Shown one piece after another: positions 1-64,000 of a stretch of 64,000 nt of DNA (within the stretch, counting starts at the first letter, position 1; the number at the start of each line of letters is the position of its first letter). The stretch is taken from positions 1,178,001 to 1,242,000 of the forward strand of contig WHVD01000013.1 of NCBI GenBank assembly GCA_015178975.1. Direction: 5' to 3'. Below the pieces are notes generated by a model. The model did no database searches. It saw nothing but the letters and a program-made list of their open reading frames with translations, and was not told the origin of the DNA. The stretch comes from Hysterangium stoloniferum. Its lineage: Eukaryota > Basidiomycota > Agaricomycetes > Hysterangiales > Hysterangiaceae. The position numbers were made by a program, and so were the translations under genes.

Positions 1-588
1 AATAAATATGGGTATTACAAAATATACAGCATACTCACCAATACACTGCATTGAGCTACAGATCATCAATTATTGAAGCACTACAATTCATTTCATTTCA
101 TCCATTTGAGCCTGAATTTCAGAGTCAGAATCTTGCAATTTGTTGTCATTCACAAAATGTTCATTGTCCAAATGGCCATCTGGGTAAGATTGATCAAATA
201 CATTATATCCTGCATACCCATCTCTATGTGTTCTTCTGTTCTTCTGCAAGTTTGAGATTGGCCACTGTGATTGCGAAAGGACCAAGGTGGGTCAGTGTAC
301 ATCATGAAGTCATTATGTTATTATAAGGTGTAATTTACTCACACTTCAACCCTTCCTGATGGTCTTGAAGAAAATTGGTGGCATTCTGACATATATGCGC
401 AGTAGTAATCCTAGAAGTTACAAGACATCAATTTGGCCCAACCCTAGAGACAGAGACCTTTGAAGAGAGCCTGGCCGATGAAATGACTGGAAAGCAAAGC
501 CCAGGAATGAAATGGCGGCAGGTGATGAACAGGACAGTGTGGGGAAACACATTATATCAGATATGTGTAGCAGTGTGTGATTCAGGCA
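1..588 (-). repeat. Dispersed repeat K, copy 1, holding a decayed gene fragment
   Basis: This stretch recurs at 57660-58235 with high similarity over its whole length. Read on the minus strand it contains what looks like the last exon of a spliced gene: a possible donor GTGAGT near 345, then an exon starting MMYTDPPWSF and rich in Asp/Ser (QDSDSE). This copy has a short insertion near 240 (a repeated gaagaacag) that shifts the frame relative to the other copy, so it is broken. The left end runs off the window. At 588/589 it joins abruptly to a copia integrase fragment. I do not recognise the protein family. Confidence 0.6.
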
Positions 589-2540
589 TGCTATCTCTGC
601 CACATAGTGTTTGAAAGCCTTAAGTGAATCAGATTTGAGTCGGAGAAATTGAACTTGGGTTTCCTGGCTATAATCATCTGTGAAGCTAATGTAATAGAGA
701 TTTCTGCCAATGCTAGTAGTTTGCACAGGTCCCCATAGATCAGCATGCACTAATTCCATATATATGCAAGCTCTGTTCCTGGATTCTTCTGGGAATGGTT
801 GTCGGACTGCCTTAGCCTTTGTGCAGGCATCACAGAACTCAGGAGTGGAGGTGGAATCCAGCTCCATACCTTCATCAATTCCGTTCTTTACTGCATCCAT
901 AACTGCGGGTTGTGCTACATGTCCTAGAATTCAATGAAGTGCATGCACAGAAAATTTCTCCTGTGCTGCAAGTGGTTGGTGGGAAAATGGAGTGGGGATA
1001 GTGTATAACCCATTGGCTAGTGGAATTTCCACTATGGTCTTCCACTGTGGTGCAGGAGAAATGATCCTACACAGATTTTCCTCAAATTGGAATGTAAATC
1101 CTCCTGAAGCAATGCGATTTGTGGAGATAAGGGTTAGAGAAATTTTCAGAGTATACAGCACATTTTTCAGCATTACTACTGTAGTCTTGCTTCCTAAGGG
1201 TAGATTAATATTGATATCTCCTCTTTCAATAACACTGATTGTTGTTCCATTGGTGGTGTAAACCTCTTGTGCAGGGATATTTGAGAAGGTAATAAACTTT
1301 GTTTGGTCTGGACTGAAGTGTGATGTTGCCCCAGATTCTATGATTGCACTTTCCTTGTTCTTTGGCATAGTTATGATTGCTGTGGTCATAAATGCAAAGT
1401 TATCTTGGGGTGTTGGAGCAGATGCAGTACTTGCAGATTGCTTCTTTTGAGCTCTGCCTCCTCGATTATTGTGTCCTGGATGCTGGGGTGCCTGTCCCTC
1501 CTTTCCACCTGTCCACCAACAATATGATTTGTAGTGGCCTTTATGATGATAGTTATAACATTCAACATCTACATTTTTGCCATTGGCACTATCTCCTTCT
1601 TTCCTGGGATTACATGTCTTCCTATTTTCTGATTGTGCAGAAAAGGCAGAGTTCCCTCTTTCCTTGTCAGACTTTGGCCTGTGACCTGTCTATGCTCATA
1701 TTCCTCTGTAATGACTCTTATTAGGTCAGTTGGGATTATATCCTTACCATTCATATGGGCATTGGCACTGATTGCGGATAGGGTGGGTCAATATGACACT
1801 GGTAGTGATCCCATGATAATGGCACTATAGTCTTCATCATCTATCCTCACTCCCATTCCTGCAAGGGATTGCTTCAATCTCTGAAGTGCTCCAAAATGAT
1901 CTTTCCTTCTTGAAAGCATGTCTCATGCATCCACCATTGAAGGTCAGTTTGGGTTAGCTTCATTTTGTCCTGGTGGATAGCACATAACTCCAACCATATA
2001 TTGGAGGCACTCTTGAATTCCTGTACCCGCAGGATAATGTATATTTTGTTAGTCCTATAGACTCCATTCAGTGGGGACTGTGGATTGTACCAGGACCACA
2101 CTGGTGAGATGTTGAGGGGGCAATTCCACCTTCAGATGAATCCTCAGCTGACAACTCAGAGGAAGGAGCTGGAATATTGGGTTGCAGTACATCATTGGCA
2201 TGTCTGGGTGGGAAGGCAAACAAAGGTGCATGGGAAGGGGATGTGGTAATCTAGAATTGGGATGCATGGTGGAAATAGGGTGCATAGACACTGATGAGGA
2301 GCTCCCACTTGACTCATTGTGGTCGAGTTGCAAATCATGGTGATGGAAATGGTTTTGTAGTGTTGCTCAAGTTTTTGAGAAGTTGTAGGAATGTGCACAC
2401 TGTGCCTCAGAGTGGGAGTGCATCACATAGGTTGCTTGGTCAATGGCTGCTGCTGCTGAACTAAAGCTGATTTGCATCTCTATCATAGGTCCCCCAATTA
2501 ACTCATTTCTTATCATCAGCCTTCCTGACTTAGAGCATCT
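589..2540 (-). pseudogene. Ty1/copia gag-protease-integrase fragment (copy 1), decayed
   Basis: Minus-strand remains of a copia polyprotein. In coding order: Gag pieces at about 2480-1570 (IWLELCAIHQDKMKL at 1890-2040; ITEEYEHRQV near 1700); a zinc knuckle at about 1520-1567 in which the second Cys of the CX2CX4HX4C pattern has become Tyr (C-Y-N-Y); a retropepsin segment at 1389-1000 whose active site reads ESGATSH where DSGATSH is usual; and the start of the integrase at 900-589, with the zinc-binding CDACTKAK and the first catalytic Asp in DLWGP. The chain stops at 589, where repeat K begins; no reverse transcriptase or RNase H is left. Frame changes separate the pieces, so it cannot encode a polyprotein. 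Confidence 0.85.
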
Positions 2541-2632
2541 TTCCCACCCTTCTATTTAAGATCTTAACACTTCCATGGACCCTGTGGTAATTCCACCTAT
2601 TTCCCTTATTACTGCAGCAGCTTTTGTCATGG
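2541..2632. other. Short unassigned spacer
   Basis: Sequence between the N-terminal Gag remains and solo LTR A; no feature recognised. Confidence 0.4.
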
Positions 2633-3444
2633 TGTTACAACCAGAAAACCTGCCAGACTCCAGGCACTACCCTATATGCACCTGCACCCTATGCCAGGAC
2701 CTGGAGGATGAACCTGTCCATGCCTGACCTTCATTGTCTCATGTATCAGTCACTGGAATACCCACTGGGACCCACACATGTTGTACCTGTCTATCTCTGA
2801 CCCTGTCCCATGCATCAGTCACTGGACCCTGCTCAAAAAACCCATCAGCTCTATAACTGAGCCCCATTCCCGTTATGGTCAAATGACCAGTGATGTTCTG
2901 GACTCCACTCCTGCCCCATTCCCATTATGGTCTAATGACCTGTCATGTTTTGGACTCCACCTCTGTTCTGTTCTGCTCCCAACACCTAATTTGGTGTTTA
3001 CTCATCTTGTTTCATGATTACTTGTTTGGATTTCATTATTACTGGATTTGGTATAACATACATTCCACAGTCTATATAGTCTGGCAGATGTTGTACATAC
3101 AATCCAGTCAGAAAATCAGCTTAGATCCCGCCAGTAATCTCAATATATTTTCCACTCTATTCCCTCTTTGAAACACACTGCTATTTACCTCATTGGAGCC
3201 AACAGGCTCTCACCTATCTATCACTTGACCTCTGACCCATCACCACCCAACCTCTCGACATCCATGGGATTCCCACAATCAACCCTCTGACTTCTTGACC
3301 CATCAACTACTCCCAGACTCCCTGGGATTCCCTTCTGCCTGTCTGAAATTGGATGCCACGATCTTGCGAGGGCACAGCCTATAAGCTGAAGCCAGGTCTT
3401 ACCAGCCTTCCTACAGGTTTCTCCAGAAACACTCTGATAAGCTC
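2633..3444 (+). repeat. Solo LTR, family A (copy 1), right end lost
   Basis: It starts TGTTACAACCAG and is clearly the same family as 13996-14831, 17448-18281 and 38456-39278. It includes the family core CATAAGCTGAAGCCA-like block (here 3381-3400, as cctataagctgaagccaggt). LTR B is inserted at 3445, and the few bases of A expected beyond it (4557 onward) do not end in the usual TAACA. The right terminus is therefore eroded or recombined, and no target duplication can be shown for A itself. Confidence 0.7.
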
Positions 3445-4551
3445 TGTTACGACCGTGTCGTAACCCATGTCGCAACCCGATGGTCTCCGAGAATACTACC
3501 ATCTATCAATGTTCCAAGTTATTGATCAAGTTATCATTTCGGCAACCTTCGGAACACTGACACTGACGTATACCTTCACGGCGATCAAACCTCGTTTACG
3601 CCCCTGTCAAAATATACTCTACCATCTGGTTATGCTTTGATACGTCCCCTTTCATTATGATGATCCATTTTACTCTATGTTTCACATATGCCCATATATA
3701 CCTGTAGCCCGTGGACTATTCCCTTTTCTCGTAATCCCGCTCTTGGCTAAATCTCGGCTTCCGATCTTATCGAAACCTGCCGGTTCCTAGTCAAGCTTAT
3801 TTGTCAATGCCGTTTTCCGCTCTTCCCTTAGTTAGTAGTTTCTAGATGCCGATAATCCGTATATAAGACCCGCTGTAATGTAACTACTAGACAATCAGAA
3901 TATCAACTTAGAATATCAACTTAGAATATCAACTTAGATCGACTTAGATACCCTCTAATTTCCGACTCCATTATCTATTCACGACCACCACATTCCGACT
4001 CCATCCGATTTACGATTCAACCTACATTTACGACTCTCTCAATCTCCGACTCTCTCAGTCTCTGACTCTCTCAGTCTCCGACTCTCTCAGTCTCCGACTC
4101 TCTCAGTCTCCGACTCTCTCAGTCTCCGACTCTCTCAGTCTCCGACTCTCTCAGTCTCCGACTCTCTCAGTCTCCGACTCTCTCAGTCTCCGACTCTCAG
4201 TCCCCGACTCTCAGTCCCCGACTCTCAATCTCCAACTCTCGGTCTCCAACTCTCGGTCTCCGACTCTCGGTCTCCGACTCTCGGTCTCCGACTCTCGGTC
4301 TCCGACTCTCGGTCTCCGACTCTCGGTCTCCGACTCTTGGTCTCCGACCCCTCAGCCCAACCCTTGACTGATCCTTCGGTTTCCGATCGGTAGTTTACCG
4401 AGAGGTTTACTTGACAGGACTAGTTTCTGCCCGCCCAAAATTTAAGGACACCTGACGGTAACTTGCGAGGGCGCAGCACATAAGCTGAAGCCAAGTCCTT
4501 CCGTTCGGTCCCTGTCGGCCAGCTGACATCTGTCAGTTTCTGCTCTTAACA
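3445..4551 (+). repeat. Solo LTR, family B, inserted in LTR A
   Basis: An 1107 bp sequence running TGTTACGACC...CTCTTAACA, flanked by a perfect 5 bp target duplication agctc (3440-3444 and 4552-4556). No internal coding region accompanies it, so it is a solo LTR left by LTR-LTR recombination. A second B copy with fewer minisatellite units sits at 27943-28848. The conserved core GCGCAGCACATAAGCTGAAG lies at 4470-4490. Confidence 0.9.
4030..4350 (+). repeat. Minisatellite inside LTR B
   Basis: Tandem array of about 20 units. The first half is a 16 bp unit (gactctctcagtctcc) and the second half a 14 bp variant (gactctcggtctcc). The matching position in the other B copy (28505-28630) has only about eight units, so the array changes in length within the LTR family. 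Confidence 0.9.
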
Positions 4552-4556
4552 AGCTC

Positions 4557-4694
4557 CACATGCACTGTGATGTATTAGCCTTATTTTAATACTATCTTCT
4601 GAAAAAGGAGTCCAATGCTCTATCAAAATGTGCAAATACTCAATTCACTACAAGGTAAAATAATGTAAGTATTTGATATTAATCAGTGGCAGCC
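4557..4694. other. Short unassigned spacer
   Basis: AT-rich sequence between LTR B and LTR D; no feature recognised. Confidence 0.4.
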
Positions 4695-5419
4695 TGTTAC
4701 GACTGTGTCGCAACCCTATCGGTCCCGAGGTTATCGCCACTTGTCAACGACAAGTCACCCTCTTGGAAACCATCGGCCCCGAAGCTGATGAATGTTTTCG
4801 TGAAGATCAAACTCCGTTTACGCCCACGTCAAAACAACTTGTATTGTCTGGTCAAACTTTGATACGTCCCCTTTATTATGTTGATCCGTTCAATCTTATG
4901 TTTCGCATATGTCTATCTATATTTGTAGTCCTTGAACTATTTCCTTTTTATTGTAATCCTGCTCTCGGTTATCATCGGCCTCCGAACTAATCATAAACTT
5001 CCCGTTCCTAGTCAAGCTTATTGTTAATACCGTGTTCCGCCCTTCTCCCCATTAGTATTTTCCAGACGCCTGTTACTTGTATATGAACCCGCTGTAGTTG
5101 TAGTTACTAGGCAATCAGACTATCGACTCAGAATACCCTCATACACCTGTATCAGTCTCATACTCAGAGTTCCCCCATCCGCCTTCGCGTGCACTCACCC
5201 ACTTCCGGCCCCGACCGCCGCCTTGGCCCGACGCTCGACTTGTCCTTCGATTCCGATCGGTATCACGCCGAAAGGTACTCGCTAGGATTAGTCTTCGCCC
5301 GCCCGAAATTTAAGGACATCCTACAGATATTTGCGAGGGCGCAGCACATAAGCTGAAGCCAAGTCCTTCCGATCGGTCCCTGTCGGCCACTGACATTAGT
5401 CAGTTTCCAGTTCTTAACA
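4695..5419 (+). repeat. Solo LTR, family D (same family as the chromovirus LTRs)
   Basis: 725 bp running TGTTACGACT...TTCTTAACA, closely related to the LTRs of the chromovirus at 22119-30954 and to 19289-19984. Flanks are cagcc on the left and catgc on the right, so there is no target duplication. This suggests ectopic recombination or a rearrangement through the LTR rather than simple solo-LTR formation. Confidence 0.85.
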
Positions 5420-6385
5420 CATGCTATCTCTGCCACATAGTGTTTGAAAGCCTTAAGTGCATCAGATATGAGTTGGAGAAATTGAACTTGGGTTTCCTGG
5501 CTATAATCATCTGTGAGCTAATGTAATAGAGACTTCCACCAATGCTAGTAGTTTTCACAGGTCCCCATAGATCAGTATGCACTAATTCCATATATATTCA
5601 AGCTCTGTTCCTGGATTCTTCTGGGAATGGTTGTCGGACTGCCTTAGCCTTTCTGCAGGCATCACAGAACTCAGAAGTGGAGGTGGAGTCTAGCTCCACA
5701 CCTTCAACAATTCCGTTCTTTACTGCATCCATAACTGCGGGTTGTGCTACATGTCCTAGAATTCAATGAAGTGCATGCACAGAAAATTTCTCCTATGCTG
5801 CAAGTGGTTGGTGGGAAAATGGAGTGGGGATAGTGTATAAACCCATTGGCTAGTGGAATTTCCACTATGGTCTTCCACTGTGGTGCAGGAGAAATGATCC
5901 TACACAGATTTTCCTCAAATTGGAATGTAAATCCTGCTGAAGCAATGCGATTTGTGGAGATAAGGGTTAGAGACATTTTCAGAGTATACAGCACATTTTT
6001 CAGCATTACTACTGTAGTCTTGCTTCCTAAGGGTAGATTAATCTTGATATCTCCTCTTCCAATAGCACTGATTGTTGTTCCATTAGTGGTGTAAACCTCT
6101 TGTGCAGGGATATTTGAGAAGGTAATAAACTTTGTTCGGTCTGGACCGAAGTGTGATGTTGCACCAGATTCTATGATTGCACTTTCCTTGTTCTTTGGCA
6201 TAGTTATGATTGCTGTGGTAATAAATGCAAAGTTATCTTGGGGTGTTGGAGCAGATGCAGTACTTGCAGATTGCTTCTTTGAGCTCTGCCTCCTTGATTA
6301 TTGTGTCCTGGATGCTGGAGTGCCTGTCCCTCCTTTCCACCTCCTGGCCGCCAACAATCTGATTTGTAGTGGCCTTTATGATGAC
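5420..6385 (-). pseudogene. Ty1/copia protease-integrase fragment (copy 2)
   Basis: A near copy of 589-1546. It covers the start of integrase, the protease segment at 6201-5704 (again ESGATSH at the active site) and the zinc-knuckle region, and then diverges at about 6386. Its left edge (catgctatct) is the same position at which copy 1 joins repeat K. It is frameshifted and lacks Gag, reverse transcriptase and RNase H. Confidence 0.85.
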
Positions 6386-6800
6386 ACAGGTCAAAAGATT
6401 AGATATAGAATAAAACACTATTTGGCTAATATATGCTTTATTTATACTAACCTACAGGGTCTACTGTGATACTAACTTTTCAGGATCTTAATGTAGCCTT
6501 AAGGATCTTGCAAGGATATTTTCAGTATTTATTTATGCATAAAACTGAAAGAAATTTATTACTTTAATTGATAGCCAACAAATCAACTAGAGGTGGATAA
6601 GTAATAAAGGCCAGCTACTCAACTAAGAGGTGGCAAAGGGGAACAGAACCAGGGAATCCTGATTGGTCAGAAGCTCAACTAGAGGTGACAAGGGATCCTG
6701 ATTGGTGCCAGAAGCTCAACTAGAGGTGGTGCTGCAGTGACACACAGATGTGGAGTAGTATATGGGTTCATAAAAAGTTATATTTTCATGGCTGGAGCAG
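6386..6800. repeat. Unassigned spacer with short degenerate direct repeats
   Basis: The phrase ctcaactagaggtg and close variants recur at about 6583, 6615, 6672 and 6713, interleaved with ggatcctgattggt twice. No ORF or known element is seen. Confidence 0.45.
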
Positions 6801-6805
6801 AGCTC

Positions 6806-7349
6806 TGTTACGACCCATTCCCAGATGTTTCAATATCCAACTTCCAATCTCTGACTACAGAACATCATAGTTACCATATCATCCGCATTCTTCCCTTGTT
6901 CCGCATTTGGTAATTTGTCCATTGACAAGTATTCACTCGTTTGTTTGTTATATTCCCATTTCGGAATATTGTCTCCCTAATATGTCTTATTGTATTTCCA
7001 TTTTAAGAATACTTCCGTTTCTGTCTTATTATAATCTTAGTTTGTAGTAAAATAACGAGTAGACTTATATTAGTTTCCGCAAATTTGTACTTTACCTTAG
7101 ATCTGATATCGACTTAGTTTCTTATTCCTCCTCCCGTCTTTCTGTACGCTCGATATTCGGAACTCTTCGGAACTCTGAATATCCATATCTTCCATTGTAA
7201 GCCTTACTTCTGAAATTAAGGACTTTGAGCATTTGCGTAGAGGCGCAGCACATAAGCTGAAGCTGACATCCTGACCCTATCCAATAGTTCTCGACTTCCT
7301 GGTGACTTTCCGATAGTTCCAGAATAAGTTCCCGATACAGCACTTAACA
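6806..7349 (+). repeat. Solo LTR, family C
   Basis: 544 bp running TGTTACGACCC...CACTTAACA with a perfect 5 bp target duplication agctc (6801-6805 and 7350-7354). It carries the shared core GCGCAGCACATAAGCTGAAG at about 7240-7265. A minus-orientation copy interrupts Tc1-b at 17283-18623. Confidence 0.9.
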
Positions 7350-7354
7350 AGCTC

Positions 7355-7909
7355 CTTATATACACTAGGATCTGAGACATTTTGAGACATTTAGAACTTT
7401 ATTTCTATCCTATTTTAGTTTCTACCTGGAAACTGCTAGAATGTTTTAGAAATTTCCACCATTCTCCATATATGATGACATAATTGATGATGTAATGTTC
7501 CCATGTGTTATGAGGTCAGTGCACATCACACTACTCTTCACATTTGTCACTAGTTGTTGCATTTTGTGGATGTCACTTGTTGTGACAACTGTCACCTGTT
7601 GTGATGACTATTCCTGCGCATTGTGTAATAAGTGCTAGCTGGCTGGTTTAAAAATATATAGTTAAAAAAGAATAAAAAGGTAGAAATTTCGTAGTTCCTT
7701 CAATTCTTAAGATAGAAATGAAAAATAAATTGCATATTTTCAAGATAAATCAAAGGAATATTGTACAATTTTATCATCACGATATAAGTACATTTAAAGA
7801 GCCTTTTTAGCAATTTCATTTTGGGGAAGTTGAGAAAAATTGAAAACTTTTTAAAAATACATGACACGCACTCCTTAACACATGGCTACAAAGTTGGATG
7901 GATCCCAGG
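7355..7909. other. Unassigned 555 bp
   Basis: AT-rich sequence between solo LTR C and LTR F. I see no ORF with a recognisable product, no terminal repeats and no tandem array apart from a loose tgttgtgac/gtcac repetition near 7550-7610. Confidence 0.4.
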
Positions 7910-8547
7910 TGTGAGAGGTACTGCAAAATACATTCTGAAAATAGTCCGGACAGACCCACACTATATTTCAATTATTGTTTCTATTTTCTCTTTATTTTAT
8001 CACATGCATATATTAGTTCGACAATGTATGTATTTCTATGGTACATAGACTCTTGTGGGGGCACACATACTAGATCTATGTACTCTAGCGCCTATAGTTG
8101 AAACTCAGACACTTTTTACCATCACAACTTGCCCAGACACCCACTCAGTGTCCTGTAAGTTGTGATTGGGGTATCATCTCGACTGTCATGGACAGAATGC
8201 AACTATCAGTGCAATCACCGTTTCAAACTACATAGTCGAAACTTGAATCATTATCTCAATCCATGCAGATTGCATCCGCGCTACTCTACTTGTTCAGCTC
8301 TCTTATTATTTCCTTAATCATTAGAGCTGTTGCTCATAATTGTACTGTAGAGTCGATTCTTCTCACAGTTGTCTTAGTTATCTATTCAGTACTTAAGATA
8401 CCTAATTCTTTCAGTTGTATTGAACTTAGACAGTCAATACACACTTTATCCATATTAGACTTAAATAGTCAATACTTTGTTGTGTTGTACCTAAATGGGT
8501 GATATTCTTTGTATATAGAATGGTTAGAACTCTCACGACTCTTCACA
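7910..8547 (+). repeat. LTR family F, plus orientation
   Basis: About 638 bp starting TGTGAGAGGTA and ending CTCTTCACA. It matches the reverse complement of 11082-11709 over its length. In element sense it lies directly before a gypsy reverse transcriptase fragment. Ends are inferred from where the two copies begin and stop matching and from the TG...CA termini. Confidence 0.75.
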
Positions 8548-8549
8548 CC

Positions 8550-8929
8550 AGGCATTCACAATCAACCTCAGAATTGTTGAAGCAACCAGACATTTTACAA
8601 CCCTGGAACCCAAAGCCATCCCAGATAAATACCATGACTTTGCCGATGTTTTTAGTAAAAAGGAAGCTGACCAGTTTTCACCCCATAGACTGTACAACCT
8701 AAAAATTGACCTTGAAGACAGGGCAAAGCCACCCCTTGGACCAATATACCTGCTCTCCTCTGTGGAATCTTCCACAATCTGGGATTTCCTGGATGAGCAT
8801 TTGTCCATAGGTTTAATCCAGCCATCCAAGTGTCCTTTTGGAGGACACATCCTTTTTGTCAAAAAGAAGGATGGATCCCTCAAACTTTGTGTTGATTTCA
8901 GAGGACTCAATGCAGTTACTGAAACAATC
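8550..8929 (+). pseudogene. Ty3/gypsy reverse transcriptase N-terminal fragment, plus strand
   Basis: Plus-strand reading gives the start of a gypsy reverse transcriptase: IPDKYHDFADVFSKKEAD, FLDEHLSIGLIQPSKCPF, then KKDGSLKLCVDFRGLNAVT, which is the classic finger/palm region before the catalytic motif. The protein stops matching at about 8929, and from there the next part of the same enzyme continues on the opposite strand. Gag and protease are missing between the LTR and this fragment. Confidence 0.85.
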
Positions 8930-9200
8930 AGTCCAAGATATTCAATCTTTTCCTGCTCAAATTCACATTTCTCTGCCTTTAAGTATAACTTATTTTTCTC
9001 CAATATCTCCAGAACCCTCTTGACTGCTTCTCTGTGTTTTTTAAGGGTGAAGACAAGGATATCATCCATGTAAACAATGACAACCTGTCCATTAATCAGT
9101 TCTATGTATGAACAAATCATTCATCATGGTCTGAAAAGTAGCAGGACTGTTGGTGAGACCAAAGAACATGACTAGTGGTTCAAATAACGGCTTCCCATTC
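8930..9200 (-). pseudogene. Ty3/gypsy reverse transcriptase palm fragment, minus strand
   Basis: Minus-strand reading contains the catalytic VIVYMDDILVFT motif, then LEILEKNKLYLKAEKCEF and KIEYLGLIVS, the usual C-terminal part of the reverse transcriptase. Together with the plus-strand piece next door it shows an inversion breakpoint inside the gene at about 8929/8930. It adjoins Gag directly at 9200, so protease and the N-terminal polymerase part are deleted from this half. Confidence 0.85.
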
Positions 9201-9205
9201 TAAGG

Positions 9206-11005
9206 CTAAAGACTCACGCCAACAATTTCCTCTACAATACCCCAAAGGAATGATCTGTGAGATCGACTGAATTCAGTGCGATGGTCATGGTCTAAAGTGT
9301 TCCACCAGATCTTGGCATTGCCGGTGAGTCGTCTTGGCAGAGTGACTCCTAACAATGTGCTCATGGAGTCTGAGATCTCTGAGAGACTCATGATATCCAT
9401 GATGTAGTCCAGGGCTTTGGATTGCATTCCATCGTATTCGGGAAGGTCAGACCATTTTATCTTGATGTCATTGGTGTTAAGAGAGATCTTTTTATCCTTA
9501 GGTAAGTCATCGATAGGCGCGCTAGCTCGAGGCTGTGTCGGAATTCGAAAAGGAGAGTTAGGTACTCCCCCATGATGCCCCCCACATCCCGAATTCCCTC
9601 CATGGTCTGGACTACTAGAGCTCCCAGATGAACTGCTAGGGGGTCCTCCTGGTGGCAGGAAGGCATTCGAGGAGATCGGCAAGGAATGGCAGGGATCATC
9701 TGGGTTCAGAGATCCTTGACCAGCAACCTGACCAGCTATGCCCTCGGTGAATGCGGTAGAGAAGGATGGTCAACACCTGTTGGTGACTGATCTATTCCTA
9801 GTTGTGGGTAGTTCATCACCGAAGTTAGGATTATCTGAAATTCGTTTGAACGTGACGCGAGAGCGATGAGTCCCCTGATGGGGCGCCGGGCTGAGTTCCT
9901 TTGAGATTTCTTTCTCAATTTTGGTCATATTCAAAGGCCGGTGTGGCTGAGGTTGGTGGAGGGGAGTGCAGATTTCCATTCCCTTTTCCTGAAGATGGTC
10001 TGCAACTTGCATCCTCATATCCAATGGAAAGTCTTGCAAAATAATGGGACGATTGAGCGAATGAAGGAAATGAGTGTTGGGAGACCCATTTAGGGTACGA
10101 ACAAACGAACTAGTTGTGGAGATGGGTGAATCGGGCACTTGGATCGAGTCATTATAAGGGTAGAGCACTTCCAAAACCATCTTATCGAGTCTCCTCTGAT
10201 TTTGTCTCAACTGACCCCTTAGAGTAAAATATGCGAATGATGAATTTCGAGTGGCCCCGTTAAGAGATTCCTCCAACATCCAGATGTATATATACTGGTA
10301 GTCAACCTTGGGCACGATGTGATCCCCACCGAGTAGGATGTGAAGGATTTGCAACCCATCATCGTGTGCACGGAGCGCTTCAAGGAATAAAGAGAACACT
10401 TCCTGCTTAAAAATCATCCTTCCTCCTTCCATAACAGAAGTAACCTCACTCGACCATTCGGGAATTGAGCGGGTCAGATCCTCCAGGGTTCCTGGTCATG
10501 TGAATAAGTCCTGTGCCGACAAGATGGCCTGATAACGACCTAACCAGACTGCTACAGTCACTGGTAAAAGGGGGTAATCTGTATTGTACTCCTCCACAAA
10601 GGGAGTAACCTGATCCGCGGAGATTCGATCGGTGTAGTACATATCCCATTGCAAGTCGATGGGCTGAGCGTAAACCATATGACCCCCAAAGAATTGCTTG
10701 AGGATGACCTGCCTAGGCGGGAACGAGAGAATGGGTTCAGGAGCATGGGTAGGCTCGACATTAGCTCCAGGAGTGCTCAACTGCCCCGTTGATGGACTTT
10801 CTTCATGTGGACCTGGGGGAGCATCTGTTGACAGTCCAGCTGTTGCTCCTGGGAAACTTCCAGGAGGAACTGGTTTTTGAAAAGTCAACGAAGACTTCCT
10901 CATAGTGACGTTACGGGGTGGTTCCAGACTTGCAGGTCTTTGACGAGGTTTTGAACTACTCGGGGTTATCGAAGATCTTGGTGTTTGGTTCTTGCCAGTG
11001 GTCAT
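9206..11005 (-). pseudogene. Ty3/gypsy Gag, frameshifted
   Basis: The ATG at 11005-11003 follows the minus-orientation LTR F after about 75 bp of leader. Three overlapping pieces in different frames make up the chain: 11005-10496 (Pro/Ser-rich start, then TDRISADQVTPFVEEYNTDY), 10432-9770 (Gln/His-rich middle) and 9682-9206, a retrotransposon Gag-like domain with PEYDGMQSKALDYIMDI and LTGNAKIWWNTL. Frameshifts near 10450 and 9740 prevent one product. Assignment rests on position behind the LTR and on the WxxL-type Gag motif. Confidence 0.75.
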
Positions 11006-11081
11006 TTACGTGCTTAGAAACTAATAGTTGTAAAGTAACGTTTTCTCCATAGGGAAAGAGCGGTCCGGCCCAGATCACCAC

Positions 11082-11709
11082 TGTGAAGAGTGGTGGAAGT
11101 TCTAACCGTTCTATATACGAAGAATAGCGACCGTTTAGGTACGACACATAGTTGTATTGACTGTTTAAGTCCAATACATGCTGAACAAGTATTGACTATT
11201 TAGTTCAATACGTCTGAGTGAAGTAACTATCTAAGGTAGAGTAGATAGCTAAAACGAATAAAGGGAATCGACCATTAGGTGCGATTCCGAATGACTGCTC
11301 AAGTGTAGAACAGAGTAACAAGAGTCGAATGATAGAGTAGCACGGACATTGTCTGCACGGATTGAGATATAAGTGGAGTTTCGACTGGTACAGTTCGAAA
11401 CTATGATTATGTAGATAGTTGAAGCCCATCTGTGATGGTCGAGATGATACCTCAATCACGACTTACAGGACACTGACTGTGTGTCTGGGTAAGTCGTGGT
11501 TGCGAGGTAAAAAAGTGTCTGAGTTCTAATTATGGGCACTAGAATACATGAGTCTGGCATATATGCACCCACAAGAGTCGATGAACCGCATACATAGGTC
11601 GTTGAACTAATATAGAAGTATAATAGAGAGAAAGAAGAAATAACAATGGGAATATAGTATGGGCTTATCCAGACTATATTTCCAAGCATATTTCACCATA
11701 CCTCTCACA
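11082..11709 (-). repeat. LTR family F, minus orientation (5' LTR of the Gag half)
   Basis: Inverted counterpart of 7910-8547, reading TGTGAGAGGTA...CTCTTCACA on the minus strand. It lies upstream of Gag in the correct orientation for a 5' LTR. The two F copies therefore face each other with gene fragments of one element type between them. Confidence 0.75.
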
Positions 11710-11946
11710 CATAGGTACCCAGTAGTCTAAAAATAACTCTACCTAATACAAAACAGGGGCCTTTCCCACAATGGAACACTAATGCTATGAGCTTCTGAAG
11801 TTAATCACATACTTCTCAGAAGCATATATTAGCCACAGTAGTTGATATCTACAAGGAAAGGGAAAGTGATGAAAGGCATGGAGTTGGACTGTGGACTCAG
11901 GGACTGCAATAAGGTGAGAAAATAGTGCTTCCTGGGGCCTACCATA
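11710..11946. other. Unassigned spacer
   Basis: About 240 bp between LTR F and Tc1-a. No feature recognised. Confidence 0.4.
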
Positions 11947-11948
11947 TA

Positions 11949-13539
11949 CAGTGGGGGACAAAACCATTCCAATGATTTTTTTATATTTCAAAGAATGTTG
12001 AATAACTCAATGAGTACTTGACCAATTGAACTGAAGTTTTTAATTTAGGTAGTCATATATGTTGGCTATATACCCTAAGAATTTATGACATAAGCATTAT
12101 TTGTCATCAAACTATAAATCAAATACTAATGCAATCTCATTGGAACAGTTTTGTCCCTGGTATATAATCCAATACAAATCATATAATCTAGTACTTGGTG
12201 TAACCCCCCTTTGGCATCAAAACAGCTGCAATCCTTCTAGGCATACTCTCTATCAAATTCTGACAAATAAAAGCAGGAATCCTGACCCATTCTGTCTGGA
12301 CCCTTTCCCATAACTCCTGAATACTCCTAGGCTCCACTTCATACTCTAGTAGCCTCTTCTTGAGGTAATGCCAAAGGTGTTCAATTGGATTAAGATCAGC
12401 AGATTGAGGGGGCCATATCATGACATCAAAATCACTGCCATTAAGCCAATTGGTGGCCTTCTTGCTCTTGTGTTTGGGATCATTGTCTTGCTGTTCAGCA
12501 AGACAATGATCCCTAGTCTTCTTCTTGTAATGCTGAGAGATCCTTGAGGTTCATCCTCCAAAATGCTAACATAAAGTTCAGTATCCATCCTCCCATCAAT
12601 CTTTGTAGCATATCCTGGTCCTTCCCAGAACATACAACCCCACAACACCAGATTCCCCCCTCCAAACTTGACTGTGCCCTCAACCAGCCTATCACTGAGC
12701 CCCTCTCCTGCTTTTTTCCACACCCACTTCCTCCCATATGACCCCAAATGATTGATTTTAGTCTCATCTGACCAAACAACCCTCTTCCAGTCCTCCAGAG
12801 ACCAGTTCTTGTGTGCCAATGCAAAGTCCAGCCTCTCCCTTCTATGCCTTTTTGTGAGTTTAGGCCTTTTCCTCTTCACCACAGCCTTCATTCCAGCTTT
12901 CTTGAGTTCCCTATAAATTTTTCTTGCAGAGATAGACTCCCCATTTATATCTTGTTGGACTTTAGAGGCCTGAGTGGCATGGTCAATCTTCTGGGAAGTG
13001 ATTTGTTGGATGATGTAATGGGTATCAGAGGGGGAATGTTTGTGTGGATAACCTCCAGCTGCTTTGGAGAGGGAGGAAGAATGTTTAGAGTGAATTCTGG
13101 ATATAGTAGAGACAGAACAACCAGTGGTAGCAGCTACTTTATGTGCAGACTTGCCCTTGTCAAGTAGAGTAAGAACATGATCAGGTTGAGCAGGAGTGAG
13201 AGCTCTCATGATGTAAACTGATGGGTTGTTGGGATGCTATCACTTGGAGAAGTGAACAGTTGTATATATACACAATTTGAACAGGTCATATGATTTTATT
13301 TGCATTTATTTGTGGATAATCAACAAGGTTATGTGCTAATCATGTGACAGGGACAAAACTGTTCCAATGAGATTGCATTAGTATGTGATGTATAGTTTGA
13401 TGACAAATAAGAATTCTTAGGGTACAACATATATGACTACCTAAATTAAAAAATTCAGGTCAGTTGGTCAAGTACCCATTGAGCTATTCAACATTCTTTG
13501 ACATTTAAAAAATCATTGGAATGGTTTTGTCCCCCACTG
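11949..13539 (-). mobile_element. Tc1/mariner element Tc1-a with long terminal inverted repeats
   Basis: A 1591 bp element starting CAGTGGGGGACAAAACCATT on the left and ending with its inverse, flanked by TA (11947-11948 and 13540-13541). The inverted repeats are long, about 220 bp. Each contains a second, inner copy of the end motif (GGGACAAAACTGTTCCAATG) in opposite orientation at about 12130-12165 and 13350-13375. One transposase gene lies between them on the minus strand. Confidence 0.93.
12188..13209 (-). pseudogene. Tc1/mariner DD34E transposase, one frameshift
   Basis: DNA transposase of the Tc1 group, cutting and rejoining at TA. The ATG is at 13209. The N-terminus shows paired helix-turn-helix DNA binding (KVAATTGCSVSTISRIH, then the ARKIYRELKKAG region). 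The catalytic core has the first Asp in VVWSDETKINHL, the second in the QQDNDPKH segment and Glu in LNPIEHLW, with 34 residues between the last two. A frameshift near 12500 splits the chain: the first frame runs 13209-12418 and the rest continues as IWPPQSADLNPIEHLWHYL to KGGYTKY at 12188. The length, about 340 residues when joined, is normal. All three acidic residues persist, so the inactivation looks recent. Confidence 0.9.
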
Positions 13540-13552
13540 TATTAGTTCCATT

Positions 13553-13682
13553 GTTGTCTACATCCCAGTGTTGTCCACATCCCAATATTGTCCAAATCCC
13601 AATGTTGTCCACATCCCATTGTTGTCCACATCCCATTATTGTCCACATCCCATTGTTGCTCACATCTCATTGTTCTCCACTA
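13553..13682 (+). repeat. Minisatellite
   Basis: About eight units of a 15-16 bp motif (ttgtccacatcccaat) immediately right of Tc1-a. No coding role is apparent. Confidence 0.85.
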
Positions 13683-13789
13683 GTATGTATATATTATGTA
13701 CATATGGATTTCAATACAGTAGTAGCTTCATTCCCCATCACTCATATACTAGTGTCTATCTGCACCCACAGCAGATACTAATTTTACAA

Positions 13790-13990
13790 AGTATCAGAAT
13801 ATTGCCAGGGTACAAGAAGGATTTGGCTTCTGCCTATGTACTGCACCCTCATACATACTGTACATTTAGGTGTCCCTATTTCAAGCCAACAGATCATTAT
13901 ATAAAAGGTATAGATACCTGAGTTCTGAGAAGTTCCAGATATTGAGTATACAGAAAGAATAAAGGAGTAGATTAGATTAATTCAAGATAA
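13790..13990 (-). repeat. Degraded LTR C-like remnant
   Basis: Contains ggcttctgcctatgtactgc, a decayed form of the LTR core on the minus strand, and ttccagatattgagtatacag, which matches LTR C at 18305-18335. It is too diverged for termini to be placed. Confidence 0.5.
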
Positions 13991-13995
13991 AAATT

Positions 13996-14831
13996 TGTTA
14001 GGACCAGAAAACCCACTGGGATCTGGACCCCATCTTATATGCACCCGACTCTCTGCACCCACCAAATTACAGTTAACCAGACAACCCACCAGGACCTGGA
14101 CATCACATTTGTCTGTGCCTGACTCTCTGTCTCATGCACCAGTCATCAGAAGACCTGCCAGACCCATGCACATCAAACCTGTCTATATCTGATTCTGTCC
14201 CACACATCAGTCACCAGACTCCACCTGGACAACCCATTAGCTCTCTAACTGAGCCCCATTTATGGTCAAATGACCTGTCATGTTTGATTCTCCACTCCCA
14301 TTCTGTTCTGTCCCTAACACCAGGTTTGGTGTTTACCTTTCCCATTTCATGATTACCTGTTTGGTCTTTAATTATTACTGGATTTGGTATTGCATACATT
14401 CCACAGTCTATATAATCTAGCTAATGTTGTACATACAATCCAGTCAGAAAATCAACTAAGATTCTCCCCAGTAACTTAGTATATGTATATCCCACTCTTT
14501 ATCCCTTCTCTCATCTTTGAACCACAACTCTCTCATTGTCATCGCAGGGCCTGTGGGCCTCCCAACTCACCATACAACCTATCACCCTCCATGGCTTTTC
14601 CGCCTCCAACCTGTCAACTGCTCAACTACCCAACTTGTCAACTGCTTGAATACCCAACTCAATGACTGTTTGACAACCTGACCTATCGACCACCTGGACT
14701 CCCCAGGTTTCCCATCCATCTGTCTAAAATTGGATACCATGATTGAGCAAGGGCCAAGCCTATAAGCTGAAGCCAAGTCCTACCAGATTATCTGCAGGCC
14801 TTCCTGCTAAGCCCGACCTGTGTGCTTAACA
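13996..14831 (+). repeat. Solo LTR, family A (copy 2)
   Basis: 836 bp running TGTTAGGACCAG...GTGCTTAACA. The flanks aaatt (13991-13995) and aaact (14832-14836) look like a 5 bp target duplication with one change. It sits in the LTR C remnant. Confidence 0.8.
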
Positions 14832-14836
14832 AAACT

Positions 14837-15721
14837 GGAGAATACAGTACATATGTACATGACTATGGAAGACTATATAGCAAGGTGACCAAGGCAACAT
14901 AAAGTCACCAATGTCTACCAGAGCATCACTGGGAAGACCACCACCTTATCACTTGCTGCAATCAGTTGTCTCCAAAGATTGAACTTTGTAAGCTAAGGTA
15001 GAGGGTGGCTAGGAGAAATGGACTGTAATGGTTTCAAGCTGACAAAAGCTCACATCAGAGGATCCTGCTACTGCTACTGTTTTGCCCATCCAGAATTACT
15101 GATTAGGAGTCTACCACTGAGCCTGGTCCAAAGGGAGTGATAAGATAGTCAATTTGTGCTAACCTACATGTGCACCAAACTCTGAGAATCTTGGAGACCC
15201 AGTGGTGGGTAGTATACAGTTGTGTGGTGCACCTGTCAGGGGAGGGAGGCTTCAACCTGAGACCAACAGTCACTGAAGCTGACAGATTGTGTACTGGGGA
15301 AACCTGCTGGATCAGATTTTGTCAGTGTCCATACAGCAAGACAATGGTAGATATAGAATGACAGAATAAGAACAAGTGAGTAAACAACTGTCAACCAGTC
15401 AATTACTAAATGCATGACAAAGGAATCAAGTCAGAATATCCATCAGATATCTGATATTGTCTGGAAATGGATTACTGAAGCATTTATAAGGACACCAGGA
15501 GTCTAGCTGAAATCTGCATCAGGAAATGATGAAGGACACTTGGAGAACCTAGCTGGGAAAGGGTGGAGCCTGATGGGTTGTAGCACATAAGATAAGGTGT
15601 CTAATTATAGATAGAATATTCAACTGGAAACTGAGGTAAAGGGTTCTTGAGAGATGAGGGTGGGATGAGGGTGGACTCTGGATCCTAATACTAGTCCAGA
15701 ATAGGTTTTGGAAACTGATAT
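14837..15721. other. Unassigned 885 bp
   Basis: No convincing coding region, terminal repeat or tandem array. An ORF of 63 codons at 15170-15361 has no recognisable motif. Confidence 0.4.
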
Positions 15722-17282
15722 TACAGTGACCCAAAAAAAAGTTTCTGGATGTTTGGTGAAATTGGAAAGAAGGTTTCATAGCTCCAGAAATAAGATAGAT
15801 ACAAATCACAAAAATCAGAAGTAAGAGGTATACATCTGACCTAGATGATGACATAAGCATGACATCATAGATTTCCTTATCAGGAAAGTAAAAAATGATC
15901 AATAGAGATAGTGCATCTGGACACTTTTTTTGCTCTGTCAACTGATACATGAAACTCAACTAAGGTTCATATGACTATGGGAATTTCTGGTTAGGTCCAC
16001 AAAGGTCATGTGACCACATGTTTAAATAACACATTTATGTGAACCTTCACTCATTTCACCCTCCCACCATATTATGAAGAAGCACTCTGCTGAAACAAGA
16101 CACTGTGTCATTTCCCTTCTCTAGAAGGGTCACTGTAAGGGCAATTCTCTAGACCACACTGACTCGCACTATGACTGAGTTGGGGCACTAGCAGAGGGAA
16201 TCCGAAGTAAGTTTTATACCTATCTATTATATACATACAATGTACATTATTACTTACCTAGCAGAGGGAATCTGAAGAGAAAAGTCTAAGGAATCCTCGG
16301 CTAGTGAGTGACTAACTAAAGGTGCAGCTGAGTTTGAAAATGTGATAAAAACAAAGTACTCTTATCCTTGACTTATGAGACTATATTAAGGAAGGTCAGG
16401 GATGAATTTAGAAAACTTGAGATTGTCCCCTGACAGTCACTCCTACAGAACAATTGCTTCTAAACTCCATATTGGGCACTCTACAGTATCAGAAATTCAC
16501 TCCCAACTCCCTGGTCTCCTTCACACATTCCAGAGGTTGTCATCCCAAGCTCTCCTTCAGAGATCATCACCACCTGGCTTATTCTATCACCTCTTGACAG
16601 GTTGATAATACCTCCCAGGCCAAGTCCCACCTCTTCCCCAATGTCTGCACACAGACAAGTCACAATGTATTGAAGAAAGAGAATTTGAAGGCTGTGGTGA
16701 AAGCCAAAAGACTCCTTCTTGCCTCTCAACATATCAAGGTGCAATATGAGTTTGCTGTCAAGTACTAGCATTGGACTGAGGAAGACTGGTTTAGGATTAT
16801 CTTCTCAGATGAGACTAGAATCAATCATTTGAGCTCTGATGGGAGGTTGTGGGTGTGGAAAAGACCAGGTTCTGCACTCACTCAGCAGCATATCAATGGA
16901 ACCATCAAATTTGGAGGGGGGAATCTGATGATTTGGGGATGCATGACAGCACATGGTGTGGGGTACATACTGTATGCAAGGTAGATGGGAAGATAGATGG
17001 GGAGATGTACAGGGACATATTGGAGGACTATATCTTCAAAACAGTGGAGTATTATAGGATGGACAGGGAAAGGTTTGTCTTCCAGCAGGACAATGACCCT
17101 AAACATACTTGTAAGTTGGCCAAGTATTGGTTCAAGGACTATTGGGTGGAGGTTTTAGACTGGCCTGCACAGTCTCCATACCTGAATTGAATATAACACT
17201 TACTGTATAGTGGGAGTTGAAGAGAAGGCTTGGAAGATATGTACCCTGAGACACCTAAGAGTATGTTGAAACTCTGGTAGAG

Positions 17283-18623
17283 TGTTAAGTGCCATGTTGG
17301 AACTTATTCTGGAACTATTGGAAAGTCACCAGGAACTCAGAAACTATCAAATAGGGTCAGGACATTGGCTTCAGCTTATATGCTGTGCCTCTACGCAAAC
17401 ACTCGGAAGTCCTTAATTTCAAAGATGGGACTTATGCTGGAAGTTATTGTTATGACCAGAATGCCTGCCAGACTCCGGGCACTAACTTATACACACCTGC
17501 ACCCTATATGCACCAATTGTCAGTTTACTGGAATTCCCGCCAGACTCTGTATGTCAGACTTGTCCACATTCGACCCTGTTACATCATGTATCAGTCACCG
17601 GAATATCCACCAGACTCCATCTCTGTCTATGTCCGACCTCGTCCCACGCATCAGTCACCGGACCCTGCTCAGAAACCCATCATCACTCTAACTGAGCCCC
17701 GTTCCCATTTTAGTCAAATGACCTGTCACGATTCAGACTCTGCTCCTGCTCCATTTCCTGTTATGGTTTATGATTTGTCACAATTCGGACTCCGCTCCAT
17801 TCCGTCCCGTTCCTAACACCAAATTTGGTGTTTACTATTCTTGTTTCATGTTTTGCCAGTTCCATTTTATTATTACTGGATTTGGTATGTCATTCACTCC
17901 ACAGTTTATATAGTCTGGCAGATGTTGTACATACAATCCAGTCAGAAAATTGGCTTAGATTCCCCCCAGTAATCTACTACATTTTCCACTCTAAACTCCT
18001 CCTTGAATTACACCACTCTCGCTAGTCAGAGCCCATGGGCTCCGACACATCTATCTCTCAACCTCCGACTTATTTATCTTGACTCCCCAACCTCTCGACC
18101 AACGACCTCCGACCTACAACCCCTCGACCCACAAACCCCGCCTGGACTCCCCAGGATTCCCATCTGCCTGTCTGAAATTGGACGACACAATCTCATGAGG
18201 GTGCAGCCTATAAGCTGAAGCCAAGTCCTACCGGATATCCTGTGGGTTTCTCCGGAGACCCGCTGTGTACATACCCTAACAGTTATGGATATTCAGAGTT
18301 CCGAAGAGTTCCAAATATCGAGCATACAGAAAGATGGAAGAGGGAATAAGAAACTAAGTCAATATCAGATCTAAAGTAAAGTACAAATTCATGGAAACTA
18401 ATATAAGTCTTCTCATTATTGTACTATGAACTAAGACCACAATAAGATGGAAACGGAAATATTCCGAAATGGGAATATAATAAACAAACGAGTGAATACT
18501 TGTCAATGGACAAATTACCAAATGTGGAACAAAGGAAAGATTACAGAAGATACGGGAACTATGATGTTCCATAGTTGGAAGTTGGGGATCAGATATTGAA
18601 GTATCTGGGAATGGGTCATAACA
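17283..18623 (-). repeat. Solo LTR, family C, minus orientation, inserted in Tc1-b and carrying LTR A
   Basis: Starts TGTTAAGTGCC and ends CATAACA on the plus strand, the inverse of 6806-7349. The flanks tagag (17278-17282) and gagag (18624-18628) fit a 5 bp target duplication with one change. It splits the Tc1-b transposase. LTR A is inserted in it at 17448. Confidence 0.85.
17448..18281 (+). repeat. Solo LTR, family A (copy 3), nested in LTR C
   Basis: 834 bp running TGTTATGACCAG...TACCCTAACA with a perfect target duplication gttat (17443-17447 and 18282-18286). Confidence 0.92.
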
Positions 18624-18969
18624 GAGAGGGTGGATATTCCAAGGAAGAAATGAATTGATCAAGAGCATGCCTAGAATGGTTGTTGCAGTGCTAAAGGCCA
18701 AGGGGGGATACACTAAATACTGAAACTGGTAAAAACTGGTAGTTAATTACAAGAGCAAAAAGTGTCCAGATGCACCATGTCCATTGTTCATTTTTTTTCT
18801 CTTCTGATAAGGAAAGCTATAATGTCATGCTTACATATGTCATCATATGTATAGGTCAGATATATACATCTTACTTCTGATTTCTTCTGATTTTTGTCTA
18901 TTTTATTTCTGGAGCTATGAATATCTCTTTCCAATTTCATCAAATTCTGAACATTTTTGGGTCACTGTA

Positions 18970-19283
18970 TATCTACAACCCTGAGAAGCTTCTGGGAATG
19001 GATCTTCACAATGTCCTCTCGTTAGAGCCAATTCCCCGAGAAAGCCATAATATCCATCAGGGTTCAAATATGATATCAACTGTTAAGCTTGGGACTTACA
19101 GACAAATAGAAGTAGTGATACAGAGAAAACATATAGGAGTTCCAAAGATGAAAGTTAAGATATCAGGAGAAAGACAAAGGTTAAAATGAAGTTAGAGTAT
19201 CAGAGGCAAGGAATTAAGTTCTGACAAGGTGCTAGAAAGGTTTAAAAAGGATTTGGAAGATCAGAATAAGGTTACAATGAGGC
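18970..19283. other. Unassigned 314 bp
   Basis: Purine-rich sequence between Tc1-b and LTR D. A 90-codon ORF spans its left part (18917-19189) but overlaps the Tc1 inverted repeat and has no recognisable motif. Confidence 0.4.
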
Positions 19284-19288
19284 CATGG

Positions 19289-19984
19289 TGTTAAGAACTG
19301 CTGATGGGCTAAATGTCAGGTCACCGATGGGGGCCGAACGGAAGGACTTGGCTTCAGCTTATGTGCTGCGCCCTCACAAGTTCACGTTGAATGTCCTTAG
19401 ATTTCGGGCGGGTGAAGATCGGAGACTGAGGTCAGAGGCCAAGTCAGAGACTGAGGTCAGAGGCCAAGGTCAGAGACCGAGGTCAAAGACCAAGGATGTG
19501 GATGGCAAGATACTTATAACAGAGCTAGAGGGATGTTCTGAGTCGATATTCTGATTGCCTAGTAACTACAACTACAGCGGGTTCATATACGAGTAACAGG
19601 CATCTAGAAAATACTAATGGGGAGAAAGGTGGAAGATGGCATTAACAATAAGCTTGACTAGGAACGGGAAGTTTATGATTAGTTCGGAGGCCGATGATAA
19701 CCGAGAGTGGGACTACAGTAAAAGGAAATAGTTCAAGGGTTACATATATATATATAGACACATGTGAGACATAGTATAAAATGGATCATCATAATGGAAA
19801 GGGACATATCAAAGCATAACCAGACAGAAAAGGCATAGTCGGGTTTGAATAGCCGGGAGGGTATACATCAGCGTCGGGATGCCAACGGTGTCCAAGATGT
19901 CGAGCTGATTGAAGACAGACAAATACTATGACGTTATAACATCGGGGCCGTCGGCTTGTGAGGGATCACGACACAGTCGTAACA
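19289..19984 (-). repeat. Solo LTR, family D, minus orientation
   Basis: 696 bp starting TGTTAAGAACTG and ending AGTCGTAACA on the plus strand, flanked by a perfect 5 bp target duplication catgg (19284-19288 and 19985-19989). It has a short version of the family minisatellite at 19424-19490. Confidence 0.92.
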
Positions 19985-19989
19985 CATGG

Positions 19990-20710
19990 GCATATTTGGA
20001 TACTTGAATACAAGTTCAGACTTTTGAAAAGGTCCAAATGTCCAAAAATATCCAGAAAACCAACAAGGTCTGAAAATCAAAAAGGGTTTGGAACAGAGTC
20101 CAGAAGTTCTGAGAGGTCTGAACATACCAAAAAAGACACTAGAAGACAAAAAGACAAAGAGGACAGGATGCCAAAAATTCCAAAGATGCCAAAATACAGA
20201 GTGGTCAAGGCAATTCATGAATAGAGCTTGTCTAGCAGGATGCTGACAAATAAGGCAATGTCCAAATAGACCAGGAGTTGCTCATGAGATGCCAAAATAT
20301 TGCCCAAAGGCAAAAGGAAGTGCTAAAAAAGACTGGAAAATGTGCTAGGAGTTATGTACCTGTAAGGGGACAAAACATTGCACAAAGATAAGAGGATAGG
20401 GAGGAGTTAAAGAAGGCAAAAGTGGCAGTGTCCACAAGCAAGGTAAGTACCAAGCCAATAAGGCAGGAAAGAAACTGGACCATGAGAAAAGCCATGGAAG
20501 TTCCAAGGGCAGGTAGAACTATCCTACCTTCAAATAGGCTGAATGTTATAGAACTGGGAGGTCCAGGGATTCCAGGAATACAGCATGCTGTATGAAAACC
20601 AGAAAGTCTGGGTTCCATGAATACACTGGGTGAGAACTGGGAAGTCCAGGGATTCTGGGAATATGCTGGATGACTAGTTAGAAGTTGGAATGCCCAAGGG
20701 CCAGAAAATG
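19990..20710. other. Unassigned 720 bp
   Basis: No known element. The phrase gtccagggattcyrggaata occurs twice (near 20560 and 20650). ORFs on both strands are under 95 codons and carry no recognised motif. Confidence 0.4.
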
Positions 20711-21376
20711 CCTGAATGCCATGGATCTGGCATGTTCAGAGTTATAGTTGTGGGGGGAGCTGGGGTCGAGACATGAGTTTGATAATAAACTTGTTAGCCA
20801 GTATATATTTATTTATGCAAACATAGGAATGCTTATCATATTAAGCTCTTCCCATTTGTGAAAATATTTCCTTCAAAGGGCTCTTTGAGACGCCCTGAAG
20901 TACAGAACGTAGGGACCACAACCTCTGGCATGCCAGTGTGGGAATCATCCATGGAATACCCGTGGGGTATGCTGTATTCTTGTCAATAAACATAATTAAT
21001 TGTAGGAAAAGAACTTACATCATTTCGAAATTCGTGGACCTGCACTGATGGTCAAAATGTCTGTAATCATGGTCTTCCTCATGTCTGCATTCTGTGGTCC
21101 CATTATACCTATGTATAATCACCCTCGGCTTCTCTTTCCACATGGAACCTCTCTACCCAATACAGCACTCCTAGACCATAACAACATGTAGATCATTTTG
21201 GTATCATTGGTCATATGGATGCCCTATGAACAGTACCGGGAACCATAGCGGCACATGATTTCTTATCTTGTCATCTCTCACAACAATAGCGTTGATGGAG
21301 CATAGCGGCTGTTACCATGAGTCAGTAAATTTAAACATATATAACATACAATAGATAAAGATACTCACCCATGTTG
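20711..21376 (-). repeat. Dispersed repeat G, copy 0 (minus), distal part
   Basis: Matches, in inverted orientation, 34370-34730 and 59220-59570, the segment just upstream of the C2H2 ORF in the intact G copies. The match stops at about 20711, at ATCCATGGC, right at the start of that ORF, so the ORF itself is missing. The remainder of this copy continues at 31842-31912, beyond the LINE and chromovirus insertions. Confidence 0.75.
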
Positions 21377-21467
21377 GAGCACATCACATGAACACCCAGC
21401 ACAACTGTGTTCAGCCCTATTCTGCAAACATGTTGATTCCCTGCTTACCTCCTCCCAGTGCACCTCC

Positions 21468-22082
21468 TTGGAAATATCATGGGTCCCCGGCCACTCAGGC
21501 TTTCAAGGCAATGAACATGCCGACACACTGGCAAAGCAGGCCACCTCTGCCAGGCCAGTACCGCACTCGACTATCACTTGGGCCCGGGAAAGGGCCAAAG
21601 TCCACTCAGTTAGAGAATGGGGCAGGGATTGGGCTGCCAAACTGCACTCGAATGCCTCAGCTCAGGTCCTCACTAGCCCGCCATCACTCAAACTCTCTCC
21701 CATCCACAAGGACTTCCCTGGCTCCCAAGTGCAACACACCCGCCTCATACAAGCAATCACCGGGCATGGCTTCCTTGGGGAGTACTACTCTCACTTTCTT
21801 CCCAACCTCTCCACTGCCTGCCCATGTGGCTCTGCACCTCTCCAGATGTGCAAACACATCCTCACCAGCTGCTCCCTCTTTGAAGGACACCGCTCCCTTC
21901 TGTGCAAGGTCTCACGTGGACTCAACCTAGCCTTCCTCTTGGGCACGAAGTCAGGGCTCAGGGTGGTTTCTAAGTTCATTTTCCAAACTGCTGCCTTTGC
22001 AAAACAGCCTAACAGACCTCAGAACCCCATTTCGACCCAACCTGGCACACTTGAAACCACACAGACTCACGACCCACCCTAG
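21468..22082 (+). pseudogene. LINE C-terminal RNase H and zinc-binding region
   Basis: The reading frame contains the C-terminal part of a type I RNase H (WVPGHSGFQGNEHADTLAKQ, with the catalytic His and Asp of the last motif). About 95 residues later comes a Cys/His cluster, CPCG...CKHILTSCSLF, of the kind found at the end of Tad1/I-like LINE polyproteins. The RNase H upstream half, reverse transcriptase and endonuclease are missing because of 5' truncation. It stays open to 22082. The assignment to a Tad1-like clade is inference from the domain order in fungi. Confidence 0.8.
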
Positions 22083-22118
22083 AGGCCCCCTACCTTGCCA
22101 CGGACCTCCCACTTGACC

Positions 22119-22732
22119 TGTTAAGAACTGACTGACGGGCTAAATGTCAGGTAACTGACGGGGGCCGAACGGAAGGACTTGGCTTCAGCTTATGTGCTGC
22201 GCCCTCACAAGTTCACGTTGAATGTCCTTAGATTTCGGGCAGGTGAAGATCGGAGACCAAGGATGCAGACAGTGGGATACTTATAATAGAGCTAGGGGGA
22301 TGTTCTGAGTCGATATTCTGATTGCCTAGTAACTACAACTACAGCAGGTTCATATACAAGTAACAGGAATCTAGAAAATACTAATAGGGAGAAAGGCGGA
22401 AAATGGTATTAACAATAAGCTTGACTAGAAACGGGAGGCCAATGATAACCGAGAGTGGGACAATGGTAAAAGGAAATAGTTCAAGGGTTACATATATATA
22501 TAGACATATGTGAGACATAGTGTAAAACAGATCATCATAATGGAAAGGGACATATCAAAGCATAACCAGACAGAAAAGGCATGGTCGGGTTTGAATAACC
22601 AGGAGGGTATACATCAGCGTCGGGAAGCCGATGGCTTCTGAGATGTCAACTTGATTGAAGACAGACAAAATACTACAACGATATACCATCGGGGGCTGTC
22701 GGCTTGCGAGGGGTCACAACACAGTCATAACA
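22119..22732 (-). repeat. 3' LTR of the chromovirus (family D)
   Basis: 614 bp running TGTTAAGAACTG...AGTCATAACA on the plus strand. It has the core block (cttcagcttatgtgctgcgc on the plus strand at 22184-22203) and almost no minisatellite. The short purine-rich stretch ATGAGGGGATAC (minus strand, 22733-22745) next to it is a plausible polypurine tract. Confidence 0.92.
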
Positions 22733-22905
22733 GTATCCCCTCATTTGGCCGAAATCCCAAGGAGGCCAAAAATCTAGATCGTGTACGTAAAACAACGTCA
22801 GGTACAGGTTGTGTGTCAAAATGTCATGTGACTGGAAAAAATTTTGAATATAAAAATTGGAGGGTTACAAGGTGCTCGACTCTTCATCCTTTCCTTTCAA
22901 CCACG

Positions 22906-23909
22906 ATGTCATTGAACTCTGGGGCAAAAACCATCCCTGTCAGGCTGAAGGTAACCCCCTTGTCGGGTCTGAGCAGAATACCGAACACACAAGAACGTCG
23001 TCGCCAACTAGAGGTGAAGAAGAAGGTGCGCGAGGAGGAGGAACGTAAGGAGATGGAGGAGTTGAAAGCGATCAAGGCGGCTGAGGTGGAGGAGAAGAGA
23101 CGGGCAGAGGTGGAAGCTACACGCAAGCATCGGGAGGCCGAGCTCGCAAGGAAAAAACAGCAGGAGGTTGGTCGGGCCCGAGAGGAGGAGGCAAGAAAGA
23201 AACAAGAAAGGAAGGTAAGTCAGGAGAAACATCACACTGCGAATATCTACTAATGTTCTCTTCTCAGTGGAAGGCAGTATCGCCGTCGGCTCCAATGAAG
23301 AGGATGAGGAAGATGATGATGAGGTTGCAGGGCCTTCAAGCCCAAAGGTGCTTTTGTTATATATATTTTTTTGCTTTTACTAACTTTTAGTGACAGAGAC
23401 AAAAGGGGGCCCCCAAGGCGGGGCCCGAAAATGATCCAAGGTGCAACCACTGCACTGCTCGGAATCGAGCTTGCCATCCTCAGGCAAATGGTTGGGGCCG
23501 CACATGCCAAGAGTGTGCGGGTCAAAAACTCAGTTGCACCTTCCTGGGGGCCCACGGGAGTGCGACCTACGGGGAGTGCCAGATGGATGCGATGGAGGAA
23601 CAAAACCGCCTTATGCAGTTATACTTCTCGGAAACCACTCGGCGGCAAACCGAGTCTCTGCGACAGCAGGGACTCTTTCAAGAGCAAATGTGACTGCTGG
23701 GAGTTGCTATTGGGGAGCAAACAGCCATGCTACAATGGGTCAGGGGGCAGCTTGAGCAGTACCTCGAGTTACCCAGTTTGGACGAGGTTGAGCCAGTTAG
23801 AACTTTGGAGGAAGTTGGAGGGAAAGGAATATCGGCGGCCATCAGTGAAGCGCAAGCTTTGGAGGCCGAGGAGGAAGGAGAAGTAGTAGAGGAAACTTTA
23901 GATAGTTAA
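22906..23909 (+). pseudogene. Antisense accessory gene of the chromovirus: coiled coil plus Zn2Cys6-like motif
   Basis: A plus-strand gene opposite to gag-pol, between the integrase stop (24046) and the 3' LTR. ATG 22906 opens a first exon to 23214: about 30 residues, then about 70 of nearly uninterrupted Lys/Glu/Arg heptads (KKKVREEEERKEMEELKAI), a likely coiled coil. GTAAGT at 23215, a TACTAAT branch region and AG at 23267 bound a first intron. An acidic exon follows (NEEDEEDDDEVAGP), then a second intron (about 23348-23396, with a TACTAAC branch point). The last exon holds six cysteines from 23442 spaced C-x2-C-x6-C-x10-C-x2-C-x6-C, inside the Zn2Cys6 rule. Next come a Gln-rich helical part and an acidic tail ending at 23909. 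TGA at 23691 interrupts it, and the frame across intron 1 needs a non-consensus donor or a one-base correction, so this copy is probably dead. Function is unknown; a DNA- or chromatin-binding role is inference only. Confidence 0.65.
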
Positions 23910-24045
23910 CAAAATAATAATTTGACTTAATCCCTTTTTTTTTTTTGGGCGTGAATTGAACTTGAAGAGCATCGGATAGTGAGACTTGATAACTTAAGTT
24001 CGGCTTGAGGTTTGAGGATCGAAAATGTCAGGTGCTGTGTGAAAA
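23910..24045. other. Junction between the antisense gene and the pol stop
   Basis: Short convergent region with a T10-11 run at about 23936-23946 in plus sense, between two genes that end facing each other. Confidence 0.5.
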
Positions 24046-27000
24046 CTAAAGAGAGTCTAAAGGACCGGGTTTGTTGGGGTATTCTTGATGGAAACCTAAC
24101 ACGATTTCTGACGCATTGCCGAGTTCAGTGGCTAGGATCCAGGAAGTTTCTTCATCTGTACCTTCATAGCCAGTCCATTTGACCAAATAAAGTAACTTGC
24201 ATGGTTGCCTGCGATTGTCGATCTTGGAGTCTAGGATTTCCGATATTTCAAATTCGGGTTCTCCGTTGATAATTACGGGTGGTGGTGGTGGTTGTAAGCG
24301 ATCTGGTATAGTGTTAGCAATGCATGGTTCTAACATAGATACATGGAACACCGGGTGGACTGCACGCATGTTGTCGGGAAGCCGAAGTGTCCATGAAAGC
24401 GTGCCAGCTTGTGCTATGACTTCAAAAGGACCTAAATACTTTTCAGAGAGCTTTTTAGAAGGTCTAGTGGTTTGGAAAAACTCGGCTTTAACGAATACTC
24501 GATCACTGATTTTAAAATTGGGAGGTGGGAGCTGATTTTTATCCATGGACCGTTGGTATCGCTCTTGGGCCATTGCGATTGTTTTCCAAAGTTCTTGATG
24601 TAGCTTGTCTAGATTAGTAATGAAGTCTTGAGCACGGGTGGATGCGAGATCACGTTCCGGGTGGATTGCGATATTCGGGTTGTAGCCTTTGAAATGCCAG
24701 TAGTGGCATTTGGGGCATTGTTGTATGCGAATTCAGCTAGCGGTAGTAATGATTTCCAATTGTCTTGTTGATAATTGCAATAGACACGAATGTATTGTTC
24801 CAAAGTTTGGTTCATGCGTTCGGTTTGGCCGTCGCCTTCCGGGTGGTAGCCCGAAGTGAAATGCAGTTTCATGTCTAACACTTTTCCAAGTGACCTAAAG
24901 AAATGAGAGACAAACTTGGAACCGCGATCGGATGTGACATGTGACGGAATGCCGTGCTTTGAAAACACATGGGTGACGAATAGTTCAGCCAACTGTACAG
25001 ATGTTATTGTATCATAAGTTGGAATGAAAATGCTTTGCTTTGAGAGCCGATCCACAACAACTAGGATTGCTGTATGTCCTTCAGATGCCGGTAGGTGCTC
25101 GATGAAATCCATAGAAATTGAGTTCCAGGGTTTTTCTGGTATCGGTAATTGTTTGAGTAGGCCATATGGTTTGTGTCGCTGTGATTTAGAGTGTAAACAA
25201 GTTGTACAAGATTTACAATAGTGCTTAACGAAAACTCGGAGGCCGGGCCAAGTATATTCTCTGCGAATGAGTGCGAGAGTCTTGTTGAGGCCAAAATGTC
25301 CCGAGATTGGGTGGGCGTGTTTATGTTGTAGGATTTGCAGCTGAAGGGTGTCGGAATCTGGTACATAAATGTGATTGTCGAGTCTAATGAAACCTTGTGC
25401 ATCTAGCGACCATCGGGGTTGATCAGGGTCGGATGGATTATCGAGGTGTGCTTTGGTGACTGGGTCTGGGTCTAATGGAATTGCCGATAGTATATCTTAA
25501 TGTAACTTTTCGGTATCCATAAGGATAACACTGCGCATGACTGGATGTATGAGGTAAGTTGCTCGGATTGACGCAGACAGTTGTTCTGATGAAAACATAG
25601 GCTTAAAGTTATGCGGATTAACTGTGGTGTAGTCGCTACTCCCCTCTTTAGGATAGACGTCCCATTGTCTAGTCATAGAGTCAGGTTTCCCGCCAAGGCA
25701 GCTGGGGCGGAAACAGATAATCATATTGAAGGCGGAGAGGTATTCAGACCATCAGGCTTGCCGATGGGTGAGTAGTTTTGTGGTTGAAAAGTAAAGCAAG
25801 TTTTTATGGTCGGTTATAACGTCTGTCGGGTGAGCCAACCCTTCCAAATAATGTCTCCACATTTTGAAAGCTTCAAATATTGCGAGTAGTTCTTTATTGT
25901 GAACATTGTAATTGAGTTCAGGTGCTGAAAATGTGTGAGACAAAAAAGCTACTGGGTGGACTTCACCGTCGGTGTCCAGAATGGACAATATCGCAGCAAG
26001 TGCATAATCTGAGGCATCAGTTTCCACAATGAGTTGAACATCAGGTTTCCAGTGCGACAATATAGGGGCAGACGTGAACGCACTTTTCAATTCTTGGAAT
26101 GCCAATCAGCATTCCTTGGAGAAGTTCCACGGGGTGTCTTTACGAGTAAGACGGGTGAGCGGAACAGTAATTTTTGAGTAGTTGTGAATGAAACGACGAT
26201 AAAAATTAGCGAAACCTAAAAAGAACTGAATGTCTTTGACTTTTTGGGGTTCCGGCCAATCTTGAATGACTTGAATTTTAGAATTGTCCATGCGGAAACC
26301 GTCGGGTCCTATCATGAAGCCTAAATATTCAACTGTGTCGACATCAAAAAAACATTTTTTTACCATTCGCAAAAAGACCATGTTTTCGGAGTCTTCGGAG
26401 AACTTCACAGACATGTTCATTGTGAAGTGTAGGGTCTTCAGAGAATATGAGAATATCGTCTAAGTACACAATGACGTAGACATCGGGGAGGTCGGAAAAG
26501 ACGTCGTTGATAAAACGTTGAAAAGCCGATGGAGCATTGGTGAGGCTGAAAGGCATCACTAACCATTCAAAGGAGCCATAGCAAGTGCAAAAAGCCGTTT
26601 TCCATTCGTCGCCTTTGGCGATCTGAACCAAATGATAGGCATGTTTGAGGTCTATCTTTGTATAAATTCGGGCCTTCTGAGGGGCATCAAGTAAATCGGA
26701 GATTAGTGGTAACGGGTACTTATCTTTTCGAGTGATCGCATTTAGTCCTTGAAAGTCAATGCAAAGCTGAAGGGAACCATCCTTTTTCTGAATGAACAGG
26801 ACAGGGGCTCCATAAGGAGATTTTGAGGGTCGGATAAATCCTATAGCCAAATGTTCATCCAAGAAATCTCGGATAGCCAATAACTCAGACTGTGAGAGAG
26901 GATAAACTGGGTCTAAGGGCGGATGTGAACCTTCTTCAATATTGATTTTCAAATTGTAGGGCCTATGAGGGGCAAGATGATCAACTTTTTGTTTATTGAA

Positions 27001-27722
27001 GACGTCAGCAAAATCGTGGTATTTTTCTGGAACACCTTCCAAATCTGCGACAGGTTTGGTTACCGGGGTCGCAAAGTGACTGGTAACTTCGTCAACTTTG
27101 AGTTTGACGGAAAATGCTTGGGAACCTTCCAACTTAATGGCTCTCATAAAAGCTGCGGCATTTATTAGAGAGATGGAGGGCGGAGAGCTTGGATTTGCCA
27201 CGGGGGCCAGAGGTGCCGTAAAGGCCATATTTGCCGAAACAGGCGGAGATGGAGCAGTTGTATCAGGTGCTGACAGGGTTTGGAAATGGATACTGCCCAA
27301 TACCCAATCAATCAATGGATTGTAATGGGTGAGCCAGTTATGTCGTAAAACCACGGAGCAGCTCGAGTCCAACTGTGTTACGAAAAACGCAACGGATTGA
27401 AAAGTTCCACAAGGGAACCGAATTTGGAGTTTGCAGGCTTGCGAGATTACAGAGTTTGAGGGACCATCGAAAAGTCATAGCAGAATCAGATCTATTGCAT
27501 AGGTGTTTAAGAGGTTTTTTCGGGAGAAATTTTTATCTATAAAACAATGGGTTGAACCTGAATCTACAAGAGCTCGAAAAACAAGGCTCCCAAGGGGTTC
27601 CAAAGTAAGATTTACAAATAAACCATTCGGATCATGAAGTGCAGATGCATTAAGATGACAACTTTCCGGTGTGCGGGGAGATTTAATACAACTCTCTAAC
27701 TGCACGGAATCCAGAGAGTTAC
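24046..27722 (-). pseudogene. Chromovirus Pol: protease, reverse transcriptase, RNase H, integrase, chromodomain
   Basis: The frame opens at 27722, one base back from the gag frame, immediately after the gag stop. In order: retropepsin active site VDSGSTHCFID (about 27565-27534); reverse transcriptase (27000-26110) with KKDGSLQLCIDFQGLNAIT and the catalytic VYLDDILIF near 26460; RNase H with ETDASDYALAA near 26010; integrase zinc finger (H-H-C-C, CKSCTTC near 25210); catalytic Asp in SMDFIEHL, Asp in TSDRGSKFV and Glu in DGQTERMNQ; and a chromodomain at the end with YLVKWTGYEGTDEETSWI (24200-24130). In-frame stops lie at about 27475, 26105, 25751 and 25496, and frameshifts near 26345 and 24690. 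The domain order and chromodomain define it as a chromovirus. Chromodomains of this class guide integration to marked chromatin. Confidence 0.95.
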
Positions 27723-29933
27723 TTAATCATTCTTCGATTCGGCAGCCAGCTTGGCTGGTTGCGAAGTTGAGGCCGTATTGGCCGATCGGGCTTTTGTGGC
27801 TTTCAGGCATGCAGCGACTTGGTGTCCAGGATCTGTGCATAACAAGCACAGATTGTTGTCCATTCGGCGTTGCTTTTCCTGTGGTAGAAGCTTGCCGTCG
27901 GGGCCAAGTTTGTCAGTAAGGTCGGGTTTGTCTTGAGACTTGTGTTACGACCATGTCGTAACCCATGTCGCAACCCGATGGTCTCCGAGAATACTACAGT
28001 CTATCGATGTTTCGAGTTATTGATCAAGTCATCATTTCGGCAACCTTCGGAATACCGACACTGACGTATACCTTCACGGCGATCAAACCTCATTTACGCC
28101 CCTGTCAAAATATACTCTACCATCTGGTTATGCTTTGATACGTCCCCTTTCATTATGATGATCCGTTTTACTCTATGTTTCACATATGCCCATATATACC
28201 TGTAGCCCGTGGACTATTCCCTTTTCTCGTAATTCCGCTCTCGGCTACATCTCGGCTTCCGATCTTATCGTAACCTTCCGGTTCCTAGTCAAGCTTATTT
28301 GTCAATGCCGTTTTCTGCTCTTCCCTTAGTTAGTAGTTTCTAGACACCGATAACTTGTATATAAGACCCACTGTAATGTAACTACTAGGCAATCAGAATA
28401 TCAACTTAGATATCCCTCTAATTTCCGACTCCATTATCTATTCACGACCATCACATTCTGACTCCATCCGATTTGCGATTCAACCTACATTTACGACTTC
28501 AACCTCTAATCTCCGACTGTCTCAGTCTCCGACTCTCTCAGTCTCCCGACTCTCTCGGTCTCCGACTCTCTCAGTCTCCCGACTCTCTCGGTCTCCGACT
28601 CTCTCAGTCTCTGACTCTCTCAGCCTTCAACTCTTGGTCTCCAACCCCTCAGCCCAACCCTCAACTGATCCTTCGGTTTCCGATCGGTAGTTTACCGAGA
28701 GGTTTACTTGACAGGACTAGTTTCCGCCCGCCCAAAATTTAAGGACACCTGACGGTAACTTGTGAGGGCGCAGCACATAAGCTGAAGCCAAGTCCTTCCG
28801 TTCGGTCCCTGTCGGCCAGCTGACATCTGTCAGTTTCTGCTCTTAACAACTTGCTCGACTGTTTGCCTTTGCCTTTTTTGTCATTAGGCCCTTTGTTTTC
28901 GGACTTCTTATCGGAGTTCGAGTTGCCACTGTTGTTGGTGTTTTGATTACCAGACTTGTTGGCATTCTTATTGTCCAATGATTTCTTGTCCGAGGGGTTT
29001 TCGTGACTAATTTCCGAACGTCATTCCCAGTATCAGGCATCCGCATTTTGGGCTTTTAGGCACATGAGGGGGAGAGTCTTCGGCTTGCCAGTCTCTCCCT
29101 TGGAAACCTCATCTTTGAGGCGAGATGGGAGGCCAGAGTAAAACTGGTAACGGAGGGCCAAATCGCCCCAGTCACAATGCGCGGTGAGGTTGTTGAACTG
29201 GACGATGTAATTGGTGATGTGCTGGGTGTCTTTCATTTTGAGATTAGAAAGCATGGTCTCAGCATTGCCAGTCTGATCGTAAGGGCCAAAGTTTGTTTCA
29301 AGTTCTTCAACGAAAGCATCCCAATCGTGAAGCCAATCGGGATCTTCCAAGGTGAGGCCGGAGAATGCGGGTTCAAACCAGGCTGCTGCGGAATCCTTGA
29401 CGTAAGAGTGTGAAGTTTACCTTTCGGTCATCAGTCGCAAAGGCAGCTGGGTGGTCCCGAAAGTTGAATCAACATTGCATAAGAAATGTCGGTAATTTCT
29501 TCAGGTTTGAACAGGTAAACGGTTTGGGTTTGTTGACTTGGGGTTGCCCAGGTTCTTTTTCCTTTGTATTGTTTTTGAGGAATTCATTAAGGAATCCTAG
29601 GGTACCTGAGAACAATTCCCATGTTTCGTCGGGATCGAGAGCCAGTTTGTGTTTTGCAGATTTTTTAGAACCACTGGCCTGAGGTGCTGGTTGGTCGTTA
29701 TCCTCAGGTTCGGGTTCCGGAGCTGATTGGTTGTTATCCCCTTCAGGTGCTTCAGGTTCGGTTGCTTCAGTAACTTCTTCAGCATCACCAGTAATTTCCA
29801 CAAAGCGGGATTCTTCAGAGGTTCCTGGTTGCAGGGTTCTTGAAATAGCTCGGGCTGTATACAGGAAAGGAGACTTGAGAGTGGAATATTCTGCTTCACC
29901 ACTTGGCTTGGCATCTTTCTTCCTTGGGGGCAT
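27723..29933 (-). pseudogene. Chromovirus Gag, interrupted by solo LTR B
   Basis: The ATG at 29933 starts MPPRKKDAKPSGEAEYSTLK, followed by an acidic Pro/Glu-rich region. The central Gag domain is at 29350-29033 (WDAFVEELETNFGP, LKMKDTQHITNYIVQFNNL, FYSGLPSRLKDEV), and an Asn/Lys/Ser-rich linker reaches 28849, where LTR B begins. Beyond the LTR (27942-27723) Gag finishes with a zinc knuckle CLLCTDPGHQVAAC (CX2CX4HX4C) and stop TAA at 27723. Frameshifts after 29469 and near 29030 break this copy. The product would be the capsid/nucleocapsid precursor. Confidence 0.9.
27943..28848 (+). repeat. Solo LTR, family B, inserted in chromovirus gag
   Basis: 906 bp running TGTTACGACC...CTCTTAACA with a perfect 5 bp target duplication acttg (27938-27942 and 28849-28853). 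Nearly the same as 3445-4551 but with a shorter minisatellite (28505-28630). It lies in opposite orientation to its host element. Confidence 0.93.
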
Positions 29934-29970
29934 GGTTGACGTGAAATGCGAGTGTGAAATCAGAATATAC

Positions 29971-30954
29971 TGTTAAGAACTGACTGACGGGCTAAATGTC
30001 GGGTAATTGACAGGGGCCAAATGGAAGGACTTGGCTTCAGCTTATGTGCTGTGCCCTCACAAGTTCACATTGAATGTCCTTAGATTTCAGGCGGGTGAAG
30101 ATCGGAGACCGAGGTTGGAGGCTGAGGTCAGAGACCAAGGTTGGAGGCTGAGGTCAGAGACCAAGGTTGGAGGCTGAGGTCAGAGACTGAGGTTGGAGGC
30201 TGAGGTCAGAGACCGAGGTTGGAGGCTGAGGTCAGAGACCGAGGTTGGAGGCTGAGGTCAGAGACCGAGGTTGGAGGCTGAGGTCAGAGACCGAGGTTGG
30301 AGGCTGAGGTCAGAGACCGAGGTTGGAGGCTGAGGTCAGAGACCGAGGTTGGAGGCTGAGGTCAGAGACCGAGGTTGGAGGCTGAGGTCAGAGACCGAGG
30401 TTGGAGGCTGAGGTCAGAGACCGAGGTTGGGGGCTGAGGTCAGAGACCGAGGTCGAAGACCAAGGATGCAGATGGCGGGATACTTATAATAGAGCTAGGG
30501 GGATGTTCTGAGTCGATATTCTGATTGCCTAGTAACTACAACTACAGCAGGTTCATATACAAGTAACAAGCATCTAGAAAATACTAATGGGGAGAAAGGC
30601 AGAAAACGGTATTAACAATAAGCTTGACTAGAAACGGGAAGTTTATGATTAGTTCGGAGGCCGATGATAACTGAGAGCGGGACTACGATAAAAGGAAATA
30701 GTTCAAGGGTTACATATATATATAGACATATGTGAGACATAGTGTAAAAGGGATCATAATAATGGAAAGGGACATATCAAAGCATAACCAGACAGAAAAG
30801 GTATGGTCGGGTTTGAATAACCGGGAGGGTATACATCAGCGTTGGGAAGCCGATGGCTTCCGAGATGTCGACTTGATTGAAGACAGACAAAATACTACGA
30901 CAATATACCATCGGGGGCCATCGGCTTGCGAGGGGTCACGACACAGTTGTAACA
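29971..30954 (-). repeat. 5' LTR of the chromovirus (family D) with expanded minisatellite
   Basis: 984 bp, starting TGTTAAGAACTG and ending AGTTGTAACA on the plus strand. Similar to the 614 bp 3' LTR except for a tandem array that accounts for most of the extra length. Confidence 0.93.
30108..30455 (-). repeat. 26 bp minisatellite inside the chromovirus 5' LTR
   Basis: About 13 units of 26 bp (on the plus strand gaggttggaggctgaggtca followed by gagacc), very homogeneous. The paired 3' LTR has essentially one degenerate unit at the same place. Confidence 0.93.
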
Positions 30955-31278
30955 TGACCTACACCTCCTATCTCCTGGACACAGAAAGTCTCCTTCTAGC
31001 TATTTGTATTTCCTTTGTGTACTTATATCCCCTTCACATGCTTGTATTATCCTCTTGTGTCTCTTTCTTGTTGTGCCTACAACCCCCACTTCCCACCTCA
31101 CACTGAAAACCCAGACTGCTTCCTCACACCAAAATCCCTCATACCCACGTAGCTCACTCGGCACTTTGTAATTCCATAGCATATGTTAGTGGGGACACCA
31201 TGCCCCTGGCTGCAGTTAGTCCTTGTTACTTGAAGTGGGATACAAATATAACAAAAAAAAAAGAGCACATCACATGAC

Positions 31279-31826
31279 AAGGCTCTCTTGTTCCGTGACC
31301 ACCACCTGCCTCTGGGGTTGGGTCCCCCATGCTTGTGGTAAAAGGACAGAGAGGCAGATGACAGTGAACAGGCTTGGGGAGCCTCTGAATTCACTGCTCT
31401 GTCAAAGTCAGCAGCCTTCAGCCGCACACCAGTGTCACCTGCAGACTGTCACTGGCACCTCCTAAACCATGACCACAGCCTGGCAGTGGTCTTTTCTTCC
31501 TACCCACCCCTGACTCCAGCATTCACTTATGCACTAGCAATGTAAGACTTTGGTGTGTCTGCAGCCGTCGTCAACGCCTGTTAGCAGGATCTCGGGTTCT
31601 TCCTGGGGCTTTGGCCCAAATGGCATGTGCTGTTCACTGGGCAAGTTCAGCACAATCACCTCTCTTTATTCGACCATCCTGCCAACCACCACTCGCTCCG
31701 ATGCATCTGGCCTGCTTCCTCTTCATTCTCCCGTAGATACTATAGTAGCTATGCTCTATACGATGCTACGGAACCGCTATGTATCTTAGTTATGCAACGC
31801 GGTATATAAATGTATTTAATAAAAAA
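31279..31826 (+). mobile_element. A-tailed retro-insertion next to the LINE
   Basis: About 550 bp ending in aataaaaaaa and flanked by near-identical 15-mers agcacatcacatgac (31264-31278) and agcacatcacgtgac (31827-31841). This looks like a second target-primed insertion at the very site used by the LINE. No coding domain is recognised; it could be a short 3' end of a LINE or a SINE-like sequence. Confidence 0.6.
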
Positions 31827-31841
31827 AGCACATCACGTGAC

Positions 31842-31912
31842 GTGCAGGGAGGGGGTGCTTAAAAGATACGTGGCTTTGAACCTTCCCTGAAGCGAGGTTC
31901 CCACACCAGTCA
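31842..31912 (-). repeat. Dispersed repeat G, copy 0 (minus), proximal part
   Basis: Positions 31868-31912 are the inverse of 33167-33212 (ttgaaccttccctgaagcga). This is the start of the minus-orientation G copy whose distal part lies at 20711-21376. It stands head to head with copy I, which begins a few bases to the right. Confidence 0.65.
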
Positions 31913-32047
31913 ATGCCAAGATGCATTATGTGCGGGGTCTGCTTTCATCTGGCTCGTCTAGCTGCCGGGAAGTGGAAGACCATCCAGCAGGCTGCCGCAA
32001 AATAGCTTAGAGTTCAGCGGCAAGCTAATTAGGTTGCAAATACAAGA

Positions 32048-33073
32048 GTTCACAGTCGATTGTTACGACTCGGCATCCCGGCCCCAAATCTGCGTCTTAC
32101 TTGCTCTTATGCGCCGTACCGTCCCCCAGACACGCACTCAGACTTTTAAAATGTGTAATCATCAATTTCTAATAAAGAAATTATTCTCCTTCCATAATGA
32201 GACAAATTTCTGTTGCTGTATTTAATTAAGTTTTTATAAAAAAAGTCTTATTATCTGGACCAAAAAGGAGATGTGTAAGAATAAAATTCATTAGGATATG
32301 ACTCTGTGACATTAGTGTTGAAATAGGATGGATAGTAACTTGCAGGATTCCCGGTGTTGATGGCAGCGAGTTGAGGGGGTCGACCGGTGCTGATGGCGAA
32401 GCGTGTGGTGACTGGATCATTTAACACTGGGTAAAGGGGGGCTATAGGATATGTTGTTAACTTTTGGGAATTTGGTAAACGAGCGGCAAGGACTCAGGGC
32501 TATTAATAAGCGGGTTACTAGGCTATATAAGGATGAGTCATGTATAGTAGTACTCATCCGTTTACAACGAGTTAACTGTTACCTACTCAGACAAACGGAA
32601 AGTTATACGGTCTAAGAACAGCGCCACTGAAAACTTAACATATGTTTGTGAATTTTGTGTTAAAATTTCGGGCCCTACACGAGGAAAGGAAATGGCGAGT
32701 TGTGGATTCGTGCAGGTACTTGTATTGCGATGATTGCGAAGCAGCATACCCTGATGGGATCCACTCAGCGCCAACGGGAATTTAGCAAATAATTCCTCAT
32801 TCTCTCGCAAATCATTTCTTTCCTATATTAATTAGATACATACTTTTAATGCTTGAGGGCTAATTTTCATATTGATGGCAGTTTTCGACATTGCCAGGAG
32901 GTTTTCCTTCTAATTTTCATAATGCTTGTGTTCCGGCTAGACTACACTGCTTTTAATATGGGAGTTTATCAATTTATTTATAATAAATAAAAGTAGCTGG
33001 GGGCTCAATGAGGCGATATGACACCGGTACGGTCTGTGGCCGGGATGCCGAGTCGTAACAATCGACTGAGTCC
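32048..33073. mobile_element. Non-autonomous TIR element with 13 bp flanking duplication
   Basis: A 31 bp perfect inverted repeat (left 32053-32083, right 33038-33068; it contains TTGTTACGACTCGGCATCCC) encloses about 1 kb. The 13-mer tgcaaatacaaga stands on both sides (32035-32047 and 33074-33086), with five unmatched bases between it and each inverted repeat. Copies III and I of repeat G agree that the empty site reads ttgcaaata.aagatacaca. No ORF longer than about 75 codons with a motif is present, so it must be mobilised in trans. The long duplication does not fit Tc1 (TA), hAT (8 bp) or piggyBac (TTAA), and a Mutator-like element (8-11 bp) is the nearest known match. Confidence 0.75.
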
Positions 33074-33387
33074 TGCAAATACAAGATACACAGGTGAATT
33101 GCCGAGCCTTGGCTGACACGAAGAATGGCTGAGATTGGAATATGAATAATCAGAAAGAGTACAATGGAATTGACTGGTGTGGGAACCTCGCTTCAGGGAA
33201 GGTTCAAAACCACCTCTCTGTTACACTCACTTCACCCACATTCGTCTCATGGACCTCTGGAGAATTCTCGACCATCAAACCCACCCTACAAATGATGCTG
33301 GGTGTGTATTTTCCATTTGACTTCTACTTTATTCAAGATCGGATCACTAACGGGCACGGTTGATTGTGGCGCCAGGTCTTCCAGTGC

Positions 33388-34311
33388 TGGAACCCGAGGG
33401 CACCCGGATGGAGCGGGGGATGTAGGCAATCGGACGTGCGAGGCTTTATATCACATATTGTGCAGCCTTTTTAGCATCCTCAATCATTTTTATTTGCAGA
33501 TTCGAGGAGGGATGTACAGTTTTTGGGGAGACATCCGGAATCAATTTTCCGATAATCCAGTCAAGAGAGCGACAATTTGCTGTCGTCGCAGGGAGCGTGG
33601 GGACATCCATCTTGAACGACTCGCCCTTGCCCACTTCGTTCACACGCGATCCCAGCGGGCCATTCCCGCCGCCACACTTGCCTCAGTTTGAGTACAGAAA
33701 TAGGTGACATTGCAATCTTTCGGGGAAAAATCTATGTTTACTTGAAATATTTCTTTCCTGACATCCTTTTAGTTCTCGATCACAAGGATCACACAGGCAT
33801 TATTCCACGGCGATGCCTGTGTACGCACACCCGCCGGCACCGTCAGGTTTTGGAACCCGAGGGCACCCGGATGGAGCGGGGGATGTAGGCAGTCGGACGT
33901 GCGAGGCTTTATATCACATTGTGCAACCTTTTTAGCATCCTCAATCATTTTTATTTGCAGATTCGAGGAGGGATGTACAGTTTTTGGAGAGACATCCGGA
34001 ATCAATTTTCCGATAATCCAGTCAAGAGAGCGACAATTTGCCGTCGTCGCAGGGAGCGTGGGGACATCCATCTTGAACGAGTCGTCCTTGCCCACTTCGT
34101 TCACACGCGATCCCAGCGGGCCATTCCCGCCGCCACACATGCCTCAGTTTGAGTACAGAAATAGGTGACATTGCAATCTTTCGGGGAAAAATCTATGTTT
34201 ACTTGAAATATTTCTTTCCTGACATCCTTTTAGTTCTCGATCACAAGGATCACACAGGCATTATTCCACGGCAATGCCTGTGTACGCATACCCGCCGGCA
34301 CCGTCAGGTTT
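33388..34311 (+). repeat. Tandem duplication (463 bp) in repeat G copy I
   Basis: Unit 1 is 33388-33850 and unit 2 33851-34311. Both start tggaacccgagggcacccgg and end accgtcaggttt, and they differ at few positions. Copy III has a single unit (about 58695-59155), so the duplication is private to copy I. Confidence 0.9.
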
Positions 34312-34725
34312 GTTCCGTGTTCATTACACTCACTTTCTGTTAAAAATTTGTAAAACGAAATGTGTTAGAATTTGTAGATTATGGACATTTCGACCGTCAG
34401 CGATGGTCCGCGAACTTCGAAACGACGTCAGCGCTTTTCCTACAATTAATTATGTTTATTGATGAGAATACAGCATACCCCATGACTACTATCCTACGGA
34501 CGATTCCCGCACTGGTAGGCCAGAGGTTGTGGTCCCTGCGTTGTGTACTTCGGGGCGTCTCAAAGAGCCCTTCGAAGGAAATGTTCCCACGCACGGGGAG
34601 AGCTTAACACGGTAAGCATTCCTATGATTGCGTAAATAAATATATGCTGGCTAATAAGTTTATTATCAAATTCATGTCTCTACCCCAGCTCCCCCAACGG
34701 TAACGATTTTGAACACGCCAGATCC

Positions 34726-35466
34726 ATGGCGTCAAAGTGCGGCACCATGGAACGTAATCCATGTAGGGTCATGGCGAAGGAGCCGGAGGAGGTATCCTCT
34801 AATATGACCATGTTTACATGGCGCCTATCTATCCCACCCATCCACCCAACCAAGCCTCAACCTAAGAGGAACCGCACTGCCCCAATCCACCGTGCTTTCA
34901 CGGTCAGAGTATCCCTCCTCCAGGCCGCTGCAGTGAACGCAGTATTTCCTACGCCATTAGGCAAAAAAACCAACATCGCCGACTTTGTCATGTTCATTAC
35001 TGCTGCTGATTCACAGGCAGTCCCGAGGGAGTGCAAGCTGTGTGAGCAGCGTGTAACCACGCAAAACTCTCTCGTCGCCCATTGGATTAGGGTCCATGCC
35101 TTTAGGGACTTGAAAGTCACGCTCATGCATCCACATGAAGACCACAGCGACCTGATTGTAAATACAACCCAGAGGCGGGATATCCTTCTGACCGCCTTGT
35201 ACACCTGTCCCTTGAAGGGATGTGTGAATTTGTCAATGGTCGGTGTGTTTCCTACGAAGAAAGCTCTGCAGAACCACGTAGACATCCACTACAGGCTTCT
35301 CATAGAAGCTTCCGGGGAGAAAAAAGCGCGGGAAGCTGGGGTACAGTTAAAGCAAATGGAGGAGCAGGTTCAGACATATCTTGTTGACCATCCCTTCTGG
35401 CAGAGGGTAGACCACAGTGATTTTACTTCGCGGGATTACAAGCTGATCTGGCTGCTTAATCAGTAG
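34726..35466 (+). CDS. Two-finger C2H2 protein of repeat G (copy I, intact, 246 aa)
   Basis: An uninterrupted ORF, ATG 34726 to TAG 35466, with homologues at 59568-60320 (intact) and 53862-54620 minus (broken). Residues about 45-100 form a conserved region (FTVRVSLLQAAAVNAVFPTP, then a loop to ITAAD). Finger 1 at about residues 104-124 reads ECKLC...LVAHWIRVH (C-x2-C-x12-H-x4-H). Finger 2 follows TTQRRDILLTALYTCPLKGC (C-x4-C-x17-H-x3-H) and ends near residue 190. A charged helix (LKQMEEQVQTYL) and a conserved tail RDYKLIWLLNQ close the protein. All eight zinc ligands are kept in all three copies although the surrounding residues have changed, which suggests past selection. I do not know the family; nucleic-acid binding is inferred from the fingers only. 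No intron is needed. Confidence 0.75.
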   Translation: MASKCGTMERNPCRVMAKEPEEVSSNMTMFTWRLSIPPIHPTKPQPKRNRTAPIHRAFTVRVSLLQAAAVNAVFPTPLGKKTNIADFVMFITAADSQAVPRECKLCEQRVTTQNSLVAHWIRVHAFRDLKVTLMHPHEDHSDLIVNTTQRRDILLTALYTCPLKGCVNLSMVGVFPTKKALQNHVDIHYRLLIEASGEKKAREAGVQLKQMEEQVQTYLVDHPFWQRVDHSDFTSRDYKLIWLLNQ

Positions 35467-35499
35467 GACAGTGTAATAGTGGCGGGTGGAATTAGTTGC

Positions 35500-37420
35500 A
35501 TTGTATATCACTTGTTATATGAACTGTTACCGTGCGTGGTAATCCAAGCCAAGTGACACATCTCCGATAAGCTGCGCCTCTTCAGGTACTTTGACACATG
35601 GCTTAATTTGGCTCTTAGGTAGTTATTTCTTGAGTGTCATTTTAATTGAAACTTTAACACGTCATAAGATGTATAGAATCTACAGACATTCTGGCACAAT
35701 AATTAGCACAGCGTGTAATCATCACGTCAGAGAAGAAGGAAATAACTACGTCATTCATCAAGGTCCTAAGACCGAACTTTGAAGCGTGGACCTGAGAAAC
35801 CACATGGATGTCGGTCTTTTCACGGGAAATACCGCTCTTTCGCGCTACGACAACAGGATGTTTCTGAAAAGAACCTTTCTAGGGAAGCTTCGGATAATAC
35901 TTGGTGATTAATGGAAGCAGAACTTCCACTGAGAAATGAGTCCCGAGTCAGGTCCAAAATCCTTTCAGTGTAGAGAGGCGAGGGCGCCCAAATTCGAATC
36001 CAACAAAATAATAATAATTCCACGCCACTTCTGAGAATACATAGCTATGATATACAACGAGATAGCCGTGAAGCGTGCCAATAGCGCATGGAAGTCACAA
36101 CGCAAGGACGGTTTCGAATGACGCGGATGAGCACATCAGAAAAATCTGAGATCTCCTTTTTTTACTTATAACTAAATTAAGGACATTAAGTTCGGTAAGT
36201 ACACCGTTTCTCCTCAGCCGGATGGCAGGATAAGCAGCGATGTGATTCTGAGAGAACAAGGAAAACCATAAGTAACGAGTAAGTAGTCAAGGACTTCAGT
36301 TTAATTCCTGAATTTCATAGGAGTGAAGACGTGCTCAAGTATGAATACGGCGCGAGTCGGCTATCCGGTGATCTTTCAACTCAGAGGCTGGCGCGGGGTT
36401 CCTGGTTGCGTTTGTACGTCGCCTGGCTGACGAGCGAACAGGGACGGCTGTGTGAGATAAGAATTCCCCGAGTGTAGGAGGTGAGGAATTTATTTCACTA
36501 TGAATTTGTTTCCCTGGAAAATTATTGACTGTCTGCATTTTCGGGATCATTTCCAACATGGGTGACGAAATGATTATCAGTTGAGTTTCTTAATTGTACC
36601 AGCCAATAAATAAAAAATATTTTAAAATTCCCATCGATCATCCTAATCTCAAACAATTTAATAATCGCTGGTTCTTATCACATACAGTTCACCAGTAGCC
36701 GATAGAATCACAGATGCATAGGCGTCCTTGGAGGTTATGTTGTACTTCCTTCTTTCTCCCCTCCATGAAAGCGGGTGCTCCTGCGGTTCTCTGTCCTCAT
36801 ACTGGGGATCTAGAAGGGTAAAAACAAACGTAATCACACCTCATTGACTCAGATAAAGTGCCTAGTGCTTACGGAATTGTGACCTTCTGACGTGGCGTAC
36901 TAGTGAGGGATACTATGCATCAGGATAGTGGGAAGATCAGCAAGTGTGCCCTCTATACTGTCTAAAGCCATCTAGGAGAGCTAGCTAGCTCGGCTAGACT
37001 CGACTACTTTCGCGAGATCCCTATTTACTAGTCAGTATAAAAGCCTACTATAGATCTAGGGAGGCTAGGGAGTTTACAAAATGGGTGTAGACATTCCCAA
37101 ATTCCTGATGTGGCTGTCACTGGAGGCCATTCCCAACTGTAAAATTTTATGCCCATTTAAACTTGAATGGTGTCAGTATCAAAGAATGTCATTAGTCTGG
37201 CTAGTTTTTTCCTGTCCTCTACACCTGTAGCTGTTTACTAGTTCCTCGAACAATATGACATGACCCTATCAACCCGTGTCACTGCAGACTAGATTCAATT
37301 ATTGACGGGCTTTAATACAAGATGGGATCAGAGTCACAGACATCTAGCTTCGAAACTGTCAATCACCTTTAGAATCAGGGGATGACTTCTAGTTCAACAA
37401 TTCCAACTTGATGCTATTTT
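35500..37420 (+). repeat. Repeat L (downstream of G), copy I
   Basis: Non-coding sequence shared in pieces with 60320-62040 and with 51850-53120. It includes ataagctgcgcctcttcagg (35570), a block at 35760-36480 also found at 61340-62040, and a block at 36220-37420 also found at 51860-53120. Relative to copy III it lacks the segment 60541-61310. No convincing ORF is seen. It may be the 3' part of the same repeat unit as G. Confidence 0.65.
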
Positions 37421-37766
37421 AGGCCATAAAGCGCTGGTACCGAACAAGGATAATGCTTCTTTTGGTTTCTAAAAGTTATATGACTATACAATCCTGGCAG
37501 ACTCTGATAGAAACTTGCAAAGAGCTGACCGAAATATAACAATGTTGACTGGATAATGTGCACAGTGGACAAAGAAGCTCTATTTCTTAATGTGTACGTA
37601 ATACACTTCATGTAGTCTACCAGAGCATTCCACACCTCAAGCCGTCCCCAAAACCTAACACCCCTACTCGGAGAAGAGGTGCAGTGAAAGACAAAGAAAT
37701 AATAATTAATTAATGAAAGTGAAAACCCCCACTAAATGCAAGCCCCCACTGAAAGCTGATAATATA

Positions 37767-39652
37767 CTACACTTGCAACAACGTGAGAGTGGTCTTTCTA
37801 ATATCCTTTGAGGGCAAAGGTTCTCCAGCACCACCATTATTTGCATAGTTGGCCTTTGTCTCCTTGGTATCCTGATCATGGACAGAGTTGGAGTCAGAAG
37901 CAGTGTGGGTACAAAAAGCAGCATCATCGCCTGATGACCAACGCAAACATTTTTGACATTTAGCTTCCCCAATAACTTTGTCTTTTACCTTCTGCGGCAT
38001 ATCGGCAATGTAGTGTGAGGACTGATGGCCAGGACATCCACACCAATGTCAGACATCCCTGTTCTTTGGGTTCAGCCAGTCAACCTGGGCTTCTCCCTCA
38101 GACTCTGAGTCTGAATCTGAATTATCCTTCTTCAGCCCCATTTCCTTTTTCCTTTTCCTGCTCTCTTCTGTGAATACAAGGCTGCCTCAAGTTCCTGGGT
38201 CTGAGTGCCACTATTAAGTGCAGTTTTTGTATCTTCTTGATCAGTTAAGGTTTTCTTAACAATAGCAAGAGTAGGCTCTGATGATCCTTATGTGAGAAGG
38301 GTCCGAATGATCACAAAAGAAGAGTCGAGGTTCATGAGGATGGAGTCAACAATATCTGTTGTTGCAGGCACATGCCCAAGAGTTGTAAGTTCTTTGGCAG
38401 CCAAAGCAATGTCCTGGATATAGAGTGAGACTGGTTTGGAGGTGTCATGGACTGGTGTTACGACCGGAATTCCCACCGGACTCTGGGCACTAACTTTTAT
38501 GCACCTGCACCCTATATGCACCAATTGTCAGTTTACTGGAATTCCCACTGGACTCCATACATCAGACTTGTCCACGTTCGACTTCATTACATCATGTATC
38601 AGTCACCAGAATTCCCACCGGACTCCATCCCTGTCTATGTCTGACCTCATCCCACACATCAGTCACTGGACCCCACTCAGAAAACCTGTCATCCCTCTAA
38701 CTGAGCCCCATTCCCGTTTTAGTCAAATGACCTGTCACAATTTGGACTCCACTCCAACTCCATTTCCCATTATGGTTTATGACCTGTCACAATTTGGACT
38801 CCGCTCCATCCCATTCCATTCCTAACACCAAATTTGGTGTTTACTTATTTTGTTTTATGTTTTGCTAGTTTCATTTTCATTATTACTGGATTTGGTATGT
38901 TATTCATTCTACAGTCTATATAGTCTGGCAGATGTTGTACATACAATCCAGTCAGAAAGTCAGCTTAGATTCTCCCCAGTAATCTAGTACATTTTCCGCT
39001 CTCTACTCCTCTTTGAATTACACCACTCTCACTAGTTGGAGCCCATGGGCTCTGACACATCTATCACTCAACCTCTGACTTATTTATCTCGACTCCCTGA
39101 CCTCTCGACCCATGACCCCTTGACCCAAGAACTCTGCCCAGACTCCCTGGGATTCCCGTCTGCCCATTTGAAATTGGACAACATGATCTCGTGAGGGTGC
39201 AGCCAATAAGCTGAAGCCAAGTCCTACCAGATTTCCTGTGGGTTTTTCCAGAAACCCTCCATGTACGCACCCTTAACAACTGGGTTATAAAGACATTTCT
39301 TGAGTTCAAAATGGGTTGCGTGAGAATCCTTTTTGTATTCGGATTTGAGGCTCAACCAAACATCATTTGCAGTTTGCAGCGGAGTTGTATCCTTGAAGTG
39401 GGTTGTCTGAACAGTGTTCGATAAAATTGTTTTGTAGAGGGCTGCCCTAGCTCACTGGTCTGCCTTGAGCCATGCCTGGAGTGTAGTGTCATCCTTTAGT
39501 GGTTTTGATGAACTCTTTATGTGCTCCATAAAGTCATCATCCTCTCCAAAAGTCATCTCTAACTCTTGAGTCCAGATTCCATAAATTTTGCCAGTGAATT
39601 TATTTTGCTGATCAAAGGTTCAAAGTAAGTCATATATGGTAGGCTGTACCAT
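37767..39652 (-). pseudogene. Copia-type Gag of the TR-GAG element
   Basis: The ATG at 39652 starts MVQPTIYDLL. The Gag (UBN2-like) domain follows in pieces: FTGKIYGIWTQELEMTF, TLQAWLKAD, TANDVWLSLKSEYKKDSHAT. It is cut by LTR A at 39278 and resumes at 38450 with SKPVSLYIQDIALAAKELTTL and ILMNLDSSFVIIRTLLT. After a frameshift near 38150 come an acidic Ser/Asp stretch and a degenerate knuckle (HWCGCPGHQSSHYI), ending LLQV at 37767. At least three in-frame stops are present (two TGA, one TAA). There is no protease, integrase or reverse transcriptase and no room for them. Confidence 0.8.
38456..39278 (+). repeat. Solo LTR, family A (copy 4), in the TR-GAG element
   Basis: 823 bp running TGTTACGACCGG...CCCTTAACA with a perfect target duplication actgg (38451-38455 and 39279-39283). 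Confidence 0.93.
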
Positions 39653-39915
39653 GATGACGTGGCAGTGTGAGATGTTGAAAAGAAATAGTGGAAAAGGGGA
39701 AAAGGAGAAGAAATGAGAATGTATGAGAGTCAATGCACTGGAAGGGCCTGTAACCTGATAGAAACTTGCAAAGAGCTGACCAAAATATAACAATGCTGAC
39801 CAGATAATGTGCACAGTGGACAAAGAAGCTCTATTTCTTAATGTGTACATAATACACTTCATGTAGTCTACCAGAGCATTCTGCACCTCAAGCCATCCCC
39901 AAAACCTAACAGACT

Positions 39916-41625
39916 CTTGGTCCTGTCACTATCTAATTCATTGCCCCGAGTAGTAGTCGCCTTGTGCTGAAATAATTGATGCTGTTGAGTAGATGGTAAC
40001 ACCTCAGTAGTACAACATAGTTATACTTGTGTTGTTACAGCACTTTGCATTACGTAAGGCACACACTAGATTTACAAGGAAATATTGTTGAAAATTGCGA
40101 ACCTCATAGCTCTCTCAATAATTGACCAATTGCCTTGTAACTTCATATATGTATTTTACTACTATATATCTAGTATTATCTATGTTATAACTCCAAAATT
40201 TGACCTACAGCATGTTTCCCAAAATTGCAGTCCATTTGACCTTGTGAACCGATTCATGAGCCAACAGCTGTGTCACACCAAATATGCTTGTAATATGTTG
40301 TTTCACATGTATCTAGGAAGTAAAAATGACAGTTCCTGGCTTTGCAGTCTAAACTATTAAAAATAGTATGAGTTGGCTTATTGTAATACACAATCTACAA
40401 GTGGGTAATAGACTTGTAATAATAGTACTTGTTTGTCAATCAATGTGTCAGTTAGTGAATCACCTTCTGACATGATAGGTAGGATGCTAGTTGAGGTGTA
40501 CACTGGTTCTGGCATGCATTAACCTCAGAAAACATGGTCCACAATTAGCATCCTCCTATGAAAAAGTGAAGAATAGGTGAGCCACCCCTAGGAAAAGGGT
40601 GGTTTCATCACCAATTCCAACAGCTTGATGGAGAAAAAACTATCAGAGGATTGATATCAGAGATACCCTTTATGGATGAAGAACATTATAACTGACCGCA
40701 CCTTCTGTGATAGATAGAGACCATACAGATAGAAATTGGATTTTCCAACAGAAGGATTTTAGGTCACATAAATGGATACTGGTATTTAATGCAACTCGAC
40801 TCAGAAGCTCTATTGATGCAGGACTTAGGTATTGACAATAATATTATCCATGCGGCCCAGGTGAGCCATTCGACCTCGGTCTTGGGGTCAGCGGGCCAGT
40901 ATTGGTGTCAAATCTTTTCAGTGCAAATATGTGACTTTTCTTCGCTGAATTCAGCCTATGTGAAGATGAAAATAGGAAACCTTCAGTAAGGGTATATATA
41001 TTTTTATCAACCATTGATTCAGTGCAGATGGGATGAGGAGGAATAGCATAAAGCTCAAGGCTAGGGAATGTAAATTGCCAGCAGATATTGTGAGTGATCG
41101 TGGAGATGAAAAGACATGTTGGGGTTTTGGTTCTTATCAAGGAGTATGGGGATATGATATCTGGGACTCATTGTGGGGGTCGTTTGAACCATCTGCTCAA
41201 TTGCTTGCTATCCCAACGGTCATTGTTGCTGGTATTTGCATTCTCTACCTGTTTTCCTAGGGTGGCAGCCTTGGCGAAGCCTGCAGTAGGTTGGCCACCA
41301 CGTGTACCAGCAGTGAGGTAACATCGCCGCAATACATCTATACTGTGTACTACTCTAGAACCCAACTCGCTGGCAGATTCATCTGACCATTCCAATTTGT
41401 CATTAAGAGGAACTGAGACTGTGTGTATTAGTATCTCCTTGATGGGCTGTAACCTTGTTCATTGTTCACATCTTCCATTCAAAGATCACAGATATTGCTG
41501 CCACACGGTTCACATTGGCAATATCACAATATCACAATCTCTCCTTGCACTGCATAAGTCCTTTCAATACATTCTGAAGCCCCATACTGGATGCCATTCA
41601 GTGAAGATCCAGCATAGATCTGTGA
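39916..41625. other. Unassigned 1.7 kb
   Basis: AT-rich sequence without recognisable element ends. ORFs at 40085-40360, 40789-40989 and 41033-41321 are under 100 codons and show no motif I can name. It may be old intergenic DNA. Confidence 0.4.
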
Positions 41626-41630
41626 GCAGA

Positions 41631-41866
41631 TGTAATGCCATCATCAATTGGGATCACTGGCGGTCACACAAGTTGACAGGACCACAGTGTATTGTCCAGA
41701 ACAGAACAAGATACAGGCAAGTGCAGTGTATGGTAAGATCTAAGGTCCTGAAAACTTCCCGGCTACTTATACGGTGCAACATGGTGATTATGTAATCATG
41801 TGTTGATTGAAATGAGAATGTAAAACTAAAGGGTCTGTGCATAAGACTGGGGGCACCAGGATTGCA
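41631..41866 (+). repeat. Solo LTR, family H (copy 1), diverged
   Basis: 236 bp running TGTAATGCC...AGGATTGCA with a perfect target duplication gcaga (41626-41630 and 41867-41871). It shares ggtcacac.agttgacaggac with the copies at 52030 and 54987. Confidence 0.82.
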
Positions 41867-42145
41867 GCAGACAGCAATGAGATTTAGAAGTGGTATTTAC
41901 TGATTGCATTTATAGTCGACTATCCTTTACACCCATTCAGTGTAAACTTCTGCAGATTCTTATGGTCTTGAGTCTCGAATGCAGTATGAACTGACGAACT
42001 ATATGATGACTAGCCTTGATCAAGACTTCAATGAGGACTGGTTTTCTAATGACCTATCCACATTGTGTTTCTGGTGTGGAGGAAGGCTGTTGTTGAATGG
42101 AAGGCTCAATCCGATGACTTAAAATTCGATAATTCCTGTGTTTTC

Positions 42146-42440
42146 TGTTGAAATATATAGTCCCTAAGAAGAGCTCAGTCTCGTATAAGTATAACGGACT
42201 CATATATTTTGTACCTAATAGTAATATAGCTAATAAAGCAACTATTAGTTACAGTATCAGTGATTAGCTTAGGATCTTGACTCACCTCAGTCATGTATAT
42301 GTATAACAGACTGAGGTGACACTACAATGGTCAACTAGCTTATATACGCTGCAGGTCCAACCATCACCAGGCACCATCAATGATATGGTGGTGGTGTCAG
42401 GTGTCTATACCCGAGTGTTCATGATGTATACATTCCAACA
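42146..42440 (+). repeat. Solo LTR related to the copia element at 46087-51173
   Basis: 295 bp. The first 55 bases (from TGTTGAAATATATAGTCCCT) match LTR I almost exactly, then the sequence diverges and ends ATTCCAACA. A perfect target duplication ttttc flanks it (42141-42145 and 42441-42445). It represents a sister subfamily. Confidence 0.88.
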
Positions 42441-42567
42441 TTTTCTCATGCTTGTGATCGAAGTTTGATACGGCAGGCAGCCACATCCGTTTATTAACCT
42501 TGTCGCACGGGTGTTCGACTTGCATTATTGAGTATTCATTGTTTATTACTATCTTGTTTAACAATTA

Positions 42568-43259
42568 CAGCTGTTCCGGATATCTATGGTGGGGTTTCAA
42601 AATTCAAAAAAGTCCCGTTTTGGAATTTATGGACAAAGTGTGTGATATCTCACAAACAGAGTGCAATTAAGACCCAATATTTTAGGACATGTATTATATA
42701 TAATAGAGGTATCTATATATATATATATTTGGGCTTATGACACCTTATTTAATATTCAGCTCAATATCACTGCAATTGTTCTACATCATTCAATTCTTGT
42801 CACATGCATGTCTAGGTTCTGAGAAATAATAATATATATTTATCCTAAATATTCCTTGAGTTTTGAGGCTTAATACTGCCTTCTGAACCTGGTGACTAGG
42901 CACATTTCAAGCTAGCATTTAGTGAGTAGTATGCTGTGTTCACCAAGGCACATTAAACCCCACAGCTCATAAAATATTTATATACAATACATAACATCAA
43001 TTCCCCAAGGCTAGAGGCAAATCTGATAATAATTGAATGGTGGAGAGCCATTGAAGTGATATTGAGCTGAATATTAAATAAGGTGTCATAAGACCAAATA
43101 TATACAATATATAGATACCTCTACACTATCAAATATATATCCTAAAATCCTGTGTCTTAACTCCACTCCGTTCGGGAGATATCACAAAATTTGTCTGTGA
43201 ATTCCAAAGCGGGACTTTTTTGAATTTTGAAACCCCGCCATAGATATCCGGAACAGCTG
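42568..43259. mobile_element. MITE with about 200 bp inverted repeats, TA target
   Basis: 692 bp starting CAGCTGTTCCGGATATCTAT and ending with its inverse, flanked by TA (42566-42567 and 43260-43261). The arms match over about 42568-42770 and 43055-43259, leaving a loop of about 280 bp. No transposase. The TA target suggests Tc1/mariner mobilisation. Confidence 0.88.
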
Positions 43260-43261
43260 TA

Positions 43262-43630
43262 ACCCGCAATATATCTTGTAAGCCAGAGCTGTAGTGTAAC
43301 AATCCAAGTTCATGTCGGTTGGCTGACGCAGTGTGGCTGTGCGCTTTGTGCGCTTTACCATTTACTGTAATTAAATCAGAACAAAGAAAAACAAAGGGAA
43401 GGCTGTTCGCCTTACCTGGCAAATACTTCACCTCCTATCCCCCTTTTTATCTCTAGCCGGTCGTATTAATAATAAGGGTTACCAGCAGTAGACCGCTTCC
43501 GAATTAATATGGAGTTGGCACCCAACGCATGTTATACACGAGGGTTAGGATTACTCAATTGCCCTGCGATATTGTAAAACAAAGACAATCGCGGAAACCT
43601 TGAATTTGAGTTTGTTGATGTGGATAAGCA
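43262..43630. other. Upstream region of the host gene
   Basis: No element or ORF recognised. It should hold the promoter of the gene starting at 43736. Confidence 0.4.
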
Positions 43631-43632
43631 GA

Positions 43633-43639
43633 TATATAA
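43633..43639 (+). promoter_or_regulatory. TATA-like box of the host gene
   Basis: TATATAA lies 97 bp before the proposed ATG (43736), followed by a C/T-rich stretch, as is common in fungal promoters. Confidence 0.5.
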
Positions 43640-46086
43640 CCTCAAACCAACTCTCATTTCTTCTGCCAGTTTTTCCTTAACCACAGACTCGTTACCTACA
43701 ACTTAGAATCAACAGTTCTTCTCAATTTCGCAATAATGTACGCTCTATTTAACGACATTTCGTGTTTTCTTCATGTGATATTTCCACCACCCTTCTAACA
43801 TGACCATTTTTCAGGGAAGACGCCCCTTATCCTAACCAGAGATTTTCTCCCCACGACTCATATGACCTGTGAGTTAGTTGTGTTAATATTGCGCAGCATG
43901 CTCATTAATTTTCATTTTTCTGGATTTTTTAGGCAAGGCCTATCTCGTCAATCGTCCCGTAGCCATGCTGCACACCCCGATTTTAATCATTTTCCGGGCG
44001 TCCACGGTGGAGCCCTGAATGCATTGGGGCAAGAAGATCCCTGTCAATGGTTTTTTTCACAAGGACCACCTGATGAAAGGTATCCGCTGGGTTCGATACT
44101 GGCGACACTAGTACCCAGTTCGTTTACCCTCCTGATTTATCGGGACTGGCACCCCCAAACGATTGGCTTGTTCCTTCAACACTGAATTCGCAGTACAACC
44201 AATTTGTTCCCTCAACCTTGAACTCGCGGTACAACCAAGATTTATACAGTGAAGATAGGTCCCGAATGAGGCTGGACAATATAATAGCAGGGCATGGTCT
44301 GAGGTAAGTTTTCGGGTGATGCGACATCTTGCAATTTTCCACATCTAACGCGCGATTATGTCATAGCTATGGCCAGCCTGTTCCTTCAGGGCTCAACTTG
44401 CCCTGCTACCAACATTTTCATACTAGCGAAGACAGGTCCCGAATGGGGTCGAGGATCACAGAGGTCCCGCTTTCAGCTCTACTGCCAGGAATTAATGAAC
44501 ATAGTTACCAGAGGTAAGTTCTCCGCACAGATACGACATATTACAAGATCTGACGCTCAATTTTATAGCAATTCCATGTACTCATGGATATCCCATTTCC
44601 CCAACACGAGCACCTCTTCGAGGTGGGATGTGACGCCTGACTACGGATCGTGAGTCTGAGACTTCTAGTTATCGTTATTTCATCTAACTACTTATTACAC
44701 CCGTAGCTTCCCGCAGAATACACGGATGCATTCTGCCGAATCTCATTCCTCACAGTGGGATCCGTCCCCGGATCCTATGGTGTTTCCAAGTGGTTGGGGG
44801 GCACCGTCCAACATGTTTCCAATGGGGATACTGCAGCAACCTCAATGCAATACGAGCATGCCCTCATATTCTTCACTTGGGAATGGCGGGTATGTGAGAT
44901 CTAATCTTAACTCAAAGGACCGCTGATGGCGCAGCTTAAATTTAGATTTTTCAATCCTAAAACTACTATGTCAGCTACCACCAGACCGTCTGATTCATTC
45001 TCCATATGCATGAATCCATGGAGCAAGACCGCTGCTGCTCCCGACTTTACACAAACAGGCCATTCTGTCAGGTGTGTTGTCTCTGACTGGAGCTTCACGG
45101 TAAATATGCTGATACTTGTGGTGTAGTTTGATGTCATTTCCAACTCTTTCACAGGAAGTGTCAAGAGAGCAGGCACCAACTGGCCATCGGCCATCGCTTG
45201 GGTTGACGGGGCGCACACGTATGGAGTATTTTATTGATTGTTGACAACAAATGACTAGTAAAATACAAACTCAGGCATGCACCCGCCAACCCGAATTTAT
45301 ACAACCTTGGTTCTGAACCACAGACAGAAAGTAAAAGCTTTACTGTCTGCGGAAACCAGAGCCCCAATAAAGAACGTGTCAGCGGGCATCTGCCTGCTGA
45401 CACTTTTATTTTTGTCCCACATGGGTCAAAACCGCAACACAAACCAAAGGCACACAATAAACATGCCAAAAGGGTCCTTTTAGGTCCCAAGTGTCCTCGG
45501 GGAATCGCACCAGCACATTTTCCTAAATCTTCCTCCCCCTCTTCCTCGTCTCCCACCTCCTCTTCATCCTCGGGAACTCACATTGAATTACGTTCATCAG
45601 AAGTGCCTTGTCCTTATGGGAACATGCACTGCAGAAAGACAGTGTGTAGTCTGGCGACCGTGTTGGACCACGCCCAGCGACACTGAGTGGTCCATGTTCG
45701 CGATGAGCTGCGAGCGATCAGAAATCATACAATCAAACTCTGCGATGGGCGCATTGTCACCACAAAGCACAAGCATCGGATAGCAGAGCAATATTTCACA
45801 CACTTCTGTCCGAATCCTGCCTGTCATCAAACCTAGTCAAGAGCAGACCAAGTCCGCACCCACATTAGGAACAGCCGCGAGTGCTCCTTGCTTGCATACT
45901 GTGGAGGTTGTAAGGGATGCGGTGAGTGCCAGAACTGCCTGGCAGGCGATGCACAGTGTCAGAACTGCAAAAAATGAGCGAAACTACGGCGGCAGTTCAT
46001 ATCTGGAGCATACCTCACGATCGCAAAAGAACTCGGGTATGTTCCTCCGGGACGATTGGATAGAATTTCTATCCTTGATGAGGAGG

Positions 46087-46341
46087 TGTTGAAATATATA
46101 GTCCCTAAGAAGAGCTCAGTCTCGTATAAGTATAACGGACTGAGGTTAAGCTATGTAGGTTATCCCTTTATATATTCTACATAAACAAAAGGACCATGTG
46201 CTCATATGTGAGACGTGTGGATGAGTGGAGCCTGATCATGACGACCGATCATGTTGTTACCACACCGGTATCACCGTTATTCAGACAGTCCCCAAATATG
46301 TTGACCCTGCCACATATATGCGGTGCCTTTTGTCTTCAACG
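46087..46341 (-). repeat. 3' LTR of copia I
   Basis: Plus-strand reading TGTTGAAATA...GTCTTCAACG. The final base differs from the partner LTR (A). It is bordered inside by a purine-rich stretch (minus strand GGTGAGGAGGAG) that fits a polypurine tract. Confidence 0.95.
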
Positions 46342-46378
46342 CTCCTCCTCACCGCAGTACTCCTCCTGTATTCTATAC

Positions 46379-49300
46379 CTATTGTAGGCCTAGGAGTCCT
46401 CGAAGTCGCACAAATTGTGGGCTCTCTAGTGCCTTAGTGAATATGTCAGCCAGGTTGTTCTTAGTGTTTATGTACTTGAGTTTTAGTGCTTCGGACTCTA
46501 CACATTCTCGAATAAAGTGGTATTTTATGTCGATGTGCTTGACTCGATCGTGTAGCAGTGGATCCTCTGAGAGGCAAATGGCGGCGTTATTGTCGCAATG
46601 GATTACTGTAGGGTCCCTAAAAGGGAGGTTAATACCAGAAAAGACTGACCGCAACCATGCATTTTCTTTTGTGGCAGTGAAGGCTGTGATGTACTCGGCT
46701 TCGCAGGAAGACGCAGCAACTGTTTTTTGTTTTCGGGCATTCCAAGACACGACGCCAGAGCCCAAGGAGAATGCAAACCCCCCCACACTCCTACGCGTGT
46801 CGAGGCAGTTGGCCCAATCCGAATCACTGTGGCCCACCAGCTGTATGGGGGAAGGGCCCCCAAGGTGGAGTTGCATGGTCCGAGTGCCTTTGAGGTAGCG
46901 TATGACCCGAACGGCAGCATTCCAGTGTTCGTATGAGTAGCAGTCAAGGTACTGGGAGAGTTGCTGGACAGCATAACAGATGTCGGGCCGGGTGGAAATA
47001 GCTAAGTAGAGGAGGGACCCAACGAGAGAGCGATATGGGAGTTTAGAGAGGTGCTCCTGATCATCTGGGGGAAGGGCAGATCGAAGGATGCGCCGCAATT
47101 TCAGGCCAGGGACCATGGGGATGGAGAGAGGAGAAGAGTCAGACTGGCCAAACTGGGAAATAATCCGATCGATAAGTGCAGTCTGGGAGAGTTTAACGGT
47201 GTGATTTGACCGGTCCCATTCAACCGCAATACCGATGACGAAACTGACTTCCCCAAGGTCAGAAATGGTCCAAGCTTCTCGCATCTGTGCTTTGAACCGT
47301 TCATTCTCAGCCTGGGAGGATGCAATGGACAAAAAGTCGTCCACATGGACAGCAGCGATTATTGTGCCCTGCGAGGTGTGGCGGTAATATATACATGATT
47401 CACTGGACAATTGTGTGAACCCCCATTCCACCATCTTGTCATGCATGGTCCGATTCCAGATGCGGCCAGCTTGTTTCATGCCATACAAACCCCGGATAAG
47501 ATGCCAAACCCAAGACTCCTTTCCTGCTTCTTCAAAGCCCACTGGTTGATACATGTATTATTGAGTCTCATCGTCAGGGAGTAGGCCATATAGGAAAGCG
47601 GTCTTGACATCAATCTGTTGTGCATCCCAACCAAAATGCGCTGTGATATGCAGGAGAAGTCGCCATGACTCCATCCGAGCTGTAGGTGAGGTCGTTTTAG
47701 TGTAATCCCAGCCATGAACCTGCTCGTACCCCCGAAACACCAGCCTAGTCTTGCGCCAAGTCACCTCACCTAGGGCATTCCGTTTGACATGAAAAACAGG
47801 CTTGCCCTTATGGATCTTGGTGCCCGAGGGGACATCAGACAGTGGAACTAACCTGTATACTCCCATACTTTTCAGAGACACAAGTTCCTCCTGGTAGCTG
47901 AGACGCCAAGCATCACCATGAGGTGAATCCCTGGCCTCCTCCCAGGTAAGTGGGTCCATCTCATAGGGCACTGAACCACTAGAGATCGCAGCTAATACAT
48001 CCTCATGGGACTTGGCCAGCCCCCCTGGCTCCTCTGTGTCCTCGGGAATGTCAGCAACATCTGCATGCAATTGCTGAAGAGCAAGGCGACGCTGTTCTTT
48101 CTGTGCACGCACATGGGCTGCACTGTCAATGGAGGCCTGGACAGCAGTAGCTACCCGGGAGGGGCGATCTGCAATGCACGTGGCTATGTGATTGGACCGA
48201 CGGATGTCAATATCAGTGGGCACAGGGAGTGCTGGGACAGGAGGGACAGGGGGTATCGAATCGGTACCTGGGATAGGGAGAGTTGGTGGCACATTGGAGG
48301 TACTAGGTGTAGGAATGATCGGCTCAGAGTCATCCAACGGCGGTGGTGAGGGGTTCATATCATGAGTTAATGGGATGTGCGGTGGTGGTAACATACCATT
48401 AGAGCCCGGGCGTGGCCTAATGTGGCCATCATGACTTTCAAGGAATCGCATGTGGTAAGAGACATAAATCAAATTCATCTTTGGGTCGTAGCATCGATAC
48501 GCCTTCATGTTGGGTTTGTATCCTAGAAGAATACATTCGATTGATCGCTCGTATACTTTGGGGTTATGTTTGCTGAGGATGAGGACGAATGCCCGACACC
48601 CCACCTCCCGTAAATAAGTGACATCCAGTGACTGGCCATGCCAAAGTTCCCAAGATGATCGTTTCTGAAGTTGAACTGTAGTAGTTTTTGCGTGTACATG
48701 AGTCGCAGTAAGGTAAAATTCCTCCCAAAATTGGGCAGGTAAGCCAGCATATATACACATAGTACGTGCCTTCCCCATTAAAGTACGGTGTATGCGCTCG
48801 ACACGGCCTATATGCGCAGATGTATAAGGTGCTGTGTATTCGTGCCGGGTCCCATGAGACTCGAGCCACTGTTGCATTTGATTACTTTTTAATTCGCCAT
48901 TGTCTGTCCTGTACACTCCGACTTTCAGGCCGGTCTCCACCTCCCGTGCACGTTCCCAGGTCTGGAGCGCCGGAAAAGCATCACTTTTATGGGTTAGTGG
49001 GATTGACCAGGGGTAATGTGAGTAATCATCAATAATATTCATAATATATAATGATCCTGTGTGGGATGCAACATCATTAGGACCTGCCAAATCCACCCAG
49101 ACCTTTTCCAAGCGCCTTGTAGCCTTATGCCCATCCCCCTGTGCTCTCACCTTGGGTACAGAATTTTTAGTCTGCTTTCCGAGGATGCAAAAATCACACT
49201 TGGGTGGATGCTGGTGAGTGGAGAGTGGCACACCTTTGATGAGACCATTTTTGACCATATCTAGGATGGATTGATAATTCACGTGACCCAAACAACGGTG

Positions 49301-50863
49301 CCATGTGGCAAGATCAGGATGGCCATGGGAGACGAAAACCTGGTCAGAGGCAGTAGGCTGTAATGTTAAGGAATATAAGTTCCTGTGGGGAAGTAGTGAG
49401 CCTTGCGCAATGGTTGCACCAGAAGGACTCGTGAGCCAGCATGAGGAATGACTGAAATGAGCAGTCACGTTGGAATCTCTAGTGATACACCTAACAGAGA
49501 TAAGTCAAACGGATGCAGTAGGGATGTAAAGAACATCACGGAGAATAATGTGGGTCCCATTCTCAATGCGAAGGCGAACATCGCCCAATCCGATAGCCAT
49601 GACTGATGACCCCCCCAGGCCTGTGACAGGGCGTGGGGATATGGTGCGTAAGGAGATAAAGTCGGTATGGTCTGGTGATACATGTATACTGGCACCTGTA
49701 TCGAGCCAGAAGGGGTGTGGAACGGGAGGTGAGCCGAGAAGGGGAGGGGCTGATGTGGCCAGCACTGATGTGGCCAGCGCCGATGTGCCCACTGGAGAAC
49801 TATGTAGGTTCCAATTTACGGTGACATGTGGGTTATCGTCGGTGGCTATCCATCCAGCATATTCAGCCTGATCAGAAGGCATCATCACCATGGCAGGCTC
49901 TTCAATCACGGTACCAGCGAAAGCTGCATCATTGGGTAGGGGCATGTCCATATATGTGGTAAAGACTTGACCATTCGCACCCGTGATGCTGATGGGGAAC
50001 TTACCTGCAGGTGCAGGTGTAGAATTTCTGGATTTCTTAGCTTCCAGATCCCTGCGCCGGGCAGCTTTGCCTTCTTCGATGCTTTTGCCAGCCATCCCCC
50101 CCCCAGCTGAAACACAGTACGCGATCGTGTGTCCCTGTTTGCGGCAATTCGGGTTGCTACAGGTAACAACAGGACGTTTCGGGGAAGTGGATTGTGTTGA
50201 AAGGGCGATGGCGTCCGCAGGCGCAGTACACTGGGTATCAGACGCAAGAAGGCGCTGTTCATTTTCGAGCAAGAGGATAATGTGAGTGGAAGTGTAAGGG
50301 GTAGATGCAGAGGACTCAGAAAGGTCTCATGTGATCAAGGAGCGTAAATGGGGAAAATCCCCAAGGGAGTTCAATAAGGCAATGCACTTAAAAAGGTCCT
50401 CAGTGAGCTGGCCCATCTCGAACGCACGGGAGATGGCACGGCATATTTGAGAGGCGGTAGTAGAGAGAGAGATCGACTTGGAACACTGGAGAGTGAGGGC
50501 CTCCTGGATCAGTTGCACCTGGCAAATGGGCCCCTCGTTCCGATGGCGAAGCAGAAGGGCATCCCAACAGGTCTTCGCACCCTGAATGGGCTCGGCGAAG
50601 TCCCACTCAGCCCTGGGTCGAGAGGATCAAGGCATGGGCGAGGCCATCATTTGCAGCCCAGTTCTGCATAGCAAGAGGATCGGAAGATACTGGGGAGGGG
50701 GCAGTGCCAAGGGCATAGGAAATGAGGCCAGTGACCGTGAGGTAGTGCCAAGCACTGTGGTACCATTCAGAGTAGTTTCCCAAATCCTTATCGAGCTTAG
50801 TATCTGCATAAACAACAGATGTGCGCAACAGAGGGATGGACGGGGTAGAGGCCAGCATAGACA
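46379..50863 (-). pseudogene. Copia I Gag-Pol polyprotein with few lesions
   Basis: ATG 50863 (MSMLASTPSIP). Gag runs to about 50170 and includes a knuckle CSNPNCRKQGHTIAYC (CX4CX4HX4C). The protease active site is WLDTGASIHVS (about 49690). The integrase has the zinc region HRCLGHVNY...CDFCILGK, then catalytic Asp in VWVDLAGPND, Asp in YRTDNGELKS and Glu in GRVERIHRTLMG. Reverse transcriptase (about 47900-47000) has KTAFLYGL and the catalytic HVDDFLSIA; RNase H has SDSDWAN and SSCEAEYI. The end is at 46379. Lesions: a frameshift near 50615 and stops at about 50326 (TGA), 49502 (TGA) and 47555 (TAA). The stops could each come from CGA or CAA by one C-to-T change. It otherwise looks full length for copia. 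Confidence 0.95.
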
Positions 50864-50907
50864 TGGCGGTGGGAAAAAAATTGGGTAAGTGTCTCAGTAG
50901 GGACAAA

Positions 50908-50918
50908 GGCCCATAACC
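50908..50918 (-). promoter_or_regulatory. Primer-binding site of copia I
   Basis: Minus strand GGTTATGGGCC directly abuts the 5' LTR end. This is complementary to the anticodon-loop region of initiator tRNA-Met (GGCCCATAACC contains the CAT anticodon), as in Drosophila copia, which is known to be primed by a half-tRNA. The tRNA match is from memory of the conserved loop. Confidence 0.7.
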
Positions 50919-51173
50919 TGTTGAAATATATAGTCCCTAAGAAGAGCTCAGTCTCGTATAAGTATAACGGACTGAGGTTAAGCTATGTAGGTTATCCCTT
51001 TATATATTCTACATAAACAAAAGGACCATGTGCTCATATGTGAGACGTGTGGATGAGTGGAGCCTGATCGTGACGACCGATCATGTTGTTACCACACTGG
51101 TATCACCGTTATTCAGACAGTCCCCAAATATGTTGACCCTGCCACATATATGCGGTGCCTTTTGTCTTCAACA
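50919..51173 (-). repeat. 5' LTR of copia I
   Basis: Plus-strand reading TGTTGAAATA...GTCTTCAACA, 255 bp. Differs from the 3' LTR at gatcGtg/gatcAtg, cacTgg/cacCgg and the last base. Confidence 0.95.
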
Positions 51174-51243
51174 GGAGGCACAGGAGCAGGAGCTCGAGGA
51201 ACGGAGTACCCTTGATGAAGAGGACGACGGCGGCATTGTATAA

Positions 51244-51849
51244 ATAGGACTGATATTTTTGTTTTATTATTTGGTTAATTATATCATTTGGCACTTGATG
51301 CCTCATTAGCGTTCTCTATGTGATCGATGGACAAGTCGGCCATGACCCACGCCAACATTGGTTGTATTGCAGTCGCAAGCTTCGGAAACGAAGGTTTGTG
51401 CACATGTGATCATAAATCTTTTCTATAACTCCAAAGACGAAATTTCATCGGATAGATGGTTATATTTATTGTCCAACATCGCGATTTCGGATGAGAAAGA
51501 AGGCACTAAGCTTTGACTAATGCCGCAAAATTGACTGCCGTGAGGCATCCAACGTGTCCGCTCGATAAGGCCAGACATAGTCCAAAAGCATTTCTAAATC
51601 TATTCGATTATCAGTCATGTAACACGAGTACGTGGCTTCTCGTGAGGGCCTCCGTTATTTGGTGACCATGTCAAGCTTACTCACGATTGTTTTCTATTGT
51701 TTCACTCGAAGATTAAGAACTGTTTTTCAAGTTGTTTTGCATCAACTATCTTATCCCTAGATTTTTTAAACCATCTCCTTTAGTCACCTTGTGGCAAACA
51801 AAATCCATTTCTTAAATTTCACCTCACTGAGAAGGATTTTGAGTGTCCC
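51244..51849. other. Downstream region of the host gene
   Basis: About 600 bp after the gene's final stop. A T-rich 3' flank (atatttttgttttattattt) may hold its poly(A) site. No element recognised. Confidence 0.4.
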
Positions 51850-53120
51850 CTACAGGGGATCAGCCCAGCAGTGGATGTCAATCTAAGAGAAGAGGGAAAA
51901 CCATAAGTTAACAAGTTAGTTAAGAACTTCAGTTCAATTCTTCAATTTTGTAGAAGTGAAGACGTGCTTGAGTATGAATACGGCGTGAGTTGGCGATCTG
52001 GTAATCTTTCAACTTGGAGGCAGGCAGGCTGGAATCCCATTGTCAATGAGATCACTGGTGGTCACACGAGTTGACAGGACCATGGTGTATTGTCTAGAAC
52101 TGAGATGGGATACAGGAGGTTACAGCGTACGGTAAGGAAAGAGAGAGAAAACTACCTAGGCTATATACATGTATGCTGTGGTCACATGCCAGAACAAAAG
52201 GAGTGGAACAAAGGAAACAAGAAACAAAAGGTGAACACATAACAAGGAGTGAACACATAACAGGAACAATGAGTGAAAGCATAAGACTGGGGCGCCAGGC
52301 TTACACTGGCTCCTTGCGTTTGTACGTCGCCTGGCTAAAGAGCGAACGGGGACGGCTACTTGGGAGAAGAATTCCACGAGCGTAGGAGGTGGGGAATTTA
52401 CTGCACTATGAATTTGTCTCCCTGGAAGATCATTGATTGGATGTATTTTCGAGATCATCTCCAATATGGCTGACGAAATGATTATCAGTTGATTGGGTTA
52501 ATTGGACCAGTCAATAAAAAATATTATAAAATTCCCATCGATCATCCTAATCTCAAACAATTTAATTATCACTGATCCTTATCACACTCAGTTCACCAGT
52601 AGCCGATAGAATCACAGATGCATAGGTGTTCTTGGAGATTATATTGTACTTCCTTCTTTCTCCCTTCCATGGAGGCGGGTGCTGCTGCGGTTCTCTGTCC
52701 TCATACTGGTGATCTAGAAGGGTAAAAGAAACGTAATCACACCTCATTGACTCAGATAGAGTCCCTAATGCTTACGGAATTGGGACCCTCTGACACGGCG
52801 TACTTGTGAGGGCAATACCATGGCTGTTACTAGAGGCCATTCCCGACCGTAAATTTCTACGCCCATTTAAACTTGAATGATGTCAGTATCAACGAATGAC
52901 ATTAGTCAGTCTGGCTAGTTTTTTCCTGTCCTGTACACCCGTAATCTGTTTGCTAGTTCCTCGAACAATACGACATGGCCCTATCAACCTGTGTTACTGC
53001 GGACTAGATTTAATCATCGACGGGCTTTATACACGATCGGATCAGGGTCGTAGACATCTAGTTCCGAAACTGTCAGTATCCTTCTAGTATCAGGGGGATT
53101 ATCTCTAGTTCAACAATTCC
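51850..53120 (+). repeat. Repeat L, copy II, with nested LTR H
   Basis: Matches 36220-37420 in the same orientation (for example aaaattcccatcgatcatcc at 52529 and 36627). At about 53125 it joins, in opposite orientation, to G copy II, so this locus has been folded by an inversion. Confidence 0.75.
52030..52305 (+). repeat. Solo LTR, family H (copy 2)
   Basis: 276 bp running TGGAATCCC...CCAGGCTTACA. The flanks caggc (52025-52029) and ctggc (52306-52310) fit a 5 bp target duplication with one change. Confidence 0.82.
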
Positions 53121-53129
53121 AACTTGATA

Positions 53130-54833
53130 TTAACGCAGTGTTATACCCCAATCCCAGATATTCCGCGCAGTATTGTGAAATGATAGTAAATTTCTCGCTG
53201 ATAACAATCTGGTGATTATTATTTTTTGCAAATATGGAAAGCGTAAAAAAAACGAGCTTGCAGGTGGGAAGGGACAATTGACACATATATTCAATCCAAG
53301 GCCCATGTTCGGAGGAGCAATTCTTCCGTTTGTAAGTGCCAAATATCCGGGAGGTATTTTTGCAGGTTCCTGATGATTCGCTGAAAGAAAAAGATCAACC
53401 TAATAACGAAGGCGATGATTTACTTGACGTCTGGGCCCATTTTACTACAAGTCAACCCCACACCCAATGCCAGGTTTCCCACTCTTAATTCACTCTCACA
53501 TTGTATGGATACATTATAATTGTTAAATTGAAATGCACTTCGATTCTTGTTTAATACTCCCCCTAACCGTTCGGTTATATTTCTATCACAGATATCTATA
53601 TCCTCCGAAGGGCCTCTAACTGGCTGTGACAATTATTGTGCCAAAATGTCTGTCCATTCAATACATCTTATGACTTATTAAAGTTTCAATTAAAATGAAA
53701 CTCAAGAAATAACTACCTAAGAGCCATATTAAGCCATGTGTCAAAGTACCTGAAGAGGCGCAGCTTATCGTAGATGTCTCACTTGGCTCGGATGACCACG
53801 AACGGTAACAGCTCATATAACCAGTGATATACAATGCAACTAATTCCACCCACCACTAGTCCTACTGATTAACCAGCCAAATCAGCTTGTAGTCTCGGGA
53901 AGTGAAATGTTTACGGTCTACGGCCTGCCAGAAGGCATGGTGACTGAGGTAAGTGGAAACCTGCTCCTCCATTTGCTTTAACTCTACCCCACCATCCTGT
54001 CCCTTTTCCTCCACGGAACCTTTGATGAAAAGCTTCTCGTGGAGGTCTAGGTGATTCTGTAAAGCGTTCTTTGTAGGAAAGACATCAACCCTTGACGAAT
54101 TCAGACACCCCTTCAAGGGACAGGTATACAAGGCAGCCAGCAGGATATCCCGCCTCTAGGTTGTATTTACAATCGAGTGGTTGGGTGCTTCATGTGGATG
54201 CATGAGGGCGACTTTCAAGTCGCTAAAGGCATGGACCCTAAGCCAATGGTTCACCAGCGGGTTTTGGGTGGTCAGAATGTCCCGACACAGCTTGCACTCC
54301 CTCTGGTCTGCCTGTGGATCAGCGGCGGTAATGAAGGTCACAAAGTCGGCGATGTCGGTTTTTTTCCACAATGGCGTAGGAAATACTGCGTTCGCTGCGG
54401 CGGCCTGGAGGAGCGATACCCTCACCGTGAAAGCACGGTGGATCGGGGTAGTGGGGTTCCTCTCCGGTTGAGGCTCGGTTGGGTGTGTGGGTGGGATAAA
54501 TGGGCGCCATTTAAGCGTGGTCATAGTTGAGGATACCTCCTCCGGCTCCCTCGCATCTCCCTCGCCATCTCCGTACATGGATCACGTTCCGTGGTGCCGC
54601 AGTTCGACGACATGGATCTGGCATGTTCTGAGTTATTATGTTTGGGGGAGCTGGGGTAGAGACATGAATTTGATAATAAACTTGTTAGCCAGTATATATT
54701 TATTTACGCAAACATAGGAATGTTTACCGTGTTAAGCTCTCCCCGTGTGCGAAAACATTTCCTTCGAAGGGCTCTTTGATACGCCCCAGAGTACACAACG
54801 TAGAGACCACAACGTCTGGCCTACCAGTGTGCC
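53130..54833 (-). repeat. Dispersed repeat G, copy II (minus), truncated
   Basis: Inverse of 59300-61020 of copy III, with the C2H2 ORF and the region after it. At about 54833 it is fused to a copia integrase fragment, so the 5' block of G is missing. Confidence 0.8.
53862..54620 (-). pseudogene. Two-finger C2H2 protein of repeat G (copy II, broken)
   Basis: Homologue of the intact ORFs at 34726 and 59568. A short duplication near 54555 (gagggag repeated) shifts the frame close to the start. In the conserved TTQRRD the Gln codon is now TAG (about 54156), a single C-to-T change. Both fingers are otherwise kept: ECKLC...HWLRVH and TCPLKGC...NHLDLH. The tail RDYKLIWLVNQ ends at 53862. Confidence 0.8.
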
Positions 54834-54835
54834 TT

Positions 54836-56893
54836 ATTGCTTCCAATGTCATCTCTGCTTGTTTATCCACTAGAAAATGTCCTTCAGTGTACCCAGACAT
54901 ACCATCAACTACTGCCATCATATATGATTTACCGCGGACTGATGTCACTCGTGACGGCCCCCACAGATCGATGTACAGGTGCTCTCTGTAAGCCTGGCGC
55001 CCCAGTCTTACGCTTTCACTCATTGTTCCCGTTATGTGTTCGCTCTTTGTTATGCGTTCACTCTTTGTTATGTGTTCCCTTTGTTCTTTGTTTCCTTTGT
55101 TCCCCTCTTTTGTTCTATTGCCACATTACCATGACTTATATAGCCCAGGATGTTTCCCTTCTCTCCAGACACCGTAGCTATACTTCCTGTATCCAGTCCT
55201 GTTCCAGACTATACACTGTGGTCCTGTCAACTCGTGTGACCGCCAGTGATCCCATTGACAACGGGATTCCACTCTCCAACCTCCCTCTTGCGATTGTCGT
55301 TGGTTAGGAAGGGCCATCTGGTGTGTTTGCCCATGATGCAGTCTTTGCATTTCCCTGGGTTTTGGTGAGTGGTGGTAATGTCTAGTCCATCAACGGCATT
55401 GTATTTATCTATTTGTTCAATAGTTGTATATGTGACGTGGCCTAACCGTCTATGCCAAGTGTCGATGTCAGTTGGTTTGACATGTGATCGTGTTGCGTAT
55501 ACTGCCACTACATTCTTTTTCCCTAGTGCATCGCTTATCCCAACACTTGGCAATTTAGCAGTTTGGCCATCAGTTTCAGAACTTGATGAGAGTAAGTCAA
55601 TCTCATACATTGTTCCTGCTCCTCATCCCTGCATGAAATGCCAGTTATTCTTGTCAATGAAAATTACCTCTCCTCCCCCAAAAACGGAGTAGCATCCTGC
55701 TTTGTCAAGTCTGCCGATGGAGATTAGGTTATGTGTCAGATCTGGGGTGTGTAAGGCCTTTTCAAAATCTATATCGATCGTGTTTCCATTGAACCTGATT
55801 TTCTTCCTTACAGTTCCAATTCCTCTTATGTCGAAGTCTCCTCCTGCAGTGGCTGTCATGCCGCGTTTTCCGACGAAGGGTTCATTTGTGGAAAAATCAT
55901 TGATGTTCACAAAACAGTGGTCGCTTGCTGCGGAATCAGCATATGTGATTATTTGAGATTCAATAGGCGGGGAAATCTTGGTCATAAGTGCGTAAAAATT
56001 GTCTCTCAGTGTATCATTGGCTGATTCTGTGGGGACGATTGTTATGTTAGCATTGGTTTGATTCGGTGCGACTGCCACATTGCTTGTGGTTCCTCGTTGG
56101 TTGGCATTCCCCTTCTTCTTCCACCAATCAGGGTACTGGCCCTCCATTCCCCCTTTTGGCTTAAAACACTTGTCGTGTGCCCAACCCGTTTGCAAACTGG
56201 GTTTGAGCAAACCAACGTGCTTCATGTTTTTGTTGTGAGGGCCTGGGCCATTTGAGGTGTTGCTTTTCTGTGATGTGCCAGTGTTGCATCGTGCATGGTG
56301 AGTCTTGCGATGACAGCTGCTGATGTTTTCTGCTCATATAATGTGCTGATATAGATGGACCATTCACTAGGCATTGAGCCAAGGATAATAGTGCGAAATT
56401 TGGAGCCGTCAATGTTGCTGCCTTGTCCAGTTGCCTTTTCCCAAGCTTCTCGAAGGGCGGCGAAGTGTGCGTGTAGATCTGCACCATTGGTATGTTGTAT
56501 GGAACGTGAGGTATTTTCAGCATTTAGGTGGCCTATGTCAGAAACAGCATTGTATATGGTGGTGAGTGCGGTCCATGCCTCTGAGGCTGTTTGTGTTGAC
56601 CTGATACCAAAACCGAGAGGATTTTTAACGTTTAAGGTAATTATACTCTGGGCATATGCGTCACACTGTGTCCATTCATCTAGTGTTGGTGTCATCGAGC
56701 CCCAGTAGCTTGTTGCTGTCTGTGGTTGGGTAGCTGAGGAGGACATCTGGGGTTTCGTTATTGTGCCATTCATGTATCCATATACACCTCGTGCATTTGC
56801 AGCAGACAGGATGGTCTCCTTCCAGGTGTACCATTTACTCCCATCGAAACGTTCATCAGTGGGAAGTTGGAAAAGGGATGGTTGTGTAGACAT
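54836..56893 (-). pseudogene. Copia III Gag-protease-integrase, decayed
   Basis: The ATG at 56893 starts MSTQPSLFQLPTDERFDGSK, a copia Gag with the usual FDGSKWYTWKETI opening, running to about 56222. A zinc knuckle remains across a frameshift (CSNPVCKRVGHT, then DKCFKPKGG...PDWWKKK). The protease active site is YADSAASDHCF (about 55935) and it continues to DLTHNLISIGRLDKAGCY. TGA follows near 55623. Pre-integrase and integrase zinc parts (WHRRLGHVTYTT...CKDCIMGKHTR) reach 55277, then LTR H. Beyond it the core resumes with the first catalytic Asp in YIDLWGPSRVTS and stops at repeat G. Confidence 0.88.
54987..55271 (-). repeat. Solo LTR, family H (copy 3), in copia III integrase
   Basis: 285 bp, on the plus strand TGTAAGCCTGG...GGGATTCCA, with a perfect target duplication ctctc (54982-54986 and 55272-55276). 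Confidence 0.92.
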
Positions 56894-56924
56894 AGTTGTT
56901 ATTCAAAATATTTTGGGGTTTCAG

Positions 56925-57138
56925 TTTCAGTTCAGTTCAGTTCGGGTTTGGTTTGGTTTGAGTTCAATTCAGTTCAGGTTTAATTCAGTTTGGGTTTAAT
57001 TCGGTTCAGATTTAATTCAGTTTGGGTTCAATTCAGTTTGGGTTCAATTCAGTTTGGGTTCAATTTGGTTTGGGTTCAATTCAGTTTGGGTTCAATTCGG
57101 TTCAGGTTTGGTTTGGTTTGGGTTTGATTCGGTTTCTA
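56925..57138 (-). repeat. Minisatellite in the leader of copia III
   Basis: Tandem, degenerate 16-17 bp units (ttcaattcagtttgggt and variants) between the Gag start and the primer-binding site. About a dozen units. Confidence 0.85.
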
Positions 57139-57150
57139 GTAACTTGGGAT

Positions 57151-57162
57151 GGGGCCCATAAC
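57151..57162 (-). promoter_or_regulatory. Primer-binding site of copia III
   Basis: Minus strand GTTATGGGCCCC, one base from the putative LTR end (TGTTACA at 57164). It is the same half-tRNA-Met type as in copia I. Confidence 0.6.
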
Positions 57163-57163
57163 T

Positions 57164-57500
57164 TGTTACAAATAGTATAACTTAGTTTGAGGAGTAGTAA
57201 GAATCCACTAAGGAATACATAGTTTTGTGAGGTTCGTATTTAAGTACAAGAAGACGGTAGCAAGGATCATGGGTCATGTGGTCATATAATACCGGACAAT
57301 AGAACAATTAGCCTACAATGTGAACAAAAAGAATAGTGAGACAAAAGTCCCGATAGAGATGTACAATAATCCACGGGGTTCCGTGCCCCTTTCAACTTTA
57401 TAGGTACGCATTAGCCTAATTCCAACAAGTCCAGTTGGAAAGCAACTTAAGACCATTCAAGCTATGAGTCACACTCACAGTCACACTCACTCAATCACAT
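57164..57500 (-). repeat. Putative 5' LTR of copia III
   Basis: Begins TGTTACAAAT next to the primer site. The outer end is guessed near 57500 (tcaatcaca) and no second copy exists in the window to confirm it. Confidence 0.4.
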
Positions 57501-57659
57501 AGAATTCACAAGAGTATATAATTGTATAATTATAAATAATTAATGAACTTTAATCTTAAAATAGGTTTCTCTGATTTAGATCACATACCTTAATAGATAC
57601 TTAAAATTGTTCATACAGAGTAGTGTGGGGGGGAGGCTTGTAACTATTAATGAAGATAA

Positions 57660-58235
57660 TCAATAAATATTAGTATTACAAAACATACAGCATACTCACT
57701 AATACACTGCATTGAGCTACACATCATCCATTCTTGAAACACTACAATTCATCTCACTGTCATCCATTTGAGCCTGAATGTCAGAGTTAGAGTCAGAGTC
57801 CTGCACATTGTTGTCATTCACAAAATGTCCATTGTCCAAATGGCTATCTGGGTAACCTTGATCAAATACATTATATCCTGCATACCCATCTCTATGTGTC
57901 CTTCCGCAAGTTTGAGATTGGGCGCTGTGATTGCTAAAGGACCAAGGTGGGTTAGTGTACATCATGAAGTTATTATGTTATTATAAAGTGTAATTTACTC
58001 ACACTTCAGCCTTTCCTGATGGTCTTGAAGAAAATTGGCGGCATTGTGACATATATGCGCAGTAGTAATCCTAGAAGTTACAAAACATCAATTTGGCCCA
58101 ACCCTAGATACAGAGACCTTTGAAGAGAGCCCGGCCCATGAAATGATTGGAAAGCAAAGCCCAGGAATGAAATGGCGGCAGAGGCACAGTGCGGGGAAAC
58201 GCATTATGTCAGATATGTAGCAGTGTTTGTGATTC
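57660..58235 (-). repeat. Dispersed repeat K, copy 2, with gene fragment
   Basis: Copy of 1-588. The minus-strand exon is open here: 57965-57717 encodes 82 residues (MMYTNPPWSFSNHS..., THRDGYAGYNVFDQGYPDSH, then Asp/Ser-rich and ending SRMDDV). Upstream, a GTGAGT donor near 58008 and a short exon reading ITTAHICHNAANFLQDHQ (about 58070-58010) suggest a spliced gene end. The start of that gene is not present. Family not recognised. Confidence 0.6.
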
Positions 58236-58249
58236 AGTCACATGTAGAA

Positions 58250-60540
58250 CATTGCAAGTGAAGGGTGTGTTTTGATCTGACTCGTCTAGCTGCCGGGAAG
58301 TGCAAGACCATCCAGCAGGCTGCGGCAAAATAGCTTATGCATTCTAATTAGGTCAGAACTCAGCGGCAAGCTAATTAGGTTGCAAATAGAAGATACACAA
58401 GTGAATTGCCGAACCTTGGCTGACACGAAGAAAGGCTGAGATTGGAAATATGAATAATCAGAAAGAGTACAATGGAATTGACTGGTGTGGGAACTTCGCT
58501 TCAGGGAAGGTTCAAAACCACCTATCTGTTACCCTCACTTCACCCACATACGTCTCATGGACCTCTGGAGAATACTCGACCCCCAAACCCACCCTAGGAA
58601 TGATGCCGAGTGTGTATTTTCCATTTGGCTTTTACTTTATTCAAGATCTGATCATTAACGGCACGCTTGATGGTGGCGCCAGGTCTTCAAGTGCTCCAAG
58701 TCGAAGGCACCCGAATGGAGTGGGGGATACAGGCAATCGGACGTGCGAGGCTTCATATCACATATTTTACAACCTTTTTAGCATGCTCAATCAATTTTAT
58801 TTGCAGATTGGAGGAGGAATGTGCAGTTTTGGGGGAGACATCCGGAAACAATTTTCCGATAATCCAGTCAAGAGACCGACGATTTGCTGTCGTCTCAGGG
58901 AGCGTGGGGACGTCCATCTTGAACGACTTGTCGTTACCCGCTTCGTTCACACGCGATCCCAGCGGGCCATTCCCGCCGCCCCACTTGAATCAATTTGAGT
59001 ACAGAAATAGGTAATATTGCAATCTTTCGGGAAAAAATCTATGTTTACTTGAAATATTTCTTTCCTGACATCCTTTTAGTTCTCGCTCACAACTATCAGA
59101 CAGGCATCATTCCACGGGAATGCCTGTGTACGCATACTCGGGGACACCGTCAGGTTTGTTTCGTGCTCATTACATTCAATTTCTGTTAAAAATTTGCAAA
59201 ACGAAATGTATTAGAATTTGTAGACTACAGACATTTCGACCGTCAGCGCAGGTCCGCGAATTTTGAAGCGACGTAAGTTCTTTTCTTACAATTAATTATG
59301 TTTATTGACGAGAATACAGCATACCCCATGAGTATCCTGGGGACAATTCCCACACTGGTATGCCAGAGGTTGTGGTCCCTACCTTGGGTACTCCGGGGCG
59401 TATCAAAGACCCCTTCGAGGGAAATGTTTTCGCACACGGGGAGAGCTTAACACGGTATGCATTCCTATGTTTGCGAAATCAATATATCCTGGCTAACAAG
59501 TTTATTATCAAATTCATGTCTCTACCCCAGCTCCCCCGAACATAACCATGTAGAACACGCCAGATCCATGTCGTCGAACTGCGGCACCATGGAACGTAAT
59601 CCATGTACGGAGATAGCGAGGGAGCCGGAGGAGGTATCCTCGACTATGACCACGCTTAAATGGCGCCCATTTATCATACCCACATACCCAACCAAGCCTC
59701 AACCTAAGAGGAACCCCACTACCCCGAGCCACCATGCTTTCACGGTGAGGGTATCCCTCCTCCAGGCCGCCGCAGTGAACGCAGTATTTCCTACGCCATT
59801 GTGGAAAAAAACCGACATCGCCGACTTTGTGACCTTCATTACCGCCGCTGATCCACAGGCAGACCAGAGGGAGTGCAAGCTGTGTCAGAACGTTCTGACC
59901 ACCCAAAACTCACTGGTAGACCATTGGCTGAGGGTTCATGCCTTTGCCGACTTGAAAGTCGCGCTTCTGCATCCACATCAAGCACCCAATAACTCAGTTG
60001 TAAATACAACCCAGAGGCGGGATATCCTTCTGGCCGCCTTGTACACCTGTCCCTTGAAGGGATGTGTGAGTTCGTCAATGGTTCGTGTCTTTCCTACAAG
60101 GACCGCTCTATTGAAGCACGTAGGCCTCCACTACAAGCCTCTCAAGGAAGCTTCCGGGGAGGAAAAAGGACGGGAGGCTGCGGTAGAGTTAAAGCAAATG
60201 GAGGAGCAGGTTTCCACTTACTTCATTCACCATGCCTTCTGGCAGGTTGTAGACTCTAAATATTTCACTTGCCGGGACTACAAGCTGATTTGGCTGCTTA
60301 ATCAGTATGGGGGGAATTAGTTGCATCGTACATCACTTGTTATATGAACTGTTACCCTGCGTGGTTATCCGAGCCAAGTGAGACATCTACGATAAGCTGC
60401 GCCTCTTCAGGTACTTTGACACATGGCTTAATTTGGCTCTTAGGTAGTTATTTCTTGAGTGTCATTTTTAATTGGAACTTTAACATGTCAAAAGATGTGT
60501 AGAATGTACAGACATTCTGGCACAATAATTAGCACAGCCA
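58250..60540 (+). repeat. Dispersed repeat G, copy III (plus)
   Basis: The cleanest copy: 5' block (ctgactcgtctagctgccgg at 58276), a single middle unit (58695-59155), the tacaattaattatg block (59287) and an intact C2H2 ORF. It has no TIR element and no tandem duplication, so it serves as the reference for the insertions in copy I. Confidence 0.82.
59568..60320 (+). CDS. Two-finger C2H2 protein of repeat G (copy III, intact, 250 aa)
   Basis: ATG 59568 (MSSNCGTMERNPC) to TAG 60320. The frame is open further upstream to 59457, but the ATG at 59568 matches the start of copy I. Finger 1 reads ECKLCQNVLTTQNSLVDHWL then RVH (C-x2-C-x12-H-x4-H). Finger 2 is TCPLKGC followed by HVGLH (C-x4-C-x17-H-x3-H). 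The helix LKQMEEQVSTYF and tail CRDYKLIWLLNQ are kept, with four extra residues QYGG before the end compared with copy I. The protein is roughly three-quarters identical to copy I by eye. Function unknown. Confidence 0.75.
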   Translation: MSSNCGTMERNPCTEIAREPEEVSSTMTTLKWRPFIIPTYPTKPQPKRNPTTPSHHAFTVRVSLLQAAAVNAVFPTPLWKKTDIADFVTFITAADPQADQRECKLCQNVLTTQNSLVDHWLRVHAFADLKVALLHPHQAPNNSVVNTTQRRDILLAALYTCPLKGCVSSSMVRVFPTRTALLKHVGLHYKPLKEASGEEKGREAAVELKQMEEQVSTYFIHHAFWQVVDSKYFTCRDYKLIWLLNQYGGN

Positions 60541-61310
60541 GTTAGAGGCCCTTCGGAGGATATAGATATCTGTGATAGAAATATAACCGAACGGTTAGGG
60601 GAAGTATTAAACAAGAACCGAAGTGCATTTCAATTTAACAATTATAAGAGTGAATTAAGAGTGGGAAACCTGGCATTCGGTGTGGGGTTGACTTGTAGTA
60701 TGAAATGGGCCCACCGTCGGTCCAAACGTCAAGTAAATCATCGTCTTCGTTATTAGGTTGATCTTTTTCCTTCAGCGAATCATCAGGAACCTGCAAAAAT
60801 ACCTCCCGGATATTTCCCGCTTACAAACGGAAGAATTTCTCCTCCGAACATGGGCCTAGCATTGTTTGTGTCAATTGTCCCTTCCCGCCTGCAAGCTCGT
60901 TTTTTTTACGCTTTCCATATTTACAAACAATAATAATGACCAGATTGTTATCAGCGAGAAATTTGGTATCATTTCATACTACTGTGCGGAATATCTGGGA
61001 TTGGGGTATAATACTGCCTACCATAGCATTGCCTTGAGCGCAAAGATACACCCTTTTAAATAGATTTTTATTTGACAGCCCCTGTCCTTCATGACCTGTA
61101 GGAAGCACATGTCAATTTTTGCCTCGGCTGTTATCTATTTTCCTAAAATTATCAAGATATCGCCACGGAAGGATAGTAATGCCATTCCGTATCCTCAATC
61201 GTGGCGATGCTGGAGCCAATGACTATGAGACAAGGGCCTTCTGTCACATGGGTGTGAGTACAAAGCAAGCCAGAACAAAGCTAGACAGAAGGTAGACCAT
61301 CAGGCATGTA
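60541..61310 (+). repeat. G-associated segment absent from copy I
   Basis: Matches, inverted, 53140-53640 of copy II (gttagaggcccttcggagga; tatctgggattggggtataa) but is missing in copy I, where agcacagc joins gtgtaatcatcacgtcagag directly at about 35710. Either a deletion in I or an insertion shared by II and III. Confidence 0.6.
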
Positions 61311-62045
61311 CTAATGACATCAGAGAAGGGAATAACTTCGAGACCTAACTTTGAAGCGTGGACCTGAGAAACCACGTGGATGTCGGTCTTTTCATGGGAA
61401 ATACCGCTCCATAGCGCTACGAAAGCAGGTGGTTTCAAAATATATTCTTTTTAGGAAGCTTCGGATAATACTTGGTGATTAATGGAAGCAGAGCTTCCAG
61501 TGAGAAACGAGTCCCGAGTCAGAGTCTAAAATCCGTTCAGTTGCAGAGGCGGGGGGCGGCTCGAATTCGAATTCAACAAAACAATGCCATCCCACACCAC
61601 TTCTGAGAACACATAGCTACGACATACAACGAGGTAGGTGTGAAGCGGGCAAATAGCACATGGAAGCCACAATGCAAGGACGGTTGCGAAAGACGCGGAT
61701 GACCCCATCAGGAAAATCTGAGATCTCCTGTTTTTACTTATTAGACTAGAACTAAATGAAGGACATTAAGTTCCGTACGCACATTGTTTCTCCTCAGCCG
61801 GATGGCAGGATAAGTAGCGATGTCATTCTAAGAGAAAAAGGAAAAACCATTAGTAACGAGTAAGTAGTTAAGGACTTCAGTTTAATTCCTGGATTTCATA
61901 TAAGTGAAGAAAGTTCCTAAGTACGGAATATGGCGCGAGTTGGCGATCTGGTAATCTTTCAGCTTGGGGGCGGGCGCTGGGTCCCGGCTGCGTTTGTATG
62001 TCGCCTAGCTGATGAGCGAACAGGGGCGGCTGTTTAGGAGAAGGA
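61311..62045 (+). repeat. Repeat L, copy III
   Basis: Matches 35740-36480 (for example ggaagcttcggataatactt; cagccggatggcaggataag). Similarity ends near 62045. Confidence 0.7.
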
Positions 62046-64000
62046 TTCCCAGAGCTTATGAGGTGGGGCGAGATGCAGGTAAGAAGCTCGATGTGTGTGA
62101 GGTGGGTTTATTGTGTATATTAAACATCGCGAATTGGTGAAGGAGGATGAACGACTGTCCACAAGTGAGGGTTGGATTGGATAATGGTATCCAACGTGCC
62201 TCGTGCCTCTTCTACGTTGGATACACCCATGTCCGTCGCGTCGCCTTCCCTACGCCGTTACTACCGTCAACGTCATCCTTGCTGAGAATAGAAGGCCATC
62301 TCATTGAGATTGGCATTAACGTCAAGATCAAGGTTGCGTCACAAGAAAGAAACGAAGATGCGGTGTACTTGGCTGGGTCGAACATGGAATGAGAGTGGCT
62401 GCTTGGGCTAGATATCCGCCAGTAGGTGCCAGGTGAGAACCTAACGCGTACACAGAAGATATAGGATGGCAGGTATTCGTGACGAACGATAGGTAGATGT
62501 CACACTGTGAGGTCCACTAATGACGATGATATTGGTTCAAACGTGTTTCTTCCAATTTGATGTGCTCGTTTGTCGCACAGTAATCTGGTCTTTCCTACGC
62601 TTTCACTACAGTCGGAGTCATCCCTACCATCACTATTGCTTCCGCTCTCGCTGTCGGATGAATCCAGTGCGCTATAGCCGGTGTACAGGATAAAGGTGGA
62701 CATGTGGTTCAACTCATGGCCTCGAAACGTTCAAATGGGCAACTGAAAACCGGACATAGTCTCGGCGAGAACGGAGGAGCATGTTACTAGGATGTACAAT
62801 GTCAAAAATAAGCTGATGGTCTAACGAAGAAACAAAGACACGACATACTTAAATATGTTCCCAGACCATTACCCGCTACGCATGGCCCTGTTGCAGAGAT
62901 AGACGCTCGTCCATCGGTGTCCGCGACCCGGCGGAAAGCGCGATCATGTTGGATCGAGGAGTGTGAGGGTGTCTGGCATGAGAATAAAGAATCGGAGAGG
63001 GGCGGGCAGTTGGATCAGGGGGTGGCGTGTGGGTTCAAGTGTGGGCTACATCGGAATTATGTTTGTTTGGCGACAACGTCTGAGGGAGAGATGGTCTCTG
63101 CAGCGGTAGTTTCGTCTTGGCTCTGAGTCAGAAGCGTGGCGCCAGTGTCTTCACAAAATTGAAGGACTGTGTTGGGTTAAGCATCTGAGGAGCCAGGTGG
63201 AACTTTCCATCCAGAGCTGTCACAACAGCTTTGCTTCCTTAGGCACTCTCTGGATATACAAGCGTTCATGAAGATATCCACCTGACAGAAGTCAAGAGAA
63301 AAGCTGCCTGCCCTGGTATTTAAGTTCCCAAACGTCTGTCCTAGCGGATTGGTTTCAGTACCAAGCACGTAACGCTTTGTGAGTCTCCATCGTTCATGTA
63401 TAGAAAAACGTTGATCCAATAGCCTGCTCCTTAGCCTTAGGGATGTAGACGGAATCCTGGGTTGCCTGTATTAGAGGGAGATGCGCAATGTTACGATAAA
63501 ACATTAGTGAAATGAAGGATGGCCATCTAAGATATGCACTGACTAGCAAAAGGCGCCTTCTCACCTACTTGTCAATCCAAATCTAATAAACTATTGATGG
63601 AGGAAGCTGGAGATACACCGTTTGTGACGAGACGTCAAGAATCAAGATACGAGACGCGAAGACAGGTTGTCAGGAGACTGCATCAGCTATTCTCGAACAT
63701 GCAGAGCAAAGGCCAGCGCCTATTATGTAAAAGGTTCCCACGAAACTATGTCAATGGAGAAAAAACAAAAGGGACGGAACAGCGAAACATGATAATGTAG
63801 AAGACGTAGATAACAGGACACAATGAGAGTTGAAACATGATATACTATGAACAATACAACACATGTATAACCATGTCGTACTACTGAGTTGCTGCGATCT
63901 ACTTGCTCTGTCAGACGGAGAGCGGTCTTCTCAACAGCACCGATTATTTCAGCACAAGGCGACTACTTTTCGGGTCAACGAATTAGATAGTGATTTCACC
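62046..64000. other. Unassigned 1.95 kb at the window end
   Basis: No repeat shared with the rest of the window. Small ORFs: 62147-62392 plus (81 codons), 62500-62712 minus (70 codons, acidic Ser/Asp stretch), 63177-63419 minus and 63594-63800 plus. GC content is higher than in the transposon areas, so a host gene with short exons is possible, but I could not build one. Confidence 0.4.

What the first reader, a model, noticed from the sequence alone, without database searches (positions are those of the whole stretch)
22906..23909. A spliced gene antisense to gag-pol in a chromovirus, with Zn2Cys6 spacing
Between integrase and 3' LTR, on the opposite strand, there is a gene with apparent introns, a long Lys/Glu coiled coil, an acidic segment and six cysteines at C-x2-C-x6-C-x10-C-x2-C-x6-C. 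That is exactly the fungal Zn2Cys6 transcription-factor rule (CX2CX6CX5-12CX2CX6-8C). I know of no described chromovirus with such an antisense partner. Introns exclude passage through the element's own sense-strand RNA in spliced form, yet the genomic sense RNA would still carry the gene. It could regulate the element, bind its LTRs or direct integration; that role is inference.
Basis: partly seen in the sequence, partly recalled or inferred. Interest (0 to 1): 0.88.

Follow-up and report, generated by a model that had tools for sequence, protein, structure and literature searches.

The report
Antisense zinc-cluster gene in fungal retrotransposons
A large family of jumping genes in this fungus carries an extra, spliced, backwards-running gene for a probable zinc-binding protein that selection has kept, which suggests that these elements bring a regulator of their own with them.

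Summary
A chromodomain Gypsy element (22119-30954, minus strand, flanked by TGACC) carries, between chromodomain and 3' LTR, a plus-strand three-exon gene with cysteines spaced CX2CX6CX10CX2CX6C. The window's copy is broken, but 7 of 29 aligned copies from the same genome are open throughout. Of the 150 best chromodomain matches, 125 have the gene, whole or in part, antisense and a median 109 bp away. dN/dS in exon 3 is about 0.2. A second chromovirus group carries a diverged version (36% identity over the zinc region) with the same cysteine spacing, two introns and position. Elements with nearly identical pol carry deeply diverged versions of the gene, so it behaves as an exchangeable cassette. 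Best reading: an element-encoded nuclear regulator, laid out like HTLV HBZ and plant antisense ORFs; DNA binding, expression and function are inferred. Zn2Cys6 membership is unproven (below Pfam's cut-off).

The parts
22114..22118 (.). Target-site duplication TGACC, left
   Evidence: sequence
22119..22732 (-). 3' LTR of the element
22733..22742 (-). Polypurine-tract-like stretch next to the 3' LTR
   Evidence: sequence; conserved
22747..22771 (+). Conserved block with GGCCGAAA repeated after 9 bp (second copy decayed here); candidate cis site
22849..22855 (+). TATA-like box 57 bp before the ATG
   Evidence: sequence; TATA-like in the other subfamilies
22906..23214 (+). Exon 1: ATG, Lys/Glu/Arg-rich helical region
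   Evidence: dN/dS 0.10-0.23
23215..23267 (+). Intron 1, phase 0, GTAAGT..CAG
   Evidence: same ends in 29 of 29 aligned copies
23268..23347 (+). Exon 2, acidic, then Ser-Pro-Lys; 80 nt here, frame lost in this copy
23348..23396 (+). Intron 2, phase 0, GT..YAG, length 47-57 in the copies
23397..23909 (+). Exon 3: zinc-cluster-like domain, second helical region, acidic tail; in-frame TGA at 23691-23693 in this copy
23442..23537 (+). Six cysteines C-x2-C-x6-C-x10-C-x2-C-x6-C
   Evidence: the six cysteines invariant in 13 rows
24046..24732 (-). End of pol: Tf2-1-like SH3 and chromodomain
   Evidence: Pfam
24609..25496 (-). Integrase (H2C2 zinc domain and core)
   Evidence: Pfam
26344..27474 (-). 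Reverse transcriptase; pol is split over several frames in this copy
29971..30954 (-). 5' LTR
30955..30959 (.). Target-site duplication TGACC, right
   Evidence: sequence

Best explanation
The gene is a stable accessory gene of a clade of fungal chromodomain Gypsy retrotransposons. Shown: it lies between chromodomain and 3' LTR, runs against gag-pol, has two phase-0 introns, encodes about 300 residues with a six-cysteine cluster, is kept by purifying selection, occurs in a second chromovirus group with the same layout, and has changed partners with pol by recombination. Inferred: it is transcribed from its own TATA-like promoter beside U3, its spliced mRNA is translated, the protein enters the nucleus, and the cysteine cluster binds zinc and DNA so that the protein, probably as a coiled-coil dimer, controls transcription of the element (U3 or its own promoter) or of the host. 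Because the introns lie on the antisense strand, the sense genomic RNA is not spliced there and carries the gene unspliced to the next copy.
For: Gene model with the same splice ends in 29 of 29 aligned copies, 7 of 29 fully open. Chromodomain-integrase follows at the expected place in 30 of 30 fetched loci. 125 of 150 best chromodomain matches have the gene, antisense, median 109 bp away; 98 of 126 in the second group, median 97 bp, none on the same strand. dN/dS in exon 3 0.08-0.34 over 45 pairs of 10 copies; median 0.20 within and 0.23 between subfamilies in the gene's frame against 0.98-1.61 in four other frames. Six cysteines invariant in 13 exon-3 rows. Second group: same spacing and both introns at matching places, phase 0, 54 and 48 nt, profile match E 6.7e-8 over 39 columns. 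In the second group 112 of 150 scored exon-3 matches have no internal stop. TATA-like box 56-57 bp before the first ATG in both groups, counting an upstream in-frame ATG in group B.
Against: No expression, structure or binding data. Pfam Zn_clus below cut-off or absent; no solved Zn2Cys6 structure matched; similarity to host Zn2Cys6 domains beyond the cysteines is weak. 25 of 150 and 28 of 126 chromodomain matches have no listed gene match, partly because the gene lists are capped; the five inspected were deletion or truncation forms, some beside long open pol frames, so the gene is not always needed in cis. The antisense frame -1 also gives a low ratio (0.26/0.35), though with about 9 stops per pair. 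The window's copy is broken.
Confidence: 0.5

Rival explanations
1. The protein is an integration or nuclear-import factor: it binds chromatin or the pre-integration complex and steers cDNA to sites, rather than regulating transcription.
For: Basic stretches around the exon 1-2-3 joints, acidic and coiled-coil-like regions and a zinc-like cluster would also suit a tether (sequence). The gene always travels with a chromodomain integrase in the 30 fetched loci. A nuclear antisense protein (Grande) is mentioned for plants (PMC7264820 passages).
Against: The chromodomain already offers a targeting route. The gene and pol do not keep together: elements with 97-98% identical pol carry gene versions only 66-67% identical, which speaks against tight co-adaptation with integrase.
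Confidence: 0.2
2. The antisense transcript itself matters (double-stranded RNA, silencing or interference with sense transcription), and the protein is secondary.
For: The transcription unit faces pol tail to tail; such a role is discussed for plant antisense ORFs (PMC7264820 passages).
Against: Selection acts on amino acids: exon-3 and exon-1 dN/dS 0.10-0.23, variable sites fall on third positions, exon length changes are mostly multiples of three while intron 2 varies freely.
Confidence: 0.1
3. A structural or nucleic-acid-chaperone accessory protein (Gag-like or packaging factor) whose cysteine cluster binds RNA.
For: Highly charged protein with a zinc-like cluster; no transcription-factor domain passes a cut-off.
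Against: Cysteine spacing is that of Zn2Cys6, not of CCHC knuckles (the CCHC rule is recalled); profile comparison with host Zn2Cys6 domains gives 90.8% probability, E 1.2e-6, though the cysteines drive much of it.
Confidence: 0.12
4. A host gene or another mobile element that landed once in this copy (nested insertion or one-off capture).
For: The window is dense in nested repeats.
Against: Same position and orientation in 125 of 150 and 98 of 126 chromodomain matches and in two groups.
Confidence: 0.02

Closest known systems
brtn of Boty-like chromodomain Gypsy elements (Botrytis cinerea, Sclerotinia); Zhao et al. 2011, not held, known here from passages in PMC7264820, PMC4227169, PMC8365987, PMC5987419
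   Same: Fungal Gypsy element with a chromodomain; extra gene antisense between pol and 3' LTR; most like it in layout.
   Different: Ascomycetes. BRTN's sequence, introns and domains were not seen, so homology is untested directly; profile A1 found no relative at E<=1 among the 8000 candidates scored in a 5.8-billion-protein database.
Antisense aORFs of plant LTR elements: Grande gene23, RIRE2, PvRetro13, Retand TRP28 (PMC7264820 and PMC11963269 passages)
   Same: Antisense, between pol and 3' LTR, kept in most copies; nuclear or DNA-binding roles suspected.
   Different: Plant elements (Retand is not a chromovirus); no TRP28, SMC or other such domain was matched here; a cysteine cluster and two conserved introns here.
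HBZ and APH-2 of HTLV (PMC3185765 passages)
   Same: Spliced antisense transcript near the 3' LTR encoding a nuclear regulator: a parallel in layout.
   Different: Unrelated protein (bZIP in HBZ); HBZ transcripts start inside the 3' LTR, here the TATA-like box lies outside it.
Fungal Zn2Cys6 transcription factors (Pfam PF00172)
   Same: Exact cysteine spacing; a helical region follows.
   Different: Below or absent at the Pfam cut-off; cluster in the middle of the protein after a charged helix, not near the N-terminus (usual place recalled).

Membership tests
Chromovirus (chromodomain Ty3/Gypsy) | Reverse transcriptase, integrase and a C-terminal chromodomain in pol | tested here: met
   RVT_1 101 bits, rve 38.8, Integrase_H2C2 65.6, Chromo 28.3 against cut-off 25.1
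Chromovirus (chromodomain Ty3/Gypsy) | LTRs and target-site duplication | tested here: met
   LTRs 22119-22732 and 29971-30954, TGACC both sides
Antisense aORF between pol and 3' LTR (kind) | Antisense to gag-pol, between pol and 3' LTR | tested here: met
   125 of 150 and 98 of 126 chromodomain matches
Antisense aORF between pol and 3' LTR (kind) | Transcribed from an antisense promoter | not testable with these tools
   TATA-like box and conserved block only
BRTN (Boty) | Sequence homology to BRTN | not tested
   BRTN sequence not held; no database relative of profile A1 at E<=1
TRP28 antisense proteins (Retand) | Transposase 28 domain PF04195 | tested here: not met
   no such match at E<=10 in the full protein or 13 exon-3 rows
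Zn2Cys6 (PF00172) | CX2CX6CX5-12CX2CX6-8C | tested here: met
   both groups have x2, x6, x10, x2, x6
Zn2Cys6 (PF00172) | Pfam gathering score | tested here: not met
   no match at E<=10 in the window's family; 13.5 bits against 21 for a 51-residue piece of group B, 8.9 for its exon 3; none of the 42 PF00172 places is among the gene places listed
Zn2Cys6 (PF00172) | Similarity to Zn2Cys6 domains beyond the cysteines | tested here: inconclusive
   11.1 and 10.3 bits to an HMM of 13 host domains, reached by 34 of 500 Cys-fixed shuffles each; hhalign E 1.2e-6, 90.8% with 10 of the 13
Zn2Cys6 (PF00172) | Binds two zinc ions and CGG-type DNA sites | not testable with these tools
   structure prediction switched off; no binding data

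The most novel reading that the evidence does not exclude
A retrotransposon clade that encodes its own sequence-specific Zn2Cys6-type transcription factor on the antisense strand, which recognises the adjacent promoter and U3, and that evolves by swapping this regulator-plus-promoter cassette between pol backbones, so that subfamilies differ in regulatory specificity while sharing one replication machine.
Probability: 0.3. Interest if true: 0.88.

Novelty: new variant of a known kind. Interest (0 to 1): 0.68.

Why it matters
Antisense accessory genes of LTR elements have been described in plants and in Boty, with unknown function (PMC7264820). Here one is present in hundreds of candidate copies (661, 506 and 944 first-look candidates for three versions, overlapping; 150 scored in each), many with open frames and close copies, with conserved introns and a recognisable cysteine cluster. 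That makes the question what such genes do directly testable: a soluble domain, a short candidate promoter block and natural pairs of elements that differ mainly in the cassette. If it is a regulator, it is a fungal retroelement with an HBZ-like control gene that arose separately.

Tried and rejected
Wrong acceptor for intron 1 first tried, corrected by comparison of copies. First alignment mixed strands, redone. Plasmid collection: no match. Viral contigs: no relative of the gene, but the integrase control also found none there, so that collection says nothing. Protein database: no relative of the gene while the integrase gave 5136 matches; this is weak evidence of restriction to a lineage, because short-exon genes may not be predicted in that database and exact 5-residue words are needed. 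Solved structures: no meaningful match. Nested insertion or one-off capture: rejected. RNA-only function: not the whole story, given amino-acid constraint. Old age with unequal constraint as the reason for gene and pol disagreeing: rejected, since pol is 97-98% identical at the DNA level beside a gene at 66-67%. The left border of the exchanged cassette is unsharp: informative sites in U3 are mixed, 37:27 for L020. In the pol tree row L065 sits on a long branch, its pol piece aligning badly. Nothing in print on such a gene in basidiomycete elements was found in nine listings of the open-access library; most subscription papers are not held.

Full report
WHERE IT LIES. The window is G000:C35:1178001-1242000 of a 111-Mb assembly with 554 contigs. 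That it is a fungus, probably an agaricomycete, rests on 42 Zn_clus matches in the genome, short introns, and on the two species named among the 120 listed integrase relatives, Trametes cinnabarina and Scleroderma citrinum. The feature sits in one LTR element, 22119-30954 on the minus strand, flanked by TGACC on both sides, with LTRs 22119-22732 and 29971-30954 that are about 90% identical where they align. Pol shows reverse transcriptase, integrase, a Tf2-1-like SH3 domain and a chromodomain, split over several frames in this copy.

THE GENE. Exons 22906-23214, 23268-23347 and 23397-23909 on the plus strand, introns of 53 and 49 nt, both phase 0. In 29 of 29 aligned copies both introns begin GT and end AG at matching places, and intron 2 varies from 47 to 57 nt while exon lengths mostly change by threes (16 copies after removal of near-duplicates). 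Seven of the 29 are open from start to stop, one with TTG for ATG; the other 22, the window's among them, carry stops or lost frames. In the window exon 2 is one base shorter than in 26 of the 28 other copies (two have 90 and 66 nt) and exon 3 has TGA at 23691-23693. The product has about 300 residues: a Lys/Glu/Arg-rich helical region, an acidic stretch, basic stretches that could serve nuclear import (inference), the six cysteines, a second helical region and an acidic tail.

IT BELONGS TO THE ELEMENT. The integrase-chromodomain follows the gene in 30 of 30 fetched loci; the inner LTR part precedes it in 29 of 30 (in one of these, L002, only a short piece far upstream; none in L012). Of the 150 best chromodomain matches in the genome (of 3549 first-look candidates), 125 have a gene match antisense and 3' of it, median distance 109 bp (against 186 gene places listed; at least one, on C3, is a partial gene). 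Of the 25 without, five were inspected: four keep the start of the gene and have lost an internal part, one keeps only its end. So the gene is ancestral and sometimes lost, even beside long open pol frames (1286 aa on C14). The other 20 were not inspected.

SELECTION. Nei-Gojobori dN/dS of exon 3 ranges from 0.08 to 0.34 over 45 pairs of 10 copies. In the gene's frame the median is 0.20 within and 0.23 between subfamilies; four other frames give 0.98-1.61, and the mirrored frame -1 gives 0.26/0.35 but with about nine stops per pair. Exon 1 gives 0.23 and 0.10. Synonymous change between subfamilies is near saturation, so those ratios are rough. All six cysteines are invariant in 13 exon-3 rows; the rows were chosen for carrying the full pattern or an open frame, so this is not an unbiased count.

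A SECOND, DISTANT VERSION. Chromodomain matches at 83-85% identity led to another group. Three loci (L092-L094) carry, antisense and about 95 bp from the chromodomain, a gene with a Lys/Glu-rich exon 1, an exon 2 ending GPSSPK, two phase-0 introns of 54 and 48 nt at matching places, and CX2CX6CX10CX2CX6C in exon 3. The zinc regions match at E 6.7e-8, 36% over 39 columns; the rest of exon 3 is not alignable in that comparison. L093 has a stop in exon 1. Of 150 scored exon-3 matches (944 candidates), 112 have no internal stop. Of 126 chromodomain matches of this group (24 rows of the other group dropped from the 150), 98 have the gene, all antisense, median 97 bp. Within the group dN/dS is 0.16, 0.20 and 0.55 for the three pairs, the last from only 2% synonymous change.

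A CASSETTE THAT CHANGES PARTNERS. Copy L020 is 98% identical to L061 in pol (24330-24880) but 66% in the gene; to the window's copy it is 89% in pol and 85% in the gene. Informative sites of L020 run 249:62 for the window's copy in the gene and 6:57 for L061 in pol; five copies tested show the same (Fisher p 1e-22 or lower, sites not independent). The gene tree has two clades with 100/100 support; in the pol tree the same rows are mixed and poorly resolved. The right border lies near 24280-24360; the left is somewhere in the LTR, with U3 sites mixed. Template switching between co-packaged RNAs would produce this (inference). Since gene and promoter-proximal U3 are neighbours, their joint exchange does not itself prove that they work together.

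PROMOTER. The 174 bp between LTR and ATG hold blocks shared between subfamilies: the polypurine tract, GGCCGAAA repeated after 9 bp, GTCATGTGAC in part of the copies, and a TATA-like box 57 bp before the ATG. Group B keeps one GGCCGAAA and has TATAAA 56 bp before an upstream in-frame ATG. Polypurine-tract function alone could explain part of the conservation.

WHAT IT IS LIKE. By layout it is an antisense accessory ORF between pol and 3' LTR, a kind described in plants and for brtn of Boty (passages). Boty's gag-pol has a chromodomain (PMC4227169 passage), so a chromovirus with an antisense partner was known. By protein type it resembles Zn2Cys6, but membership is not shown: no Pfam match in the window's family, 13.5 bits against 21 in group B, weak similarity beyond the cysteines. 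By suspected action it parallels HBZ (PMC3185765 passages) without relationship.

VERDICT. A real, conserved, spliced antisense gene: about 0.97 sure. Nuclear DNA-binding regulator: about 0.5. Exact Zn2Cys6 regulator of its own U3 with matched cassettes: about 0.3.

Noticed in passing
30099-30453: Tandem array of 52-bp period in the 5' LTR makes it 984 bp against 614 bp for the 3' LTR.
   Followed up: no
27943-28849: LTR-like piece in the opposite orientation nested inside the element; a similar piece lies at 3445-4552.
   Followed up: no
L029 (G000:C35:1263606-1267273), beyond the window: A 96-97% identical copy in opposite orientation on the same contig, its gene split by an insert of about 630 bp.
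   Followed up: partly
L009: In-frame tandem triplication within the zinc-region coding stretch, with stops.
   Followed up: no
gene alignment, 22906-23909: Decay is CpG-biased: 41 of 102 differences of the window's copy from the column majority are C>T or G>A at CpG, against 10 of 64 in L011; suggests methylation-linked decay.
   Followed up: partly
G000:C56:27459-45410 and G000:C115:74483-75050: Several Zn_clus matches in a row within short stretches of host sequence, possibly multi-cluster proteins.
   Followed up: no
21345-22082: RNase-H-like open frame (GHSGFQGNEHADTLAKQA) left of the element, by eye only.
   Followed up: no
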